Shown here in pieces: positions 1 to 64,000 of a DNA stretch of 64,000 nucleotides. This DNA is from Anoxybacter fermentans. Its GTDB lineage: Bacteria > Bacillota > Halanaerobiia > DY22613. A program made the translations under genes and the position numbers. Each line of letters opens with the position of its first letter. The stretch's first letter is position 1. The stretch is from NCBI RefSeq assembly GCF_003991135.1, contig NZ_CP016379.1:62001-126000 (forward strand), given 5' to 3'. The notes under the pieces were generated by a model that searched no databases, was not told the DNA's origin, and was given only the letters and a program-made list of their open reading frames with translations.

Positions 1-1
1 T

Positions 2-241
2 AAAGAGTTGCAAGAATTGAGTGTAGCTGCCCATTTAGTTCATGTAGGTAGGGTTATCAAAGAAAAAGCTCATGGAATTATGGTTTGTCCAAATATTTCT
101 GATGAACTTAAAGAAAAATTAGGCTTTATTCCAGCTGCTTCTGTACAGGAAGCACTGTCGTATGCTTTAAATAAAAAAGGAAAAGATGCTTCTATTGTTG
201 TTATGTTACATGCAGGAGAGATTTTACCTATTAATAATTAA
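2..241 (+). CDS. LarA-like (lactate racemase family) protein, C-terminal end only
   Basis: The reading frame is open through the left window edge, so this is only the last 79 or so codons of a longer gene. The visible part (HVGRVIKEKAHGIMV, then PAASVQEAL and HAGEILPI) resembles the C-terminal end of the LarA/DUF2088 family, whose founding member is a nickel-pincer lactate racemase. The catalytic N-terminal half is outside the window, so nickel-cofactor use cannot be judged. It ends 15 bp before a 2-hydroxyacid dehydrogenase gene and heads a sugar-acid operon. By inference it is a LarA paralogue acting on a sugar-acid or hydroxy-acid substrate rather than lactate itself. Family call moderately sure, substrate unknown. 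Confidence 0.6.
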   Translation, partial: KELQELSVAAHLVHVGRVIKEKAHGIMVCPNISDELKEKLGFIPAASVQEALSYALNKKGKDASIVVMLHAGEILPINN

Positions 242-256
242 AAAGGAGGAATCATT

Positions 257-1231
257 ATGTCCAAATTTAAAGTTTTAGTAACTGATTATGAATATGAAAC
301 TCTGGAATATGAAGAGAAAGTACTAGCAGAGATTGATGCTGAGTTGCTAAAAGCTCAATGTAAGACAGAAGAAGAAGTTATAGAAGCAGCTCAGGGTGTA
401 GATGGCCTATTGGTTCAATATGCTCCAATAGGTAGAAAAGTTTTTGAATCATTACCCCAATTAAAGGTTGTTGCCCGTTACGGGGTAGGGGTTGATGTAG
501 TCGATTTAGAAGCGGCTACTGAACATGGAGTTTGTGTGGTTAATGTGCCAGATTACTGTGAGGATGAGGTATCTGACCATGCTTTTGCTTTATTAATGGC
601 CTGTGCTAGAAAGATAGTTTTACTTAATAATGATGTTAAAGGCGGAAACTGGGACTTCAATATTTCCCGACCAGTTTATCGTTTGCGGGGTAGGACACTG
701 GGTATTGTAGGATTTGGGAAGATACCCCGTAGGTTGGCAGAGAAAGCTAAACCATTTGGATTTGAGATAATTGTTTATGACCCATTTGTAGATGAAAAGG
801 TAGAAAAAGAATATGGAGTAAAATTGGTTGAATTGGATGAATTGATGAAGAGATCGGACTTTGTCTCAGTTCATGCCCCATTGAATGAAAATACAAAACA
901 TATGATTGGTGCTCGAGAACTGGGCCTTATGAAAGAGTCTGCCTTTATAATTAACACAGCCCGGGGAGCGGTGATTGATGAAAAAGCTTTAATTGAGACT
1001 TTGAAAAATAAAAAAATTGCTGGAGCTGCCCTGGATGTAGCTGAACAAGAGCCAATTGCAAAAGATAATCCATTATTGGATATGGATAATGTAATTATTA
1101 CTCCTCATGTTGGCTGGTATTCTGAAGAAGCACAGATAGAATTGCAGACTAAAGCAGCCCGGGGAGTAGCTGATGTACTTATAGGTAAAAAACCTGAATA
1201 TTTAGTAAATAAAGAGGTTTGGAATAAATAA
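257..1231 (+). CDS. D-isomer-specific 2-hydroxyacid dehydrogenase (phosphoglycerate dehydrogenase / CtBP-like)
   Basis: 324 residues, usual for NAD-dependent D-2-hydroxyacid dehydrogenases. Visible in order: N-terminal catalytic part, the Rossmann motif GIVGFGKIPRR near residue 150, and the catalytic Arg (NTARGAVID), Glu (AEQEP) and His (TPHVGW). The third glycine of the usual GxGxxG is a proline here, a variant that I believe also occurs in CtBP-like members. A strong AAAAGGAGG precedes the ATG. It sits between a LarA-like gene and KDG kinase/KDPG aldolase genes, so it probably interconverts a keto and hydroxy sugar acid in that route. It lacks the C-terminal ACT regulatory domain of long SerA proteins, so serine synthesis is less likely. 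Confidence 0.85.
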   Translation: MSKFKVLVTDYEYETLEYEEKVLAEIDAELLKAQCKTEEEVIEAAQGVDGLLVQYAPIGRKVFESLPQLKVVARYGVGVDVVDLEAATEHGVCVVNVPDYCEDEVSDHAFALLMACARKIVLLNNDVKGGNWDFNISRPVYRLRGRTLGIVGFGKIPRRLAEKAKPFGFEIIVYDPFVDEKVEKEYGVKLVELDELMKRSDFVSVHAPLNENTKHMIGARELGLMKESAFIINTARGAVIDEKALIETLKNKKIAGAALDVAEQEPIAKDNPLLDMDNVIITPHVGWYSEEAQIELQTKAARGVADVLIGKKPEYLVNKEVWNK

Positions 1232-1255
1232 TTATACAAGTTAGAGGTGATAGTG

Positions 1256-2206
1256 GTGCTTGATGTAGTAACATTAGGAGAAACAATGGTAATGATGAAT
1301 CCTCAGGAGAGTGGTTCACTGAAATATGTTAATCAATTCACAAAACAATTGGGTGGGGCTGAGTCCAATTTTGCTATTGGATTGGCCCGGCTGGGTATTA
1401 AAGTAGGATGGATCAGTCGATTAGGGAATGATAGTTTTGGTGATTATATTGAGGCATTTATCAGAGGTGAAGGAGTAGATGTTTCCCGGGTTAAGCGTGA
1501 TGATAAACATCCAACAGGTTTGATGATTAAAGAAAGACGAGGGTTGGGTGAAAGTAAGGTATATTATTACCGCCATAATTCTGCAGCAAGTCATATGGAA
1601 CCTGATGATCTGGATGAAGAATATATAAGTCAGGCCAAATATCTGCATTTAACAGGAATTACCCCTGCTTTAAGTGATTCTTGCAGAGAGGTAGTTTATA
1701 AAGCAATTGAAATAGCCCATAAATATGGTTTAAAAGTTACATTTGACCCCAATTTAAGATTAAAATTGTGGAGTAAAGAAGAGATGAGGCGAGTTATTTT
1801 AGATATTTGTAGCAAAGTGGATATTGTTTTACCGGGCTTGAGTGAGGGTAAAATATTGTTAGAGATGGAGAAACCGGAAGAGATTATAGACGGTTTTTTA
1901 AAGCTAGGTCCCAAAATTGTTGTGCTTAAAGTAGGAGAAAAGGGAGCCATAGTGGCTACCAAAGAAGATAAACATTATGTACCGGGATATACCTTAAAAA
2001 GAGTTATTGATCCCATTGGTGCTGGAGATGGTTTTGCTGCCGGTTTTGTAGCTGGCCAGATAAAAGGTTATGATTTAATTGAGTCAGTAAAATTAGCTAA
2101 TGCTGTAGGAGCTTTTGCTGTGACAGTGAAAGGTGATGTAGAAGGTTTACCGACCTGGGATGAGTTGCAGGTCTTTTTAGGAAACAAAGAAGATATTGAA
2201 AGATAA
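1256..2206 (+). CDS. kdgK: PfkB-family sugar kinase, probable 2-keto-3-deoxygluconate kinase
   Basis: PfkB/ribokinase fold: the N-terminal GGAESNFAIGLARLG substrate-site motif near residue 35 and the C-terminal DPIGAGDGFAAGF motif near residue 250, whose GAGD supplies the catalytic Asp and anion hole. Length about 316 residues, normal for the family. The longest frame opens at a GTG at 1247 that overlaps the ribosome site AGAGGTGA; GTG at 1256 has correct spacing and is preferred (1253 is possible). Immediately followed by a KDPG aldolase, which fits phosphorylation of 2-keto-3-deoxygluconate to KDPG. Fructokinase or another PfkB specificity cannot be excluded from sequence alone. Confidence 0.85.
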   Translation: MLDVVTLGETMVMMNPQESGSLKYVNQFTKQLGGAESNFAIGLARLGIKVGWISRLGNDSFGDYIEAFIRGEGVDVSRVKRDDKHPTGLMIKERRGLGESKVYYYRHNSAASHMEPDDLDEEYISQAKYLHLTGITPALSDSCREVVYKAIEIAHKYGLKVTFDPNLRLKLWSKEEMRRVILDICSKVDIVLPGLSEGKILLEMEKPEEIIDGFLKLGPKIVVLKVGEKGAIVATKEDKHYVPGYTLKRVIDPIGAGDGFAAGFVAGQIKGYDLIESVKLANAVGAFAVTVKGDVEGLPTWDELQVFLGNKEDIER

Positions 2207-2230
2207 TATTTATTTATGGAGGGATAAATT

Positions 2231-2887
2231 TTGGACAAAAGTAAGGTTTTAAAAGTTATTGAAGATACGGGTCTGGTTGCTGTAATAAGGGGTATGGAAC
2301 TGGCTAAAATGGCTAATATTGCTAAGGCTTTGGTCGCAGGTGGTGTTAAGGCTTTAGAAATAACCATGAATAGTTCTCAGCCCTTGAAGATGATAGAAGA
2401 AGTTAAGTCATTATTAGAGGATACTGATGTTATTATAGGGGCGGGAACTGTATTAGATCCTGAGACTGCCCGGGCGGCTATTTTAGCAGGAGCAGAGTTT
2501 ATCTTTGCTCCTAATCTTAATTTAAAGGTAATAGAACTATGTAGAAGGTATGATAAACTTGTGATGCCTGGGGTAATGACCCCTACCGAGATTGTGACGG
2601 CCTGGGAGGCAGGTGCTGACCTTGTAAAAGTATTTCCTGCCCAGGTAGTTGGTCCTGAATTTATCAAAAGTGTTAAAGGACCATTAAATCATATTAAGAT
2701 GATTCCTACTGGAGGTATCAATCTGGATAATGCTGCTGATTATATTAAAGCTGGGGCCATTGCATTAGGTGTTGGTGGAAGTTTACTGGATAAAAAGGCA
2801 ATAGCCAATGAGGATTATGAGATATTGACAGAAAGAGCTCGCGCTTTCCAGAGAATTATTGAAAAGGCTCGAAATCAACCAAACTAG
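2231..2887 (+). CDS. eda: 2-keto-3-deoxy-6-phosphogluconate / 4-hydroxy-2-oxoglutarate aldolase
   Basis: 218-residue class I aldolase of the KDPG/KHG family, which splits KDPG to pyruvate and glyceraldehyde-3-phosphate. Visible: VAVIRG at the N-terminus, LEITMNS carrying the catalytic Glu, GAGTVLD, and the Schiff-base Lys in LVKVFPAQVVG followed by PTGGI, the phosphate-binding loop. Starts at TTG 2231 behind GGAGGGATAAATT; no ATG fits better. It is the last gene of the sugar-acid operon and is followed by a long hairpin. Together with the kinase upstream it completes the lower part of pectin/uronate or Entner-Doudoroff-type breakdown. Identity is secure. Confidence 0.93.
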   Translation: MDKSKVLKVIEDTGLVAVIRGMELAKMANIAKALVAGGVKALEITMNSSQPLKMIEEVKSLLEDTDVIIGAGTVLDPETARAAILAGAEFIFAPNLNLKVIELCRRYDKLVMPGVMTPTEIVTAWEAGADLVKVFPAQVVGPEFIKSVKGPLNHIKMIPTGGINLDNAADYIKAGAIALGVGGSLLDKKAIANEDYEILTERARAFQRIIEKARNQPN

Positions 2888-2898
2888 ATATAAAAAAT

Positions 2899-2968
2899 GC
2901 CTCCGTTTTTGAGAGGGGTTTTAAAAAATTGTTAAAAATATTGGCTCTCAAGAAGGAGGCTAACTTTT
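2899..2968 (+). terminator. Long hairpin with T-rich tail after the sugar-acid operon
   Basis: GCCTCC (2899-2904) and GAGAG (2911-2915) pair with CTCTC (2945-2949) and GGAGGC (2955-2960), with slightly uneven arms between, a long AT-rich loop, and TAACTTTTTA after. It probably ends the upstream operon. Because GGAGGC resembles a ribosome site and the regulator gene follows within 60 bp, a regulatory role is also possible. Confidence 0.5.
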
Positions 2969-3016
2969 TATAAATAATAATAAATAAGAATTGATTGATG
3001 GAGGGAGGTAGATTTT

Positions 3017-3793
3017 GTGTCATATAGACGAAAACCGGTTCAACTGGTACAATCCTTAGATAGAGCTTTAGATATATTGGAAAAAATAGTTGAAGCGGAA
3101 GATGGTTTGGGAGTTACCGAATTAAGTAAATCTCTTGAGTTACACAAAAGCACTATTTATCGGTTGTTGGCTACTTTAGCATACCGGGGATATGTTAGAC
3201 AGGATCCAAAAAATGAAAAATATAAGGTCGGAATTAAACTTTTTGAGCTGGGGAATTTAGCTTTAAATAAATTAGAATTACGTAGAGAAGTACGACCATT
3301 TTTAGAGGAATTGATGTCCAGAACGGGTGAAACAATACATTTAGGAATTTTGGATAACGATGAGGTCGTTTACATTGATAAAGTTGAAAGTCCCCAGACA
3401 ATAAGGATGTATTCTAAAATTGGAAAAAGAGCTCCGGTACATTGTACTGGTTTAGGTAAAGTATTGCTAGCATATTCTTCATCTGAGGTTATAGATAAAG
3501 TAATTGAGAAGGGTTTACGAGCTTATACTGAGAATACTATAACCGATGTAGATGCTTTTAAAAAACATTTAGAGGAAATACGAAGACAGGGCTTTGCCAT
3601 AGATAATGTTGAACATGAAGAAGGAATTAGGTGTGTAGCAGGGCCAATCTTCGATTATTCAGGTAATGTTATAGCTTCATTTAGCATATCTGGGCCAACT
3701 ATGCGTGTAACTGAGGAAAAAATACCTGATTTTGCTCAACTTGTGCGTGATTATTCGAAAAAGATGTCCAGAGCTCTGGGATTTATTGAATAA
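3017..3793 (+). CDS. kdgR: IclR-family transcriptional regulator, probable KdgR
   Basis: 258 residues, typical IclR size. The N-terminal winged helix-turn-helix spans roughly residues 10-70 (DRALDILEKIVEA, GVTELSKSLELHKSTIYRLLATL); the C-terminal effector domain follows, with GETIHLGILD, GKRAPVHCTGLGKVLLA and the FAIDNVEHEEGIRCVAGPI region. GTG start behind GGAGGGAGGT. IclR proteins of the KdgR branch bind 2-keto-3-deoxygluconate and usually repress sugar-acid genes; position directly after kinase and aldolase genes makes that the likely job here. It is separated from them by a terminator-like hairpin, so it may be transcribed separately. The effector is inferred from context, not seen. Confidence 0.85.
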   Translation: MSYRRKPVQLVQSLDRALDILEKIVEAEDGLGVTELSKSLELHKSTIYRLLATLAYRGYVRQDPKNEKYKVGIKLFELGNLALNKLELRREVRPFLEELMSRTGETIHLGILDNDEVVYIDKVESPQTIRMYSKIGKRAPVHCTGLGKVLLAYSSSEVIDKVIEKGLRAYTENTITDVDAFKKHLEEIRRQGFAIDNVEHEEGIRCVAGPIFDYSGNVIASFSISGPTMRVTEEKIPDFAQLVRDYSKKMSRALGFIE

Positions 3794-3799
3794 CTCTTT

Positions 3800-3899
3800 A
3801 CTTCTGTTCTGGCCATTACTACACTCCAGCTTTTGGCTTACTATGCAGCTAAATTTGTGGAAGCTGCAGGATCTGACCAAGTCAGTGACAGTGGAGTAA
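3800..3899 (+). pseudogene. Decayed 3' end of glmS (SIS-domain) gene
   Basis: One frame from 3800 reads TSVLAITTLQLLAYYAA and a second frame reads KLQDLTKSVTVE before a TAA at 3897-3899. These match, in order, the conserved end of glucosamine-6-phosphate synthase (LQLLAYY ... RNLAKSVTVE-stop). The two pieces are in different frames and the stretch between is about five codons short, so this is a frameshifted, deleted remnant. No start codon or upstream part of glmS is present: the preceding IclR gene ends at 3793. A terminator follows directly, as would be expected for an inherited glmS end. Confidence 0.6.
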
Positions 3900-3907
3900 G
3901 GGTAAAT

Positions 3908-3952
3908 AAAACCACCACTTCGGGTAATGCTACATGAAGGGTGGTTTTTCTT
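3908..3952 (+). terminator. Rho-independent terminator
   Basis: AAAACCACC-ACTTC pairs with GAAGGGTGGTTTT around a short loop, with TTTTTCTTT following. It serves the IclR gene and probably originally ended the decayed glmS. Confidence 0.8.
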
Positions 3953-4054
3953 TAAATAATTAGTTTTTCTTTCTTTCTTCAAAAGGATTTTGTTGGTGTT
4001 TTATCGAAGGGGTAATTATATTTAGTTATAATTAAAGGAGGTTATATATATAAT

Positions 4055-5242
4055 ATGAGTTTTATCATCAAAAATAATGTCTTCTGGGTTGGAAAGGTGG
4101 ACTGGGAGCTTAGAAGATTCCATGGTGAAGAGTTATCAACCCATCGGGGTTCATCTTATAACTCTTATCTGATTCGGGAAGAGAAAACAGTTCTTATTGA
4201 TACAGTCTGGCGTCCCTATGCCAGAGAGTTTATTGAAAACTTAAAAAAAGAGATTGATTTGAATGAGATTGATGCTATAATAGTCAATCATGGTGAGGTT
4301 GATCATAGTGGTGCTTTGCCTGAGTTAATGAAATTGATCCCCGATACACCTATCTATTGTACTGCAAATGGGGTTAAATCCCTGAAAGGTCAGTATCATC
4401 AGGATTGGAACTTTAAAGTTGTTAAGACCGGAGACAGATTAAATCTGGGATCAAAAGAATTGATCTTTATTGAAGCTCCTATGCTCCACTGGCCGGATTC
4501 CATGTTTACATATCTGACCGGGGATAATATTCTCTTCAGTAATGATGCCTTTGGACAGCATTATGCCCATGAACCTATGTTTAATGATCAGGTTGATGAG
4601 TGTGAACTATATCAGGAAGCCCTTAAATACTATGCCAATATCCTGACTCCTTTCAGTAAAATGGTTTTAAAGAAGATTGATGAGGTATTAGGTATGGATC
4701 TTTCTGTAAGTATGATTTGTCCAAGCCATGGTATTATCTGGCGTAAAGATCCTCTCCAGATTGTGAACACATATAAAAAATGGGCTGATGAGTATCAGGA
4801 GAACCAAATTACCATTCTTTATGATACCATGTGGAAGGGAACTAAATATATGGCAGAAGCCATTGCAGAGGGAATTCGCAATAAGGATAAAGATGTAACC
4901 ATTAAATTATATCGGACAAGCACCAGTGATAAGAATGACGTTATTACCGAGGTCTTTAAATCAAAAGCAATTCTGGTAGGTTCCCCAACAGTTAATAATG
5001 GTATCCTCACAACTGTGGCAGGTATTATGGAAGAGATTCACGGGATGCGTTTTAAAGGGAAAAAGGCTGCTGCCTTTGGCTGTTACGGCTGGAGTGGGGA
5101 GTCAATGAAAATTCTTACCGAAATGTTAGAAAAAGCCGGTTTTGAGATTGTTCAGGATGGAATCAGAGTCAATTGGAGCCCTAATAAAGAGGATATAGAA
5201 AGATGTATTAAATTTGGTGAAAGTTTTGTGGAAAATTTATAA
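4055..5242 (+). CDS. fprA: Flavodiiron protein (FprA-type A flavoprotein)
   Basis: 395 residues with two domains. The N-terminal metallo-beta-lactamase-like diiron domain (about 1-250) shows the ligands in NHGEVDHSG (HxExDH), the His of MLHWPDSM, the Asp of FSNDAFGQH and the His of CPSHGIIW. The C-terminal flavodoxin domain (about 255-395) begins TILYDTMWKGTKYMAEAI and includes GSPTVNNG and FGCYGWSGE. Such cytoplasmic proteins reduce O2 to water and/or NO to N2O, protecting anaerobes. ATG start behind AAAGGAGG. It stands alone with its own terminator. No rubredoxin gene is adjacent, so its electron donor is elsewhere. Whether O2 or NO is preferred cannot be read from the sequence. Confidence 0.93.
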   Translation: MSFIIKNNVFWVGKVDWELRRFHGEELSTHRGSSYNSYLIREEKTVLIDTVWRPYAREFIENLKKEIDLNEIDAIIVNHGEVDHSGALPELMKLIPDTPIYCTANGVKSLKGQYHQDWNFKVVKTGDRLNLGSKELIFIEAPMLHWPDSMFTYLTGDNILFSNDAFGQHYAHEPMFNDQVDECELYQEALKYYANILTPFSKMVLKKIDEVLGMDLSVSMICPSHGIIWRKDPLQIVNTYKKWADEYQENQITILYDTMWKGTKYMAEAIAEGIRNKDKDVTIKLYRTSTSDKNDVITEVFKSKAILVGSPTVNNGILTTVAGIMEEIHGMRFKGKKAAAFGCYGWSGESMKILTEMLEKAGFEIVQDGIRVNWSPNKEDIERCIKFGESFVENL

Positions 5243-5250
5243 AAGATAAA

Positions 5251-5443
5251 ACTGCAAAAAGCTAATTTTGAGCGATTAAACCATCTTAGTGAGATTTCAG
5301 TCGAAATAAGGCCTCGTATGAGGATTGATGAGCTAATCAGGGGCCCGGAGGGCCCGTTGATTAGGGTGCCTTATTTCGGCTGAGATCGAACTTTAGATGG
5401 TTCGAAAAATTTCTTTTGAAGCGAAAAATTAGCTTTTTGCAGT
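5251..5443 (+). repeat. Dispersed multi-stem palindromic repeat, copy 1 (long form)
   Basis: Outer inverted repeat ACTGCAAAAAGCTAATTTT, a second stem AACCATCT/AGATGGTT, an inner stem GAAATAAGGC/GCCTTATTTC, then two central hairpins (CTC...GATGAG and CTAATCAG...TTGATTAG with a GGGCCC core). Length 193 bp, forward orientation as I define it (CCATCTTAGTGAGAT first). It lies 8 bp after the fprA stop and before the likely fprA terminator, so it should be transcribed as part of that 3' region. Confidence 0.9.
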
Positions 5444-5464
5444 TTAATCATAAAATAAATTATT

Positions 5465-5500
5465 GGCCTGCCAGGAATTTCTTTGGTGGGCTTTTATTAA
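5465..5500 (+). terminator. Probable rho-independent terminator of fprA
   Basis: GCCTGCCAG pairs with TTGGTGGGC (including G-U pairs) around a short AT loop, with CTTTTATT after. The remaining 170 bp up to the next gene are AT-rich and hold no gene I can support. Confidence 0.65.
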
Positions 5501-5671
5501 TATAGGCGAGGATTTTTTAAGTTTCGAGGCAGGAAATAGGTAGAAAATATTTAATTTAATAAAGTATATTTGATATTTTTAAGGAGAGGAGGGCAGCTTT
5601 ATTAATAACCTACATATGGAATTGTTGTAATAAAATTATTTTAAACAAGACATAGGGAGGATTTAATAATA

Positions 5672-6649
5672 ATGAAAAAAATTATTTTATCTGTATTTAT
5701 TTTGTTAATATTAGCTATACCGGTTTTAGCTGAAGATGTAAATCAGGTTGTTGCAGTTGTGGAAGGAAAGGAGATTACTTTAGGTCAGCTAGATCAGATC
5801 ATTAATCTACGGAGTTTTTTGATGCAGTTATATCAGACAAACCCTCAATTTACCCAATTGTTATTGAATACTGAATCCGGTCAAGAATTGATTAAAGAAT
5901 ACCGGAAACAGCAGTTAGAACAATATATTATGAAGATGCTTCTTGTTATGGAGGCAAAAAATAGAGGTTTAAGTATTTCTAAAGAGAGAGAAAATGAATT
6001 TTTTGAAGAGCAGGTTCAGCAAGTAATGAAAGCAAATAATCTTACTAAAGAGCAGTTGATTGAAGCCCTAAAACAGCAGGGGATTGGATCTATGGATGAA
6101 TATAAGAAGCTTTTACTGGAGCAAAGTAATGATTTTCTTCTTATAGAAGAATTGCAAAATCAGGTTTTTTCTGAAATTACTGTGGACGATACTGAGATTA
6201 GCGAGTACTATTTAAATCATCTGCAACAATTTGAAAGAGAAGCTTCTGTTCATATCCGCCATATTCTTGTTAAGACTAAAGAAGAAGCTGAAATGTTAAA
6301 AAATAAGTTACAAAACGGAGCTGATTTTAAAGAATTAGCAAAGGAATTTTCCATCGGGCCTTCTGCTTCAAGGGGTGGAGATATTGGCTTTTTAACTAAA
6401 GGTGAATTGATTCCTGAGATAGACGAAGTTGCATTTTCACTTCAACCTGGTGAGATTAGTGATGTGGTTGAAACTGAGCTTGGTTATCATATTATTAAAG
6501 TTGAAGAGGTATTGCCAGCAGGCAAGGTACCTTTAGAAGAAGCTAAAGGGCAGATAAAAGAGCTTTTATTGGACCAGAAGAAACAAAAAGCCTGGAATCA
6601 GTTTATTCAGGAATTGAGAGAGAATGCTCAGGTTGAGATTAAAATATAA
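5672..6649 (+). CDS. Secreted peptidyl-prolyl isomerase, parvulin/SurA-PrsA type
   Basis: 325 residues. An N-terminal signal peptide (hydrophobic residues about 3-18, ending IPVLAED) has no lipobox cysteine, unlike classical PrsA lipoproteins. Residues about 25-175 are a Gln/Glu-rich helical chaperone region like SurA_N (VVEGKEITLGQLDQIIN). A parvulin rotamase domain follows at about 192-285 (VHIRHILVKTKEEAE, ELAKEFSIGPSASRGGDIGF, ELGYHIIKVEEV). It should assist folding of exported proteins outside the membrane. ATG start behind TAGGGAGG. The stop codon abuts a remnant of the dispersed repeat. Family is secure; membrane attachment is uncertain. Confidence 0.88.
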   Translation: MKKIILSVFILLILAIPVLAEDVNQVVAVVEGKEITLGQLDQIINLRSFLMQLYQTNPQFTQLLLNTESGQELIKEYRKQQLEQYIMKMLLVMEAKNRGLSISKERENEFFEEQVQQVMKANNLTKEQLIEALKQQGIGSMDEYKKLLLEQSNDFLLIEELQNQVFSEITVDDTEISEYYLNHLQQFEREASVHIRHILVKTKEEAEMLKNKLQNGADFKELAKEFSIGPSASRGGDIGFLTKGELIPEIDEVAFSLQPGEISDVVETELGYHIIKVEEVLPAGKVPLEEAKGQIKELLLDQKKQKAWNQFIQELRENAQVEIKI

Positions 6650-6666
6650 AATTAGCTTTTTGCAGT
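6648..6666 (+). repeat. Solo end of the dispersed palindromic repeat
   Basis: AAATTAGCTTTTTGCAGT, identical to the right end of the full repeats, with no partner arm nearby. It begins in the stop codon of the foldase gene. Confidence 0.75.
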
Positions 6667-6685
6667 AAAATCAAATATGCGTTTT

Positions 6686-6730
6686 AAGCTCTATTTCTTT
6701 TTTATAAAAGGAATAGAGCTTTTTATTTTA
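6686..6730 (+). terminator. Rho-independent terminator
   Basis: AAGCTCTATT pairs with AATAGAGCTT around a T/A-rich loop, followed by TTTTATTTTA. It ends the foldase transcript. Confidence 0.8.
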
Positions 6731-6803
6731 TTCTCACCTATGCAGGAAGTTTCCTATCGGTTGCCGAAATAATATAGATAACTGTTTTTAAGGAGGATTA
6801 TGT

Positions 6804-7553
6804 ATGATCAAAAAATATATTAACTTTTACATAGAATCCATTAAGCTGGCTTTTAAATATCCTCAATTTATCTTGTTTTTTCTTGTAAACAACTTGGTTT
6901 TATTTCTTAATTTTTTCAATCTCAGTGAGATCTGGTTTAATATTATCTTTCCTACAGCCACTGTTTTAAAATTGGGGGCAATGGGCGGAATCGGTTATGT
7001 AACTATCCGGCTTTTGCGGAGTGGTAAGGTACCGGAAAAAATATTTTTAAGAGGAGTTGTTCAATATTATTGGCTGATGTTGAAATATACTTTTTTACAG
7101 CTTTTTATCTGGACAATAACGGGTATTCTACCTCTATATTTCCTTAGAAAATACAGTGTTGTTCCGCCTTTTATCGATATTTCCTGGTATTGGGTTATGG
7201 AGTTTTTGTTTATTTTCCTTATTTACGAGGCGATCTTTTGGGAAGATAAAGGGATTAGTAGGGCTTATCGAATGAGAAATATATTTTTGCTGGATCGTTT
7301 TGAATGGCTTTTACCTGTATATTTAATTGTAAAATTGCCCTATTTTATAGTTAGATATCTGGCATTTTGGGGTTCTCATTGGTTATTTTCGGGGATTGGA
7401 ATTTTGATTATCTATCTAGTTATAGCTTGCTTTGACTGGGTTCATAATATTTTCACCTTTAAAATATATGGAGCAGATCGGATTCAAGTAGCGATAAAAA
7501 TGGAGGAAAGAATTAAGGCTTCAGTAAAAAGGATAAGAAAAAAGAAGAAATAA
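6804..7553 (+). CDS. Unknown integral membrane protein
   Basis: 249 residues, strongly hydrophobic, with about five to six likely membrane segments (for example FILFFLVNNLVLFLNFFNL, and GIGILIIYLVIACFDWVH near the end) and a short, very basic C-terminal tail (KASVKRIRKKKK) likely cytoplasmic. Many Trp, Phe and Tyr residues; no enzyme motif recognised. ATG start behind AAGGAGG. It is a single-gene unit with terminators on both sides. It might belong to a family of small DUF membrane proteins, but I do not recognise it and assign no function. Confidence 0.75.
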   Translation: MIKKYINFYIESIKLAFKYPQFILFFLVNNLVLFLNFFNLSEIWFNIIFPTATVLKLGAMGGIGYVTIRLLRSGKVPEKIFLRGVVQYYWLMLKYTFLQLFIWTITGILPLYFLRKYSVVPPFIDISWYWVMEFLFIFLIYEAIFWEDKGISRAYRMRNIFLLDRFEWLLPVYLIVKLPYFIVRYLAFWGSHWLFSGIGILIIYLVIACFDWVHNIFTFKIYGADRIQVAIKMEERIKASVKRIRKKKK

Positions 7554-7555
7554 AA

Positions 7556-7588
7556 AGACCCTTTAACCATAAAGGTTAAGGGTTTTTT
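7556..7588 (+). terminator. Rho-independent terminator
   Basis: ACCCTTTAACC pairs with GGTTAAGGGTT with one bulged base and a short ATAAA loop, then TTTTTAA. It starts 3 bp after the membrane-protein stop codon. Confidence 0.85.
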
Positions 7589-7612
7589 AAATTTATAATA
7601 ATATATTGTAAA

Positions 7613-7801
7613 ACTGCAAAGAGCTAATTTTGAGTGACATAGAAATTTTTCGTTAACCATCTTAGTGAGATCGAAGGAGAAATAAGGCCTCATCACAGGA
7701 GGTGATGAGCTAATCAGGGGTCAGGATGACCCCTTGATTAGTGTGCCTTATTTCGACTGAGATCGAACTTTAGATGGTTCGAAAAATTAGCTCTTTGCAG
7801 T
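7613..7801 (+). repeat. Dispersed multi-stem palindromic repeat, copy 2 (long form)
   Basis: 189 bp, forward orientation. Outer arms ACTGCAAAGAGCTAATTTT and its exact complement: the AAAGAGC/GCTCTTT pair replaces AAAAAGC/GCTTTTT of other copies on both arms. The central hairpins CTCATCAC/GTGATGAG and GGGGTCA/TGACCCC are perfect. It lies between convergent genes. Confidence 0.9.
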
Positions 7802-7823
7802 TGATAAGATTGAGTGTATGAAT

Positions 7824-8351
7824 TTATTCGTCTTCGTAAGGTTGAACCTGTTTACGGTAGGTTTGGGCTTTTTTAGCATATACTTCTGCTGAACGTTTAA
7901 GAGCAGCTAGTTCCTCGTCTTTAAGTTCGCGAACAACTTTACCTGGAGATCCTACCACTAGACTGCGGGGTGGAATTTCTTTTCCGGGGGGAATAAGTGT
8001 ACCTGCACCAATCAGTGCCTGATCGCCGATTTTAGCTCCATCCAGGATAATGGCTCCCATACCGATAAGAGCATTATTTCCAATGGTACACCCGTGAAGG
8101 ACGGCATTATGGCCGACGGTTACATCATCACCGATGATAAGGGGGTGTTCATCATCAACGTGAAGTGTACAGTTATCCTGAATGTTGGTCCGCTGTCCGA
8201 TAGTAATTTTGGCCATATCCCCTCTAACTACTGCGTTAGGCCAGATACTGGACCCAGCACCAATCTCCACATCACCGATGACCTGAGCACCGGGAGCTAT
8301 ATAGACATCATCGGCCACTTTGGGAGAATACCCCTTATAGGAGAATTTCAT
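7824..8351 (-). CDS. Gamma-carbonic-anhydrase-like left-handed beta-helix protein
   Basis: About 175 residues of hexapeptide repeats (PGAQVIGDVEIGAGSSIWPNA and following), forming a left-handed beta helix. The metal-ligand pattern of the gamma-CA family is present: His in CTLHVDDEH and the pair in VTVGHNAVLHGCTIG. RGDM and QDNCTLH are also typical. Bacterial members (YrdA/CaiE/PaaY-like) are cytoplasmic trimers; many have little measurable carbonic anhydrase activity, so the reaction is not certain. The frame opens at GTG 8360, but AGAGGTG covers that codon, so ATG 8351 with 6-bp spacing is preferred. It is one of few minus-strand genes and is convergent with the membrane-protein gene. Confidence 0.88.
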   Translation of the reverse strand: MKFSYKGYSPKVADDVYIAPGAQVIGDVEIGAGSSIWPNAVVRGDMAKITIGQRTNIQDNCTLHVDDEHPLIIGDDVTVGHNAVLHGCTIGNNALIGMGAIILDGAKIGDQALIGAGTLIPPGKEIPPRSLVVGSPGKVVRELKDEELAALKRSAEVYAKKAQTYRKQVQPYEDE

Positions 8352-8513
8352 GTTCATCACCTCTTATTTTATGTAGTCTCTGTATACTACTATTCTTGTC
8401 CAATTTTCTAATTCCTACTTAAATAAAAAGGATTTTAGAGTGGAGTACCGAAAGTGTATATCAAGAGTTATCCTTAAAGACAATATTAGTAAATAAATGG
8501 GACTTAGAAAGGG

Positions 8514-8948
8514 ATGAGGTGTTTGATTAAAGGGATAGGGATCGATATAGTAGAAAATATCAGGTTTGAAAAACTATTGGAAAAAGAAGATCGTGCTTTC
8601 TTTAACCGGGTATTTACCGAAGGAGAACAGGAGTATTGTGAAAAATTTAAAACTATGCGACTCAAGGCTCAACATTATGCTGTCCGTTTTGCTGCTAAAG
8701 AAGCATTGGTTAAAGCTTTAGGAACCGGGTTTCGGCAGATCATTTTTCATGAAATGGAAGTAAAAAATGATTCTTTAGGTGCGCCTTTTTTTGAGGTGAG
8801 AGGAAGGGTTAAAGATTTGATTAATAAAAAGAAAATTAAAAAAATTCACTTAAGCCTTTCACATAGTGATCACTATTCTACTGCTATGGTTGTGTTGGAA
8901 GGAAAGGAGGATTATAATGCGAATAGTAACCGGAGAAGAGATGCGTAA
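8514..8948 (+). CDS. acpS: Holo-[acyl-carrier-protein] synthase
   Basis: 144 residues, slightly longer than the usual 120-130. Transfers 4'-phosphopantetheine from CoA to the serine of acyl carrier protein. Visible: GIGIDIVEN with the Mg-binding Asp, RFAAKEALVKALGTG with the metal-binding Glu, and HLSLSHS. The last 17 or so residues run into the next gene (32-bp overlap), explaining the extra length. The start is unclear: ATG 8514 directly follows GAAAGGG, while in-frame TTG 8523 follows GAGGTG too closely. Order acpS - NAD(P)HX repair - alanine racemase is common in Firmicutes and supports the call. Confidence 0.92.
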   Translation: MRCLIKGIGIDIVENIRFEKLLEKEDRAFFNRVFTEGEQEYCEKFKTMRLKAQHYAVRFAAKEALVKALGTGFRQIIFHEMEVKNDSLGAPFFEVRGRVKDLINKKKIKKIHLSLSHSDHYSTAMVVLEGKEDYNANSNRRRDA

Positions 8949-10461
8949 ATTAGACAGGATTACAATTGAAAAAGTAGGAATTCCCGGGGTTGTTTTAATG
9001 GAACAGGCGGGCTGTGGAGCAGCTCAGGAAATTTCTTCAAGAATAGGAGCCAGTGATTCGGTATTAATCATTGCTGGAAAAGGAAACAACGGTGGAGATG
9101 GATTTGTCATTCACCGCTGGTTATCCCATTGGGGATATAATTGCACAACACTACTTTTAACTTCCCGGGAGCAAATTAGTGGAGATGCGAGGATAAATTT
9201 GGAGATTTTATACCATTTAAATGAAGATGTAAGGGAAGTTAAAAATGAGGCTGAGTTACAAGAATTCTGGAACGGGATTGGGAAATATGATTTGATAGTG
9301 GATGCGATTCTGGGTACAGGACTTAAAGGAGAGGTGCGGGGATTAAGCCGTAGGGTTATCGAGATGATTAATGAATCTGAATTACCGGTGATGGCAGTAG
9401 ATATTCCCTCGGGTTTAGATTCTGTACGGGGAGTACCCCTGGGTGTGGCAGTGGAAGCAGATTTTACGGTTACCTTTGGTTTGCCCAAGTTGGGTCTTTT
9501 GCTGTATCCAGGCAAATACTATACCGGTGATTTGGTAGTGCAGGATATTGGAATTCCTGACCGGGTTGTAAAAGAAGCAGGAATTTATCGTTTTTTGATG
9601 GATGATGAACTTTGTAGAAAAATGTTGCCTCTACGTTCCGAAGAAGGGCATAAAGGTACCTTCGGTCGGGTTCTGGTTTTAGCAGGTTCGGTGGGTATGA
9701 CTGGAGCAGCTGCTCTTACAGGAGAGGCTGCTTTAAGAAGTGGAGCCGGACTGGTTACATTGGGGATTCCCAAAAGTTTAAACCCGATTATGGAGGTTAA
9801 GCTGACAGAAGTAATGACTTATCCTTTGCCCGAAGAAAATGGGCGTTTATCCCGCGAGGGGATACCTGAAATCCAGGAGTTGATGAAAAAAGTAGATGTG
9901 GTGGCAGTTGGCCCGGGCCTGGGCCAGAGTGAAGATCTGGTTAAGATCCTTGAGGTTATTTTAAAAGAATGTGATAAACCGTTGGTGATTGATGCAGATG
10001 GATTGAATAATCTTAAATCATTACTCCATCTATTGAAGGAACGGCAGAAAATGACTGTTCTTACTCCCCATCCTGGAGAGATGGCCCGTTTGACAGGGCT
10101 AAAATTATCAGAAATACAGACGGATCGGGTGGGAGTAGCAGAAAGATTTGCTAGAGAATATGGAGTGGTTTTAGTTTTAAAGGGAGTGTCGACGATTACA
10201 GCATTTCCTGATGGACAGATTTATCTCAACTCTACCGGGAATGAAGGAATGGGAACTGGCGGAAGTGGGGATGTGCTGACCGGAATTTTAAGTGGTTTTC
10301 TGGCTCAGCAAAAAGATGAAATTTCCATTCCTGCTGGGGTCTATGTACATGGTCTTGCTGGAGATATTGCGGCAGATAGAGGTAATTCCCGGAGTTTGAT
10401 TGCAGGGGATTTGCTAAGGGGGCTGGCCCTTGCATTTCAAAAATTAGAAGTTAAAAGATAG
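8917..10461 (+). CDS. nnr: Bifunctional NAD(P)H-hydrate epimerase / ADP-dependent dehydratase
   Basis: 514 residues in two domains. N-terminal epimerase (about 1-215) has GKGNNGGDGF and the VDAILGTGLKGEVRG and DIPSGLDS segments. C-terminal ribokinase-like dehydratase (about 230-514) has HKGTFGRVLVLAGS, VGPGLGQ, TPHPGEMARL and GTGGSGDVLTG. Together they repair hydrated NADH/NADPH using ADP. The open frame extends upstream, but ATG 8917 sits 6 bp after AAAGGAGG and gives the normal N-terminus MRIVTGEEM; translation is probably coupled to acpS through the overlap. The fusion form is the usual bacterial arrangement. Confidence 0.93.
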   Translation: MRIVTGEEMRKLDRITIEKVGIPGVVLMEQAGCGAAQEISSRIGASDSVLIIAGKGNNGGDGFVIHRWLSHWGYNCTTLLLTSREQISGDARINLEILYHLNEDVREVKNEAELQEFWNGIGKYDLIVDAILGTGLKGEVRGLSRRVIEMINESELPVMAVDIPSGLDSVRGVPLGVAVEADFTVTFGLPKLGLLLYPGKYYTGDLVVQDIGIPDRVVKEAGIYRFLMDDELCRKMLPLRSEEGHKGTFGRVLVLAGSVGMTGAAALTGEAALRSGAGLVTLGIPKSLNPIMEVKLTEVMTYPLPEENGRLSREGIPEIQELMKKVDVVAVGPGLGQSEDLVKILEVILKECDKPLVIDADGLNNLKSLLHLLKERQKMTVLTPHPGEMARLTGLKLSEIQTDRVGVAERFAREYGVVLVLKGVSTITAFPDGQIYLNSTGNEGMGTGGSGDVLTGILSGFLAQQKDEISIPAGVYVHGLAGDIAADRGNSRSLIAGDLLRGLALAFQKLEVKR

Positions 10462-10473
10462 GAGATGAAAAAT

Positions 10474-11607
10474 ATGAAAAAACCGCTACGCCCAGTATGG
10501 GCAGAGATAAATCTGGATAATTATACTCATAATATTAAAGTAATTAAAAAACGCTATCCTGAAACAAAAATCATGGCTGTTGTTAAAGCAGATGGTTATG
10601 GGCATGGTGCCATCCAGGTTGCAAAAGCGGCCCTTTTGGGTGGAGCTGAACGGTTGGCCGTTGCCATTGTGGATGAAGGAATTGAACTTAGAGAAGCAGG
10701 ATTTAAAGTGCCCATTCAAATCCTGGGCGGGACAGCCGAATACCAATTAGAACAGGTGGTTGATTATGACCTGATACAGACAGTCTTTGACTTGGAGACT
10801 GCCCGTTCCCTCTCCCGGATTGCTCAAAAGAAAGGCAAAGAGGTTAAAGTGCATTTAAAAATAGATACAGGAATGGGAAGGATTGGGGTACAACCTGAAG
10901 AAGCGGGAGAGATGGCCGCTGCTATATTAGCTTTACCCAATCTTAAATTGGAAGGTTTGATGACCCATTTTGCTACAGCTGATGAAAAGGATAAAAGTTA
11001 TACCTTAGAACAGTTGGAACGTTATCTGAAGGCACTTAAGGATATAGAATCCCGTGGGATTAAAATTGATATTAAACATGTAGCCAATAGTGCAACCATT
11101 ATTGACCTGCCTGAGTTGAGATTTGATATGATCCGGCCTGGAATTATGGCTTACGGTCTCTGGCCTTCTGATGATGTGGATCATACAATTGATATCAGAC
11201 CTGTTATGGAATGGAAAGCAAGGATTATTTATGTTAAAGAAGTACCTGCTGGGACAGGTATCAGTTATGGTAAAACTTTTGTTACAAAGAGAAAAACCAG
11301 AGTGGCAACACTACCCCTGGGTTATGCTGATGGTTATTCCCGCCATCTTTCTAATAAAGGGCAGGTATTGGTTAAAGGTAAGCGTGCACCTGTTATTGGT
11401 CGAGTTTGTATGGATCAAACTATGATTGATGTTACCGATATTGAAGGAGTTCAAGTAGGTGATGAGGTTGTTCTTCTGGGTAGACAGGGTAATGATTTTA
11501 TCAGTGCAGAAGAGATGGCTTCCTGGATTGGTACAATTAACTATGAGGTTGTCTGTGCAGTAAGCAAACGGGTACCGAGATATTATATAGGGCAAGCTGT
11601 AGAATAA
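10474..11607 (+). CDS. alr: Alanine racemase
   Basis: 377 residues, PLP-dependent, makes D-alanine for peptidoglycan. The PLP lysine is in MAVVKADGYGHGA at residue 38; the second catalytic base is the Tyr of GTGISYGKTF near residue 264; RIGVQ and RVCMDQTMIDVTD are also family-typical. ATG 10465 has GGAG with no spacing, whereas ATG 10474 lies 9 bp after it and begins MKKPLRPVWAEINL, so the latter is chosen. It follows the NAD(P)HX gene by 12 bp and closes the acpS-nnr-alr operon. A second, unrelated alanine-racemase-fold gene lies at 42.8 kb. Confidence 0.94.
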   Translation: MKKPLRPVWAEINLDNYTHNIKVIKKRYPETKIMAVVKADGYGHGAIQVAKAALLGGAERLAVAIVDEGIELREAGFKVPIQILGGTAEYQLEQVVDYDLIQTVFDLETARSLSRIAQKKGKEVKVHLKIDTGMGRIGVQPEEAGEMAAAILALPNLKLEGLMTHFATADEKDKSYTLEQLERYLKALKDIESRGIKIDIKHVANSATIIDLPELRFDMIRPGIMAYGLWPSDDVDHTIDIRPVMEWKARIIYVKEVPAGTGISYGKTFVTKRKTRVATLPLGYADGYSRHLSNKGQVLVKGKRAPVIGRVCMDQTMIDVTDIEGVQVGDEVVLLGRQGNDFISAEEMASWIGTINYEVVCAVSKRVPRYYIGQAVE

Positions 11608-11679
11608 TTACTAAAATCAATCTTTTTTCTCTATCCAGGTCGATATTTCCCGGGAAATGTTGAATAGAAAGGTGGGGTA

Positions 11680-12453
11680 ATGTTGGTAGAACGTCCTGTA
11701 GTATTTGAGAATGAAGGTGAACAATTGATAGGGATTGTTCATGAGCCGGAAGGTATAGGTGTTAAGCCGGGGGTTATTCTTCTCCATGGCTTTGCTGGGA
11801 ATCGGATAGAACCTCATCGGTTATTTGTGAAAATGGCCCGGAGTCTGGCAAAAACGGGTTTTTATGTTTTTCGTTTTGATTTTCGCGGTTCTGGAGATAG
11901 TCAGGGTGAATTTGTAGATATGACAATATCGGGTGAGATAAGTGATGCTCTGGCCGGATTGAACTGGTTTAAAGAAAATACCGGAGTTGATCCAGAAAGA
12001 ATTGGCGTGCTGGGACTCAGTATGGGTGGGTGTGTAGCTGCCTATACGGCAGCCAGGGCAAATATTAAAGCTCTGGTACTCTGGTCTGCTGTGGCACTAC
12101 CTTTACAGGTCTTTGAAAAAAACGCTCCCTATCAATTGATGATAAATCAGGCCAAAAAGCAGGGATATCTGGAATGGAATGGCTGGCGAATTGGTTTTCC
12201 ATTTTTAGAAGAACTTCCATCTTTAAATCCGCTAGAGATGATTAAAGAGTACACTGGGCCAGGCCTCTGTATTCACGGTAGCGGAGATCAAGTGGTTCCG
12301 ATAGAGCATAGCCATCTTTATTACCGCTATCTATCTTCCCCTGATAAAGAAGTATATATCATTGAAGAAGCCGATCATACTTTTAATAAATTTGAGTGGG
12401 AACAGGAAGTAATTCAAAAAACTGTAGCCTGGCTTGAAAATAAGCTGAAATAA
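11680..12453 (+). CDS. Alpha/beta hydrolase (esterase/peptidase-like)
   Basis: 257 residues with a full catalytic set: nucleophile Ser in GLSMGG (about residue 114), Asp in HGSGDQVVP, His in EADHTFNKFEW, and the oxyanion region ILLHGFAGNR. DFRGSGDSQGEF is typical of the BAAT/S9-like small hydrolases such as cinnamoyl esterase and acylaminoacyl-peptidase-related proteins. No signal peptide, so cytoplasmic. ATG start behind AAAGGTGGGG. Substrate cannot be told. It follows alr by 72 bp without a clear terminator between, so it could be read through from that operon. Confidence 0.85.
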   Translation: MLVERPVVFENEGEQLIGIVHEPEGIGVKPGVILLHGFAGNRIEPHRLFVKMARSLAKTGFYVFRFDFRGSGDSQGEFVDMTISGEISDALAGLNWFKENTGVDPERIGVLGLSMGGCVAAYTAARANIKALVLWSAVALPLQVFEKNAPYQLMINQAKKQGYLEWNGWRIGFPFLEELPSLNPLEMIKEYTGPGLCIHGSGDQVVPIEHSHLYYRYLSSPDKEVYIIEEADHTFNKFEWEQEVIQKTVAWLENKLK

Positions 12454-12524
12454 TACGGAATAGATTGTTCAAATTACCATGCCAACTTTGACTACCCCTG
12501 TTTTTTCTGATATACTTATATATG

Positions 12525-12553
12525 ATACACCCATTTTTGATGGGTGTATTTTT
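12525..12553 (+). terminator. Rho-independent terminator
   Basis: ATACACCCA pairs perfectly with TGGGTGTAT around TTTTTGA, followed by TTTT. It ends the hydrolase transcript 70 bp after the stop. Confidence 0.88.
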
Positions 12554-12584
12554 GCAATTAGTTTTGGTAAGGGGTTGAATAATT

Positions 12585-14768
12585 ATGATGGTAGATTTAA
12601 TCGTGGAGGGATTACCGGATTTTGTTAGTCCTGGAGATATAGTAGGAGCAATTGCCAATGAAGTGAAGATTGATGGGTCGAAAATAGGTAAAATTCGAAT
12701 TAATAAAAAAAGGGGAAGGGCTCTGGTTCAGATTGATGAAGAAGTTGTTAAAAATGTTTTAGAGGTAATGAATGGGCGACAAATTTATGGTGCGGAAATC
12801 AAAGTTAGAGTGAAAAATTACCATGAATTACAATTGGCACATATAAAAAAATACACTTCTAAATTCAAAAATCTTCTTTACCTGGAACGTCAAGAAGAAT
12901 TAGTAAAATATCGCCAGGAAATGAGGCATTTAACCGGTGAAGAACGTCAGCAACTGGGACATGCTCTGCTTAATTTATGGGGACGTGCTGCTGCTTTCCC
13001 AAGTGGTGATTTTTATCAGGTAAGATTTATTCTTCAGGATGAGCAAGAACTGTTACCACCCCATAAATTTACTGTAGGGGATCTGGTGATAGTCAGTAAG
13101 GGTGAACCATTAGAAGCAGGAAATCCTCAGGGGAAAGTAGTTCAGATAGAACCGAATGCCATTACTGTTCAATTTAAAGGAGAACCGCCATATTTTGTTT
13201 ACAGTCGGGGTTTAAGATTAGATCTTTATGCACATGATCAGGTCTTTCACCAGACTCTCAAAACATTAAGATATTTGAATTCTTTTAATAAAGTTAATAG
13301 CCGGCTGAAAGAAATTTTATTAGGTGAAGAAGAACCTGAGTGGAATGATGAGACAGTTGAGGTAAATTCTTCTTATTTGGATGAGGAACAAAAAGAAGCT
13401 CTTTATAAAGCATTGATTGCAAAAGATCTTTTAATTATTCAAGGAGGAGCAGGAACTGGTAAAACTACTGTTGCAGTTGAAATCCTGCTCCATCATCTTA
13501 GAAGAGGATATAAGGTTTTAGCTGTAGGTTCTTCTGTAAGTTCCAGGGATTGTCTTGCAGCTAAACTGATGGAGAAAGGTCTAAAAGTTCTTAAGTTAGA
13601 TGATGTAGATTTAAAAAATGAACCTGAATATGATTCTATTTTTGAGCTTTTCAAATCTGTACAGGAATTGGTCAAACAGCGGGATAAATTGACCCATCCA
13701 GGAGGACATTGGGTTGAAGGATTAAGTTATGATGAAATTATCGAAAAAGCTAATAATGAAGGCTATTATTTGGGAATTCCCAGTTATCGTTTAAAAGAGA
13801 TGGCAGAGTGGATTCAATTACAAAGAGAAATTGATGCAAAATTAAATGATATACGTCATTATCAAAATAAAATCTGGACACGGATGATAGAAGATCATGA
13901 CCTTATCTGTGTTACCCACCATGAAGTAGCTCAATTAAAGCAGCGGTATGATGTGGTGGTAATTGATGATGCTCATATGATCAATGAACCGGAAACCTTA
14001 TCTGCATATTTTAAAGGGAATAAAGTTATTCTTTTGGGTGATATAGCGCAGATTTCTCCACAGGTTATCAATGAAGAGGCTAAATTGGGGGGATTAGATC
14101 AATCTCTTTTTGCCAGATTCTATAAAGAACTGGATAATGAGTGGATATGTACATTAAAGACCCAGCATCGTTTTAATTTTTCTCTCTGGAATTCTCTTCG
14201 TAATCTCTGTCCGGTTGGAGAAAAACTGGGAAATAATGAAGAGGTAATGCCGTTAAAGTTAAATCCCTGGCGGATGGGGCCAACTTCTAAAGTATTGGAA
14301 GACTCTGCAACTCTGGTCTTTCTGGATACTTCCCAGATTAGTATTAAAGAGGAAGAAATGGATGATGAGTATATTAATTATCTGGAGGCAGATTTAATTC
14401 GTGAAATTCTCCAGACTGGTGTTGATCTTGATTCTATGATAGAAAGAATTGGAGTTTTGACTTTTTACTCGGCTCAGGTTCAGCAGATAAAAAAGAGTTT
14501 GAAGGCAAATGGAGTTGAGTTTAAAACAATTTGTACTATTGATGAGTTTTGCGGGAAAGAAAAGGATCTAATGATTATCTCACTGGTGCATAGCAATTAT
14601 AACGGTGACATGGGTAAGGCAGAATCTATTCCTCATTTGATTACAGCAATAACAAGGGCCAGAAAGAAATGTATTCTTATTGGTAATTTTAAAACTTTGA
14701 GTACTCATCCGTTTTATCAAAAAATGCTTAAAGAGATTGAACGTTGGGGTAGAGTATATAAACTATAA
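12585..14768 (+). CDS. SF1 (Upf1/IGHMBP2-like) helicase with DbpA-type RNA-binding N-terminus
   Basis: 727 residues. Residues about 3-78 (VSPGDIVGAIANEVKIDGSK, IGKIRI, VLEVMNGRQIYG) resemble the RRM-like RNA-binding domain at the C-terminus of DbpA-type DEAD-box helicases. A helical and beta-barrel-like region follows, then the SF1 motor: Walker A GGAGTGKTT from residue 287, motif II VVVIDDAHMI near 460, motif III LLGDIAQISP, motif IV TQHRFN, motif V TIDEFCGKEKD near 656 and motif VI AITRARK. Motif II has Asp where Glu is usual, and motif V has Cys in place of the usual Gln (FQGxE). Both changes could alter ATP turnover. Probably an RNA or RNA-DNA helicase in the cytoplasm; role unknown. Single gene, own start behind AAGGGG. 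Confidence 0.8.
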   Translation: MMVDLIVEGLPDFVSPGDIVGAIANEVKIDGSKIGKIRINKKRGRALVQIDEEVVKNVLEVMNGRQIYGAEIKVRVKNYHELQLAHIKKYTSKFKNLLYLERQEELVKYRQEMRHLTGEERQQLGHALLNLWGRAAAFPSGDFYQVRFILQDEQELLPPHKFTVGDLVIVSKGEPLEAGNPQGKVVQIEPNAITVQFKGEPPYFVYSRGLRLDLYAHDQVFHQTLKTLRYLNSFNKVNSRLKEILLGEEEPEWNDETVEVNSSYLDEEQKEALYKALIAKDLLIIQGGAGTGKTTVAVEILLHHLRRGYKVLAVGSSVSSRDCLAAKLMEKGLKVLKLDDVDLKNEPEYDSIFELFKSVQELVKQRDKLTHPGGHWVEGLSYDEIIEKANNEGYYLGIPSYRLKEMAEWIQLQREIDAKLNDIRHYQNKIWTRMIEDHDLICVTHHEVAQLKQRYDVVVIDDAHMINEPETLSAYFKGNKVILLGDIAQISPQVINEEAKLGGLDQSLFARFYKELDNEWICTLKTQHRFNFSLWNSLRNLCPVGEKLGNNEEVMPLKLNPWRMGPTSKVLEDSATLVFLDTSQISIKEEEMDDEYINYLEADLIREILQTGVDLDSMIERIGVLTFYSAQVQQIKKSLKANGVEFKTICTIDEFCGKEKDLMIISLVHSNYNGDMGKAESIPHLITAITRARKKCILIGNFKTLSTHPFYQKMLKEIERWGRVYKL

Positions 14769-14890
14769 AATAACCATTAATTACTATTTGATTTTTCTCT
14801 GGTATAGGCAGGAAATACTCAAGGTATAGAGAATTTTATAATATGATTTGATTAATTTTTTCGGGAACAAGATATAATGAGGTGAAATCT

Positions 14891-15040
14891 ATGTTTATAA
14901 AAAAAAGGAGAAAAAGATATAGAAATAAATATACGCCCCAGTATAAGGAGAAGTTGAAACGCGAATTACAGATTGGATATATTGAGATGGGTGAACTTAA
15001 TTTAAAATTAGCTGAAGAGGGAATGAAGTTGGAAGAATGA
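14891..15040 (+). CDS. Small basic protein resembling the tail of the adjacent EndoAI antitoxin
   Basis: 49 residues, ATG start 6 bp behind GAGGTG, ending in a terminator. Its first 24 residues are very basic (MFIKKRRKRYRNKY). Residues 25-45 (LQIGYIEMGELNLKLAEEG) align with the C-terminal part of the antitoxin encoded 200 bp downstream ([19 protein letters not shown]). In MazE/EndoAI proteins that C-terminal region is what clamps the toxin. The ribbon-helix-helix DNA-binding part is missing. It may be a free toxin-binding peptide, a regulator of the pair, or the remnant of an older antitoxin. TATAAT at 14873-14878 lies almost on the ribosome site, so the promoter may be further upstream (TATAAT at 14837-14842). 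Confidence 0.6.
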   Translation: MFIKKRRKRYRNKYTPQYKEKLKRELQIGYIEMGELNLKLAEEGMKLEE

Positions 15041-15064
15041 GGCGAGAAATCGTCTCTTTTTTTA
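15037..15064 (+). terminator. Rho-independent terminator of the small antitoxin-like gene
   Basis: GAGGCGA pairs with TCGTCTC (one G-U pair) around a GAAA tetraloop, followed by seven T. It overlaps the stop codon and makes 14891-15040 a self-contained unit. Confidence 0.8.
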
Positions 15065-15176
15065 ACTTTTGACACTAACTTAAATATGAATGCATATAAT
15101 ATTAGTTGATGAAGAAACTATTTAGTAAGAATAAATTAGTCTGGTTGATTATGGAATATATGCTCTCAGGATAATA

Positions 15177-15206
15177 TTGACATTCATATGACCTGAAGTA
15201 TATAAT
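15177..15206 (+). promoter_or_regulatory. Probable sigma-A promoter of the toxin-antitoxin operon
   Basis: TTGACA (15177-15182), 18-bp spacer, TATAAT (15201-15206), 54 bp before the antitoxin start. A second TTGACA at 15069 with TATAAT at 15095 has a 20-bp spacer and is a poorer candidate. Confidence 0.65.
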
Positions 15207-15259
15207 ATAAATATAGATAAAGAGTAAGAATTTTACTTTTGTTGTGGGGGTGGTTTTTT

Positions 15260-15535
15260 TTGGGTAACTTAAAACGTGTTATGATTAGCTTGCCGAGCAG
15301 CCTTCTTAAAGAAGTGGATGGAATTGTAAAAAAAGAACATGGAAATCGGAGTCAATTTATACGGGAAGCTATGCAAATGTATATAGCAGAACGTCAAAAA
15401 AAGGAACTTCGTGAAAAAATGAAACAGGGATATATAGAGATGGGTCAGATTAATCTGGAATTGGCCAACGCTGGTTTTTCTGTTGATTGTGGAATGATGC
15501 TAGCATATGAGGAAAATCTTGCGGAGTGTGAGTAA
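15260..15535 (+). CDS. ndoAI: Ribbon-helix-helix antitoxin, EndoAI/MazE-like
   Basis: 91 residues. N-terminal ribbon-helix-helix DNA-binding domain ([21 protein letters not shown], then [17 protein letters not shown]), followed by a C-terminal toxin-binding tail ([19 protein letters not shown]). The frame opens at TTG 15239, but GGGGGTGG is placed for TTG 15260, giving [11 protein letters not shown]. It ends one base before the toxin start, the normal antitoxin-first order with coupled translation. It should neutralise the endoribonuclease and repress its own promoter. A 49-residue tail-like paralogue lies just upstream. Confidence 0.88.
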
Positions 15536-15536
15536 T

Positions 15537-15887
15537 GTGTCTATAAAACGTGGTGATGTATATTATGCTGATTTGAATCCGGTTGTAGGGTCTGAGCAGG
15601 GTGGTGTACGGCCAGTTCTGGTTATTCAAAATGATATTGGTAATAAATATAGCCCAACTGTAATAGTTGCTGCTATTACTTCTAAAATTGATAAAGCTAA
15701 ATTACCAACACATGTTGAGATAAAAGCTGAGCAAAGTAATCTTGAGAAGGATTCTGTAATTTTATTAGAACAGATCCGGACTATCGATAAGCGTAGATTA
15801 CAGCGGCAGGTGACTCATCTAGATCCGGAGATTATTGAGCGGGTAAATGAAGCTTTAGAAATTAGTCTCGGGCTAATTGAACTTTAA
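15537..15887 (+). CDS. ndoA: mRNA interferase toxin, EndoA/MazF (PemK) family
   Basis: 116 residues, exactly the Firmicutes EndoA size. Cleaves single-stranded mRNA, typically at UACAU in the Bacillus type. Visible: [19 protein letters not shown] with the catalytic Arg region [12 protein letters not shown], then VAAITSK with the conserved Thr, and the typical end [10 protein letters not shown]. The frame opens earlier (15507) inside the antitoxin gene, but GTG 15537 lies 10 bp after GGAG and gives the normal N-terminus [12 protein letters not shown]. Followed by a terminator. Cleavage specificity is inferred from family likeness only. Confidence 0.92.
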
Positions 15888-15894
15888 GATGGAC

Positions 15895-15923
15895 AGACGC
15901 TCCTTGGGTGGAGGGTCTTTTTC
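15895..15923 (+). terminator. Rho-independent terminator of the toxin-antitoxin operon
   Basis: AGACGCTCC pairs with GGAGGGTCT (one G-G mismatch) around TTGGGT, then TTTTTC. Confidence 0.8.
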
Positions 15924-16009
15924 TTTTAGCATTGAAGGAAATTGGCTATGAGGATGAGAATATTATAAAGGTGGTTTTGATATTCACTTTAAGGGGAGGT
16001 TATATCTAA

Positions 16010-17011
16010 ATGGGTAAAGAATTAGTACATGTTTATAGGGGGCAGTATGTGGAAAGTATTCACTATGGATCAGTGGTTGTGGTAAATGCTGAGGGAGAGT
16101 TAATCAAATCAGCAGGAGATCCAGATTTTAAAACTTTTATCCGTTCTGCTGCTAAACCGATTCAGGCGTTACCAGTAGTCTATTCAGGTGCAATGGAAAA
16201 ATATAATTTGACTCCGCGGGAATTAGCGGTTATGTGTGCTTCTCACAGCGGTGAAGAGATTCATATAGAGACGGTGCGGAGCATCTTAAAAAAGATTAAT
16301 GTACCTGAAGAAAAATTACTTTGCGGAGTTCATCCTCCATATCATAAACCCAGTGCAGAGGCATTGATCAAAGCAGGTATTGAACCTACTTCTATTTATT
16401 GTAACTGTAGCGGCAAACACGCAGCTATGTTAACTTTATGTATGTATTTTGGCTGGGATATAGATGGATATATTGAGTTAAAACATCCATTACAGCAGAT
16501 GATGTTGGAAGTTGTAAGTGATGTTACAGATGTACCAAAAGATGAATTCTGGTTAGGGGTTGACGGTTGTGGTGTTCCTGTTTTCGGAATGCCCCTTAAG
16601 AATATGGCCTTGGGATTTGCAAGGCTCTCCAAACCCGAATACCTAAAAGAGAAATATCGGAATGCAGCCCGGATCATTACAGAAGCCATGTACACCAATC
16701 CTATGCTTGTAGCTGGAACGGATAGGTTCTGTACAGATTTAATGAGGGTAATGAAAGGGAAAGTGGTTGCAAAGGCCGGTGCTGAAGCTGTTTATTGTGT
16801 AGGATTTATGGATAAAGGAATTGGACTAGCAGTAAAAATTGATGATGGTGGTAGAAGAGGTCGGGAAGTTGTGGTATTGAAGGCAATGGAAGATCTAGGT
16901 CTAATCAGTAAAGAAGAACTGGCCCAATTAAGAAAATACCGCCATCCGGTGATTAAAAATCATCATAATAAGGTAGTAGGTGAATTAAAACCAGTATTTA
17001 CTCTTAAGTAA
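16010..17011 (+). CDS. ansA: L-asparaginase, Rhizobium etli type II family
   Basis: 333 residues of the asparaginase_II family, unrelated to the classic bacterial amyloid-like asparaginases. Conserved blocks: GSVVVVNAEG near the N-terminus, IRSAAKPIQALP, MCASHSGEEIH, CNCSGKHAAML, GVDGCGVPVFGMPL and AGTDRFCTDLM. It would hydrolyse asparagine to aspartate and ammonia in the cytoplasm (no signal peptide). ATG start behind AAGGGGAGG. It is followed 20 bp later by an M20 amidohydrolase, so the two probably form an amino-acid or peptide salvage operon. Substrate inferred from family. Confidence 0.86.
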   Translation: MGKELVHVYRGQYVESIHYGSVVVVNAEGELIKSAGDPDFKTFIRSAAKPIQALPVVYSGAMEKYNLTPRELAVMCASHSGEEIHIETVRSILKKINVPEEKLLCGVHPPYHKPSAEALIKAGIEPTSIYCNCSGKHAAMLTLCMYFGWDIDGYIELKHPLQQMMLEVVSDVTDVPKDEFWLGVDGCGVPVFGMPLKNMALGFARLSKPEYLKEKYRNAARIITEAMYTNPMLVAGTDRFCTDLMRVMKGKVVAKAGAEAVYCVGFMDKGIGLAVKIDDGGRRGREVVVLKAMEDLGLISKEELAQLRKYRHPVIKNHHNKVVGELKPVFTLK

Positions 17012-17031
17012 AGATAAAGGGGGAAATAAAA

Positions 17032-18210
17032 TTGAAAAATCTAGAGAAGAAAATAGAAGAGTTAGCAGCAGCTATTGAAAAAGAGCTGATTGCTCTTCGG
17101 AGAGATTTTCATCAAAATCCTGAGCTGGGATTTGAGGAGATTGAAACCAGTAGAAAAGTTGCTGCTTATTTAGAAAAATTAGGAATTGAAATTAAAACCG
17201 GTGTTGGGCGAACCGGAGTTGTGGGAATTTTACAGGGTGATAGTCCAGGACCAGTAATTGCCTTTCGAGCAGATATGGACGCTTTACCGGTAACGGAAAA
17301 GACGGGTGTAGAATATGCTTCCAAAATCCCAGGTAAAATGCATGCATGTGGGCATGATGGACATACCGCTATACTTCTAGCTACTGCCAGGGTATTGAGT
17401 CAGCTTAAATCTGAGTTAAAGGGAACTGTCAAATTTATCTTTCAGCCCGCAGAAGAAGGACCAGGTGGAGCATTACCGATGATAGAAGATGGGGTTTTAA
17501 CCGACCCTGATGTGGATGCTATTTTCGGTCTTCATCTCTGGCCAGGCTTTAAAGTAGGAGAGATTGGGGTAGGTTATGGAGCAATAATGGCTGCACCTGA
17601 TCAGTTTACATTAAAGATTAGAGGAAGAGGAGGACACGGTTCGGCTCCCCATGAAGCGGTTGATGCCATTACAGTTGCCGCTCAGGTGATCAATGGGTTA
17701 CAGCATATTATAAGTCGTCAGATTGCTCCAACTCAACCGGTTGTAGTAACTATTGGCACAATTAAAGGCGGATATCGACATAATATTATTGCAGATGAAG
17801 TGGAGATGACGGGAACTGTCCGAACCTTAAGTCCAGCGGTTAGAGATGAAGTTCCGGAGCGAATGGAAGAGATTATTAAAGGAATTACTTCTGGTTTTGG
17901 AGCAGATTATGAATTGGAATATACTAAATTATATCCACCTGTAATAAATGATCAAAAGATGGTAGATCTGGTAAAGGAGGTAGCCAATAAAGTATTAGGC
18001 CCTGATGGGGTTAAGATTATAAAGGAGCCTTCTATGGGCGGTGAGGATTTTTCCTTTTATCTTGAGAAGGTTTCGGGGGCTTTTTTCAGATTGGGATGTA
18101 GCAGCGGTCCTGAAACCAGTTATCCGCTCCATCATCCTAAGTTTAACATTGACGAGAAGGCTTTGCTTTATGGGGTAAAACTATTCTGCAATCTGGCCTT
18201 TTCTTTTTAA
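17032..18210 (+). CDS. M20D-family amidohydrolase (N-acyl-amino-acid / hippurate hydrolase-like)
   Basis: 392 residues, usual for the family. Dimetal site: HACGHDGHTA near residue 105, the general-base Glu in AEEGPGGALPM, His in GLHLWPG, and the distal GGEDFSFYLE and LHHPKFN. A lid/dimerisation domain lies at about residues 185-295. Removes acyl groups from amino acids or opens related amide bonds in the cytoplasm. Starts at TTG 17032 behind AAGGGGGAAAT; no better ATG. Next to asparaginase. Auxin-conjugate hydrolase-like, N-acetyldiaminopimelate and hippurate specificities cannot be separated by sequence reading. Confidence 0.88.
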   Translation: MKNLEKKIEELAAAIEKELIALRRDFHQNPELGFEEIETSRKVAAYLEKLGIEIKTGVGRTGVVGILQGDSPGPVIAFRADMDALPVTEKTGVEYASKIPGKMHACGHDGHTAILLATARVLSQLKSELKGTVKFIFQPAEEGPGGALPMIEDGVLTDPDVDAIFGLHLWPGFKVGEIGVGYGAIMAAPDQFTLKIRGRGGHGSAPHEAVDAITVAAQVINGLQHIISRQIAPTQPVVVTIGTIKGGYRHNIIADEVEMTGTVRTLSPAVRDEVPERMEEIIKGITSGFGADYELEYTKLYPPVINDQKMVDLVKEVANKVLGPDGVKIIKEPSMGGEDFSFYLEKVSGAFFRLGCSSGPETSYPLHHPKFNIDEKALLYGVKLFCNLAFSF

Positions 18211-18238
18211 TCTAAACGGTTTTGGGGAGGGGAATATT

Positions 18239-20596
18239 GTGAAAAAAAAATGCCTCCTTTGCTGTTTTTTTCTCCTTATCTTTGCTATTAATTCCATGGC
18301 AGCTGATGATGCAGAAATTTATTTAAAGAATGCTTTACAACAATTGCATTTAGCGGAAAATTTTCAAGGTGAGATTATAACCAGAGTTTATCTTAATGAT
18401 AAAGTTTTTGACTATCGAACCGGGATTATAAAAGATGGCGGACGGGCTGATGTTAATAAGATGCACACATTTTGGCAGTTAAAAGGGACAGAAAGAGGAC
18501 GAAAAATCAGGGCTATTCCCTGGTTTTATCTACCACCGGATTTTTCCCTTGTTCAACATGCCCTGCCCACTAAGCCTATCTCTACAGTAAGTGAGCCATT
18601 ACAACGGATTGAAGATGATTATGAGATAAAAATTTTAGAGAAAAAGGATAGTCAAGCAATTTTTGAATTGGATAATGGATATGTGATTCAGAAAGTTACT
18701 TTTGATTTGAATAGAAATATTATTACCCAAATTCAGGTCTTCAATGCTTCAAAAAGAATAATGGCTACTATTGAATATGTTAATTGGAAAGAGTATTATT
18801 CAGGTGTATTATTACCGGAAAGAATTAAAGTTTTTGGGGAAGAAGGCCAACTGATGATGGAGCTAGTTTATCTTAACTGGAAGGTAAACCAGGGTGTAGA
18901 TAGGTTTGCCAATATTTTGCCTGCTAAATGGAATGAAGCTGTGGAAGAACTGAAAGCGAAAATTTTAGAAAAACCGGACCGTGATGAATACCACTATCAG
19001 TTGGCAAAATTATATGAAGAACAGAAGTTCTGGAGTAATGCGTTAGAAGAGCTGGATAAAGCTTTAGCTTTAAATCCGAAATTGGAATATCGAGAAGCTA
19101 TGGCCAGGGTTTATGAAAAGCTGGGTCAATATCAGGAAGCTATTAATGAGATGCTTATTGTGCTTGAGAAAAAAGAGACCGGTGCCGGTTATTACTTCCT
19201 GGGCAATCTATATACCCATATTGATAATCCATTGTTAGCCCGCCAGGCATATGAACAGGCGGTTGAATTGGATAGTGAAAATCTTATCTATTGGGAGCGA
19301 TTATTCTGGAATTATCGGAATAGTAGTCTGGATGATGAAAGGATGATGAAAAAAGCAATCTGGGCCGGGGAAAAACTGGTCAAGTTAGATCCCGAACGTT
19401 TTCAATACCGGATTTATTTGGGTGACTTATATCTGGATAGTGGTGAATTTGATAAGGCTTTCCTGCAGTATGAAAAAGCCCGGGAACTTAAACCGGAAAA
19501 AAGTTTGCCTTTGATTAAATTGGCCCAGTACTATGAAAAAGTAGGACAAATAGAGTTGGCTCAGGATATTTTAAAAGATGCAGTCAAAGTAGAAGAACAC
19601 TGGTGGAACTATTTGCAGTTGGGCGATTTTTATCTACGTCAGGCACAGATTGAAGATGCACTGGCTTCTTATCAGCTGTCGTTACAGTTAAATCCCCATA
19701 ATACGGATCTGGCTATTAAACTGGGTAGAGTTCTCTGGCAGTTAGGACGGGAAAAAGATGCTAAAAAGTATTGGTATCAAGCTCTACAGTATGAAGAAGC
19801 CAATATCTATACATATATTAAAGTTGGAGAAATTCTTTTAGAGTATAATCTGACAAAAGAGGCAGAAGAAGTCTTTATGAAGGCTATTAAACGTTTTCAA
19901 TTATTTGATACCCGGGGTAGCGAATCTGGACTTTCAAAGGCTTACGAAAAGATTGGGCTTATGTATCTTGAAAAAGACCCGGCATATGCTATCAGTTCTT
20001 TTGAAAAGTCATATGCTTATTGGCCCGGAAGTATTGCGGCTCAATACCTGGGTTTACGGGAATTAAAACGGGGAAATCTGGATCTTGCAATCAAATATTG
20101 GAGTGAAGCAAATTTACTGGATGGTGACAATATCAAACCGTATATTTATCTGACGGTGGTTAAAGGCTTAAGAGGTGAAGTAGTGGGAACTGAGAATCAG
20201 GAGTTAAGCTCAATATATAAGTTTTTAAGTTTAGAAGAAAGAGAGTTATTGAGCAAATTTTTTGGGTATTTTTCAACAGTACGTGCTCTGAGAAATGAAG
20301 CAGAAAATACTCACAAAGAAGCAGATGATGCTTTCCGTAACGGAATGCATGATTTTTTACGTGGAAATTTACTTGATGCAGTGGTAGAGTTTAAACGTGC
20401 AGTTGAAATAGATAAACAGTTTAAAAAAGGGCATTTTTTCCTGGGAATTGTTTTATCTCTTCTAAATCGGCCGGATGAAGCAGAGAAACATTTTAAGATT
20501 ATCCAGAATTATTATGCTGGTAGTAATGCTGCCCGGGCTTCGGGGGAACTGAATCAGATTGTTCAAAAACTTTTCTGGAAAGTTAAAATTTTATAA
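18239..20596 (+). CDS. Exported LolA-like / TPR-repeat protein
   Basis: 785 residues. An N-terminal signal peptide (KKKCLLCCFFLLIFAINSMA, likely cleaved at AMA-like SMAAD) leads into a region of about 200 residues with alternating beta-strand patterns like LolA/MucB lipoprotein-carrier folds (YLKNALQQLHLAENFQGEII, then EYVNWKEYYSGVLLPERIKVF). From about residue 235 to the end come roughly twelve or more tetratricopeptide repeats (for example WSNALEELDKALALNP, YQEAINEMLIVL, FDKAFLQYEKARELKPE). GTG start behind GGGGAGGGGA. TPR arrays bind other proteins; here they would act outside the membrane. I do not recognise a named family, and no partner is evident next to it. Confidence 0.75.
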   Translation: MKKKCLLCCFFLLIFAINSMAADDAEIYLKNALQQLHLAENFQGEIITRVYLNDKVFDYRTGIIKDGGRADVNKMHTFWQLKGTERGRKIRAIPWFYLPPDFSLVQHALPTKPISTVSEPLQRIEDDYEIKILEKKDSQAIFELDNGYVIQKVTFDLNRNIITQIQVFNASKRIMATIEYVNWKEYYSGVLLPERIKVFGEEGQLMMELVYLNWKVNQGVDRFANILPAKWNEAVEELKAKILEKPDRDEYHYQLAKLYEEQKFWSNALEELDKALALNPKLEYREAMARVYEKLGQYQEAINEMLIVLEKKETGAGYYFLGNLYTHIDNPLLARQAYEQAVELDSENLIYWERLFWNYRNSSLDDERMMKKAIWAGEKLVKLDPERFQYRIYLGDLYLDSGEFDKAFLQYEKARELKPEKSLPLIKLAQYYEKVGQIELAQDILKDAVKVEEHWWNYLQLGDFYLRQAQIEDALASYQLSLQLNPHNTDLAIKLGRVLWQLGREKDAKKYWYQALQYEEANIYTYIKVGEILLEYNLTKEAEEVFMKAIKRFQLFDTRGSESGLSKAYEKIGLMYLEKDPAYAISSFEKSYAYWPGSIAAQYLGLRELKRGNLDLAIKYWSEANLLDGDNIKPYIYLTVVKGLRGEVVGTENQELSSIYKFLSLEERELLSKFFGYFSTVRALRNEAENTHKEADDAFRNGMHDFLRGNLLDAVVEFKRAVEIDKQFKKGHFFLGIVLSLLNRPDEAEKHFKIIQNYYAGSNAARASGELNQIVQKLFWKVKIL

Positions 20597-20663
20597 AGAA
20601 ATAGAGGATTTTTCTTTCGCATATCGAAATAATATATAAAATCTGAGTAGGAGGTAGGAATAG

Positions 20664-21824
20664 ATGAAAGCCATAGTGAACGGAAAAGTTTATACAATGG
20701 CAGGAGCAGTGTTGGACCAGGGTACTATCCTGATAAAGGATGGAAAAATTACAGCAGTAGGTGAAAATATTGATATCCCGTCTGACGCTGAAATTATTGA
20801 TGCCAAAGGTAAAATTGTTACCCCCGGATTTATTGATGCTCATACCCATTTAGGGATTGGAGAAGAGGGGATCCGTTGGGAAGGTGCTGATTATAATGAA
20901 ATTTCCAATCCGGTAACTCCTCATTTGCGGGCTATTGATGCTATTAATCCTGAAGATGAGGGCTTTAAAGATGCAGTCAAAGGTGGAATAACAACAGTTA
21001 TGACTGGCCCTGGTAGTGCTAATGTTATAGGTGGAGAAAATCTGGTTATGAAAACCTATGGTCGAACTGTAGATGAGATGGTTCTCCGCAATCCTGCGGG
21101 GTTAAAAGGTGCTTTTGGTGAAAATCCCAAACGGGTTTATGGAACCAGAATGGTACCTCAGTCTCCAGTAACCCGGATGGCAACAGCTGCACTGATGCGG
21201 AAAGCTCTGGTTGATGCCCAAAATTACTTAAATAAATTGGAGCAGGCTGAAAAAGAGGGTAAAAAACCTGAGAGAGACCTGGAGAAAGAAAATCTGGTCC
21301 GTCTTCTAAAAAAAGAAATTCCTCTCCGTGCCCATGCCCATCGTGCAGATGATATTTTAACAATTTTGCGGATTGCAAAAGAGTTCGATATTGAAGTTAC
21401 TTTAGAGCACTGTACTGAAGGACATAAGATTGCGGATATCATTGCTGAAGCGGGTGTACCTGCAATTGTTGGTCCATCCTTGACCTCAAGGGCCAAATAT
21501 GAATTAAAGGATCGGACCTTTGAAACTCCCGGTATTCTGGCTAAAGCTGGTGTAAAAGTGGCTTTGATGACTGACCATCCTGTAATTCCTGTGCATTATC
21601 TGCCTATTTGTGCAGGATTAGCAGTTCGTCATGGTATGCCAGAAATGGAAGCTTTAAAAGCTATCACTATCAATGCTGCTGAAATTCTGGGTGTAGCTGA
21701 TAGGGTAGGTAGTATAGAGGTTGGTAAAGATGCGGATATTGTCATTTTTGACGGGCATCCATTAGAGACCATGACTAAAGTTGTGAAGGTATTTATTAAT
21801 GGCGAAGAGGTATATAGTGGTTAA
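20664..21824 (+). CDS. Amidohydrolase, imidazolonepropionase/prolidase-like
   Basis: 386 residues, metal-dependent hydrolase of the amidohydrolase superfamily. N-terminal beta-sandwich (GTILIKDGKITAVGENI), metal motif FIDAHTHLG (His60, His62), later His in RAHAHRADD and LEHCTEGHK, and the Asp of ALMTDHPVIPVH; GKDADIVIFDGHP closes the sandwich. Resembles proteins annotated as imidazolonepropionase-related or Xaa-Pro dipeptidase-like amidohydrolases; no histidine-degradation genes are near, so HutI is unlikely. Cytoplasmic. ATG start behind AGGAGGT. Single gene with its own terminator. Confidence 0.85.
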   Translation: MKAIVNGKVYTMAGAVLDQGTILIKDGKITAVGENIDIPSDAEIIDAKGKIVTPGFIDAHTHLGIGEEGIRWEGADYNEISNPVTPHLRAIDAINPEDEGFKDAVKGGITTVMTGPGSANVIGGENLVMKTYGRTVDEMVLRNPAGLKGAFGENPKRVYGTRMVPQSPVTRMATAALMRKALVDAQNYLNKLEQAEKEGKKPERDLEKENLVRLLKKEIPLRAHAHRADDILTILRIAKEFDIEVTLEHCTEGHKIADIIAEAGVPAIVGPSLTSRAKYELKDRTFETPGILAKAGVKVALMTDHPVIPVHYLPICAGLAVRHGMPEMEALKAITINAAEILGVADRVGSIEVGKDADIVIFDGHPLETMTKVVKVFINGEEVYSG

Positions 21825-21829
21825 GATGC

Positions 21830-21870
21830 AAAAACCCTAACTGTTAAAGAATGGCAGTTGGGGTTTTTTA
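21830..21870 (+). terminator. Rho-independent terminator
   Basis: AAAAACCCTAACTG pairs with CAGTTGGGGTTTTT around an A-rich loop. It ends the amidohydrolase transcript. Confidence 0.85.
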
Positions 21871-21901
21871 GTTTATTTGTATTCTTTTTTTAAATGATCA
21901 A

Positions 21902-22110
21902 ACTGCAAAAAGCTAATTTTGAGCGAAATAGAAATTTTTCACTAAATCATCTTAGTGAGATTTTCGACGAAATAAGGCCTCATCACAGAAGGTGATGAGC
22001 TAATCAAGGGCCGGGAGGGCCTATTGATTAGGAAGCCTTATTTCGGCGGAAATCGAGCTTTAGATGATTCGAAAAATTTCTCAAGAAGTGAAAAATTAGC
22101 TTTTTGCAGT
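21902..22110 (+). repeat. Dispersed multi-stem palindromic repeat, copy 3 (longest, 209 bp)
   Basis: Forward orientation, outer arms perfect. The second stem is AATCATCT/AGATGATT instead of AACCATCT/AGATGGTT, a compensated C-G to T-A change. Central CTCATCAC/GTGATGAG and CTAATCAA/TTGATTAG hairpins are present. Its right end TTGCAG lies 18 bp before a TAAAAT upstream of the next gene. Confidence 0.9.
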
Positions 22111-22177
22111 TTAACTATTATATGTGATAAAATATAATTAAGTAGTTTATTCGATTAAATTGGGGTGATTTAAGAGT

Positions 22178-23653
22178 ATGTTAAACCGCTGGGTATATAT
22201 TACAGGGTTTTTGATGATAATTTTTTTGTTTTTTTCAGTGCCAGCTTTTGCAGATACAGTAGAAGAAGAGATAAAAGCTTTTCTTAAGACTGTAGAAATT
22301 ACTCCTAAAAGAGATGTAGTTGAGATTCAGCTGGTTTTTGACAGGAATATTGAGTTTAGTGATTTTACCATTAACAATCCACCACGGTTTGTGATCGATA
22401 TTAAGGATGGGCGTTATAGTCACTGGTATAGGCAGTTTACACAAAAAGATCCTCTGTTAAAAGAGTTGAGAATTTTCCATAACCGGAATGGGTTGCGAAT
22501 TGTTGCAGAATTGAAGTATATAGGACCCTGGTATGGGATTTTCTGGGATGAAAAGAGCAAAACTTTAAAAATGACTATCCACCGTCTTTTTATGAAAAAA
22601 AAGTACACACTTTTGGCTCCCGGGATTAAATATTTTCAAATAAGAAAAGGACTTTTTGATGGCCCGGTGATGATTCAGGCCCTGGAAGTTGAAGTGGCAC
22701 CTTTTGTTGAGGGAAGAAAGGTTTTAGAAGAAATTGGAGCTATTGTTCCTGGCCCGAAAATAACACTGAAAACTGCCTTTAAAAAAGGCGGTTTAAGGGG
22801 ATTTATGAAAGTAAGTGACCTTGTAAAACAGGAGCAGGCATTTGCTGGAATCAATGGAGGGTACTTTGCTCCTGACGGCCACCCTTTGGGTTTGTTAATC
22901 AAAGACGGAAAGCTGGTAAGTGCTCCTATTTATAATAGAACAGCCTGGGGGATAGATAAAGATGGGCGAATGTTGATGGATAGGGTTTCATTTAAAGCTG
23001 AGGTGATAATTAAAGGGGAAAATTATGAACTTTCAGGCTTTAATAGGTCCAGATATTCCGATGAATTGGTTCTTTACTCATCGACCTATGGTTTAACTAC
23101 TGGTACCAACCAGTGGGGGATTGAAGCTGTAATTAAAAATGGACAGGTAACGGCCATCAATCGGGGTAACAGTGTTATTCCTGCCGATGGATGGGTTCTT
23201 TCAGCCCATGGTATTTATAAACCTTTGTTGGAAAAACTGAAGGTCGGGGATAAGGTTGAAATAAACCTTAAATTAAGTCCCGATTGGCTTAAGGAAGGTA
23301 TTGTGGAAGCTATAGGTGGAGGACCCAGATTGGTAGAGGATGGTATAGTTAAAATTAGCGGTAAAGAAGAGAAGTTTCTGCCCGATATCCTTAAAGGAAG
23401 GGCACCGCGTACCGCTATTGGTATTACTCCCGAAAACAATCTGCTAATGGTGGTAGTCGATGGCCGTTCAGAATATAGTATTGGTATGACTTTGAGGGAA
23501 TTGGCCGAACTTATGATTTCAATAGGAGCCAGTCAGGCTATGAATCTGGATGGTGGTAAATCTTCCACAATGGTAATTAGAGGTAGAGTTTTTAACTTAC
23601 CTTCCAGTGGAGAGATTCCTGTGCACAATAGTTTAATCATTAAGCTGGACTAA
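22178..23653 (+). CDS. Secreted AMIN-like / phosphodiester glycosidase (NAGPA-domain) protein
   Basis: 491 residues. Signal peptide or N-terminal anchor (FLMIIFLFFSVPAFAD), then an AMIN-like beta domain at about 30-150 (DVVEIQLVFDRNIEFSDF, PPRFVIDIKDG), then a NAGPA domain from about 200 to the end. Typical NAGPA blocks are AGINGGYFAPDGHPLGLLI, GGGPRLVEDG, RAPRTAIGI, MVVVDGRSEYSIGMTLREL and AMNLDGGKSSTMV. NAGPA enzymes split GlcNAc from phosphodiesters; bacterial members are thought to act on cell-wall or exopolysaccharide links. AMIN domains bind the cell wall, fitting an envelope role. ATG start with GGGGTGATTT ahead. Confidence 0.87.
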   Translation: MLNRWVYITGFLMIIFLFFSVPAFADTVEEEIKAFLKTVEITPKRDVVEIQLVFDRNIEFSDFTINNPPRFVIDIKDGRYSHWYRQFTQKDPLLKELRIFHNRNGLRIVAELKYIGPWYGIFWDEKSKTLKMTIHRLFMKKKYTLLAPGIKYFQIRKGLFDGPVMIQALEVEVAPFVEGRKVLEEIGAIVPGPKITLKTAFKKGGLRGFMKVSDLVKQEQAFAGINGGYFAPDGHPLGLLIKDGKLVSAPIYNRTAWGIDKDGRMLMDRVSFKAEVIIKGENYELSGFNRSRYSDELVLYSSTYGLTTGTNQWGIEAVIKNGQVTAINRGNSVIPADGWVLSAHGIYKPLLEKLKVGDKVEINLKLSPDWLKEGIVEAIGGGPRLVEDGIVKISGKEEKFLPDILKGRAPRTAIGITPENNLLMVVVDGRSEYSIGMTLRELAELMISIGASQAMNLDGGKSSTMVIRGRVFNLPSSGEIPVHNSLIIKLD

Positions 23654-23678
23654 AGAGATTTTTTATAGTTGTTATGAG

Positions 23679-23930
23679 TTAACATTTATTTCTAGCATTC
23701 TGGTACTGTATCAATTTTTCAGTATAGCGTTGGCCTTCCTCAAGTTGAGCTGCTGGAATGAAAACCCTGATTAGTTCATTTTTGTCATGAAGATAATCGT
23801 GAAGTAAGGTAGATGGAGGAGCACAGATGCTTACAGCTATTCCTTTACTTTCTAAAAGAGAACGGAGCAGGTTGACCTCAAAAAAGGAATCAGATGTATA
23901 GATACAGATCCATTTTTGATTACTTTCCAT
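23679..23930 (-). CDS. DUF2007-like small protein
   Basis: 83 residues from the chosen start (MESNQKWICIYTSDSF); the open frame extends to 23978, but those 16 residues (MSNNIFIRN...) lack a ribosome site and family likeness. Features such as FEVNLLRSLLESKGIAV, an inner hydrophobic strand and a final LIRVFIPAAQLEEGQRYTEKL fit the DUF2007 'putative signal transducing protein' family, a small ferredoxin-like fold of unknown function. Minus strand, tail-to-tail with the NAGPA gene and head-to-head with tsaE. Function unknown. Confidence 0.7.
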   Translation of the reverse strand: MESNQKWICIYTSDSFFEVNLLRSLLESKGIAVSICAPPSTLLHDYLHDKNELIRVFIPAAQLEEGQRYTEKLIQYQNARNKC

Positions 23931-24014
23931 ATATATCATCTCTTTTCTAATATTTCTAATAAAGATATTATTCGACATATAATAGAAATATCCTTCCTCT
24001 ATAAAGGCATTTTA

Positions 24015-24043
24015 TTGACGAAGCTGGTAAAATATATTATAAT
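24015..24043 (+). promoter_or_regulatory. Probable sigma-A promoter for tsaE operon
   Basis: TTGACG (24015-24020), 17-bp spacer, TATAAT (24038-24043), 58 bp before the tsaE start. Confidence 0.65.
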
Positions 24044-24101
24044 CTGATTAGTCATAACTGGAAAAACTAAGATATAGGCTTTCAGATTGGAGGCAAAGGT
24101 T

Positions 24102-24572
24102 ATGTTTTTGTATACCACTAATTCTCCTGAAGAAACGGTTGACTTTGGTAAAAAACTGGGCAAACTTATTGAACCCGGAATGGTAATTTTGCTTATAGGT
24201 GATTTGGGGGCTGGCAAGACCTGTTTAGCAGGGGGGATTTTAAAGGCCCTGGGTGTAGAGGATTATGTAACAAGTCCCACCTATACTCTGGTTAATGAAT
24301 ATTGGGGAAGTTTGCCTGTTGCTCATTTTGATCTTTATCGCCTGGATGAACCTGATCAGCTTTTTGATATTGGCTTTGAGGAATATCTGGACGGTGAACG
24401 GGTAGTATTAATAGAATGGCCGGAAAGGGCCAATGGATATCTTCCTCCTACTCATTTAAAGGTTGAGCTCACCGGCGAAGGAGAGCGGAGAAATATTAGT
24501 CTGGTTCCTGTTGGTGCGAAATATAGAGACTTATGTGAGAGGATGAAGGACTTTGTTGGTGCTGGGGATTGA
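24102..24572 (+). CDS. tsaE: tRNA t6A biosynthesis ATPase TsaE
   Basis: 156 residues. P-loop [14 protein letters not shown] near residue 36, then [19 protein letters not shown] and [11 protein letters not shown], all TsaE hallmarks. TsaE drives turnover of the TsaB-TsaD complex that adds threonylcarbamoyl to A37 of ANN-decoding tRNAs. A TTG at 24087 also opens the frame, but ATG 24102 has GGAGG at 8 bp and gives MFLYTTNS. The end overlaps tsaB by 20 bp. Cytoplasmic; first gene of the tsaE-tsaB-rimI-tsaD cluster. Confidence 0.94.
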
Positions 24573-25269
24573 TACATCTACCAAAGTAGGCGGACTGGGA
24601 TTGTATGACAGTGAGAAAGGTTTAATTGGTGAGAATAATCTTACCTTAGAACGAACCCATTCTGAAAGGTTAATGCCGATGTTGGAGATGCTGCTTAAAG
24701 CAGCCGATTTAACAGTCCAGGATCTGGATGGTTTTGCCGTGACTCTGGGCCCCGGTTCATTTACCGGAATCAGGATTGGGGTGACAACAGCCAAAACCCT
24801 GGCTCAGATAACGGAAAAACCGATTGTTGGGGTATCGACACTGGAAGTTACGGCTTTTAATCTGGTAATGACTCCCGGATTAATCTGTCCTATTTTTGAT
24901 GCCCGGAATCGCCGGGTTTATACTGCCAGATTCTACGGGAATCAGGGTGGGTTGGAACGTATAACTGAAGATGCAAGCTGTACTATTGATCAGTTGGTAG
25001 ATGAGTTAAAAGATGAAAAAGGCCCAATTTATTTTGTTGGAGATGCAGTCTCATTATATAAAGATATGTTACGGTCTGAACTAAGAGAGAGAGTTCTTTT
25101 TCCACCTTATTCTCTCCAATTGCCAAGAGGAGGAACAGTTGCTGAATTGGGGTATCAGGCACTGAACAGAGGTAAAAAGGACGATTTATTTGCACTGACA
25201 CCCAATTATTTAAAACCATCTCAGGCTGAGATAAACTGGCAGAAAAAATATGGGAAGCAGGTGAAGTAG
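24553..25269 (+). CDS. tsaB: tRNA t6A biosynthesis scaffold protein TsaB
   Basis: 238 residues of the ASKHA fold: [17 protein letters not shown] at the N-terminus, [11 protein letters not shown], and [15 protein letters not shown], which is diagnostic. TsaB is an inactive TsaD paralogue that scaffolds the t6A complex. TTG start, overlapping tsaE by 20 bp with GAAGGA as ribosome site, suggesting coupled translation. It ends one base before rimI. Confidence 0.94.
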
Positions 25270-25731
25270 TTGATAATCACCATTGACTATATGAACCGAA
25301 ATGACCTGGATCAGATTTTAGCCATTGAGAGAAGTTCTTTTTCTAATCCCTGGTCTAAGCAGACTTTTGAGGCGGAGATCAGCGGTGAAAATAAATTTGC
25401 TTATTATCTGGTGGCAAGATGTAAGGATGAAGTAGTTGGTTATTTAGGAGCATGGTTTATTTTATCAGAAGTTCATATAACCAATATAGCAGTTAAACCG
25501 TCCCATAGAAGACGGGGAATTGCTAAAAAGCTGATTAACTTTTTAATAACCCAGGCTAAAGAACGTGGAGTAACTGCAGTTACTCTGGAAGTCAGAGTGA
25601 GTAATTACCCGGCTCAAAAACTATATCGGAAACTGGGTTTTAAAGAGGTTGGAGTGCGCCCCAAATATTATCAGGATAATAATGAAGATGCCTTGATTAT
25701 GTGGAAAGTACTTACAAAAAAGAAGGATTAA
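25270..25731 (+). CDS. rimI: Ribosomal protein alanine N-acetyltransferase RimI
   Basis: 153-residue GNAT acetyltransferase. Visible: N-terminal DYMNRNDLDQILAIERSSF, the acetyl-CoA loop VKPSHRRRGIAKKLI, and VSNYPAQKLYRKLGFKEVG with YYQDNNEDALIMW at the end, as in RimI. It acetylates the N-terminus of ribosomal protein S18 in E. coli; in Firmicutes it commonly sits between tsaB and tsaD as here. TTG start; the stop of tsaB is adjacent. A hairpin follows directly. Confidence 0.9.
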   Translation: MIITIDYMNRNDLDQILAIERSSFSNPWSKQTFEAEISGENKFAYYLVARCKDEVVGYLGAWFILSEVHITNIAVKPSHRRRGIAKKLINFLITQAKERGVTAVTLEVRVSNYPAQKLYRKLGFKEVGVRPKYYQDNNEDALIMWKVLTKKKD

Positions 25732-25759
25732 GCAGGGAGATACGAGGATCCCTGCTTTT
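25731..25759 (+). terminator. Intra-operon terminator-like hairpin between rimI and tsaD
   Basis: AGCAGGGA pairs perfectly with TCCCTGCT around a 10-base loop, followed by TTTA. The short T run suggests partial termination. It would let tsaD be expressed at a different level from tsaE-tsaB-rimI. Confidence 0.65.
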
Positions 25760-25787
25760 AGTTGTTATTCAGAAAGGGGTTTTTAAT

Positions 25788-26801
25788 ATGAAAGAAGATG
25801 TCTATATTTTAGGGATAGAGACCAGCTGTGATGAAACGTCAGCAGCGGTGGTTAAAAATGGTCGTAAAATTCTTTCTAATGTTATTGCTTCTCAGGTAGA
25901 TTGGCATCAGAAGTTTGGGGGGGTTGTACCAGAGATTGCTTCCCGTAAACATGTGGAATTAATAAATCCTGTCATAAAGGAGGCTATAGAAAAGGCAGGA
26001 ATTGAATGGTCAGATTTGGACGGTGTGGCAGTTACATATGGTCCGGGTTTGGTTGGAGGGCTTTTAGTAGGAATCTCTGCTGCCAAGGCTATAGCTATGG
26101 CACTGGATATTCCTTTGATTCCGGTTAATCATCTGGCCGGTCATATTTATGCTAACTTTTTGACCGGAGAGAAAATTGAACCACCTGTTGTTTGCTTAAC
26201 TGTTTCGGGAGGCCATACTGACCTTCTTTATTTCAATGATTTGAGTAGTTATCAGATTCTGGGAAGGACCCGGGATGATGCTGCTGGAGAAGCCTTTGAT
26301 AAAATTGCCCGGGTTTTGAAACTGGGTTATCCCGGCGGTCCCAGAATTGAAAAGATAGCCAGAGAGGGAAATGAATTTGCTGTAGATTTACCCAGGCCGC
26401 TGGCTGATCAGGATGACTATGATTTTAGTTTTAGTGGTTTAAAGACAGCAGTTTTAAACTATATCAATCAACTTAAACAGAAAAATCAAGAAGTTCCTAT
26501 AGCTGATCTGGCTGCTTCTTTTCAAAGAGCGGTGATTGATATTCTTATTACCAAAATCCTAAAGGCTGTAGAAGAAAAACGTGTTAAAAATGTAATTCTT
26601 TCCGGTGGAGTGGCAGCCAACGGAAGATTTAGAGAACTCTTGAAAGAAAAGTTGAACTCTATGGGTGTTGGATTATATTATCCACCGCCTATTCTCTGTA
26701 CAGATAATGGAGCCATGATTGCATCAGTAGGTTATTTTCTTCTTAAAAAAGGTGAAGTTTGTGGAATGGATTTGAATGCTGTCCCCAATTTACGCTTATA
26801 A
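25788..26801 (+). CDS. tsaD: tRNA N6-adenosine threonylcarbamoyltransferase TsaD
   Basis: 337 residues. GIETSCDETSAAVV at the N-terminus, GGVVPEIASRKHVE, VTYGPGLVGGLLVG, the metal motif HLAGHIYANF, SGGHTDL, AFDKIARVL and the ATP-site FSFSGLKTA are all canonical. Transfers threonylcarbamoyl from TsaC product to A37 of tRNA, in complex with TsaB/TsaE. The open frame begins at 25701, inside rimI, but ATG 25788 has GAAAGGGG ahead and gives the normal start MKEDVYILGIETS. DnaA-box-like sites begin directly at the stop codon. Confidence 0.95.
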   Translation: MKEDVYILGIETSCDETSAAVVKNGRKILSNVIASQVDWHQKFGGVVPEIASRKHVELINPVIKEAIEKAGIEWSDLDGVAVTYGPGLVGGLLVGISAAKAIAMALDIPLIPVNHLAGHIYANFLTGEKIEPPVVCLTVSGGHTDLLYFNDLSSYQILGRTRDDAAGEAFDKIARVLKLGYPGGPRIEKIAREGNEFAVDLPRPLADQDDYDFSFSGLKTAVLNYINQLKQKNQEVPIADLAASFQRAVIDILITKILKAVEEKRVKNVILSGGVAANGRFRELLKEKLNSMGVGLYYPPPILCTDNGAMIASVGYFLLKKGEVCGMDLNAVPNLRL

Positions 26802-26919
26802 TGTGGATAAGTAGCGTAAATTCTGTGGATAAATGTGGATAACATCTGTGGAATGTTAAGATAACGCCTTTAAATCTGTGGATATACTTTTCTGAATATG
26901 TTGTGGAAATTGTGGATAG
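26802..26919 (+). promoter_or_regulatory. Cluster of DnaA boxes, all in the same direction
   Basis: Perfect TGTGGATAA (complement of TTATCCACA) at 26802-26810, 26824-26832 and 26834-26842; near matches TGTGGAATG 26847, TGTGGATAT 26877, TGTGGAAAT 26902 and TGTGGATAG 26911. Seven sites in 118 bp, all in one orientation, fill the whole gap between tsaD and the next gene. No dnaA, dnaN or AT-rich unwinding element is near, so this is more like a DnaA-binding regulatory or titration cluster than oriC. Confidence 0.75.
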
Positions 26920-26928
26920 GAGCGAAAA

Positions 26929-28278
26929 ATGATGGGCTTTTCTAAGGAACAGTTGATTTTATATACGGCACAGGAGAATAATATCTTACCCCTGACATCG
27001 GCCTGTAATCTTAAATGTATTTTTTGTAGCCACCGCCAGAATCCTGAAGGTGTACAGGTGTACGGTATCGGTCATCGGAGTTTAGATGAGATTGATTTAA
27101 TTCTGGAGTTTATTGATAGAAATCGTAAAATTGTCATTGGTGAATCGGTAACCAGGATTATTGAGGGTGAACCTTTTTTGCATCCGGAGATTGAGGCAGT
27201 ATTAAGGAGAATTCGGGAGAAATTTCCTGCTACCCCTATACAGATTACCACTAACGGTACACTTTTAACAGATGAAATTTTAGATTTGTTAGAGGAACTT
27301 GGAAAGATTGAGCTATATATTTCACTAAACAGTGTTACTGCCCGGGGAAGAAAGCTATTGATGGGAGAAGAGGGAGATTTGGTTCTTCAGGCTATTCCCC
27401 AACTTAAAAAGAGGCAAATTCCTTTTCATGGTAGCATTGTAGCTATGCCCTGGATTGTAGGTTGGGATGATATAGAAAAGACTATCAGTTATCTGGATTT
27501 GCATCATGCAGAAACAATCCGGATTTTTATGCCAGGGTTTACGAAAAAGGCACCGGAGGAGCTAAAGTTTGGCCCGGATTTACCGGAACGTTTGGTAAAA
27601 TGGGTATATCAACTCCGGAAAAAGTATAAGACACCTTTGATTGTAGAACCTCCATTTCTTACAAATCTAAAGGCAGAAGTAGATGGTGTAATTCGGAATT
27701 CTCCAGCAGAAAAAGCAGGGTTTAAGATAGGAGATGAGATTTTAATGATTGGAGGAGTTCAACCATTTTCACGAGTAGGAGCTTTTCATACCCTTACAAA
27801 ATGCAGATGTGAAAAAGTTATAATTAAGCGGGATGGCAGGAAGATACCTATAATCATTGAAAAAAAACAAGGGGAAAGCCCAGGGGTGGTTTTTTCCTAT
27901 GATCTTCATCCTGGTTTATATGATGAGATTTTAAAAAAAATCCTCCGTTATCGGGCCAGGCGTTCTCTGTTGATGGTATCAACTCTGGCAGCACCATTAA
28001 TTCGGCTTCTTATTGGGAGATTAAAAGAAAATTTAGAGTCTGTTCAAGTTGAGATGGTGATGGTGCCAAATCGTTTTTTTGGTGGCTCTATTATGGCTGG
28101 GGGGTTATTGGTAATACAGGATTTTATCGATCGATGGGAACAGTTATCTGATCACGATTATGATTTAGTTATAATTCCTGGAATTTTTCTGGACCCCTGG
28201 GGGGTTGATCTTGTAGGGAGAAAATTAAGTGAGTTGGAAGAAAGGATAGGGATTCAAATTGAGGTGGTAGAGATTTAG
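26929..28278 (+). CDS. Radical SAM protein with PDZ and DUF512-like domains
   Basis: 449 residues. Radical SAM cluster CNLKCIFC (Cys26, Cys30, Cys33; Cx3Cx2C) at the start of a TIM-barrel domain to about residue 235, with the glycine-rich EGEPFLHPEIE and QITTNGTLLTDEI. A PDZ-like domain follows at about 245-310 (VDGVIRNSPAEKAGFKIGDE). The C-terminal third (SLLMVSTLAAPLIRLLIGRL, VPNRFFGGSIMAGGLLVIQDF) resembles the end of DUF512 proteins. In the usual DUF512 family PDZ is at the N-terminus, so the order here differs. Substrate unknown. The ATG lies just after the DnaA-box cluster, which forms its upstream region. Confidence 0.78.
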   Translation: MMGFSKEQLILYTAQENNILPLTSACNLKCIFCSHRQNPEGVQVYGIGHRSLDEIDLILEFIDRNRKIVIGESVTRIIEGEPFLHPEIEAVLRRIREKFPATPIQITTNGTLLTDEILDLLEELGKIELYISLNSVTARGRKLLMGEEGDLVLQAIPQLKKRQIPFHGSIVAMPWIVGWDDIEKTISYLDLHHAETIRIFMPGFTKKAPEELKFGPDLPERLVKWVYQLRKKYKTPLIVEPPFLTNLKAEVDGVIRNSPAEKAGFKIGDEILMIGGVQPFSRVGAFHTLTKCRCEKVIIKRDGRKIPIIIEKKQGESPGVVFSYDLHPGLYDEILKKILRYRARRSLLMVSTLAAPLIRLLIGRLKENLESVQVEMVMVPNRFFGGSIMAGGLLVIQDFIDRWEQLSDHDYDLVIIPGIFLDPWGVDLVGRKLSELEERIGIQIEVVEI

Positions 28279-28459
28279 GCATAGTATAAGGTGGAAAAAG
28301 TAAGGGTAATATAAAAGTGTTAAGCTGACTTTATGGAAAAAATTTAACCATGAAAGGAGAAAATGGCCAAAATATAGAGAGATCTTTAGAAAAGAGTAAA
28401 TATTGCGAGAAGGATGTAACTTAATGAGTTTTATAAACTATAATGAGGAAATAAAGAAC

Positions 28460-28488
28460 TTGATTTTAAAAAATGACTTCTGTATTAT
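28460..28488 (+). promoter_or_regulatory. Probable sigma-A promoter of groESL
   Basis: TTGATT (28460-28465), 17-bp spacer, TATTAT (28483-28488). The predicted transcription start falls just before the CIRCE operator. The 180 bp upstream of it, after the radical SAM stop, show no gene I can support. Confidence 0.7.
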
Positions 28489-28502
28489 TAGAGATGTAAG
28501 TG

Positions 28503-28529
28503 TTAGCACTCGTTCGTGGTGAGTGCTAA
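28503..28529. promoter_or_regulatory. CIRCE operator (HrcA binding site)
   Basis: TTAGCACTC, 9-bp spacer, GAGTGCTAA: a perfect match to the CIRCE inverted repeat. HrcA bound here represses groESL and releases it on heat shock. hrcA is not in this window. Confidence 0.97.
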
Positions 28530-28573
28530 CAAAATAAATTTACATATCTTATAAAATAAAGGAGGTAGAATCT

Positions 28574-28861
28574 ATGAACATCAAACCTTTAGGTGACAGA
28601 GTGGTTTTAAAACCAATTGAGCGTGTAGAAAAGACCAAAAGCGGTATAGTTCTGCCTGATACTGCAAAAGAAAAGCCAATGGAAGGCGAAGTTATTGCAG
28701 TAGGCGAAGGCCGTTTACTGGATAATGGTACCAAGGTTGCTCCAACTGTAAAAACTGGTGATCGCGTAATCTATGCTAAGTATGCAGGTACAGAAGTAAA
28801 AATTGATGATCAAGAATATTTGATTATTAGTGAGAAAGATATTCTGGCAATTGTTGAATAA
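28574..28861 (+). CDS. groES: Co-chaperonin GroES
   Basis: 95 residues: [16 protein letters not shown], the mobile loop [27 protein letters not shown] and [20 protein letters not shown]. Forms the heptameric lid of GroEL in the cytoplasm. ATG behind AAAGGAGGT. First gene of the CIRCE-controlled operon, 58 bp before groEL. Confidence 0.98.
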
Positions 28862-28919
28862 ACATAAAGTTCGAAAGTCTGATTAATGATATATCAGTTT
28901 TAAGGAGGGGGATACATAA

Positions 28920-30539
<1,620 letters not shown>

Positions 30540-30562
30540 TTTAAGCCAAAAATAGGCTGACA

Positions 30563-30595
30563 ACCCTTCAGGATTATTCCTGAAGGGTTTTTCTT
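30563..30595 (+). terminator. Rho-independent terminator of groESL
   Basis: ACCCTTCAGG pairs perfectly with CCTGAAGGGT around ATTATT, followed by TTTTTCTTTT. Confidence 0.92.
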
Positions 30596-30652
30596 TTATT
30601 GGAAAAAGAAAGGATTTTAAAAGAGTATTGTTGAAATAAAGTTTATAATTTT

Positions 30653-30858
30653 ACTGCAAAAAGTTAATTTTTTGCTTCTTGAGAAATTTTTCGAATCATC
30701 TAAAGCTCGATTTCCGCCGAAATAAGGCTTCCTGACTCAAAGGGCCCTCCTGGCCCTTGATTAGCTCATCAATCCTCAGATGAGGCCTTATTTTGTCGGA
30801 AATCTCGCAAAGATTTGGCGAAAAATTTCTATGTTGCTCAAAATTAGCTTTTTGCAGT
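30653..30858 (+). repeat. Dispersed multi-stem palindromic repeat, copy 4 (long form, inverted)
   Basis: 206 bp, opposite orientation to copies 1-3. The left arm ACTGCAAAAAGTTAATTTT differs from the complement of the right arm by one T, giving a U-G pair on the + strand. The inner stem CGAAATAAGGC/GCCTTATTTTG also has one G-U pair. The right arm of the CCATCT stem is damaged (AGATTTGG). It lies after the groESL terminator. Confidence 0.88.
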
Positions 30859-30954
30859 ATAATCATTTATAATTTTTTAAAGGAACATGGTATTTGTCTG
30901 GTTATGAGCAGGTTGTGAAGAAAAATAAAAAAAGTAAAAGGAGATGAATATAAG

Positions 30955-31941
30955 ATGGAAAAATTGGAACGGATTCCACGGATTCCTCTGGCTATTACTC
31001 CTACCCCAATAGAAGCTGTACCGCGTTTTTCTAAAGTATTGGGTGGTCCTGAGATTTATATCAAAAGGGATGATAATACCGGGCTTGCTTTTGGGGGAAA
31101 TAAGGCCCGAAAATTGGAGTACTTGATGGCTGATGCAAAAGTGAAGGGAGCTGATGTGATACTTACGGAAGGTGGGTTACAGTCCAACCATGCGCGGATG
31201 ACTGCCGCTGCAGCTCGTAAGTTAGGGATGAAAGCCGTATTGGTGCTAAAAGGTAAAGAGATAAAAGAATATCAGGGTAATCTTTTATTGGATCGGATTC
31301 TGGATGCGGAGATTATAGTGGTTGATCCGGATGGCTCGCTAACACGGCGTGAAGCTATGCTTAAAAAGGCAGAAGAGTTAAAAGCTCGGGGAATGAAACC
31401 ATATGTTATTCCTACAGGTGGCTCTACAGGTTTAGGAGCTTTAGGTTATGTCCGCTGTGCAAAGGAGATCATTGAACAATCAAAGGTTATGGGTGTGGAG
31501 TTTGATTGGGTAGTTCATCCTATAGGTTCAGGTGGAACACAGGCAGGTCTTATTGCTGGAAAAAAACTCTTTGGTGGTAATTTTAAAGTATATGGAATTG
31601 CTGCAGATAACGAAGATTTTGAACCTGAAATTAAAAAAATCGGAGAAGAGATTGGTAAGCTTTTGGATCTGGAATTGACTATTTCTCCCGAAGAGATTTT
31701 CTTAAATTATGATTACTTTGGTCCTACTTACGGTGTCCCTAGTGAGGCAGCCATTGAAGCAATGAAACTTTTGGCACGGACAGAAGGAATTATAGTTGGC
31801 CCAGTCTATACCGGAAAAGCGTTGGCTGGATTGATTGATCTGATTCATAAAGGAAAGTTTAAAGAAAATGAAAAGATTCTTTTTGTCCATACCGGTGGTG
31901 CTCCTGCTATTTTTGGTATGGATTTGATTGATCGATTTTGA
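30955..31941 (+). CDS. D-cysteine desulfhydrase / ACC-deaminase-like PLP enzyme
   Basis: 328 residues, fold-type II PLP enzyme. The PLP lysine is in AFGGNKARKLEYL near residue 52; TEGGLQSNHARMTAAAA, IPTGGSTGLGALGY (phosphate loop), HPIGSGGTQAGLI and DPVYTGKALAGL-like GPVYTGKALAGL are typical of the DcyD/ACC deaminase group. It likely breaks D-cysteine to pyruvate, ammonia and sulfide; ACC deaminase activity is an alternative. Cytoplasmic, ATG behind AAAGGAGATG. It stands alone between a repeat and an ABC-transporter operon. Confidence 0.85.
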   Translation: MEKLERIPRIPLAITPTPIEAVPRFSKVLGGPEIYIKRDDNTGLAFGGNKARKLEYLMADAKVKGADVILTEGGLQSNHARMTAAAARKLGMKAVLVLKGKEIKEYQGNLLLDRILDAEIIVVDPDGSLTRREAMLKKAEELKARGMKPYVIPTGGSTGLGALGYVRCAKEIIEQSKVMGVEFDWVVHPIGSGGTQAGLIAGKKLFGGNFKVYGIAADNEDFEPEIKKIGEEIGKLLDLELTISPEEIFLNYDYFGPTYGVPSEAAIEAMKLLARTEGIIVGPVYTGKALAGLIDLIHKGKFKENEKILFVHTGGAPAIFGMDLIDRF

Positions 31942-32045
31942 GAATGTGACGATAGAGAGTATAAGCAAAAATTTTGATGGTAAGACTTAGTGAATTATAT
32001 TTATAAAAGTATTTTGACTAAACATTTATTTTTGTATTTTAAACA

Positions 32046-32060
32046 TACCAAGTCTTGGTA
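32046..32060. promoter_or_regulatory. Palindromic operator candidate before the ABC transporter
   Basis: TACCAAG-T-CTTGGTA, a perfect 7-1-7 palindrome, about 25 bp downstream of a TTGACT (near 32014). It stands out in a 238-bp AT-rich gap and lies where a repressor would block the transporter promoter. The binding protein is unknown and no regulator gene is adjacent. Confidence 0.5.
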
Positions 32061-32179
32061 AATAAAAATAAAAAAGTTAAGATACAGAAAAATTATAATA
32101 GATTAAAAAGTTGTTTTATAAAGATAAATAAAATGTTTTTGTAATTAGATTAAAAAATTAAAAGGGAGGATAAAGTATT

Positions 32180-33118
32180 GTGGGAGATGTAATATTGAGA
32201 GTTGAAAATCTATACAAAACTTTTCAGAAGAAGATCAAAGCTGTTCAGGGTGTGACTTTTGAAGTGGAGGAAGGGGATGTTTTTGGTTTTTTAGGTCCAA
32301 ATGGTGCAGGTAAGACAACAACTATTAGAATGATATTGGGTCTGATAAGACCTGATAGTGGAGAGGTTTATATCGATAATTATTCTATCAGAAAAGAGCG
32401 GTTTGCAGCATTAAAGAAAGTTGGAGCATTGGTGGAAGGACCAGCGTTCTATGGATATCTTTCTGCCCGTGATAATTTAAAAATTTTTGCAGAGTATTCA
32501 GGAGATATTTCGATATCAAGGATTGATGAGGTTTTAGAAATTGTAGGTCTGACCAAACGTGCAAAGGATAAGGTAAACGGTTATTCATTAGGTATGCGGC
32601 AGCGTCTTGGAATTGCTCAAGCATTGTTGAACAATCCGAGACTTTTAATTTTAGATGAGCCGACCAATGGATTAGATCCCTATGGAGTACAGGAGGTCCG
32701 GAATCTTATAAAAAGATTAAGTTGTGATGAGAAAATTACCATATTTATTTCAAGTCATATATTATCTGAAATTGAGCAGATTTGTAATAAAGTGGCTATT
32801 ATCAATCAGGGGAAATTAATTGTATCAGGTAAAGTAAGTGAGCTATTAAATCCAGAGCAGAGAATTTATGAGATTACCGGTCCAGATTTGAGTAACTTAA
32901 AGGGATTACTTAAGCGTATGAAGAATGTGGTTTTGATAAGCGAAGAGCCGTTACGGTTTAAGATCAATACAGTTAAACCAGAAGATCTTTTAACATCATT
33001 GGTTAGTAGCGGTGCGAAAGTGCGGGCATTTTATCCGTATAAACCCAGTTTAGAGGAATTTTTCTTTAATGTAACCGGGGGTGAAAAAGGTGAAGTATGT
33101 AAGGACAGAGCTGTTTAA
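32180..33118 (+). CDS. ABC transporter ATP-binding protein, BcrA/CcmA-like
   Basis: 312 residues. Walker A GPNGAGKTTTIRMILG near residue 40, signature YSLGMRQRLGIAQAL, Walker B LLILDEPTNGLDPYG and the H-loop FISSHILSEIEQ. The C-terminal 80 residues are an accessory domain common in the BcrA/drug-resistance type of exporter subunits. GTG start behind GGGAGGATAAAG. The 3' end overlaps the permease gene by 29 bp. With two permeases it forms a complete exporter, perhaps for peptides or antibiotics; substrate unknown. Confidence 0.92.
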   Translation: MGDVILRVENLYKTFQKKIKAVQGVTFEVEEGDVFGFLGPNGAGKTTTIRMILGLIRPDSGEVYIDNYSIRKERFAALKKVGALVEGPAFYGYLSARDNLKIFAEYSGDISISRIDEVLEIVGLTKRAKDKVNGYSLGMRQRLGIAQALLNNPRLLILDEPTNGLDPYGVQEVRNLIKRLSCDEKITIFISSHILSEIEQICNKVAIINQGKLIVSGKVSELLNPEQRIYEITGPDLSNLKGLLKRMKNVVLISEEPLRFKINTVKPEDLLTSLVSSGAKVRAFYPYKPSLEEFFFNVTGGEKGEVCKDRAV

Positions 33119-33851
33119 ATTACGCCACTCATTACAGGCTATTTTCGGATATGGATTAGCATTATTTTTAATTTTAGTCATTATCATTGGTTATAAGGTT
33201 AGAGGTGACTTTACCATAAGCGGGTTAGATATTACCCTGGTATCATTAGGAAATCTGGTCAACAGTATGACGGTTCATTTTATCATGGTATTGGTAACGA
33301 GTTTTTTATTTGCAGGAGAATTTACCAATAAGACATTTAAGTATATTATGATTCGGCCCGTTTCTTTAGGCAAACTTTTCTGGAGTAAACTTATCGCATT
33401 ATGGTTGTATTGTGGTCAGGTGATTTTGTTTGTTGGGATTGTAAGTCTGGTGATTGGTTTTATATTATGGGGAGCTGGCCCGGTTCATGGAGAAAAAAGT
33501 ATAGTATTAGAGGATGGATTACTTAGGCCTGGTATATTTTATCTTGGGACCTGGATAAATATTATTTTTATTATTACTTTAGCTGCTTTTTTTGCAGTTA
33601 TTTTAAAAAATCAGGTTAGTACTGTCATTACTACCATGGGAGTTTTTATTTTGATGGCTATAAGTACTAAAGTAATACCGCAGATGATGGAATTTTCACC
33701 TATTGGCTTTTATAATTTAAAGCCATATCTTGTAGGTACGGTTGTTCAATGGAGTAAGATTGGACAAGGGATTGTTGTAACCTGGGGGTATAGTGTTGTT
33801 TTATTTCTCTTAAGTTATTTAATCCTTGTAAAAAAGGATATTTTACTGTAA
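33090..33851 (+). CDS. ABC transporter permease (ABC-2 type)
   Basis: 253 residues with about six membrane segments (for example AIFGYGLALFLILVIIIGY and GQVILFVGIVSLVIGFIL). The GEFTNKTFKYIMIRPVSLGKLFWSK stretch between the second and third helix is typical of ABC-2 permeases (EF..GT.......P.SR...... pattern). The frame opens at GTG 33081; GTG 33090 is better spaced from GGGGGTG. Overlaps the ATPase gene, so translation is likely coupled. Pairs with the next permease. Confidence 0.88.
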   Translation: MKYVRTELFKLRHSLQAIFGYGLALFLILVIIIGYKVRGDFTISGLDITLVSLGNLVNSMTVHFIMVLVTSFLFAGEFTNKTFKYIMIRPVSLGKLFWSKLIALWLYCGQVILFVGIVSLVIGFILWGAGPVHGEKSIVLEDGLLRPGIFYLGTWINIIFIITLAAFFAVILKNQVSTVITTMGVFILMAISTKVIPQMMEFSPIGFYNLKPYLVGTVVQWSKIGQGIVVTWGYSVVLFLLSYLILVKKDILL

Positions 33852-33865
33852 AAGGGGGTAGTTAA

Positions 33866-34627
33866 GTGATTAGATTATTAAGGGTTGAATTACTCAAAAT
33901 AATAAAAATGAAGCAGATTTATTTAAATTTGGTTGGAGCAATTTTGTTTGGATTAATAATCTTTTTAAACTACATTGGTGAAAGTGAGATTTCAGCTTTT
34001 GAGTTTCCAATTGGCAGTTTAAGTAATCTTACTCAAACTTTTGTGATTATAATTTTTCTTGGGTTTAGTAGTTATATTTATGGGATTGAGATTCAAGAAA
34101 AAACATTAAAAATTTTACATACCAAGCCAATTCCAGCCTGGAAAGTTGTTTTAGTTAAATTCTTTGTTGGTATTATCTATACATTTTTGCTACTTTTCAG
34201 TGTTGGTTTTATAGTTTTTATTATTGCTAGTATTTTTTATCCTTTAACTGATTTTCCTGATCAAAGTGGAAGTAATATAATTCCTGTTACTGAAGGGATA
34301 AACTATATAGTGTTAGCCTATTTTATGCAGGGTTTGGCTTTAATTTTTGTTACAGCTCTATGCATTACATTGTCCATAATCCTTGATTCACCAGTAATGG
34401 CCTTAATTTTAACTTTTTTTGTAATGTTATTTAGTTTTATTGCAGGAAATGTAGAATTCATAAGACCAGTATTACCAACAACTCATTGGTTAATATGGAG
34501 GGAGATCATACAAAGGAAAATAGCCTGGGGTCATGTTTGGAATAGTTTGATGATTTTGGGTATATATTCATTTATTTTGTTCGGAATAGCGGTTTATGCT
34601 TATAGGCTGAAAGAAGTAAAAATTTGA
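33866..34627 (+). CDS. ABC transporter permease (ABC-2 type), second subunit
   Basis: 253 residues, six predicted membrane segments, and the same architecture as the preceding permease (EIQEKTLKILHTKPIPAWKVVLVKF between helices two and three). GTG start behind AAAGGGGGTAG, 14 bp after the previous gene. It probably forms a heterodimer with its neighbour. It ends in IAVYAYRLKEVKI, and a terminator follows. Confidence 0.86.
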   Translation: MIRLLRVELLKIIKMKQIYLNLVGAILFGLIIFLNYIGESEISAFEFPIGSLSNLTQTFVIIIFLGFSSYIYGIEIQEKTLKILHTKPIPAWKVVLVKFFVGIIYTFLLLFSVGFIVFIIASIFYPLTDFPDQSGSNIIPVTEGINYIVLAYFMQGLALIFVTALCITLSIILDSPVMALILTFFVMLFSFIAGNVEFIRPVLPTTHWLIWREIIQRKIAWGHVWNSLMILGIYSFILFGIAVYAYRLKEVKI

Positions 34628-34667
34628 GTAAGAAAGAAGAGAAATAAAAGTTTCTGAATTTTTAAAA

Positions 34668-34705
34668 AAGAGGGTGGAGTATAAAACTCCAACCCTCTTT
34701 TCTTA
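34668..34705 (+). terminator. Rho-independent terminator between convergent genes
   Basis: AAGAGGGTGGAGT pairs with ACTCCAACCCTCTT around ATAAA, followed by TTCTTATT. On the opposite strand the hairpin is followed by TTTTTTAAAAATT, so it can serve the protease gene too. Confidence 0.85.
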
Positions 34706-34742
34706 TTAATTAGCTCCAATTTTTTAGTATGTCTAATGACTA

Positions 34743-36416
34743 TTAATAGGAGTCATTGGCGTATTGATAGAAGTTACTACCATTAACACTTACATCAACA
34801 TAGTAGTAACCACTGCCACTGTAGGAGTAAACATAGATAGTGTACCAGCCGGTCTGATCAGGTAAGAATTTAACCTGTTCTTGACGATCATAAGTAGCAT
34901 CGTATGCATCACGATAACCATCTGGACCGTAAACGTACAGGTCAAAATCAGGGTAGTTTGTTGCATTTTCCATGATAAGGTTAACAGCTATTGGATAAGA
35001 AGTGTTGCTTACGTATACTTTAAAGGTATCGTAATAGCCGGTACCTGGTAGATAGTCACGATCAGCTGCATGGTAAGGTACCCATGGGCCAGTGCCACTG
35101 TAACCACCAGCAGATTTGATAGCTTCATATGCTTGCAGACGGCCCCAACCGTAATCGATATCTTTACCGGCTTTGCCCCAATCCTCTGCAGTGTTTTGAA
35201 TTATAGTTTTAACATCGGCAGGAGTTAAGTTTGGATTGGCATCCAACATAAGAGCAACAGTACCTGCAACGAATGGAGTAGCCATACTTGTACCGCTTTT
35301 AGTTGTATATTGGGAAGTAGTGTTGGCTGCTGCAGCAATAATATTGTAGCCAGGTGCGCAAATATCAGGTTTAATTCGACCATCAGCAGTATAACCGCGA
35401 CTGGAGAAATCAGCCAGGAAGAAACCGTATTCCCCCACATCAGCCATAGCGCCAACGGTGATAGCATTTTCAGCAGCGCTTGGAGAACCAATTGTGTAAC
35501 CGCCAGAACCTGAATTGCCAGCAGCAACTACGACAACGATGCCATTATTATAAGCTTGGTTAACCAATAAAGAGGTAGAATCCTGACCATCGGAAGAACT
35601 ACTGGTACTTAAGGACATGCTAATAACCCGAATGTTGTAGGTATCTTTATTAGTAATACACCAATCAATAGCAGCGTCAACATTACTCATTGAACCGCTA
35701 CCGTTAGCATCCAATACCTTGAGACCGATCAGAGCAGCACCGTATGCAACTCCGCGATAGTTCCAGTTTGCATCACCGGAACCGGCAGCTATACTTGCAC
35801 AGTGGGTACCATGACCATTATCATCATATGGAGTAGTATTACCATTTACAAAGTCTTTCCAGGCAATAACTTTACCGCCATCCAGGTCTTGATGGTTAGT
35901 ATCGATACCGGTATCGATTATGGCAATAACAATATCATTTTTACTATAGGAACTTAAACTACCATCTCTATCACCGGTAACACCCCAATCGTTTCTGGCT
36001 TTGGTTACACCAAACCAACTGGAAGCAGTATACATAGTAGCTTTTACTTCAGCATCCAGTTGGATATGTTTAATCTGAGGCATTTTGGAAAGAGCAATGA
36101 TTTGACCTTTGTTTAAAGTTGCAGCGAATGCGTTTATGTTTATGTATTCATAGGAAGTTGCAAAATGTCCGATGGCATTTTTAATACCCTGAAGATTGTA
36201 AGATTCATTGAAAACAGCGATAACTTTAAACTCATCGGAGTCAGAAGCATCTTTAAGTTTCAGAGCCAGGTCATCAAAAATTTTATCATTGTCTTTATCA
36301 GCCATCAACGGAACTACAGCCTTTTTCTCTACATCTGGCTTAAAAGCAAAACCAACGGAGCCAAGTGTAAATAACATTGTCAAAACCAGAATAATTGAAA
36401 AAATTCTTTTTTTCAT
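34743..36416 (-). CDS. Secreted subtilisin-family (S8) serine protease with C-terminal PPC domain
   Basis: 557 residues. Signal peptide (IFSIILVLTMLFTLGSVGFAF), then an inhibitor-I9-like propeptide at about 55-125 (FKVIAVFNESYNLQGIKNAI). Catalytic triad: Asp in IAIIDTGIDTNHQDL (near 167), His in NGHGTHCASIAAG (near 202), Ser in SGTSMATPFVAGT (near 375). VVVAAGNSG holds the oxyanion Asn. The C-terminal 110 residues form a pre-peptidase C-terminal beta domain (FKVYVSNTSYPIAVNLIMEN, GWYTIYVYSYSGSGYYYVDV). Self-processing extracellular protease, probably for nutrient peptides. ATG behind AGAGGGGGTTTC. Minus strand, divergent from guaA. Confidence 0.93.
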   Translation of the reverse strand: MKKRIFSIILVLTMLFTLGSVGFAFKPDVEKKAVVPLMADKDNDKIFDDLALKLKDASDSDEFKVIAVFNESYNLQGIKNAIGHFATSYEYININAFAATLNKGQIIALSKMPQIKHIQLDAEVKATMYTASSWFGVTKARNDWGVTGDRDGSLSSYSKNDIVIAIIDTGIDTNHQDLDGGKVIAWKDFVNGNTTPYDDNGHGTHCASIAAGSGDANWNYRGVAYGAALIGLKVLDANGSGSMSNVDAAIDWCITNKDTYNIRVISMSLSTSSSSDGQDSTSLLVNQAYNNGIVVVVAAGNSGSGGYTIGSPSAAENAITVGAMADVGEYGFFLADFSSRGYTADGRIKPDICAPGYNIIAAAANTTSQYTTKSGTSMATPFVAGTVALMLDANPNLTPADVKTIIQNTAEDWGKAGKDIDYGWGRLQAYEAIKSAGGYSGTGPWVPYHAADRDYLPGTGYYDTFKVYVSNTSYPIAVNLIMENATNYPDFDLYVYGPDGYRDAYDATYDRQEQVKFLPDQTGWYTIYVYSYSGSGYYYVDVSVNGSNFYQYANDSY

Positions 36417-36615
36417 TACTGAAACCCCCTCTTATTTTTTAATTTTTGACATACCTAATTACCAAAATTGAAAATTTGAACTTTTCTCTAATTCCATCAC
36501 CTCCTCTAAGTTAATATTTTACAGTTTCATATATATAATAACACAAAACCCAAAACAAGTAAATACATTTTTCAGAAAATTTACCAGATATAATTTTTTT
36601 ATAGACAAAATTTCC

Positions 36616-36644
36616 TTGACAAAGGAATTTTTTTTTACTATACT
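36616..36644 (+). promoter_or_regulatory. Probable sigma-A promoter of guaA
   Basis: TTGACA (36616-36621), exactly 17 bp, TATACT (36639-36644). The leader of about 110 nt to guaA is AT-rich; I see no purine riboswitch in it. The rest of the 345-bp gap toward the protease gene is AT-rich with GAGGAGGTGATGG-like sequence (on the minus strand) but no supported gene. Confidence 0.75.
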
Positions 36645-36761
36645 AATTAAATATTAAGTGAAACTTTTTAAGATTATAAATCGTTTGAGTTCGAGGGTGG
36701 TGTCTTTTTATTTTATTTTTCAAGTTGAGTTATAATAAAAATGAATTTTAAAAGGAGTGGG

Positions 36762-38306
36762 ATGCAGATGATAAAAGAACAAAAAGTTCTCATACTGGAT
36801 TTTGGAGGCCAGTATGCACAATTGATTGCTCGACGGGTGCGGGAATGTAGTGTATATTCAGTAATCCGACCTTATGACACCCCCTTAGAAGAATTAAAGG
36901 CTTTAGAGCCAACTGGTATTATTTTTTCCGGTGGTCCTGCCAGTGTGTATGCAGAGGATGCACCAGGGATTGATCCGGGAATCTTTAATATGGGTGTCCC
37001 CATTCTCGGAATCTGTTACGGAATGCAGATTATGGCTCATACCCTGGGGGGGAAGGTTCAGCGGGCGGAACATCGGGAATATGGTAAAGCTGAACTTACT
37101 GTTGTTGATCAAAGAGGAATTTTTGCTGACCTGGGCCCTGAACTGGTGGTCTGGATGAGTCATGGTGATTATGTGCTTGAACTTCCGAAGGGATTTGTAG
37201 TAACTGCCAAAACAGATAATACTCCTAATGCAGCGATGGCAGATCATGAACGCAAATTTTACGGTGTTCAGTTCCATCCAGAAGTAGTACATACTCCTCA
37301 GGGAATGGACCTGATTCGCAATTTTGTATTTGAGGTCTGTGGTTGTAAAGGAGATTGGACCGCTAGTAATTTTATTGAAGAAAAGGTAAAAGAAATTAAA
37401 GAGCAGGTAGGTAATGCAAAAGTTATATGTGGCCTTTCAGGAGGTGTGGATTCTGCAGTTGCAGCAACCTTAGTACATAAGGCCATTGGGGATCAATTAA
37501 CCTGTATTTTTGTTAATCACGGATTTTTGCGTCAAGGTGAAGCAGAACAGGTTCGTAAGACTTTTAAAGAACAGTTTGATATGAATCTGGTTTATGTTGA
37601 TGCCAGTGAACGTTTTATAAATCTTTTAGCTGGAGTTACTGAACCTGAGGAGAAGAGAAAGCGGATTGGTAATGAGTTTGTTCGTATTTTTGAAGAAGAG
37701 GCGGCAAAGATTGGAGATGCCAGATACCTGGTTCAAGGTACCCTTTACTCAGATGTAATTGAAAGTGGGACAAAAGAAGCGGCTAAAATTAAGACCCATC
37801 ACAATGTAGGTGGGCTTCCAGAAGATATGGAGTTTGAGTTAATCGAACCTTTAAGAAATCTCTTTAAAGATGAAGTACGGGCCATCGGTAAAGCACTTGG
37901 TTTACCTGATGAAATTGTCTGGCGCCAGCCTTTCCCAGGGCCAGGTCTAGCTATCCGGATTATTGGTGAAGTTACCCGTGAAAATCTGGAGATTTTGCGG
38001 AAAGCAGATGCTATTGTAAACCAGGAGATCCGGGCAGCCGGCTTAAATAAAGATATCTGGCAATCTTTTGCTATTTTGCCAGCTAATCTGCGCAGTGTAG
38101 GGGTTATGGGGGATGAGAGAACCTATGCATATCCCATTGTAATCCGTGCGGTCAAGAGTGAAGATGCCATGACTGCAGATTGGGTACGGCTTCCTTATGA
38201 GGTATTAGAACGAATTTCGACCAGAATTACAAATGAGGTGGAACATGTCAATCGAGTTGTTTATGACATTACCTCGAAGCCCCCGGCAACAATCGAATGG
38301 GAATAA
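36762..38306 (+). CDS. guaA: GMP synthase (glutamine-hydrolysing)
   Basis: 514 residues. N-terminal class I glutamine amidotransferase (about 1-195): [26 protein letters not shown] with the nucleophile Cys, and the His/Glu of [14 protein letters not shown] pyrophosphatase P-loop [14 protein letters not shown] near residue 230; C-terminal dimer domain ends PPATIEWE. Converts XMP to GMP. The frame opens at ATG 36741, which lies upstream of the AAGGAG ribosome site; ATG 36762 or 36768 is correct. Own promoter; a purine permease with a PurR-like site follows. Confidence 0.96.
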
Positions 38307-38356
38307 AAAACACGAACATTTTATAAAATAATATAAAAAATTATACGGTTTTTATA

Positions 38357-38385
38357 TTGACAACCTTTCTCCCTTGTGCTAAAAT
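38357..38385 (+). promoter_or_regulatory. Probable sigma-A promoter of the purine permease gene
   Basis: TTGACA (38357-38362), 17-bp spacer, TAAAAT (38380-38385). It lies between guaA and the permease; the PurR-like palindrome begins about 22 bp after the predicted start of transcription. Confidence 0.75.
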
Positions 38386-38413
38386 AAACAATATAATAGA
38401 TGTAGTTAATTAA

Positions 38414-38433
38414 TGTTCGTATCAATACGAACA
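38414..38433. promoter_or_regulatory. Palindrome resembling two PurR boxes
   Basis: TGTTCGTAT-CA-ATACGAACA, a perfect 9-2-9 inverted repeat; each arm with its flanks (ATACGAACAAT) resembles the Bacillus PurBox core CGAACAAT. A third CACGAACAT lies at about 38312. PurR of Firmicutes controls purine synthesis and uptake genes, fitting the downstream purine permease. In RNA it could also form a hairpin in the leader. Confidence 0.55.
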
Positions 38434-38497
38434 ATAATTTAAATTTGCAGGTTAAATTTCAGCAAACATTAAAAAAGGGAGAAAGGGAGGCAGAAAA

Positions 38498-39802
38498 ATG
38501 TTGGAAAGGATTTTCCGGTTAGAAGAACACAATACCACATTTCGCACGGAGTTAATTGCAGGTCTCACTACTTTTATGACAATGGCCTACATTATCTTCG
38601 TTAACCCGAGTATTGTACAAAAAACAGGAATGCCAGCCGAAGGAGTACTTATTGCTACTGCTGTTTCTGCAGCTCTGGCTACTCTTTTGATGGCATTACT
38701 TGCTAACTACCCCTTTGCCCTGGCTCCGGGGATGGGTTTAAATGCTTACTTTACTTATGGTGTGGTTCTGGGCATGGGTTGGACCTGGCAGGAAGCGTTG
38801 GGTGCAGTATTTTTGTCCGGAATTCTCTTTTTGATTCTGACTTTCTTTAAAGTTCGGGAAACGATCATTAATGCGATCCCGATGAGTTTAAAGAGCGGAA
38901 TCAGTGCTGGAATTGGTCTTTTTATTGCTTTTATTGGTCTAGTAAATGCTGGTATTGTAGTTGATAACCCGGCTACTCTAGTTACTCTAGGTGATCCAAC
39001 TGATCCAAATTTTCTATTGGCTGTATTTGGGCTCATTATTACTGTCTGGATGATGGCAAAAAAAGTACCCGGTGCGATCCTTTGGGGAATTATCATAAGT
39101 ACTATTATTGCTGTTTTTACTGGAATTACTGACTCACCAAAGGGAATTATTTCCTTGCCTAATTTTGGACCCTGGATGGAAATTTTGGGTAAATTGGATA
39201 TCAGTGGAGCTTTAAGCAAAGGAATCTTTACAGTTGTTTTCTCTTTCCTGTTTGTTGACTTTTTCGATACTGCTGGAACTCTGGTGGGTGTAAGTCAGCA
39301 GGCTGGTTTTCTGGATAAAAAAGGCAATTTACCAAAAGCGGGCCGGGCCCTTTTGGCTGATTCCATTGGTACTATTGGAGGTGCTTTTTTCGGTACTCCG
39401 ACTGTTACCACTTATATAGAATCTGCTTCCGGTGTTGCTGTCGGTGGACGTACCGGTCTTGTTGGTCTGGTGGTAGCTGTTTGTTTTCTTTTATCCCTTT
39501 TCTTTATCCCTATAATTGGGATTGTTCCTGCAGCCGCTACTGCACCAGCGTTGATAATCGTTGGCTCAATGATGATGCGCAATGTTTTAAGTATTGACTG
39601 GAATGAATTAACTGATCTAATTCCCGCTTTTATGTCAATGATCACCATGCCTTTAACTTATTCCATTGCTACCGGTATTGCTGTTGGTTTTGTGGTTTAT
39701 CCAATTGTTAAGCTGTTGGCTGGTAAAGGTCGTGAGGTACACTGGATTGTATATATTCTGGGAATACTCTTTATCTTCCGCTTTGCTTTCCTGGCTGGTT
39801 AA
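38498..39802 (+). CDS. pbuG: NCS2-family purine permease (PbuG/AzgA-like)
   Basis: 434 residues, about 12-14 membrane segments. AzgA-group hallmarks: TFRTELIAGLTTFMTMAYI at the start, ANYPFALAPGMGLNAYFTYGV, SLKSGISAGIGLFIAFIG, FVDFFDTAGTLVGVSQQAG and TYIESASGVAVGGRTGL. Imports adenine, guanine or hypoxanthine with protons. ATG behind AAAGGGAGG. It follows guaA and has its own promoter with a PurR-like operator, so it is likely to be regulated by purine supply. Exact base preference is uncertain. Confidence 0.92.
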   Translation: MLERIFRLEEHNTTFRTELIAGLTTFMTMAYIIFVNPSIVQKTGMPAEGVLIATAVSAALATLLMALLANYPFALAPGMGLNAYFTYGVVLGMGWTWQEALGAVFLSGILFLILTFFKVRETIINAIPMSLKSGISAGIGLFIAFIGLVNAGIVVDNPATLVTLGDPTDPNFLLAVFGLIITVWMMAKKVPGAILWGIIISTIIAVFTGITDSPKGIISLPNFGPWMEILGKLDISGALSKGIFTVVFSFLFVDFFDTAGTLVGVSQQAGFLDKKGNLPKAGRALLADSIGTIGGAFFGTPTVTTYIESASGVAVGGRTGLVGLVVAVCFLLSLFFIPIIGIVPAAATAPALIIVGSMMMRNVLSIDWNELTDLIPAFMSMITMPLTYSIATGIAVGFVVYPIVKLLAGKGREVHWIVYILGILFIFRFAFLAG

Positions 39803-39817
39803 TCAGATATTGAAGCT

Positions 39818-39853
39818 AAACCCGGGTCAAAGATTGACCTGGGTTTTCTTTTT
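39818..39853 (+). terminator. Rho-independent terminator
   Basis: AAACCCGGGTCAA pairs with TTGACCTGGGTTT around AGA, then TCTTTTTC. It ends the permease transcript. Confidence 0.88.
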
Positions 39854-39920
39854 CTTGAGAAAATTCTTAATTCAGCAGGGAATTTATATTAGATATTGAA
39901 ATTTATTATTAAATAGTTTT

Positions 39921-39955
39921 ACTGCAAAAAGTTAATTTTTCACTTCAAGAGAAAT
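39921..39955 (+). repeat. Solo end of the dispersed palindromic repeat
   Basis: ACTGCAAAAAGTTAATTTTTC followed by ACTTCAAGAGAAAT matches the left end of the inverted copies (as at 51826), then the match stops. No other arm lies within the next 100 bp. It is a truncated copy before moaC. Confidence 0.75.
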
Positions 39956-40011
39956 AGATACAATTTAGGGACTATGAGACAGATCTTTTTTGAAGGGAGA
40001 TTAGATAGATA

Positions 40012-40494
40012 ATGGAAAAAAGGTTAACACATTTAAATGAAGCAGGAAGGGCAAGAATGATTGATATTACTGAAAAAGATATTACCAAACGAACTGCGGT
40101 GGCAAAGGGTAGAATAAAAACTTCGCCTGAGACTCTCAGATTGATAAAAAATCACGGCTTAAAAAAGGGGGATGTACTGGCAGTAGCTCAGGTTGCAGGA
40201 ATCATGGGTGCAAAGAAGACCAGTGAAATTATCCCCATGTGCCATCCCATTAACCTGACAGGTGTAGATCTTGATTTTCAATTAGATGAAAAAAAGGGTG
40301 TAATTGAGATTGAAGCGATGGTTAAGGTTACCGGGCAGACAGGGGTAGAGATGGAAGCATTGACCGCAGTTTCGGTTGCTGCCCTTACGATTTATGATAT
40401 GTGCAAAGCAGTAGATAAAGGAATGGTCATTGAGGAGATTTATCTTGTAAAAAAGACCGGAGGAAAGAGCGGAGACTTTTATCGTGAAAAATAA
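40012..40494 (+). CDS. moaC: Cyclic pyranopterin monophosphate synthase MoaC
   Basis: 160 residues: [21 protein letters not shown] at the N-terminus, [34 protein letters not shown] and [22 protein letters not shown], all diagnostic. Converts the MoaA product to cyclic pyranopterin monophosphate in molybdenum cofactor synthesis. ATG, with GAAGGGAGA upstream. moaA is not in this window. An MFS gene follows after 18 bp and separates it from the MOSC and mog genes. Confidence 0.95.
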
Positions 40495-40512
40495 TAGGGA
40501 GAGGATAAAAAG

Positions 40513-41772
40513 GTGAAAAATAATTGGAGAGATTTTAAGGAATTATTTAAAAATATTGATTTTTTAAAATTATGGATAGCTCAAGTATTATCTTTAATAG
40601 GGGATTATATATATTCAGTTAATCTATATATATGGATTTATAAATTAACAGGTTCAGCTTTAGCCTTGAGTTCTTCAATATTTTTTCAAACAGTACCCCG
40701 ACTGATTATGGCACCAATAGCAGGAATTATTATTGATCGTTTTAATCGAAAAAAGATTCTTATATTATCAGATATATTACGGGGAATTATTATATGTCTG
40801 TTCATTTTTGTAAAATCAAAAGAACAGTTATTGCTTGTATATCTAGTAGTTATTATTAATGCAGTAATTTCCAGAATAGCGATTCCGGCAAGGTCAACAA
40901 TTTTACCTATAATCCTGGAAAAAGATAAATTGATTAAAGCTAATTCCTTATATAATTTTACTGAGTCAGCTACTCTTATTGTAGGTCCTATACTGGGTGG
41001 AATTTTATCCATTTTGAATTTTAATATTATTGTCTTTATCAATACAGTTTCTTTTTTTCTATCTGCCTTATTGATAAATAATATAGGTATTAGTAATGAT
41101 GTAGTATCAACAAAAACTTTAAATGAGAAATCGGGGAGTTTTTGGAGTGAATTAGGATATGTGAAAAAACTTTTTAAGAAAAATCCTTTATTTATGGGAT
41201 TATTGTCAGTAACAGTGTTATCAGCTTTAGGTCAAGGTGGAATTAATATCTTATATTATCCTTTTCTTTTAGATGTAGTTAAGGTGAGTAATACTCAATT
41301 TGGTTTAACACTGAGTTTTTTTGGATTGGGATCAATTATCGGTTCAATGTTGACAGGTTTTTATGCAGATATTTCAAAAGCCAGATGGGTTATTGGAGGT
41401 GGAGTTTTAGTTTCAGGAATATCTGTAATACTTTATAATACTTTTCCCAATTTATATATGGTTATATTTACAACTCTTATAGAAGGAATAGCGATTGCGG
41501 GGGTTTTTATTTTAATTCCTTCGATAGTGCAGACATATTTTAAAAAGGGTAATCAGGGAAAAGTATTCGGGTTATTGGATGCCTTTGAGTCTGGTTCTAT
41601 GCTGTTTTCTATGGGTTTGAGTGGAATAATTGTAAGTTTATTTGGTATTCGGGTTGTATTATATGTTCTGGCAGGACTATTTTTATTTGCAGGTATAATA
41701 GGGACAATTTTATTAAAACCGGAACAAGAGTTTTTTGATGAAGGTGAAGTAATGAATTTTGATTGTTTATAA
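40513..41772 (+). CDS. MFS efflux transporter (macrolide-efflux-like)
   Basis: 419 residues, about 12 membrane segments in two halves. LWIAQVLSLIGDYIYSVNLYIW and the motif-A-like GIIIDRFNRKKILILSD loop between helices two and three are typical of the MefA-like branch of MFS exporters. GTG start behind GGGAGAGG. The gene is visibly richer in A/T and in ATA/TTA codons than moaC and mog on either side, and its function does not fit the molybdopterin pathway, suggesting insertion by transfer. Substrate unknown. Confidence 0.85.
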   Translation: MKNNWRDFKELFKNIDFLKLWIAQVLSLIGDYIYSVNLYIWIYKLTGSALALSSSIFFQTVPRLIMAPIAGIIIDRFNRKKILILSDILRGIIICLFIFVKSKEQLLLVYLVVIINAVISRIAIPARSTILPIILEKDKLIKANSLYNFTESATLIVGPILGGILSILNFNIIVFINTVSFFLSALLINNIGISNDVVSTKTLNEKSGSFWSELGYVKKLFKKNPLFMGLLSVTVLSALGQGGINILYYPFLLDVVKVSNTQFGLTLSFFGLGSIIGSMLTGFYADISKARWVIGGGVLVSGISVILYNTFPNLYMVIFTTLIEGIAIAGVFILIPSIVQTYFKKGNQGKVFGLLDAFESGSMLFSMGLSGIIVSLFGIRVVLYVLAGLFLFAGIIGTILLKPEQEFFDEGEVMNFDCL

Positions 41773-41790
41773 GAAAGGAGGATAATGTTT

Positions 41791-42237
41791 ATGAAAGGAA
41801 AAATTGTTGCTATATCTATAAGTTCTGAAAAGGGGATGCAAAAAATAAATCAATCAGAGGTAATGGTTAAGGAAAATTATGGAATAGTGGGTGATGCCCA
41901 TGCAGGTAAATGGCATCGTCAGATAAGCCTTCTGGCACAGGAAAGTATCGATAAAATGATTGCTAAAGGGCTTAATGTCAAGGCGGGTGATTTTGCTGAA
42001 AATATTACTACTCAAGGGATTGATCTTCTTGCTCTTGAAATAGGAGATAGGCTTAAACTTGGCATGGATGTAGTCCTTGAGATTACCCAAAAAGGTAAGG
42101 AATGCCATAGCCGGTGTGCCATTTATGAACAGGCAGGAGATTGTGTTATGCCAAGAGAAGGAATTTTTGCGAGAGTAATTAAAGGTGGAAAACTGACACC
42201 AGGAATGGAGATTGAGGTGGTGAAATGTAATGTATAG
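41791..42237 (+). CDS. MOSC-domain protein
   Basis: 148 residues: KGKIVAISISSEKGMQK, GIVGDAHAGKWHRQISLL, the FAENITTQGIDL motif and the conserved Cys in GKECHSRCAIYEQAGDC near residue 105. MOSC domains handle sulfur for molybdenum cofactor maturation; standalone short forms next to moaC and mog genes are common. The frame opens at ATG 41785, too close to AAAGGAGG, so ATG 41791 is preferred. Overlaps mog by 8 bp. Confidence 0.88.
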   Translation: MKGKIVAISISSEKGMQKINQSEVMVKENYGIVGDAHAGKWHRQISLLAQESIDKMIAKGLNVKAGDFAENITTQGIDLLALEIGDRLKLGMDVVLEITQKGKECHSRCAIYEQAGDCVMPREGIFARVIKGGKLTPGMEIEVVKCNV

Positions 42238-42721
42238 AGTTGGTGTATTGACTTTAAGTGATAGAGGTTTTCGGGGTGAACGGGAGGATTTAAGTGGTAA
42301 GGTGATAAAAGAGATGGTCAAAGGGATTCAGGGCCAGGTGGTTTGCTATGAGGTGATCCCTGATGACCTGAATCTGATTAAAGAGAAACTGATTCAGTGG
42401 TCAGATGAAGATAAACTTAATTTGATCCTGACAACGGGAGGTACTGGTTTAAGCCCCCGGGATGTTACTCCCAATGCAACATTGGAGGTAATTGATTATG
42501 AAGTACCCGGAATTGGGGAAGCTATGAGAAGAGAGAGTATGAAAAAAACTCCAAAAGCTATACTTTCACGGGCAGTAGCCGGGGTTAGAGGTCAGACCCT
42601 TATTATTAATTTACCTGGAAGTCCCAAAGCTGTTCGAGAATGTTTTGGGGTTATTATTGAAGCACTTCCCCACGGTTTAGATGTGTTAATGGGTCAGGTA
42701 GAAGATTGTGCGGAAAAATAG
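42230..42721 (+). CDS. mog: Molybdopterin adenylyltransferase (Mog/MoaB)
   Basis: 163 residues: VGVLTLSDRGFRGEREDLSG, LILTTGGTGLSPRDVTP with the molybdopterin-binding TTGGTG loop, PGIGEAMRRESM and NLPGSPKAVRECFGVI. Adenylates molybdopterin before metal insertion. ATG start inside the MOSC gene end, so translation is coupled. Last of the molybdopterin cluster moaC-(MFS)-MOSC-mog. MoaB and Mog cannot be separated confidently here. Confidence 0.92.
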   Translation: MYRVGVLTLSDRGFRGEREDLSGKVIKEMVKGIQGQVVCYEVIPDDLNLIKEKLIQWSDEDKLNLILTTGGTGLSPRDVTPNATLEVIDYEVPGIGEAMRRESMKKTPKAILSRAVAGVRGQTLIINLPGSPKAVRECFGVIIEALPHGLDVLMGQVEDCAEK

Positions 42722-42844
42722 CAAAAAAAATTCTAAATATTTCGTGAAATCGAAAGGATTTCCCATCTTAAAAGCGAATTAATAAATAAGTTTATGCATC
42801 ATTGAATAATGAACTGGATAAAGATGGGGAAGGAGTGGCTGAGA

Positions 42845-43912
42845 TTGAAATATCCGCTGGTTGAGATTCACCTGGATAGGTTAAGAGAAAATGCTGAATA
42901 TATTGTAAAGCTGGCTCAAAAGTATGGAGTTCAAATCTGGGGTGTAACCAAAGTAACCTGTGGTCATCCTGATGTAGCCAGAACACTTCTGGATGCAGGG
43001 ATTAAGGCAATTAGTGATTCCAGAATTGAAAATATTCAAAGAATGCGTAAAGCAGGGGTAGATACTTACTACACACTCATTCGTATTCCCATGATTAGTG
43101 AAGCAGAAACTGTAGTTCAGTGTGCCAACTGTAGTTTAAATTCAGAACTGGATGTATTAAAAGCTTTAAATGAGGCAGCAGGTAAGTATAATACTGTGCA
43201 TGATGTGATTTTAATGGTTGATCTGGGAGACTTGCGTGAAGGAATCTGGCCTTCTGATTTAATGGATATTGTTGGAGAAACACTCAAATTGAATAATCTT
43301 CGCTTAAAGGGTCTTGGAACTAATCTGACCTGTTGGGGAGGAGTTTTACCAACCGAAGAAAATCTGGGCCAATTGGTAGAACTGGCTAAATCTGTTGAAG
43401 ACCAATATCAGATTCAATTGGAGATAATTTCGGGTGGTAATAGTTCTTCTTTACCTCTGTTGAGAGAAGGAAAAATGCCCCATGGAATTAACCAGTTACG
43501 AATTGGGGAAGTAATAATGTTGGGTAATGATACAGTTTCTCATAAGCCATTCCCTAATACCCGTCAGGATACCTTTATTTTAAAAGCAGAGATTATCGAG
43601 TTGAAAGAAAAGCCATCCCATCCCATTGGAAAAATTGGTCTGGATGCCTTTGGTAAACCGCCGTTTTTTGAGGATAAAGGAATTCGTTTAAGGGCCATCT
43701 TGGGAATTGGTAAACAGGATGTGGCAGCAGATGGGCTTAAACCTTTAGATCCTGGTATTGAAGTGGTTGGTGGTAGCAGTGACCATATTATTCTTGATTT
43801 AACGGAAGCGGAAGGAAGTTATAAGGTTGGGGATATTGTTGATTTTACTGTAGGGTATGAATGTCTCTTAAAGGCTATGACTTCTCCATATGTAGAAAAA
43901 GTTGTGGTTTAA
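42845..43912 (+). CDS. orr: Ornithine/amino-acid racemase, alanine-racemase fold
   Basis: 355 residues with an alanine-racemase-type PLP barrel: YPLVEIHLDRLRENAEYIV, the PLP lysine region VQIWGVTKVTCGHPD (near residue 41), DSRIENIQRMRKAG, MVDLGDLREGI, and SGGNSSSLPLL. This resembles ornithine racemase of clostridia, and the next gene is an ornithine carbamoyltransferase, supporting ornithine as substrate. The longest frame opens at 42809, but TTG 42845 lies 9 bp after AAGGAG and begins MKYPLVEIHL. Clearly different from the true alr at 10.5 kb. Confidence 0.78.
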   Translation: MKYPLVEIHLDRLRENAEYIVKLAQKYGVQIWGVTKVTCGHPDVARTLLDAGIKAISDSRIENIQRMRKAGVDTYYTLIRIPMISEAETVVQCANCSLNSELDVLKALNEAAGKYNTVHDVILMVDLGDLREGIWPSDLMDIVGETLKLNNLRLKGLGTNLTCWGGVLPTEENLGQLVELAKSVEDQYQIQLEIISGGNSSSLPLLREGKMPHGINQLRIGEVIMLGNDTVSHKPFPNTRQDTFILKAEIIELKEKPSHPIGKIGLDAFGKPPFFEDKGIRLRAILGIGKQDVAADGLKPLDPGIEVVGGSSDHIILDLTEAEGSYKVGDIVDFTVGYECLLKAMTSPYVEKVVV

Positions 43913-43991
43913 AAAAAGAAAAGAAGGAATTTTTTATACATTCACGAATATTTATAACATAATGAATAATTTAGAAAAGGAGTGGGCAGAA

Positions 43992-44930
43992 ATGGCAGTA
44001 AATTTAAAAGGTAAACATCTGCTGACCATTCATGACTGGAGCGTTGAGGAAGTATGGCAGGTTCTTAAAACTGCAGAGCAGCTCAAGCTGGAAGAGAAAA
44101 GAGGTCAAAAGCATGAACTTTTAGCTGGTAAGACTCTGGGCATGATTTTCCAAAAGCCATCCTTAAGAACCCGGGTTTCTTTTGAAGTTGGTATGACAAA
44201 ATTGGGAGGTCATGCAGTTTACTTAGGTCCAGATGATATTAAACTTGGTAAGCGGGAAACAACTGAAGATATTGCTAAAGTTCTCTCCCGTTATGTAGAT
44301 GGAATTATGGCCCGTGTATTTGATCATAAAGATGTAGAAGAACTGGCTAAATATGCGACTGTACCAGTTATTAATGGTCTTTCTGATTTCAGCCATCCAT
44401 GCCAGGCTTTTGCAGATATTTTCACAGTTTATGAAAAGAAAAGAACTTTTAAAGGTTTAAAGATGGCCTTTATTGGTGATGGTAATAATGTGGCTAATTC
44501 TTTGATGTTTGCCTGTGCTAAAGTAGGTATGGATTTTGTCATTGCCAGTCCAAAGAATTATTGGCCAAAAGAAGAAGTTGTTAAAATGGCGAGAGAAGAT
44601 GCAAAAGCTACCGGTGCTACTATTGAAATTGTTGAAGATCCTAAAGAAGCTGCAAAAGATGCAGATGTTGTTTATACCGATGTCTGGACCAGTATGGGTC
44701 AGGAAGCTGAATATGAAGAGAGAGTTAAAGTTTTTAAACCATATCAGGTTAACTTAGAACTCCTTGAGCTTGCTAAACCTGATTGTATTGTTCTCCATTG
44801 CTTACCTGCTCACTATGGTGAAGAGATTACTCTGGATGTAGCTCGTGATCCACGTGGTCAATCCATTTACGATCAGGCTGAGAACCGGATGCATGTTGAA
44901 ATGGCTATCATGGCCATGGTTATGGGTTAA
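43992..44930 (+). CDS. argF: Ornithine carbamoyltransferase
   Basis: 312 residues. Carbamoyl-phosphate motif KPSLRTRVSFE near residue 55, FSHPCQAFADI, FIGDGNNVANSL, DVWTSMGQE (ornithine loop) and VLHCLPAHYGEE with the catalytic Cys. Converts ornithine and carbamoyl phosphate to citrulline, or the reverse when fermenting arginine. ATG 43992 sits 9 bp after AAGGAG; the frame is open 90 bp further upstream. No other arginine gene is near, and the ornithine racemase in front hints at a catabolic role. Direction is inferred only. Confidence 0.92.
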   Translation: MAVNLKGKHLLTIHDWSVEEVWQVLKTAEQLKLEEKRGQKHELLAGKTLGMIFQKPSLRTRVSFEVGMTKLGGHAVYLGPDDIKLGKRETTEDIAKVLSRYVDGIMARVFDHKDVEELAKYATVPVINGLSDFSHPCQAFADIFTVYEKKRTFKGLKMAFIGDGNNVANSLMFACAKVGMDFVIASPKNYWPKEEVVKMAREDAKATGATIEIVEDPKEAAKDADVVYTDVWTSMGQEAEYEERVKVFKPYQVNLELLELAKPDCIVLHCLPAHYGEEITLDVARDPRGQSIYDQAENRMHVEMAIMAMVMG

Positions 44931-45001
44931 AAAGTTTTTCAGTAGAATAAAGAAGGATTTGTTTTGAAATAAGCGAAATTATGTAATATCTAAATTGGGA
45001 T

Positions 45002-45035
45002 GGGACGCAAAACATTGATGTTTTGCGTTCCTTTC
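45002..45035 (+). terminator. Rho-independent terminator
   Basis: GGGACGCAAAACAT pairs with ATGTTTTGCGTTCC (one G-U pair), almost no loop, then TTTC. It ends the racemase-carbamoyltransferase transcript. Confidence 0.85.
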
Positions 45036-45083
45036 ATCCTGGAGGTATAGGTGTAAAAAGGTAAGCAAAGGAGGAGTGCCAGG

Positions 45084-45374
45084 GTGAATGAACGGTTAAG
45101 AGATAGATTTACAGACCAATTATTTAAAGCAATCCTACTTTTAGAAAATGAGGAGGAGTGTTATCGTTTTTTTGAAGATATTTGTACTGTCAATGAGATC
45201 AAATCTATTGCTCAACGCCTTGAAGTAGCAAAGATGTTAAAAGAAGGAGCTACTTATGAAGAGATTGCCAAAGTAACTGGCGCAAGTACAGCTACCATCA
45301 GCCGGGTTAAACGGTGTTTGAATTATGGTGCTGATGGTTATCAGCTGGTTTTAAAACGTCTTGGAGTAGGTTAA
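45084..45374 (+). CDS. yerC: YerC/YecD-family TrpR-like DNA-binding protein
   Basis: 96 residues: RLRDRFTDQLFKAILLL, CTVNEIKSIAQRLEVAKML and the helix-turn-helix TYEEIAKVTGASTATISRVKRCLNYG. This matches the TrpR-related YerC/YecD family, which I recall as small conserved Firmicutes proteins with uncertain targets. GTG start with GGAGGAGTGCCAGG ahead. Single gene with a terminator on each side. Cytoplasmic DNA-binding protein by inference. Confidence 0.9.
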   Translation: MNERLRDRFTDQLFKAILLLENEEECYRFFEDICTVNEIKSIAQRLEVAKMLKEGATYEEIAKVTGASTATISRVKRCLNYGADGYQLVLKRLGVG

Positions 45375-45384
45375 TACAAAGGGA

Positions 45385-45417
45385 GTGAGGTACTAAAACA
45401 GTACCTCATTTTTTTTT
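45385..45417 (+). terminator. Rho-independent terminator
   Basis: TGAGGTACT pairs perfectly with AGTACCTCA around AAAAC, followed by nine T. Confidence 0.92.
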
Positions 45418-45468
45418 AAAAAAACAGGGTGATTCAAAATAAAGTGTGGAAAAATAACTGATGATTAA

Positions 45469-45597
45469 ACTGCAAAAAGTTAATTTTAAGCGGCATAGAA
45501 ATTTTTCGTTAAACTATCTTAGTGAGATTTCGGCTGAAATTGAACTTGAGATGGTTCGAAAAATTTCTTCTGAAGCGAAAAATTAGCTTTTTGCAGT
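45469..45597 (+). repeat. Dispersed palindromic repeat, copy 5 (short form)
   Basis: 129 bp, forward orientation. Outer arms and the CCATCT-type stem are kept, while the whole inner block (AATAAGGC stem and two hairpins) is missing. Two positions differ between arms (left GTTAA with right TTAGC; left AACTATCT with right AGATGGTT), each giving a U-G pair on the + strand. Confidence 0.88.
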
Positions 45598-45652
45598 AAA
45601 ATCAACTGATAAATTATGAAATAGTTTTCACCCAGAGGGTCAATTAATTTTC

Positions 45653-45681
45653 TTGACAGGACTTTCTGAATTTGATAAAAT
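45653..45681 (+). promoter_or_regulatory. Probable sigma-A promoter of cysK
   Basis: TTGACA (45653-45658), 17-bp spacer, TAAAAT (45676-45681), 53 bp before the cysK start. Confidence 0.75.
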
Positions 45682-45734
45682 ATTTGCATAAAAACATATA
45701 GGAATACTAGAAATTAAAGAGTAGGAGGGGAATT

Positions 45735-46652
45735 ATGATGATTGCTAATAATGTTGGCGAGTTGATTGGAAACACACCTATGGTCAGATTGAATCGGATG
45801 GTGGAGCCGGGAAGTGCAGAAGTGGTTGTTAAGTTGGAAGAATTTAATCCCGGCGGAAGTGTTAAAACCAGAATTGCCTGGAATATGATAAAGGAAGCTG
45901 AGAAATCTGGAAAATTAAAGCCGGGTGGAACTATTGTGGAACCCACAAGTGGTAATACCGGTATTGGTCTTGCCCTTATAGGTGCGGCACTGGGTTATAA
46001 AGTGGTTTTGACCATGCCAGAAACTATGAGTATCGAGCGACGTAAGCTTCTTAAAGCCTATGGTGCTGAACTTATTCTTACTCCTGGAGATAAGGGAATG
46101 CCGGGAGCTATTGAGAAAGCTAAGGAATTGGTAGAAACTCATGATAACTATTTTATGCCCCAACAATTTGATAATCCAGCTAATCCCGATGTTCATCGTA
46201 AAACTACTGCCCGGGAGATCCTCCGTGATACTGAGGGTAAATTAGATGCTTTTGTGGCCGGAGTAGGAACGGGCGGTACTCTGACCGGTGTAGGAGAGAT
46301 TATTAAAGCAGAAGTAGAAGGTGTAAAAATTGTGGCTGTGGAACCTGCCGACTCTCCCGTTATTTCAGGAGGAAAACCGGGCCCACATAAAATTCAGGGA
46401 ATTGGTGCAGGATTTATTCCAAAAAATTTACGTGTAGAACTTATAGATCAGGTTATTCAGGTTTCTAATGAAGAAGCTATGGAAACAGCCAGAAGAATGG
46501 CCAGAGAAGAGGGGATTTTAGGTGGTATTTCTTCTGGTGCAGCAGTATTTGCCGCTCTACAGGTGGCCCGAGAATTAGGAGAGGGTAAACGGGTGGTAGT
46601 AGTTGCACCTGATACAGGTGAGAGATATCTGAGTACAGAACTTTTTAGTTAA
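45735..46652 (+). CDS. cysK: Cysteine synthase (O-acetylserine sulfhydrylase)
   Basis: 305 residues, fold-type II PLP enzyme. [10 protein letters not shown], the PLP lysine in [15 protein letters not shown] (near residue 42), the substrate loop [11 protein letters not shown], phosphate loop [12 protein letters not shown] and the [10 protein letters not shown] block near the end are canonical. Makes cysteine from O-acetylserine and sulfide. ATG behind TAGGAGGGG. Own promoter; followed by the S-box-controlled methionine importer, so sulfur amino-acid genes cluster here. No cysE is present in the window. Confidence 0.93.
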
Positions 46653-46684
46653 AGAATTTTTTTTTTCAAAGCTACTTTTTTGAC

Positions 46685-46713
46685 TTGACAAGCAAGCTAT
46701 ACTGTGTTATCTT
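46685..46713 (+). promoter_or_regulatory. Probable promoter of the S-box-metNIQ transcript
   Basis: TTGACA (46685-46690), 17-bp spacer, TATCTT (46708-46713). Transcription would begin about 80 bp before the riboswitch core. Confidence 0.6.
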
Positions 46714-46798
46714 ATAGATAAATGTTTTACTTCAAGCTTTTAAAGTAGCACCCCCTTAAAGTACTAAACCACCCCTTAAAAGTGAATAGTAAGGCCAA

Positions 46799-46917
46799 AA
46801 TTACTTATCAAGAGTGGTGGAGGGACTGGCCCAATGAAGCCCGGCAACCGGCCTGATAGTTTAGGGTACGGTGCCAATTCCTGCCTGATGTTATGCATCA
46901 GGAGAGATGAGTAATTA
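46799..46917 (+). promoter_or_regulatory. SAM-I (S-box) riboswitch
   Basis: Shows the S-box consensus: CTTATCAAGAGTGGTGGAGG, GACTGGCCCAATGAAGCCC, GGCAACCGGCC, GGTGCCAATTCCTGCC and the closing AGATGAG. P1 is formed by AATTACTTAT (46799) and ATGAGTAATT (to 46917). SAM binding should stabilise P1 and allow the downstream terminator, shutting off metNIQ when methionine/SAM is plentiful. Confidence 0.96.
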
Positions 46918-46932
46918 ATTTACTCGATTGAT

Positions 46933-46962
46933 AATGCTCTCCTGACGGAGAGTATTTTTTTT
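46933..46962 (+). terminator. Riboswitch-controlled terminator
   Basis: AATGCTCTCC pairs with GGAGAGTATT around TGAC, followed by TTTTTT. The left half CTCTCCTGA (46937-46945) can instead pair perfectly with TCAGGAGAG (46898-46906) of the riboswitch, forming the antiterminator. Confidence 0.92.
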
Positions 46963-46996
46963 GTCATTTAAGGGTATATAGAGGGAGGCGAAATAA

Positions 46997-48025
46997 TTGA
47001 TTCAGATAAAAGATTTATACAAAGTATATGAAGGTAATGAAAAGGTAGAGGCGGTTAAGGGGGTTAACCTGACTATTAAGAAGGGTGAAATTTTTGGAAT
47101 TATCGGTGCCAGTGGGGCTGGTAAAAGTACTTTAATTCGCTGTATAAATTTACTGGAAGTTCCTACAGCAGGGCAGATTTTTGTGGATGGAGTCGAGTTA
47201 ACCGGTCTTGCAAGGCGGGAGCTACGTAAGGCCAGACAAAAAATCGGAATGATTTTTCAACATTTTAATTTACTTTCTTCCCGGACAGTAGCGGAGAATG
47301 TGGAGTTTCCTCTGGAGATTGTTGGGGTACCAAAAGAAAGGAGAAAGAAAAGAGTTAAGGAGCTTTTGGAATTGGTTGGATTAAGCAATAGGGCTGATCA
47401 CTATCCAGCACAGTTAAGCGGAGGGCAAAAACAGCGGGTAGGAATTGCCCGGGCTTTAGCCAATGAACCAAAAGTACTTCTCTGTGATGAAGCCACATCA
47501 GCTCTGGACCCTGCAACTACTAGATCTATCTTAAAATTAATTAAAGAGATCAATCAGCAGTTGGGATTAACAGTGGTTCTCATTACCCATGAAATGGATG
47601 TAATTAGGGAGATCTGTGATCGGGTAGCGGTTATGGATAACGGTCAGATTCTGGAAGTAGGAGAAGTAAATCAGATTTTTGTTGCTCCTAAATCGCCGAT
47701 TACGCGGGAACTATTGGGGCAGGTAAAGCTAAAACTGGATCCGGAGATTTTAAACGGAGTAGGTGAAGGCTGGGTATTAAAGGTGATTTTTATCGGGCCA
47801 TCAGCCAAAGAGCCAGTTATCTCCCAATTGATTCAAAGATATCAGCTTACGGTGAATATTTTGGCTGGAAATATTAAGCAACTACACGATGAATCGTTTG
47901 GTGAGCTAGTGATAAAAGTTGAGGGAGATGAAAATAAAATCCGTCAGGCAATAAGTGAGTTATTGAAAAAGGAGCTTAAGGTGGAGGTGCTTAGATATGG
48001 TAGTAATGTACGCGCAGCTCTCTAA
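46997..48025 (+). CDS. metN: Methionine ABC transporter ATP-binding protein MetN
   Basis: 342 residues. Walker A IGASGAGKSTLIRCINLLE near residue 40, GMIFQHFNLLSSRTVAENV, signature LSGGQKQRVGIARAL, Walker B VLLCDEATSALDP and the H-loop LITHEMDVI. The C-terminal 85 residues form the NIL methionine-sensing domain (KVIFIGPSAKEPVISQLIQR). TTG start behind GGGAGGCG. Directly under the S-box riboswitch. Overlaps metI by 29 bp. Confidence 0.95.
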   Translation: MIQIKDLYKVYEGNEKVEAVKGVNLTIKKGEIFGIIGASGAGKSTLIRCINLLEVPTAGQIFVDGVELTGLARRELRKARQKIGMIFQHFNLLSSRTVAENVEFPLEIVGVPKERRKKRVKELLELVGLSNRADHYPAQLSGGQKQRVGIARALANEPKVLLCDEATSALDPATTRSILKLIKEINQQLGLTVVLITHEMDVIREICDRVAVMDNGQILEVGEVNQIFVAPKSPITRELLGQVKLKLDPEILNGVGEGWVLKVIFIGPSAKEPVISQLIQRYQLTVNILAGNIKQLHDESFGELVIKVEGDENKIRQAISELLKKELKVEVLRYGSNVRAAL

Positions 48026-48668
48026 GCATCTACCATTATTAATGGAGGGCTTAAGGGAGACTTTATACATGGTCGGAGTTTCTGTAACATTTGCATCATT
48101 ACTTGGAATTCCTCTGGGAGTATTGGTAGTTGTAACAGAAAAGGGACATATATTTGAGCTTCGTTGGTTGAACCTATTCCTGGGTTGGTTGGTCAATGTT
48201 GCCCGTTCGGTACCCTTTATCATCCTGATGATAGCGATAATTCCTCTAACCCGGGCCATTGTAGGTACATCTATCGGTACATCCGCAGCTATAGTACCAT
48301 TAACGGTGTCAGCCATTCCCTTCGTGGCCAGGATTGTAGAGACAAGTTTAAAAGAAGTTGATGTTGGAGTGATCGAAGCAGCCCAGGCTATGGGGGCCAA
48401 CAGGCTACAGATTATTTTAAAAGTACTAATCCCTGAGGCTTTGCCATCTCTGATTCTGGGAATGACCATTACTACTATTAGTCTTGTGGGATATTCAGCA
48501 ATGGCTGGTGCCATCGGCGGTGGTGGATTGGGAGATCTGGCAATCCGGTATGGCTATCAGCGCTTTCGTGGAGATATTATGCTTGAAACTGTAATTTTGT
48601 TAGTTCTTCTGGTTCAAGGAATACAGTGGATGGGAAATCGCCTGGCACGGCGGTTTAACCATAAATAA
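47997..48668 (+). CDS. metI: Methionine ABC transporter permease MetI
   Basis: 223 residues, five or six membrane segments. LLMEGLRETLYMVGVSVTFA at the start, NVARSVPFIILMIAIIPLTR and the EAA-like loop EVDVGVIEAAQAMGANRLQIILKVLIPEALPSL split here by cytoplasmic coupling helix features; GYSAMAGAIGGGGLGDLAIRYGY is MetI-typical. ATG 9 bp after GGAGGTG, within the metN end. Forms the membrane channel with MetN and MetQ. Confidence 0.94.
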   Translation: MVVMYAQLSKHLPLLMEGLRETLYMVGVSVTFASLLGIPLGVLVVVTEKGHIFELRWLNLFLGWLVNVARSVPFIILMIAIIPLTRAIVGTSIGTSAAIVPLTVSAIPFVARIVETSLKEVDVGVIEAAQAMGANRLQIILKVLIPEALPSLILGMTITTISLVGYSAMAGAIGGGGLGDLAIRYGYQRFRGDIMLETVILLVLLVQGIQWMGNRLARRFNHK

Positions 48669-48695
48669 AAAAATTAAGTAAAGGAGTTGAAGAGA

Positions 48696-49499
48696 ATGAA
48701 CAAGTTTTTGCGGTTATTGGTTGTAGTGTTGTTTGTTGTCTATTTGGCAGGATGTGTTAGGGCAGGTGATGTACTGAAAGTAGGAGCAACTCCTGTCCCA
48801 CATGCTGAGATTCTGGAATTTATTAAGCCCATTCTTGCTGAGAAGGGTATTAAACTCAAAATAGTTGAGTTTAATGACTATGTACAGCCAAATCTGGCTT
48901 TGGCGGAAGGTGAATTGGATGCTAATTATTTTCAACACATCCCTTACTTGACTACTTTTAGCAAAGATCACCGTCTGAATCTGGATTATATTGCTGGTGT
49001 GCATATTGAACCAATCGGTTTTTACTCTCAGAAGATTAATAATATCAAGGATTTGAGGAAAGGGGCAGTTATAGCTATTCCCAATGACCCTACCAATGAA
49101 GGACGGGCTTTGCTTCTCCTTCAAGCTTATGGCCTGATTAAGTTAGATCCAGAAGCTGGGTTACAGGCAACTCCGTTGGATATTGTAGAAAATCCGTTTG
49201 AGTTAAAGTTTCATGAATTAGAGGCAGCTCAGCTTCCCCGGGCACTTCCTGATGTTGATGGGGCAATAATTAATACCAATTATGCTTTGTCAGCAGGCCT
49301 AGTTCCGCTGAAAGATGCACTGATTTTGGAAAACAGCAAATCACCATATGTAAATGTACTGGCAGTAAGAAAAGAAGATGTTAACAATCCAAAACTTAGG
49401 ATTCTGGCAGAAGTGCTGGTATCTGAAGAGGTTAAAAACTTTATTCTGGAGAAATACAAAGGTGCTGTAGTACCTGCACCGAGTTTAAAGAGCGAATAA
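48696..49499 (+). CDS. metQ: Methionine-binding lipoprotein MetQ
   Basis: 267 residues. Lipoprotein signal with lipobox LAGC (Cys20). Then the NlpA/MetQ binding fold: VGATPVPHAEILEFI, GIKLKIVEFNDYVQPN, ELDANYFQHIPYL, IEPIGFYSQK, AIPNDPTNEGRALLLLQ and AIINTNYALSAGL. Captures methionine outside the membrane for MetNI. A TTG at 48687 overlaps the ribosome site AAGGAG; ATG 48696 is correctly spaced. Ends the S-box operon with a terminator. Confidence 0.95.
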   Translation: MNKFLRLLVVVLFVVYLAGCVRAGDVLKVGATPVPHAEILEFIKPILAEKGIKLKIVEFNDYVQPNLALAEGELDANYFQHIPYLTTFSKDHRLNLDYIAGVHIEPIGFYSQKINNIKDLRKGAVIAIPNDPTNEGRALLLLQAYGLIKLDPEAGLQATPLDIVENPFELKFHELEAAQLPRALPDVDGAIINTNYALSAGLVPLKDALILENSKSPYVNVLAVRKEDVNNPKLRILAEVLVSEEVKNFILEKYKGAVVPAPSLKSE

Positions 49500-49513
49500 A
49501 AAAGAGTATAGTT

Positions 49514-49551
49514 AATCCCCATTCACCAGGTTGGTGAGTGGGGATTTTTTG
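49514..49551 (+). terminator. Rho-independent terminator of metNIQ
   Basis: AATCCCCATTCACCA pairs with TGGTGAGTGGGGATT (one mismatch) and is followed by TTTTTT. Confidence 0.92.
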
Positions 49552-49633
49552 TTGAACAAAAAATATTTCAGTTTCATATAGTTAGTATTATAAAGAATGG
49601 TTTTTAGCTTTGTAAAACTGAGAGGTGATTAAA

Positions 49634-50356
49634 ATGAAAGGCGTTATTTTAGCTGGCGGAACTGGTTCCAGACTTTATCCAGTAACGAAGGTAGTTAATA
49701 AACATTTACTTCCGGTATATAATAGGCCACTGATCTATTACCCCATTGAGACAATGAAAAAAACGGGTATTACAGATATTATGGTAGTATTGGGAGGAGA
49801 GAGTGTAGGTGAGTTGATCAAATTATTGGGTAGCGGTGAAGAGTTTGGAGTAAAACTCACCTATAGATATCAAGAAGGAGCCGGAGGGATTGCTCAGGCA
49901 TTAGGCTTAGCAGAAGATTTTATAGGAAATGAGAAAATGATGGTGATTTTGGGCGATAATATCATTGAAGATAACTTAAAAGATGCTGTAACAGACTTTT
50001 TAAATTCTAAGCTAAAGGCAGGAATCTTTTTAAAAGAAGTCTCAGACCCGGAACGGTTTGGAATTGCAGAGATTAAAAATGGTAAAGTTAAAAAGATTGA
50101 AGAGAAGCCAGAAAACCCAAAATCTAATTTTGCAGTGACAGGTATTTATTTATACGATTCTCAGGTCTTTGAGATTATAAAAGCTCTAAAACCGTCTGAT
50201 CGAGGGGAGTTAGAGATAACTGATGTAAATAATGCTTTTATTTTGCAGAATTCATTAAAAGCGTATTATCTAAAAGGATATTGGATTGATGCGGGAAAGT
50301 TCGAAAGTTTATATAGGGCTACTTCAATTGTTGCAGAATCCATTACTACTGCATGA
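49634..50356 (+). CDS. rmlA: Glucose-1-phosphate thymidylyltransferase (short form)
   Basis: 240 residues, about 50 shorter than classical RmlA, matching the short type seen in several Firmicutes and archaea. Nucleotide site MKGVILAGGTGSRLYPVT, then HLLPVYNRPLIYYPIETM, ILGDNIIEDNL and the ELEITDVNNAF region. Makes dTDP-glucose, the first step to dTDP-rhamnose. ATG 49634 follows AGAGGTG by 6 bp. First gene of rmlA-rmlC-rmlB-rmlD and of the surface-glycan locus. Confidence 0.92.
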   Translation: MKGVILAGGTGSRLYPVTKVVNKHLLPVYNRPLIYYPIETMKKTGITDIMVVLGGESVGELIKLLGSGEEFGVKLTYRYQEGAGGIAQALGLAEDFIGNEKMMVILGDNIIEDNLKDAVTDFLNSKLKAGIFLKEVSDPERFGIAEIKNGKVKKIEEKPENPKSNFAVTGIYLYDSQVFEIIKALKPSDRGELEITDVNNAFILQNSLKAYYLKGYWIDAGKFESLYRATSIVAESITTA

Positions 50357-50369
50357 GGAGGAAGATAAG

Positions 50370-50825
50370 ATGATTGAGGGAGTTAAGACCAAAAAATTAA
50401 AAATAATTCCCGATGAACGGGGAAGATTAATGGAAATATTAAGAGAGGATGACGATCTTTTTATTAGCTTTGGGCAAGTTTATATGACAACTGCATATCC
50501 GGGGGTCGTTAAAGGCTGGCATTATCATAAAAAACAGATAGATCATTTTGCGGTTGTTAAAGGGATGATGAAAGTGGTATTATATGATGGCAGAAAGGAT
50601 TCGCCAACTTATGATGAAATCAATGAATTTTTTATGGGTGAATACAATCCTATTATGCTCCAGATTCCTCCTTATGTTTTCCACGGCTTTAAATGTATCG
50701 GTACAGAAGAAGCTATCCTTATAAATATTCCGACAGAAAAGTATAATTATGATAATCCAGATGAATATAGAATAGACCCTCATCAAAATGATATCCCCTA
50801 TGATTGGAGTCGTAAAGATGGGTAA
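50370..50825 (+). CDS. rmlC: dTDP-4-dehydrorhamnose 3,5-epimerase-like cupin
   Basis: 151 residues. Cupin barrel with KLKIIPDERGRLMEILRED, VYMTTAYPGVVKGWHYHKKQ with likely catalytic His, IDHFAVVKGMMKVVLYDGR and IPPYVFHGFKCIG. Shorter than classical RmlC (about 180), so it could also be a related sugar-nucleotide cupin, but its place between rmlA and rmlB supports epimerase. ATG 50370 lies behind GAGGAGGAAG; the frame opens earlier inside rmlA. Confidence 0.85.
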   Translation: MIEGVKTKKLKIIPDERGRLMEILREDDDLFISFGQVYMTTAYPGVVKGWHYHKKQIDHFAVVKGMMKVVLYDGRKDSPTYDEINEFFMGEYNPIMLQIPPYVFHGFKCIGTEEAILINIPTEKYNYDNPDEYRIDPHQNDIPYDWSRKDG

Positions 50826-50838
50826 GGAGTGGGGTAAA

Positions 50839-51840
50839 ATGTTTAAAAAGGTGCTTGTAACTGGTGGAGCTGGATTTATAGGCTCCAATTTTTTGCACTA
50901 TATGGTCAACAAATATCCTGATTATTTTTTTATAAACCTGGATCTTTTGACTTACGCCGGTAATCTAGAGAATTTAGTCGGTATTGAGAAAAAACCAAAT
51001 TATCAATTTATTAAAGGAGATATAGCTGATCAGAAATTGGTTAATAAGATAGTCGGCGATGGTGTGGATTGTATTATTAATTTTGCTGCTGAATCCCATG
51101 TGGACCGTAGTATTTATGACCCGGGAATTTTTGTCAAAACCAATATTACAGGTACACTGGTTTTATTAGAAGCAGCAAGAAAATACGGGGTAAAGAAATT
51201 TATTCAAATTTCTACTGATGAGGTGTACGGTTCATTAGGTCCTAAGGGGTTATTCACTGAAGAATCTCCCCTTGCTCCTAATAGTCCCTATTCTGCGAGT
51301 AAAGCATCTGCTGATTTGCTAGTCAGAACCTATCATAGAACTTTTGGATTACCGGTAAATATAACCCGATGTTCTAACAACTATGGCCCATATCAGTTTC
51401 CTGAAAAATTAATACCTTTATTTATAACCAACGCTTTAGAGGAAAAAGAGCTTCCTTTATATGGTGATGGTTTAAATGTAAGAGATTGGATCTATGTAGA
51501 AGACCATTGTCATGCAATCGATCTGGTTCTTCATAGGGGAAAAAATGGTGAGATTTATAATATAGGTGCTAACAATGAAATGACCAATCTGGAAATTACC
51601 CGGATTATACTTGAGGAGTTAGGAAAATCCGGGTCTTTAATCAAATTTGTGAAAGACCGACCGGGCCATGATCGGAGATATGCTATTGATTCAACAAAAA
51701 TCAGGCAGGATCTTGGCTGGATTCCTAAATATAACTTTAAAGATGGAATTAAAAAGACAATTCAATGGTATAAAAACCATAAACACTGGTGGAAGCGGAT
51801 TAAGAGCACAAATATGTATGGTTATACTGCAAAAAGCTAA
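50839..51840 (+). CDS. rmlB: dTDP-glucose 4,6-dehydratase
   Basis: 333 residues, extended short-chain dehydrogenase. NAD motif VTGGAGFIGSNFL, AAESHVDRSI, the SPYSASKASADLL catalytic Tyr/Lys, NNYGPYQFPEKLIP and RPGHDRRYAID. Makes dTDP-4-keto-6-deoxyglucose. ATG 50839 follows AAGGAGTGGGG. Its last four codons and stop (TAKS-stop) are supplied by the left end of a dispersed palindromic repeat, so the native C-terminus was probably changed by the repeat's arrival. Confidence 0.95.
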   Translation: MFKKVLVTGGAGFIGSNFLHYMVNKYPDYFFINLDLLTYAGNLENLVGIEKKPNYQFIKGDIADQKLVNKIVGDGVDCIINFAAESHVDRSIYDPGIFVKTNITGTLVLLEAARKYGVKKFIQISTDEVYGSLGPKGLFTEESPLAPNSPYSASKASADLLVRTYHRTFGLPVNITRCSNNYGPYQFPEKLIPLFITNALEEKELPLYGDGLNVRDWIYVEDHCHAIDLVLHRGKNGEIYNIGANNEMTNLEITRIILEELGKSGSLIKFVKDRPGHDRRYAIDSTKIRQDLGWIPKYNFKDGIKKTIQWYKNHKHWWKRIKSTNMYGYTAKS

Positions 51841-51999
51841 TTTTTCACTTAAGGAAAAATTTTTCGAACCGTCTAAAGCTCGATTTTAGCAACTTGATTA
51901 GCTCATCACCTCCTGTGATGAGGCTTTATTTCTCCTTCGATCTCAATAAGATGGTTTAGTGAAAAATTTCTATATCGCTCAAAATTAGCTTTTTGCAGT
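51826..51999 (+). repeat. Dispersed palindromic repeat, copy 6 (intermediate, inverted), overlapping rmlB
   Basis: 174 bp, inverted orientation. Outer arms perfect (ACTGCAAAAAGCTAATTTT). It keeps one half of the inner block (a TTGATTAG fragment and CTCATCAC/GTGATGAG) but has lost the paired AATAAGGC arm. The CCATCT stem has one G-U pair (left AACCGTCT). The GCTAA of its arm contains the rmlB stop codon. Confidence 0.88.
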
Positions 52000-52030
52000 A
52001 ATAATCATGTATTTGAAATAGGTGATAAAA

Positions 52031-52873
52031 ATGAAAGTGTTGATTACAGGTAGTAGGGGCCAGTTGGGAAGGGCACTATCTGAGATTTTGCAAAAAAATT
52101 ATGATGTTTATGCCTGGGGGCGTAGGGATTTGGATTTTACAGATCATTTAACTACTTTTAAAAAAGTTACAAAACTTAATCCAGATCTGATTATTCATTG
52201 TGGAGCATTTACCGATGTTAAAGGATGTGAGTTAGATCCTGAGAAAGCTTATCTGGTAAATGGAATTGGAACAAGAAATATAGTCGTTGCAGCCCGGGAA
52301 TGTGATTCTAGAGTAGTCTATATAAGTACTGATTATGTATTTGATGGGGAGAAAAAACAGCCCTATATAGAGTTTGATCCTCCTAATCCAATTAATGTAT
52401 ATGGCCGCTCGAAATTGGCAGGAGAAGAGATTATCCAATCAATACTGCAAAAATATTTTATCATACGGACTTCCTGGCTTTTTAGTGAAGATGGGAATAA
52501 TTTTGTTAAAACTATGATAAAGCTTGCCTGTGAACAAAAAATGTTATCTGTTGTCTGTGATCAGATAGGTACTCCCACTTATGTAAAGGATCTGGCTATA
52601 GCTATTAAGGAAATTATCAAAAAGCCTTTTTACGGCATATATCACGTTTCTAATAATGGTTCATGTTCGTGGTATGAATTTGCAAAAACTATTTTTGAAA
52701 TAAAGGGTATGGATATTAACTTAAGGCCAGTAACATCAAAGGAGTACGGTGGTATTGTTAAACGACCTGTTTATTCAGTTTTAAAGAATTTTAATCTTGA
52801 AGAGACTTATGGTTTTGTTATGAGGGATTGGAAATATGCTTTGTTAGATTGCATGAATAAAATAAACTTATAG
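52031..52873 (+). CDS. rmlD: dTDP-4-dehydrorhamnose reductase
   Basis: 280 residues: VLITGSRGQLGRALSEIL, HCGAFTDVKGCE, YISTDYVFDGEK, the catalytic PINVYGRSKLAGEE and IIRTSWLFSEDG. Reduces the 4-keto group to give dTDP-L-rhamnose. ATG 52031 follows AGGTGA by 5 bp. Flanked on both sides by repeat copies, so the rml operon is interrupted by one repeat and followed by another. Confidence 0.94.
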   Translation: MKVLITGSRGQLGRALSEILQKNYDVYAWGRRDLDFTDHLTTFKKVTKLNPDLIIHCGAFTDVKGCELDPEKAYLVNGIGTRNIVVAARECDSRVVYISTDYVFDGEKKQPYIEFDPPNPINVYGRSKLAGEEIIQSILQKYFIIRTSWLFSEDGNNFVKTMIKLACEQKMLSVVCDQIGTPTYVKDLAIAIKEIIKKPFYGIYHVSNNGSCSWYEFAKTIFEIKGMDINLRPVTSKEYGGIVKRPVYSVLKNFNLEETYGFVMRDWKYALLDCMNKINL

Positions 52874-52881
52874 ATGGTTAT

Positions 52882-53004
52882 ACTGCAAAGGGCTAATTTT
52901 TCGCTTAAGGAGAAATTTTTCGAACCATCTAAAGTTCGGCTTCAATCTCGCTAAGATGGTTTAACGAAAAATTTCTATGTTGCTCAAAATTGGCTTTTTG
53001 CAGT
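52882..53004 (+). repeat. Dispersed palindromic repeat, copy 7 (short form, inverted)
   Basis: 123 bp. Left arm ACTGCAAAGGGCTAATTTT against right AATTGGCTTTTTGCAGT gives three non-Watson-Crick pairs, all G-U or U-G on the + strand. The CCATCT stem is perfect and the inner block is missing. It lies 8 bp after rmlD. Confidence 0.88.
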
Positions 53005-53016
53005 TTAATCATAGAT

Positions 53017-53042
53017 TTTGCGACAATGTCGCAAATTTTTTT
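53017..53042 (+). terminator. Rho-independent terminator of the rml operon
   Basis: TTTGCGA pairs with TCGCAAA around CAATG, followed by TTTTTTT. The next 230 bp (53043-53273) are AT-rich and show no gene I can support. Confidence 0.85.
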
Positions 53043-53273
53043 ATGCCAGTAAAATTATATAGCTGTGGACAACAAATTTTTTCTTAATATTAGCTGTTAT
53101 ATAATAAGATATATATATTTCAGACAATTGTTACATATTCTGCACCTATATTTTCTTTTCAGCATAAGATATAGATAAAAACAGTTAATTTTTCGGAAGA
53201 GAATAGAGAAATTTAAGCTTGTTGACAAATCTTTCTTTTTTAGAGATTTAGAGACTTGCCAGTGCACTGCCAG

Positions 53274-53404
53274 AAAAACTAAATATAATTTTTGAAGTGT
53301 ATAAGTCAAGGCTTAAAGCCAGGAGGGCGGAAGCCTTGACTTATAAGGACGCGCAGCCAGGATGGTGGAGTGTCCGGTAGCGGAAGAAATTATATTTAGT
53401 TTTT
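53274..53404 (+). other. Structured element: long outer stem enclosing two hairpins
   Basis: AAAAACTAAATATAATTT (53274-53291) pairs perfectly with 53387-53404. Inside, ATAAGTCAAGGCTT (53301-53314) pairs perfectly with 53331-53344, and GGAC (53347) with GTCC (53372). The two hairpin loops share GCCAGGA-GG-GG (GCCAGGAGGGCGG and GCCAGGATGGTGG). The layout is a three-way junction of about 131 nt, GC-rich inside and AT-rich outside, and unlike the dispersed repeat. It could be a structured RNA leader for the glycosyltransferase operon or a small non-autonomous mobile element. I do not recognise it. Confidence 0.6.
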
Positions 53405-53534
53405 GTTTCTCTGTGGGAGCAAGTTATGTGCACCTCCTCTTTTTCAACAATCTGGAAATTTGCTCTTATGATGCAAAGTTAGGTATTTTTTTCTTTAAAA
53501 GTTCTAGCTGTTTATATTAAAGAGGTGATTATCC

Positions 53535-56027
53535 ATGGTTAAGAGTGATGCCAAATTAAATATATTAATATTTGCCAGGAATACAGTTAAAGAACGAATA
53601 AATTTAGTTATAGATCAAATAAAAAGGATTTATAACTCATTTTATCAAATTCACATTTTTTTATATTCTGCAGTTTTAATTACTGATAATCAGAATTCTT
53701 TTATTAAACATTTAAATTTACAAACAAATTTAAAATTATATTTTGAAAATAGGCTTGACCAAATTGATTTAATAATTATTGATGATATGGATAAATCGGA
53801 TTTAGATTTTATTTTATTTATGATGTATAAGCAGATACCAATTATTGTAGAAGAAAAAATGATCGTTAGGTATCAGCAATATTTTATTCCAGATAAGACA
53901 GTACTAGCATATTCTTATTTTAATCTTACCCAATTTCCGTTTACACTCTTGGCTTTTTTAAAGAAATTTAATTATCAAAAGCAGATAATACAGGAAGCAC
54001 AAAAAATTGCTTTATTAAAGGAGAATTGGGCCAGAATTATATCTTTCATTAGAAATTCGTCTTCAAAAAAAACTGTATTTCCAACAGATGTAGTTAGCAA
54101 TTCACCATCACCCCAATCTGAAAACTTTTCTCGATGGGCGGATATTGTGATAGTTAATTATAATACCTTTTCATATTTAAAAGAATGTATTCAATCAATA
54201 AAAAAGAATACTATTTATCCTCATCATATTATTGTGGTTGATAATGGTAGTAGTGATGAGAGTATTTTTTATCTTCAGACATTAAATAATATCACACTTA
54301 TTGAAAATAAAGAAAATAAAGGCTATGCAAAAGCTGTCAATCAAGGGATTATGGCCGGGGATGGAGAGTTTGTAGTAATTTTAAATAGTGATATTAAAGT
54401 GAGTAAAAACTGGCTAAAAACAATGATAGAAACGGCAAGGGCAGATGAAAGGATTGGAGTTGTTGGACCGAAAATGGTGAATGAAAAAGGACTTATTGTT
54501 GGTGCAGGAGTAACAGAATTAGATTCAGTCTGTTCGCCAAGGGGATGGTTAAAACCTGACCGGAAAGGTCTATATGATAAAGTTGAAGATTGTTATAATG
54601 TGGGCGGTGCATGTTATTTGATCAAACGTGATGTGCTGAAAAAAGTAGGAGCCTTTGATGAGAATTATTTCTTCTATTTTGAAGAAACAGATCTTTCCCT
54701 CCGTATGCTGGAAAAAGGATATCGGGTAGTATATTGCCCTAACGTAAAAGTAATTCATTATCATGAGGGAAGTCTGGATAAAGAAAATCCCATGGATCGT
54801 CTTAAAAGAAATTATTATTTTGAACAAAGCCAAAAGCGCTTTATAGAGAAATGGCATGATGTTTTGGCAGGTTCACCAAAAAGGAGGAAAACCAGGGATA
54901 TTGTTGTCTTTGGAGTAATTCCATGGCAGTTTAGGTATCAACGTCCTCAGCAGATTTGTAATAGATTAGCTAAAAATGGGTATCGAATTCTTTATATAAA
55001 TAATATTTGTCAGAGAGGAGGGAGATTGGAGAAAGTAGATTATAATATCTTTTCTTTTTCACTGGACGGAGAAGAAAATATATATCATCTCTTACCCTTC
55101 TTTGAAAATCGTCAAAAGATAATTACATCAATCTATCAGATTTTTGCTAAACTGAATATTTTAAACCCTATTTTGTGGGTAGATGTTCCTTATTGGCAAA
55201 AGATTATTCCCTTTTTCGATCGGCAATATGTAATTTATAACTGTATGGACTCGTATGAAAATTTTTCGGATTTAAAAGAGTACTGTCCGGATTTAAAAGA
55301 TATGGAAAAAGAGCTGGCCCAATCAGCTGATTTAATTTTTACCACTTCCAAAATGCTTAAAGAAAAATTAAGTCAGTTTAATCAAAAGACTATCCTTATT
55401 CCTAATGGAGTTGATAAAAATCATTTTGCTATGTCAAAAAAATTGGAAATACCTGAGGATATAGCTATGATTTCTCAACCAATTATAGGTTATCATGGAG
55501 CTATTGCTGACTGGTTGGATCTGGATTTATTATCCTATGCAGTTGATCAACTTCCTGAATTTTCCTTTGTCTTTATTGGACAGTCGACAGTAGATATAGA
55601 TTCTTTAAAGAAAAAACCCAATACGTATTTTTTAGGTGAAAAATCTTACTTTGAGTTACCAAAATATATAAGGCACTTTCAGGTGGCCATGATTCCATTT
55701 AAGAAAAATAAGTTAACTTTATCTACAAATCCAGTTAAATTATATGAGTATCTGGCAGCAGGTAAACCGGTGGTAAGTGTAGATTTACCTGAAATTAGTC
55801 AATTTAAAGATGTTGTTTATATCGCTAAGAATTATGAGGAATTTGTGTTTCTTTTACGGGAAGCCTGGGAAGGTGAGACCTGGTGGAAGAAAAGAAAGAG
55901 AAAGAAAGCGATAGTTGGTGAAGAATGGGATGATCGGGTTAATGATATTTTAAGGGTTATGGAAGAACAGCAAATTATCTTAGCGAATCAGAGCAGAATT
56001 TTAAAAGTCAGACAAAAAAGTAGTTGA
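53535..56027 (+). CDS. Large two-domain glycosyltransferase (GT2 plus GT4-like) with unknown N-terminus
   Basis: 830 residues in three parts. Residues 1-200 are an unrecognised alpha/beta region (NILIFARNTVKERINL). About 203-450 is a GT2 rhamnosyltransferase-like domain: IVIVNYNTFSYLKECI, VVDNGSSDES, VILNSDIKVSKNWL (metal-binding motif), VGGACYLIKRDVL and FYFEETDLSLRML. About 455-815 is a GT4-like domain: IPWQFRYQRPQQICNRLA, ILIPNGVDKNHF, IGYHGAIADWLD and LYEYLAAGKPVVSVDLPE. Likely adds two successive sugars in surface-glycan assembly, at the inner membrane face. ATG behind AGAGGTG. Downstream of the rml genes and structured element. Confidence 0.85.
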   Translation: MVKSDAKLNILIFARNTVKERINLVIDQIKRIYNSFYQIHIFLYSAVLITDNQNSFIKHLNLQTNLKLYFENRLDQIDLIIIDDMDKSDLDFILFMMYKQIPIIVEEKMIVRYQQYFIPDKTVLAYSYFNLTQFPFTLLAFLKKFNYQKQIIQEAQKIALLKENWARIISFIRNSSSKKTVFPTDVVSNSPSPQSENFSRWADIVIVNYNTFSYLKECIQSIKKNTIYPHHIIVVDNGSSDESIFYLQTLNNITLIENKENKGYAKAVNQGIMAGDGEFVVILNSDIKVSKNWLKTMIETARADERIGVVGPKMVNEKGLIVGAGVTELDSVCSPRGWLKPDRKGLYDKVEDCYNVGGACYLIKRDVLKKVGAFDENYFFYFEETDLSLRMLEKGYRVVYCPNVKVIHYHEGSLDKENPMDRLKRNYYFEQSQKRFIEKWHDVLAGSPKRRKTRDIVVFGVIPWQFRYQRPQQICNRLAKNGYRILYINNICQRGGRLEKVDYNIFSFSLDGEENIYHLLPFFENRQKIITSIYQIFAKLNILNPILWVDVPYWQKIIPFFDRQYVIYNCMDSYENFSDLKEYCPDLKDMEKELAQSADLIFTTSKMLKEKLSQFNQKTILIPNGVDKNHFAMSKKLEIPEDIAMISQPIIGYHGAIADWLDLDLLSYAVDQLPEFSFVFIGQSTVDIDSLKKKPNTYFLGEKSYFELPKYIRHFQVAMIPFKKNKLTLSTNPVKLYEYLAAGKPVVSVDLPEISQFKDVVYIAKNYEEFVFLLREAWEGETWWKKRKRKKAIVGEEWDDRVNDILRVMEEQQIILANQSRILKVRQKSS

Positions 56028-56041
56028 AAAGGGGGAAAAAG

Positions 56042-56785
56042 GTGAAAGAGTACGCAGATATTGTAGTTGTCAATTATAATACCCGTTCCTTTCTGGAAGG
56101 GTGTATTAAAAGTATTAAAGAGTATACCCATTACCCCTATCATCTAATTATTATTGATAATAACAGTAGAGATGGAAGCAGGGCGTTTATTGATAAATTG
56201 CAACAAAAGGGGGCTACAGTTATCTATAATCAAAAAAATCTGGGCTGCGCTAAAGCCTGGAATCAAGGGATTCGAAGTGGAAAGGGTAAGTATATTGTCT
56301 TTTTAAATCCCGATACCCTGGTAACTCCTGGTTGGTTAACAAAAATGGTGGCTTGTGCTGAAAGTGATAAAAGAATAGCGGTTGTTGGTAATAAACAGAT
56401 TAATGCTAATGGTATTATTATCCATGCAGGTGTGGTTGAAAAAGACGGTCAGGCTATTTACCGGGGTGTAGGTGAAAAAGACGATCCAGGTAAGTTTGAT
56501 CAGGTCTGTGATTGTATAGATGTTTGCGGAGCCTGTTATTTGATTAAACGAGAGTATATCTCAAAGATCGGGTATTTTGATGAAAGATTTTTTATGTATG
56601 CAGAAGAGACCGATTATTCTTTTAGGGCTAGAGCATTGGGGTTACGGGTTGTTTATTGTCCTGTGACAATTGTTCATTTTAAAGATGGGGCACCAATTAG
56701 TTTTAAGCAAAGACAGCGGATTCATCAAAGAAGTTGCCGATTGTTTAAGAAGAAATGGTTTAAGGGAAGTGGGGAAATTGGATAG
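56042..56785 (+). CDS. GT2-family glycosyltransferase (rhamnosyltransferase-like)
   Basis: 247 residues: DIVVVNYNTRSFLEGCI, LIIIDNNSRDGSRAFI, NLGCAKAWNQGIRSGKGKYI, FLNPDTLVTPGWL, VCGACYLIKREYI and FFMYAEETDYSFRARAL. The same set of motifs and order as in the middle domain of the preceding gene, and very close to the minus-strand gene at 57688. Frame opens at TTG 56024; GTG 56042 follows AAGGGGG at good spacing. The end overlaps the next gene by a few bases, so the three genes are co-translated. Confidence 0.88.
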   Translation: MKEYADIVVVNYNTRSFLEGCIKSIKEYTHYPYHLIIIDNNSRDGSRAFIDKLQQKGATVIYNQKNLGCAKAWNQGIRSGKGKYIVFLNPDTLVTPGWLTKMVACAESDKRIAVVGNKQINANGIIIHAGVVEKDGQAIYRGVGEKDDPGKFDQVCDCIDVCGACYLIKREYISKIGYFDERFFMYAEETDYSFRARALGLRVVYCPVTIVHFKDGAPISFKQRQRIHQRSCRLFKKKWFKGSGEIG

Positions 56786-57536
56786 TCGACTTGCCAGTAT
56801 TATCATTATTACAAGAAATCGTCTGGGTTATACCAGATTATGTCTTCAATCAATTCTAAAAAAAACCATCTATCGTCCTTATGAAATTATTGTAGTTGAT
56901 AATAATTCTACAGATGGGACAGTTGAATATTTGACCGATTTAAAAAACAGGGGAATAATTGAAAAACTGATTTTGTTGGATAAAAATTATGGGGCAGGGT
57001 ATGCCACTAATGAGGGAATTAAGCATGCTAAAGGATTTTATCTTATCCGGAGTGATAATGATATGGTTTATAATCGCGGTTGGCTTACTGCTCTTATCGA
57101 TGGATTAAAAAGGATTCCCAAATCTTTATTACAGGTAGCGGTTTTTGGGGAACTTATGGAAGATGGTCAAAGGGCGGGATTTTTACCTGAAAATATAATT
57201 AATGGGGTGATTCTTAATCTGGTCAATATCGGTGGATGTAATATGGCCTTTACCAGAGAGACATATGAGGATTTAGGACCTTTTGACAATGTAATGTTCA
57301 CTGAAGATGGCCTATATTGTTTTAAAGCAAAACAAAAGGGGTATATAATTGGCCAGATTGACAATGCAACCGGTACCCATATTGATCATCCTACCTGTTC
57401 TTTATCTAAAAGATATACAGAGTATGCGGAATATCGTTTGGAGGTTTTAGAGAATTTGAAGAGAGCGGGGCTGGAATTTTTATGTGAAGAAGATCAAAAA
57501 TTTTATGAAGAATACAAACGAAAAAAGAAAAATTAG
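56778..57536 (+). CDS. GT2-family glycosyltransferase
   Basis: 252 residues: LASIIIITRNRLGYTRLCL, VVDNNSTDGTVEYLTDL, NYGAGYATNEGIKHAKGFYL, RSDNDMVYNRGWL, and NMAFTRETYEDLGPFD with FTEDGLYCFKAK. The metal motif is SDNDM rather than the NPD/NSD of its neighbours. Start is uncertain: the frame is open from 56670 inside the previous gene; TTG 56778 (behind AAGTGGGG) or GTG 56769 fit. No C-terminal extension. Last + strand gene before a repeat and convergent gene. Confidence 0.82.
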   Translation: MDSRLASIIIITRNRLGYTRLCLQSILKKTIYRPYEIIVVDNNSTDGTVEYLTDLKNRGIIEKLILLDKNYGAGYATNEGIKHAKGFYLIRSDNDMVYNRGWLTALIDGLKRIPKSLLQVAVFGELMEDGQRAGFLPENIINGVILNLVNIGGCNMAFTRETYEDLGPFDNVMFTEDGLYCFKAKQKGYIIGQIDNATGTHIDHPTCSLSKRYTEYAEYRLEVLENLKRAGLEFLCEEDQKFYEEYKRKKKN

Positions 57537-57569
57537 AAATTATGCTTTTTTTGGTAAAGATAATGTAAA

Positions 57570-57684
57570 ACTGCAAAGAGCTAATTTTGAGCTAAATAGA
57601 AATTTTTCGTTAAACCATCTTAGTGAGATCGAGCTTTAGATGGTTCGAAAAATTTCTTTATGAAGCGAAAAATTAGCTCTTTGC
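57570..57684 (+). repeat. Dispersed palindromic repeat, copy 8 (short form)
   Basis: 115 bp, forward orientation. The outer arms carry the AAAGAGC/GCTCTTT pair also seen in copy 2; the CCATCT stem is perfect. The right arm ends at TTTGC, so the final AGT is lost. It lies between convergent glycosyltransferase genes, 3 bp from the stop codon of the minus-strand one. Confidence 0.88.
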
Positions 57685-57687
57685 TTT

Positions 57688-58632
57688 TTAGATGTAAATG
57701 GTAATACCGGTCGGTATTTTATCAACTTCGCTCTGGGGCAATATTTTTACATCTTCCCACCGAAGATTGAGACGGTTGAAGATGTCCTTATTAGGTATCA
57801 GGTGTTTTTGACCATTATAGAAGAGATATACTGAAGCTTTTTTTCCTTTAATTAACTGACTTTTTTTTAATACTTCGGGGGAGATTAAGAGCTTTCTTAG
57901 TTCTCTGGAACCTGCCCATTTTTCATTAAAAATTTTATCACTTTTTTGACGCATTTGGTATCTTTTTTCAGGATTTATGGGTGTGCCCTCTCTATAATGA
58001 ATTATGGTAACAGGACAATATACTACTCTATATCCCAATAATCTGGCACGATAGGAATAATCTGTTTCTTCCGCATACATGAAAAATCTTTCATCAAAAT
58101 AGCCGATTTTAGATAGATATTCTCTTTTAATTAGATAACATGCACCTGAGACAGTAGCACAGTCACAGATTTGATTATATTTTGTTGGTTCATCCTTTTC
58201 TCCTCTACCCCGGAAAATATACTGTCCATCTTTTTCTATTACTCCTGCATAAATAATGTTACCATTTTGATCAACCTGTTTAGTACCTACAACCGCTATT
58301 TTTTTATCACTTTCTGCACAGGCAACCATCTTTGTCAACCAGTAAGGTGTTACCAATATATCAGGATTTAAAAAGAGAATATATTTGCCTTTTCCTATCT
58401 TGATTCCTTGATTCCAGGCTTTGGAAGTTCCAAGGTTTTCATTGTTATAGATGACAGTGACTCCTTTTTGCTTCAATCTATCAAGATATTCCTTACTTCC
58501 ATCTTTACTATTATTGTCAATGATAATCAGACGATAGGGGTAACGGGTATGCTCTTCAATACTTTTAATACACTTTTTCAGAAAAGAACAGGTATTATAA
58601 TTAACAATTATAATATCTACATTATTATCCAT
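57688..58632 (-). CDS. GT2-family glycosyltransferase with C-terminal KHLI-type module
   Basis: 314 residues. GT2 domain (1-240): DIIIVNYNTCSFLKKCI, LIIIDNNSKDGSKEYL, NLGTSKAWNQGIKIGKGKYI, FLNPDILVTPYWL, VSGACYLIKREYL. It is nearly the same as the + strand gene at 56042, so the two are recent duplicates in opposite orientation. Residues about 250-314 are an added module (SQLIKGKKASVYLFYNGQKH, then WEDVKILPQSEVDKIPTG) that also ends two other genes here. The frame opens at 58653, but ATG 58632 lies 8 bp after AAAGGAG. Confidence 0.86.
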   Translation of the reverse strand: MDNNVDIIIVNYNTCSFLKKCIKSIEEHTRYPYRLIIIDNNSKDGSKEYLDRLKQKGVTVIYNNENLGTSKAWNQGIKIGKGKYILFLNPDILVTPYWLTKMVACAESDKKIAVVGTKQVDQNGNIIYAGVIEKDGQYIFRGRGEKDEPTKYNQICDCATVSGACYLIKREYLSKIGYFDERFFMYAEETDYSYRARLLGYRVVYCPVTIIHYREGTPINPEKRYQMRQKSDKIFNEKWAGSRELRKLLISPEVLKKSQLIKGKKASVYLFYNGQKHLIPNKDIFNRLNLRWEDVKILPQSEVDKIPTGITIYI

Positions 58633-58767
58633 TGTCATCTCTCCTTTAAGCAACTTTATTTATCATTATATGATACTTTATAAAAAGTGTGTTTATATAA
58701 AATTAGACACAAAATATTTAATTAAACATATAATGATAGTAGATATAATATAGGGGGTAAAATAATT

Positions 58768-59718
58768 ATGGAAAAATTGGCATCAATTGTGATCGTTACT
58801 TGTAATCGTCTGGAATTTGCCCGTCAGACTATTGAATCAATTTTTAAAAATACCTTGTATCCAAATTATGAACTGATTCTTATAGATAATGGGAGTACTG
58901 ATGGTACAGTTGAATATCTTAAAGAAATTGAAAATAGACCTCAGATTTCTCACATTATTTATTTTAACAATAATGAAGGCAAGGGGAAGGCTGCTAATTA
59001 TGGATTTGCTTTAAGCAAAGGAGAGTATATTATTGGATTAGATGATGATGTTATTGTGCCAGAAGGATGGTTAACTAAATTAATAGAGGCTATAGATATT
59101 ATTCCTAATGTAGGTTGGTTATCTATCAATTTAGAAAAGGAGTATTGGGGAAGTTTTTCTAGAAAAGACCCTTATAATGTATTTCGCCCAGAATATGAAC
59201 GAAAGTTTGGCAATTTTACGATTCAGGAAGTTCCTGATGTAGCAGGTTTCTGTGTAGCTATGCCCCGGTCCACATATGAGAAGTTGGGGGGATATGTTGA
59301 AAATATCTATTATGGGGGAATTGATGGAGAATATAATCGTCGGGCTATGAGTCATGGGTTGCTAACAGGATATTTAATGGATGTTGTAGGGATTCATTTG
59401 GGGGGTAGTGATAAGGAAAAACAATTATATTCGGAATATCAGGAATATAAGTTGGAAACTCAAAAACAGTTAAAAAAAGGTAATTTTAATCTAGCAAAGA
59501 TAGATTTTTTTAAAGTAAAATACTCTCCAGAGGTTTTAAAACAGGGCCAGTTAATTAAAGGAGAAAAATCTGCTGTATATTTTGTCTATAATGGTCAAAA
59601 ACATCTTATAACCAGTACGGATGTCTTTAATCGTCTTAATTTTCGTTGGGAAGATGTAAAAATATTGCCCCAAAGCGAAGTTGATAAAATACCCACCGGT
59701 AATCCTATTAGTTTATAG
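58768..59718 (+). CDS. GT2-family glycosyltransferase with C-terminal KHLI-type module
   Basis: 316 residues. GT2 domain: LASIVIVTCNRLEFARQTI, LILIDNGSTDGTVEYLKEI, GKGKAANYGFALSKGEYI, GLDDDVIVPEGWL with the DDD metal motif, and VAGFCVAMPRSTYEKLGGY. Residues about 250-316 repeat the C-terminal module of the previous gene nearly unchanged (GQLIKGEKSAVYFVYNGQKH, WEDVKILPQSEVDKIPTG). ATG with GGGGGTAAAAT ahead. Divergent from the minus-strand glycosyltransferase across about 135 bp. Confidence 0.87.
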   Translation: MEKLASIVIVTCNRLEFARQTIESIFKNTLYPNYELILIDNGSTDGTVEYLKEIENRPQISHIIYFNNNEGKGKAANYGFALSKGEYIIGLDDDVIVPEGWLTKLIEAIDIIPNVGWLSINLEKEYWGSFSRKDPYNVFRPEYERKFGNFTIQEVPDVAGFCVAMPRSTYEKLGGYVENIYYGGIDGEYNRRAMSHGLLTGYLMDVVGIHLGGSDKEKQLYSEYQEYKLETQKQLKKGNFNLAKIDFFKVKYSPEVLKQGQLIKGEKSAVYFVYNGQKHLITSTDVFNRLNFRWEDVKILPQSEVDKIPTGNPISL

Positions 59719-59771
59719 AAAACTATTTACCTGAGTAGAGCAAATTGTAAAAGAAGTAAAGGGTGAAGATT

Positions 59772-61085
59772 ATGGATAAATATAAGATTGGTATTATAGG
59801 GTGTGGTTATGTAGGATTAATAACTGGTGTTTGTTTTGCAGAATTAGGCAATAAAGTAATCTGCCATGATATAGATAAAGAAAAGATTGTAAAACTAAAA
59901 CAGGGAATTGTACCTTTTTTTGAATTGGGTTTAGCAAAAATGTTTACGAAAAATAAAAATAGATTATCATTTACAATATCAGTAGAGGAAGTTATTGAAA
60001 ACTCTGATTATATTTTTATCTGTGTTGGTTCTCCTTCCAGGAATAATGGAGAAGCGGATACAACGTCATTATTTCGGGTTATAGATCAGATTAATAGTTA
60101 TGTAAAGACATATAAAATGATAATTATAAAAAGTACAGTACCAGTAGGAACAGCAAAAAAGGTCAAGGAATTGTTGAAAGAAAAAATTGAGCAAGATCTC
60201 ATTGAAGTTATATCTAATCCCGAATTTTTACGGGAAGGAAACGCCATTTATGATTTTATGAATCCTGACCGGATTGTAATTGGTGCAGATTCTTTTAAAA
60301 AAGCAAAGAATGTGGCTCGACTTTATCAAACCTTTAGTTGTCCTATCCTTCTGGTAAGTAATGAAGATGCAGAGTTGATCAAATATGCGTCCAATAACTT
60401 TTTAGCGATGAAAATCTCTTTTATTAATGAGATAGCAAACATCTGTGAGAGGGTTGGCGCAGATATTAGTAAAGTTTCTTACGGAATTGGATTAGATCAT
60501 CGGATTGGTAACAATTATTTGCAAGCAGGATTGGGGTTTGGGGGTCCATGCCTTACAAAAGATTTAAAGGCAATGATTGCCTTTTGTAAGAGAGTGATAA
60601 CTTATGAACCCCATTTGTTAAAAGCAGTTTTAAAAGTAAACGAACTTCAACCAGAGCTTGTTATAAAAAAAGTAAAAGAAGTTTTAGGAAATCTGGAGGG
60701 AAAAAGAATTGGAATTTTAGGGCTTTCTTTTAAACCAGGAACTGATGATATGAGAAATGCACCAGCCCTTAAGTTGATTACATCTTTAGTAAAAGAAGGT
60801 ACGGAATTGATTGCTTATGATCCTAAAGCTAATAAGGTAGCAAAAGAGCTTTTAAAAGATCAGATCGAATTTGCTAAAGAGCCGTATCAGGTAAGTTATC
60901 AGTCTTATGCACTTATTATTGTAACTGAATGGAAAGAATTTTTGGATCTGGATTATGAAAAGATAAAAAGTTATATGATAAAACCGATATTAGTGGATGG
61001 AAGAAATATGTTTGATAATGACCGCATTCAAAAACTTAAAAAGATGGGATTTCAATATTTTGGTGTTGGACGAAATTTATTATAA
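59772..61085 (+). CDS. ugd: UDP-glucose/GDP-mannose dehydrogenase family protein
   Basis: 437 residues. NAD motif IGIIGCGYVGLITGVCFAEL, SDYIFICVGSP, STVPVGTAKKV, NPEFLREGNAIYDFMNPDR, the catalytic Cys in GFGGPCLTKDL (near residue 258) and LGLSFKPGTDDMRNAPAL. Oxidises UDP-glucose (or a related sugar nucleotide) to the uronic acid for glycan synthesis. GTG 59763 opens the frame; ATG 59772 is 6 bp after AAAGGGTG. Substrate between UDP-glucose and UDP-ManNAc types is not certain; family secure. Confidence 0.88.
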   Translation: MDKYKIGIIGCGYVGLITGVCFAELGNKVICHDIDKEKIVKLKQGIVPFFELGLAKMFTKNKNRLSFTISVEEVIENSDYIFICVGSPSRNNGEADTTSLFRVIDQINSYVKTYKMIIIKSTVPVGTAKKVKELLKEKIEQDLIEVISNPEFLREGNAIYDFMNPDRIVIGADSFKKAKNVARLYQTFSCPILLVSNEDAELIKYASNNFLAMKISFINEIANICERVGADISKVSYGIGLDHRIGNNYLQAGLGFGGPCLTKDLKAMIAFCKRVITYEPHLLKAVLKVNELQPELVIKKVKEVLGNLEGKRIGILGLSFKPGTDDMRNAPALKLITSLVKEGTELIAYDPKANKVAKELLKDQIEFAKEPYQVSYQSYALIIVTEWKEFLDLDYEKIKSYMIKPILVDGRNMFDNDRIQKLKKMGFQYFGVGRNLL

Positions 61086-61132
61086 TAGCTTTCTGTCATT
61101 CATGGATCAGGAGTTCTATTCAGGAAGGAGAG

Positions 61133-62350
61133 ATGAAAAAATTGAAAATTTTATATATTACCTCAGGTTTTAATCATAGTTATCCACATCGGTTTATTGA
61201 TCAGTTTATTTCAACTTCACTCAAATCAATTTCTCATAAAACAAAAGTTTTTCAATTGAATAAAGATATAGATTGGCAATCACAATTATTTGCAGCTATA
61301 GAAGTGTTCTTTCCAGATTTTGTATTTACCATCCACGGAGTTAATATGTCAGAATCAGTGGTACAGAAAATTAAAAATTATGGAGTAAAGATGGGTATTT
61401 GGTTTGTTGATGATCCATATGATATAGATGCCAGTAAGCAAAGACTTTATAGTTATGATTTTGTGTTTACCAATGAAAAAGAATGTGTATCGGTTTATGA
61501 ACGCTACGGTTTTGATAAGGTTTATTATTTACCTTTAGGAGTTCAGACCCGGTATTATTATCCAGAAAATCCACCAGAAAAATATCGATCAGATATTTGT
61601 TTTGTTGGTTCACCATTTCCAAAACGGGTGGAGATTATAAAATTTTTATATTCCAGATTGCCTGAAATGCATATTAAAATTATCGGTCCCCATTGGAATA
61701 AACATTTACCGGAAAATGCAGATTTAATAGGTTACCCCTTAGGGCCTGATGAAATCAGAAAGTATTATAATGGAGCAAAAATTAATTTAAATATTCATCG
61801 CGGTGATACTGAGCATATTGTTGTTGGTCAAAATCTGAATACTGAAGGAATTAAAGCTAAGTCTCCAAATAATAGAACATTTGATATTGCTGCCTGTAAA
61901 GCGTTTCAGTTAGCAAATTTTCGACCAGGTTTAAAGAATTATTTTGATTTAGAAAATGAGCTTATTACTTTTAAAGATAAAGATGATTTAGTGGAAAAAA
62001 TTATCTATTATATAGATCATGTAGAAGAGAGAAATCGAATAGCAACTAATGGATATAAGAGAACAATAAGTCAGCACAGATTTGAAAATAGATTAGAAAA
62101 AATGATGGATATTGTTAAAGAACATCTTCAGCAAGAAATAAGGTATTTAACTTCTCCTCAAATGATAAAACAGGGAAGACTTGTTAAAAGTAATAAGGCT
62201 GCAGTTTACTTTATAATTAATGGTAAAAAACACTTAATTCAGAATGTAAGAACTTTTAACAGTTTGGGTTTTGATTGGAAGGATATAGAAGTGTTTTCCC
62301 AAAAAGAGATTGACCAGATACCGGGGGGTGTTACTATCAAGATTGAATAA
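61133..62350 (+). CDS. CgeB-like glycosyltransferase with C-terminal KHLI-type module
   Basis: 405 residues. N-terminal CgeB-like part (ILYITSGFNHSYPHRFIDQF, GIWFVDDPYDID), then a GT4-like half with YLPLGVQTRYYYP, ICFVGSPFPKRVEIIKFL, INLNIHRGDTEH and NNRTFDIAACKAF (donor-site Glu/Asp region). The last 62 residues (GRLVKSNKAAVYFIINGKKH, WKDIEVFSQKEIDQIPGG) are a diverged copy of the module ending the two GT2 genes at 57688 and 58768. ATG behind GAAGGAGAG. Spore-maturation CgeB proteins glycosylate surfaces. Last gene of the glycan locus. Confidence 0.85.
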   Translation: MKKLKILYITSGFNHSYPHRFIDQFISTSLKSISHKTKVFQLNKDIDWQSQLFAAIEVFFPDFVFTIHGVNMSESVVQKIKNYGVKMGIWFVDDPYDIDASKQRLYSYDFVFTNEKECVSVYERYGFDKVYYLPLGVQTRYYYPENPPEKYRSDICFVGSPFPKRVEIIKFLYSRLPEMHIKIIGPHWNKHLPENADLIGYPLGPDEIRKYYNGAKINLNIHRGDTEHIVVGQNLNTEGIKAKSPNNRTFDIAACKAFQLANFRPGLKNYFDLENELITFKDKDDLVEKIIYYIDHVEERNRIATNGYKRTISQHRFENRLEKMMDIVKEHLQQEIRYLTSPQMIKQGRLVKSNKAAVYFIINGKKHLIQNVRTFNSLGFDWKDIEVFSQKEIDQIPGGVTIKIE

Positions 62351-62357
62351 ATGAAAA

Positions 62358-62395
62358 AGGACTGTTGAAGTAATTCAACAGTCCTGAGGTTTTTA
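62358..62395 (+). terminator. Bidirectional terminator between convergent genes
   Basis: AGGACTGTTGAA pairs perfectly with TTCAACAGTCCT around GTAA; TTTTTATG follows on the + strand and TTTTTCAT on the minus strand, so it serves both the glycosyltransferase and the phosphorylase gene. Confidence 0.92.
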
Positions 62396-62398
62396 TGT

Positions 62399-64000
62399 TT
62401 ATCTGTTGGTATACAGCCGTTCATAGTATTCTTTAACCATCCGGGTAGCAGAGAACTTTTCATAGGTGGATTTAATACTGGCCCGCATCATCTTAATCCA
62501 TTTGGCCCGGTCTTCATAATAGGTTGGAACAACCTCTTCTAAAAGAACTTTATAAAGGGCCCGTAAGTCATGCTCATCCTGCCCTTCTCCTTCGTATCCA
62601 TCACCAAACTGCCAGCCGTTGACTCCGTGTTCGCATGCCTCTGGCCACCATCCATCCAGGGTAGAGAGGTTTAGAACACCGTTCATGGCTGCTTTCATAC
62701 CGGAAGTACCCGAAGCTTCCATGGGTCGGCGTGGATTATTTAACCAGACATCGGTACCTCTTGTCAGCATACGGCCGATGGAGATGTCATAGTTTTCAAT
62801 AAAGACGACGCTCTTTGGATATTTTTTCATCATCTTAACCAGATTGGCTACAATAGCTTTTCCGGTATCATCTAATGGATGTGCTTTACCGGAGAAAACA
62901 ATCTGAATTTTTCCATCCTTTAATAATGGGTCAATCACTTCAGGATTGGTAAAAATCAAATCACTCCGTTTATATGGAGCAGCCCTACGTGCAAAACCGA
63001 TGAGGAGAGCATCAGGGTTCAGTTCTACACCGGTCCGTTCTTTGATAAATCCGATACATTCTTTTTTAATTTCCATATGGGCATTCCAGAGATCATCGTC
63101 ATTTTCTAGATTTTTCTGAATCCTTGGGTCAACCCAGGTGCCGTGGTGAACACCATTGGTAATAGCAATAATAGGTGCACTATCTTTTACATCTGCCCAC
63201 ATCTTCCGTGCAGTCTGACCGTGAAGTTGGGCTACAGCATTGGCAATCCGGGAGAGACGTAAACCAGCTACTGTCATGTTAAAAGGTGCGCCACCGATCT
63301 GAACCATTTGATCTAAGGTTAGACCATTATTGGCACCCATATATATTAAGGTTTCTAAGGAATGGCTTTCATTACCGGCTTTTACCGGAGTATGAGTGGT
63401 GAAGACGATTTCTTTGCGGGTCTTTTCCCAGGCCTCTTCAAAGGACAGACCTTTTTCCATTTTTTCACGGATTAACTCCAGACCTGCTAAAGCAGCATGG
63501 CCTTCATTAAAGTGGTAAACATCTACATCAATACCCAGCTTGCGGAGAGCACGAACTCCACCAATACCCAGGATCATTTCTTGAGCAATTCGGGTTTCGC
63601 TGAATCCGCCGTAAAGCTGTCCTGTGATCCATTTACCGGGGTTGTCAGGTAGATTAGTATCCAATAAATAAAGAGGTGCATTACCGTATTTATCAACTTT
63701 CCAGACCTTTGCTTTAACTTCTTCACCGCGGATTTTAACACTGACTGTTACACCGGTGTCTTTTAAAAAGTCGTATTCATAGTTGTGGTAACAGTCATAA
63801 GGTTTTCCGTCTTCTCCGATTAATTGGCGGGTGTATCCCTGTCTCCAAAGGAGGCCAATCCCTACTAAAGGGAGATCCAAATCTTTTGCGGCCTTTAAGT
63901 GGTCGCCGGCAAGAATTCCCAATCCACCGGCATAGAGATGAAATTCTTCATGTAAGCCGTATTCCATACAAAAATAGGCCACACGAGGCAGTTTCTGAGT
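62399..64000 (-). CDS. glgP: Alpha-glucan (maltodextrin/glycogen) phosphorylase, C-terminal part
   Basis: About 533 residues are visible and the frame is open through the right edge (TQKLPRVAYFCMEYGL), so the N-terminus is outside. Visible: GGLGILAGDHLKAAKDL, HFNEGHAALAGLELI, TTHTPVKAGNE, GFARRAAPYKRSDLIF, IENYDISIGRMLTRGTDVWL and the PLP-site block EASGTSGMKAAMNG. This fits the shorter, unregulated phosphorylases that release glucose-1-phosphate from alpha-1,4-glucans in the cytoplasm. Minus strand, convergent with the glycan locus; the product could feed rmlA, though that is only inference. Confidence 0.92.
   Translation of the reverse strand, partial: TQKLPRVAYFCMEYGLHEEFHLYAGGLGILAGDHLKAAKDLDLPLVGIGLLWRQGYTRQLIGEDGKPYDCYHNYEYDFLKDTGVTVSVKIRGEEVKAKVWKVDKYGNAPLYLLDTNLPDNPGKWITGQLYGGFSETRIAQEMILGIGGVRALRKLGIDVDVYHFNEGHAALAGLELIREKMEKGLSFEEAWEKTRKEIVFTTHTPVKAGNESHSLETLIYMGANNGLTLDQMVQIGGAPFNMTVAGLRLSRIANAVAQLHGQTARKMWADVKDSAPIIAITNGVHHGTWVDPRIQKNLENDDDLWNAHMEIKKECIGFIKERTGVELNPDALLIGFARRAAPYKRSDLIFTNPEVIDPLLKDGKIQIVFSGKAHPLDDTGKAIVANLVKMMKKYPKSVVFIENYDISIGRMLTRGTDVWLNNPRRPMEASGTSGMKAAMNGVLNLSTLDGWWPEACEHGVNGWQFGDGYEGEGQDEHDLRALYKVLLEEVVPTYYEDRAKWIKMMRASIKSTYEKFSATRMVKEYYERLYTNR

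Follow-up and report, generated by a model that had tools for sequence, protein, structure and literature searches.

A conserved tail-only antitoxin homologue upstream of EndoAI-EndoA in the Halanaerobiales, a probable second antitoxin

A small gene located directly upstream of the EndoAI-EndoA toxin-antitoxin (TA) operon of Anoxybacter fermentans probably encodes a second antitoxin of EndoA that is made only of the toxin-binding helix, a reading to which sequence comparisons lend a probability of about two in three. The gene lies in the window, the whole stretch of 64,000 nucleotides that was analyzed, and it is conserved, codes for a protein, and is under purifying selection. MazF systems serve as the textbook example of a single antitoxin with two tasks, silencing of the toxin and repression of the operon. 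If the proposed reading is true, a conserved second antitoxin that only neutralizes would separate these two roles in a natural system. It would also bear on the tuning of conditional cooperativity and point to a possible origin of the DNA-blind staphylococcal MazE.

The small gene and its product

The small gene occupies positions 14891..15040 of the + strand, and it was recognized as encoding a tail-only antitoxin homologue of 49 amino acids from its sequence, its homologues, and a pN/pS far below one. Its open reading frame runs uninterrupted from ATG to TGA over 49 codons, with the Shine-Dalgarno sequence GAGGTGA (14879..14885, + strand) five bases before the ATG; GAGGTG(A) is also present 5' of most of the listed homologues. 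The gene ends in an intrinsic terminator (15039..15064, + strand) that overlaps its stop codon and is composed of the hairpin GAGGCGA-GAAA-TCGTCTC and a T run, and the 61 nt around the stop (15020-15080) fold at -21.1 kcal/mol (z = -4.7). The original prediction had assigned the gene a ribosome site and a terminator of its own, and both are present.

The same prediction described the peptide as a copy of the toxin-binding tail of the neighboring antitoxin, which agrees with the comparisons made here. The GYIEMG.(I/L)NL.LA helix, with which EndoAI contacts the toxin, is common to both proteins, and the small peptide carries it without the DNA-binding domain. A domain search of the peptide returned no Pfam match and no RHH match. 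A single-chain AF2 prediction gave only helical structure, with one long helix at residues 16-48 and a mean pLDDT of 84.7. A single BLASTP comparison of the peptide against EndoAI gave an E value of 4e-8 with 18/48 identities, and a search of this 3.56-Mb genome with the peptide found the small gene and EndoAI but nothing else. That the similarity goes beyond chance follows from conservation in relatives, and not from the pairwise score alone. The shared motif of the small gene can be written as I/L-x3-M/L-x2-GY-x2-M-x3-N-x2-LA. The N-terminus of the window peptide is quite unlike that of the other family members, and the peptide ends before the C-terminal YEexLAECE that is conserved in EndoAI of the class.

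Neighboring genes

Downstream of the small gene lie the two genes of the EndoAI-EndoA operon, both on the + strand. EndoAI (15260..15535) is an RHH antitoxin of 91 amino acids (PF01402, E 1.4e-6) with a TTG start and a toxin-contact tail, and its best match among solved structures is B. subtilis EndoAI in 4me7 (4me7_E, E 3.7e-13). EndoA (15537..15887) is a MazF-family endoribonuclease toxin of 116 amino acids with a GTG start (PF02452, E 8.8e-39; B. subtilis EndoA structures, E 2.6e-51), and it is the sole PemK/MazF match in the 3.56-Mb genome. The best starts, TTG at 15260 and GTG at 15537, represent minor corrections. The gap between the small-gene stop and the EndoAI start measures 219 nt, close to the 200 bp originally given, and the identification of the neighbors as an RHH antitoxin and EndoA/MazF was confirmed.

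A putative sigma-A-type promoter of the operon (15177..15206, + strand) matches the consensus at 12/12 positions as TTGACA-18-TATAAT, and an identical perfect promoter occurs in the family member G001 and in many others. It is flanked by a pair of inverted repeats of 19 nt each (79%), at 15084-15102 and 15171-15189, whose half sites read ATATG..CATAT. These repeats are a candidate operator, which is known from the window only and lies in an AT-rich region. The RHH half of EndoAI has strongly diverged in members of the families f7, f2, and f9 (loci L022, L024, L025, L028, L034, and L043) while the toxin tail is retained, and DNA binding by EndoAI may be altered or lost in these lineages.

The upstream neighbor of the small gene is an SF1 helicase of the IGHMBP2 type (12585..14768, + strand) that carries a DbpA RNA-binding domain at its N-terminus (PF03880, E 6.6e-13). 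No terminator was found in a search between the helicase and the small gene. An IGHMBP2-type helicase is kept just upstream of the TA locus in most of the Halanaerobiales loci.

Distribution in relatives

A search of 60 relatives, together with a gene-by-gene reading of the loci, provided 49 loci of the class with assessable upstream sequence. A homologue of 47-58 codons was found directly before EndoAI-EndoA in 41 of the 49, representing eight families of a salt-loving group that corresponds to the order Halanaerobiales in NCBI terms. The 41 loci include that of G043, which has no EndoAI, and that of G041, where the contig ends before EndoAI. Conservation before EndoAI in relatives, which had been set in advance as a test of the original prediction, was hence observed. 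The description of the peptide as an orphan was wrong, as the small gene represents a class-wide gene family. It is absent in the families f4 and f7 and in the genus g23, and it is therefore dispensable.

Across 398 genomes of the phylum, no second copy was found at the locus outside the class. Only the EndoAI tail was matched in those genomes, while class genomes with the small gene give two matches. The sole genome outside the class with a second match was G132, in which the match lies on a different contig in a frame of 192 amino acids. Additionally, the phages and plasmids searched gave no match to the small gene. The gene was found only in the class and is therefore either an invention of the class or a peculiarity retained there. 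No description of it was found in the literature, where a query for Halanaerobi* and MazF gave no paper, and matches to family models all stayed below the respective cut-off.

Selection and conserved residues

Nei-Gojobori counts pooled over 12 sister pairs gave a pS of 0.56, a pN of 0.16, and a pN/pS of 0.28 (Fisher p about 5e-50), in agreement with the original expectation of a dN/dS below one. In the pair formed by the window and G001, synonymous sites were saturated (pS 0.99, pN 0.28). With few exceptions, the homologues start with ATG or GTG behind a strong Shine-Dalgarno sequence.

These observations bear on whether the gene is the non-functional remnant of an EndoAI duplicate whose DNA-binding domain was lost, an alternative that the original prediction had left open. 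Its length and partial tail, its absence in f4 and f7, and its weakening in g21 are consistent with decay. However, the gene is intact with a ribosome binding site, and usually with a promoter and a terminator, across eight families, and its pooled pN/pS is that of a constrained protein. A decayed antitoxin is ruled out by conservation and purifying selection, and hardly any probability is assigned to it.

Relative to the invariant Gly-Tyr, the positions kept by the family are I/L-7, M/L-3, G0, Y1, M4, L/I7, N8, L11, A12, and often G15, which form the same face as in EndoAI tails. Specifically, G, Y, M+4, N+8, L+11, and A+12 are invariant or near-invariant and coincide with EndoAI tail residues, and these toxin-contact positions are the best conserved of all across the eight families. 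At position +9, the small protein and the EndoAI of the same genome agree in residue class (hydrophobic or polar) in 37 of 38 loci, with only 3-4 changes on the tree and two independent pairs on supported branches for a sign test; the agreement is suggestive of a shared binding site. Residue agreement between the small protein and EndoAI within families was no better than shuffled (p 0.95).

In the genus g21 of family f9 (L031, L045, and L051), the N-terminal helix LSxEERxxIAxEMIEGYKK is kept, and M+4, N+8, and LAEEG are lost. The pN of the small protein in this genus is 0.07-0.14 in the N-terminal half versus 0.15-0.40 in the C-terminal half. Similarly, the LAEEG part is lost in the Halanaerobium-type genomes (f2). 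Toxin binding is therefore not the whole story in these groups, and the conserved N-terminal half in g21 suggests a second role. The same losses, with the drift of the C-terminal half in g21, would favor a different or added target, where the N-terminal helix half, (L/F)(S/T)xxE(K/R)xxIAxxMxxGYxK, binds another partner such as EndoAI or a protease adaptor, with toxin binding as a secondary function. This explanation is considered improbable, since G0, Y1, M4, N8, L11, and A12 remain the positions under the strongest constraint, and the member in the window has a quite different N-terminus. The combination of a relaxed toxin-contact half and a conserved N-terminal half in g21 and the Halanaerobium-type genomes is fully explained by none of the readings.

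Transcription signals

Promoters and terminators were called as consensus matches, not as transcripts. In 37 of 41 loci, the small gene is preceded by a sigma-A-type promoter-like match of at least 10/12, in most cases at a distance of 70-90 nt from the start, and a terminator was called after the gene in at least 27 of 38. An additional promoter-like match, often a perfect TTGACA-18-TATAAT, precedes EndoAI in 23 of 38 loci. In most loci, the small gene is bracketed by a promoter and a terminator, and EndoAI often has a promoter of its own. The layout usually predicted from these signals is that of two transcription units, with the small gene as a monocistron and the TA operon next to it.

This design varies among taxa. 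No promoter reaching 10/12 was found before the small gene in the family of the window, so the gene may be read there from the upstream helicase or via another sigma factor. In part of f9, the small gene and EndoAI are separated by 11-36 nt and no terminator was detected, which indicates that the small gene probably heads a three-gene operon in these genomes.

The overlap of terminator and stop codon in the window, and the hairpins after the reading frame in many relatives, would also fit a leader peptide or attenuator, where the reading frame and terminator govern read-through into EndoAI-EndoA by translation. Such a role is highly improbable, given that EndoAI has its own predicted promoter downstream of the terminator in the window, where the match is perfect, and in many relatives. 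In addition, selection acts on the amino acids that match the antitoxin tail, and no terminator was detected in the f9 members with short gaps.

A natural locus apparently lacking EndoAI

In G043, a fragmented metagenome assembly of 240 contigs, the gene order is helicase, small gene, toxin, and asparaginase; EndoAI appears to be deleted and the toxin reads intact. At this locus (L047, G043:C19, family f10), oriented with the toxin, the small gene spans 1974-2138 and the toxin frame begins at 2265. A possible EndoAI stub that ends in LECE* overlaps the ribosome site of the toxin. A search of the G043 genome revealed no other EndoAI, the best other match having an E value of 0.002 in a frame of 261 amino acids. 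No antitoxin-like gene was found besides the small gene, which lies immediately in front of the toxin and has a promoter match of TTGACA-17-TATACT upstream. The T run that follows the hairpin of the gene is displaced by about 13 nt, which makes read-through to the toxin plausible. If MazF is as harmful in G043 as elsewhere, the small protein should hold the toxin in check.

Proposed mode of action

As a second antitoxin, the free helix would occupy the groove of the EndoA dimer that receives the EndoAI tail (Met64-Glu83 of YdcD in B. subtilis) and block the entry of RNA. Since it has no RHH domain, the small protein would not bind the operator, and we infer that the toxin would be silenced without added repression of the EndoAI-EndoA operon. 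In excess, the small protein could draw toxin off the EndoAI-operator complex, and, with an independent promoter, it would buffer the toxin regardless of EndoAI autoregulation. The window peptide, mapped residue by residue onto YdcD and SaMazE, presumably spans the equivalent of YdcD Met64 to about residue 80.

Data from other bacteria are consistent with this mode of binding. Met64-Glu83 is the segment of YdcD reported to contact EndoA in B. subtilis, and residues 23-56 of the short SaMazE bind SaMazF by NMR (PMC4041440). Moreover, the synthetic peptide SamF counteracts E. coli MazF in vivo, such that a free peptide suffices (PMC12557383).

The chief alternative is a competitor or derepressor, a role suggested by the absence from the peptide of the C-terminal YEexLAECE, which EndoAI of the class conserves. 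The short helix would take the EndoAI site on EndoA without closing the RNA groove, and it would either displace EndoAI and free active toxin, or mainly strip the toxin from the repressor complex and derepress the operon. The independent promoter predicted in most relatives would also suit such a factor. However, an activator makes little sense in G043, where the toxin is kept with the small gene only, and the peptide appears to span nearly the whole contact segment of YdcD. SaMazE, a protein of similar length, neutralizes SaMazF (PMC4041440). A competitor is thus regarded as unlikely, although it is the most probable of the rivals.

If the small protein is a second antitoxin, the locus could represent a class-wide mazEF variant with divided labor, in which EndoAI has both functions and a DNA-blind helix with a promoter of its own is confined to neutralization, leaving repression to EndoAI, so that silencing is uncoupled from autoregulation. 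The takeover by the tail-only protein in G043 would then be a living intermediate toward the S. aureus type. This broader proposal is tentative and is held at somewhat less than even odds.

Comparison with known systems

In its putative antitoxin role, the small protein would come closest to the short S. aureus MazE (NF041459; PMC4041440). Both comprise about 50-56 amino acids, lack a DNA-binding domain, and carry a helix of the GYxxMAxLNLxLA type, and the short MazE is not autoregulated in S. aureus (PMC4041440). Fourteen of 15 small-gene homologues match the NF041459 model (best E 4e-10), whereas scores of 20.0 bits for the window peptide and 28.6 bits for one homologue miss its cut-off of 108 bits. 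In S. aureus, the short MazE is alone and adjoins sigB. In contrast, a full RHH EndoAI accompanies the small gene here; across the loci, the small gene is mostly predicted to form a transcription unit of its own, and its product is shorter at the C-terminus. The S. aureus layout, with a sole antitoxin directly upstream of mazF, was found only in G043, as EndoAI intervenes in the window. Because the scores lie far under the cut-off and the gene is not alone, it was not filed as a short MazE of the S. aureus type.

The toxin-contact helix is also common to the small protein and EndoAI/YdcD (NdoAI), the RHH antitoxin of B. subtilis EndoA (PDB 4me7). Unlike YdcD, the small protein has no RHH domain with which to dimerize or bind DNA, and it is not an EndoAI.

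A precedent for two antitoxins of one toxin is given by SpoIISB and SpoIISC of the Bacillus SpoIISABC system, where two homologous small antitoxins have separate proposed promoters and the second arose by duplication (PMC4926146, PMC4526809). The window locus likewise has two homologous antitoxin-like genes beside one toxin, and separate promoters are predicted by consensus in many relatives. However, SpoIISA is an unrelated membrane toxin whereas the window toxin is MazF/PemK, and the SpoIIS antitoxins are alike in build while only one of the two considered here has a DNA-binding domain. SamF resembles the small protein as a free peptide without a DNA-binding domain that blocks MazF in cells (PMC12557383), but it was selected in the laboratory against E. 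coli MazF, whereas the small gene is natural. The locus is rated as a mazEF locus with an added, apparently separately expressed, tail-only protein in the putative role of an antitoxin.
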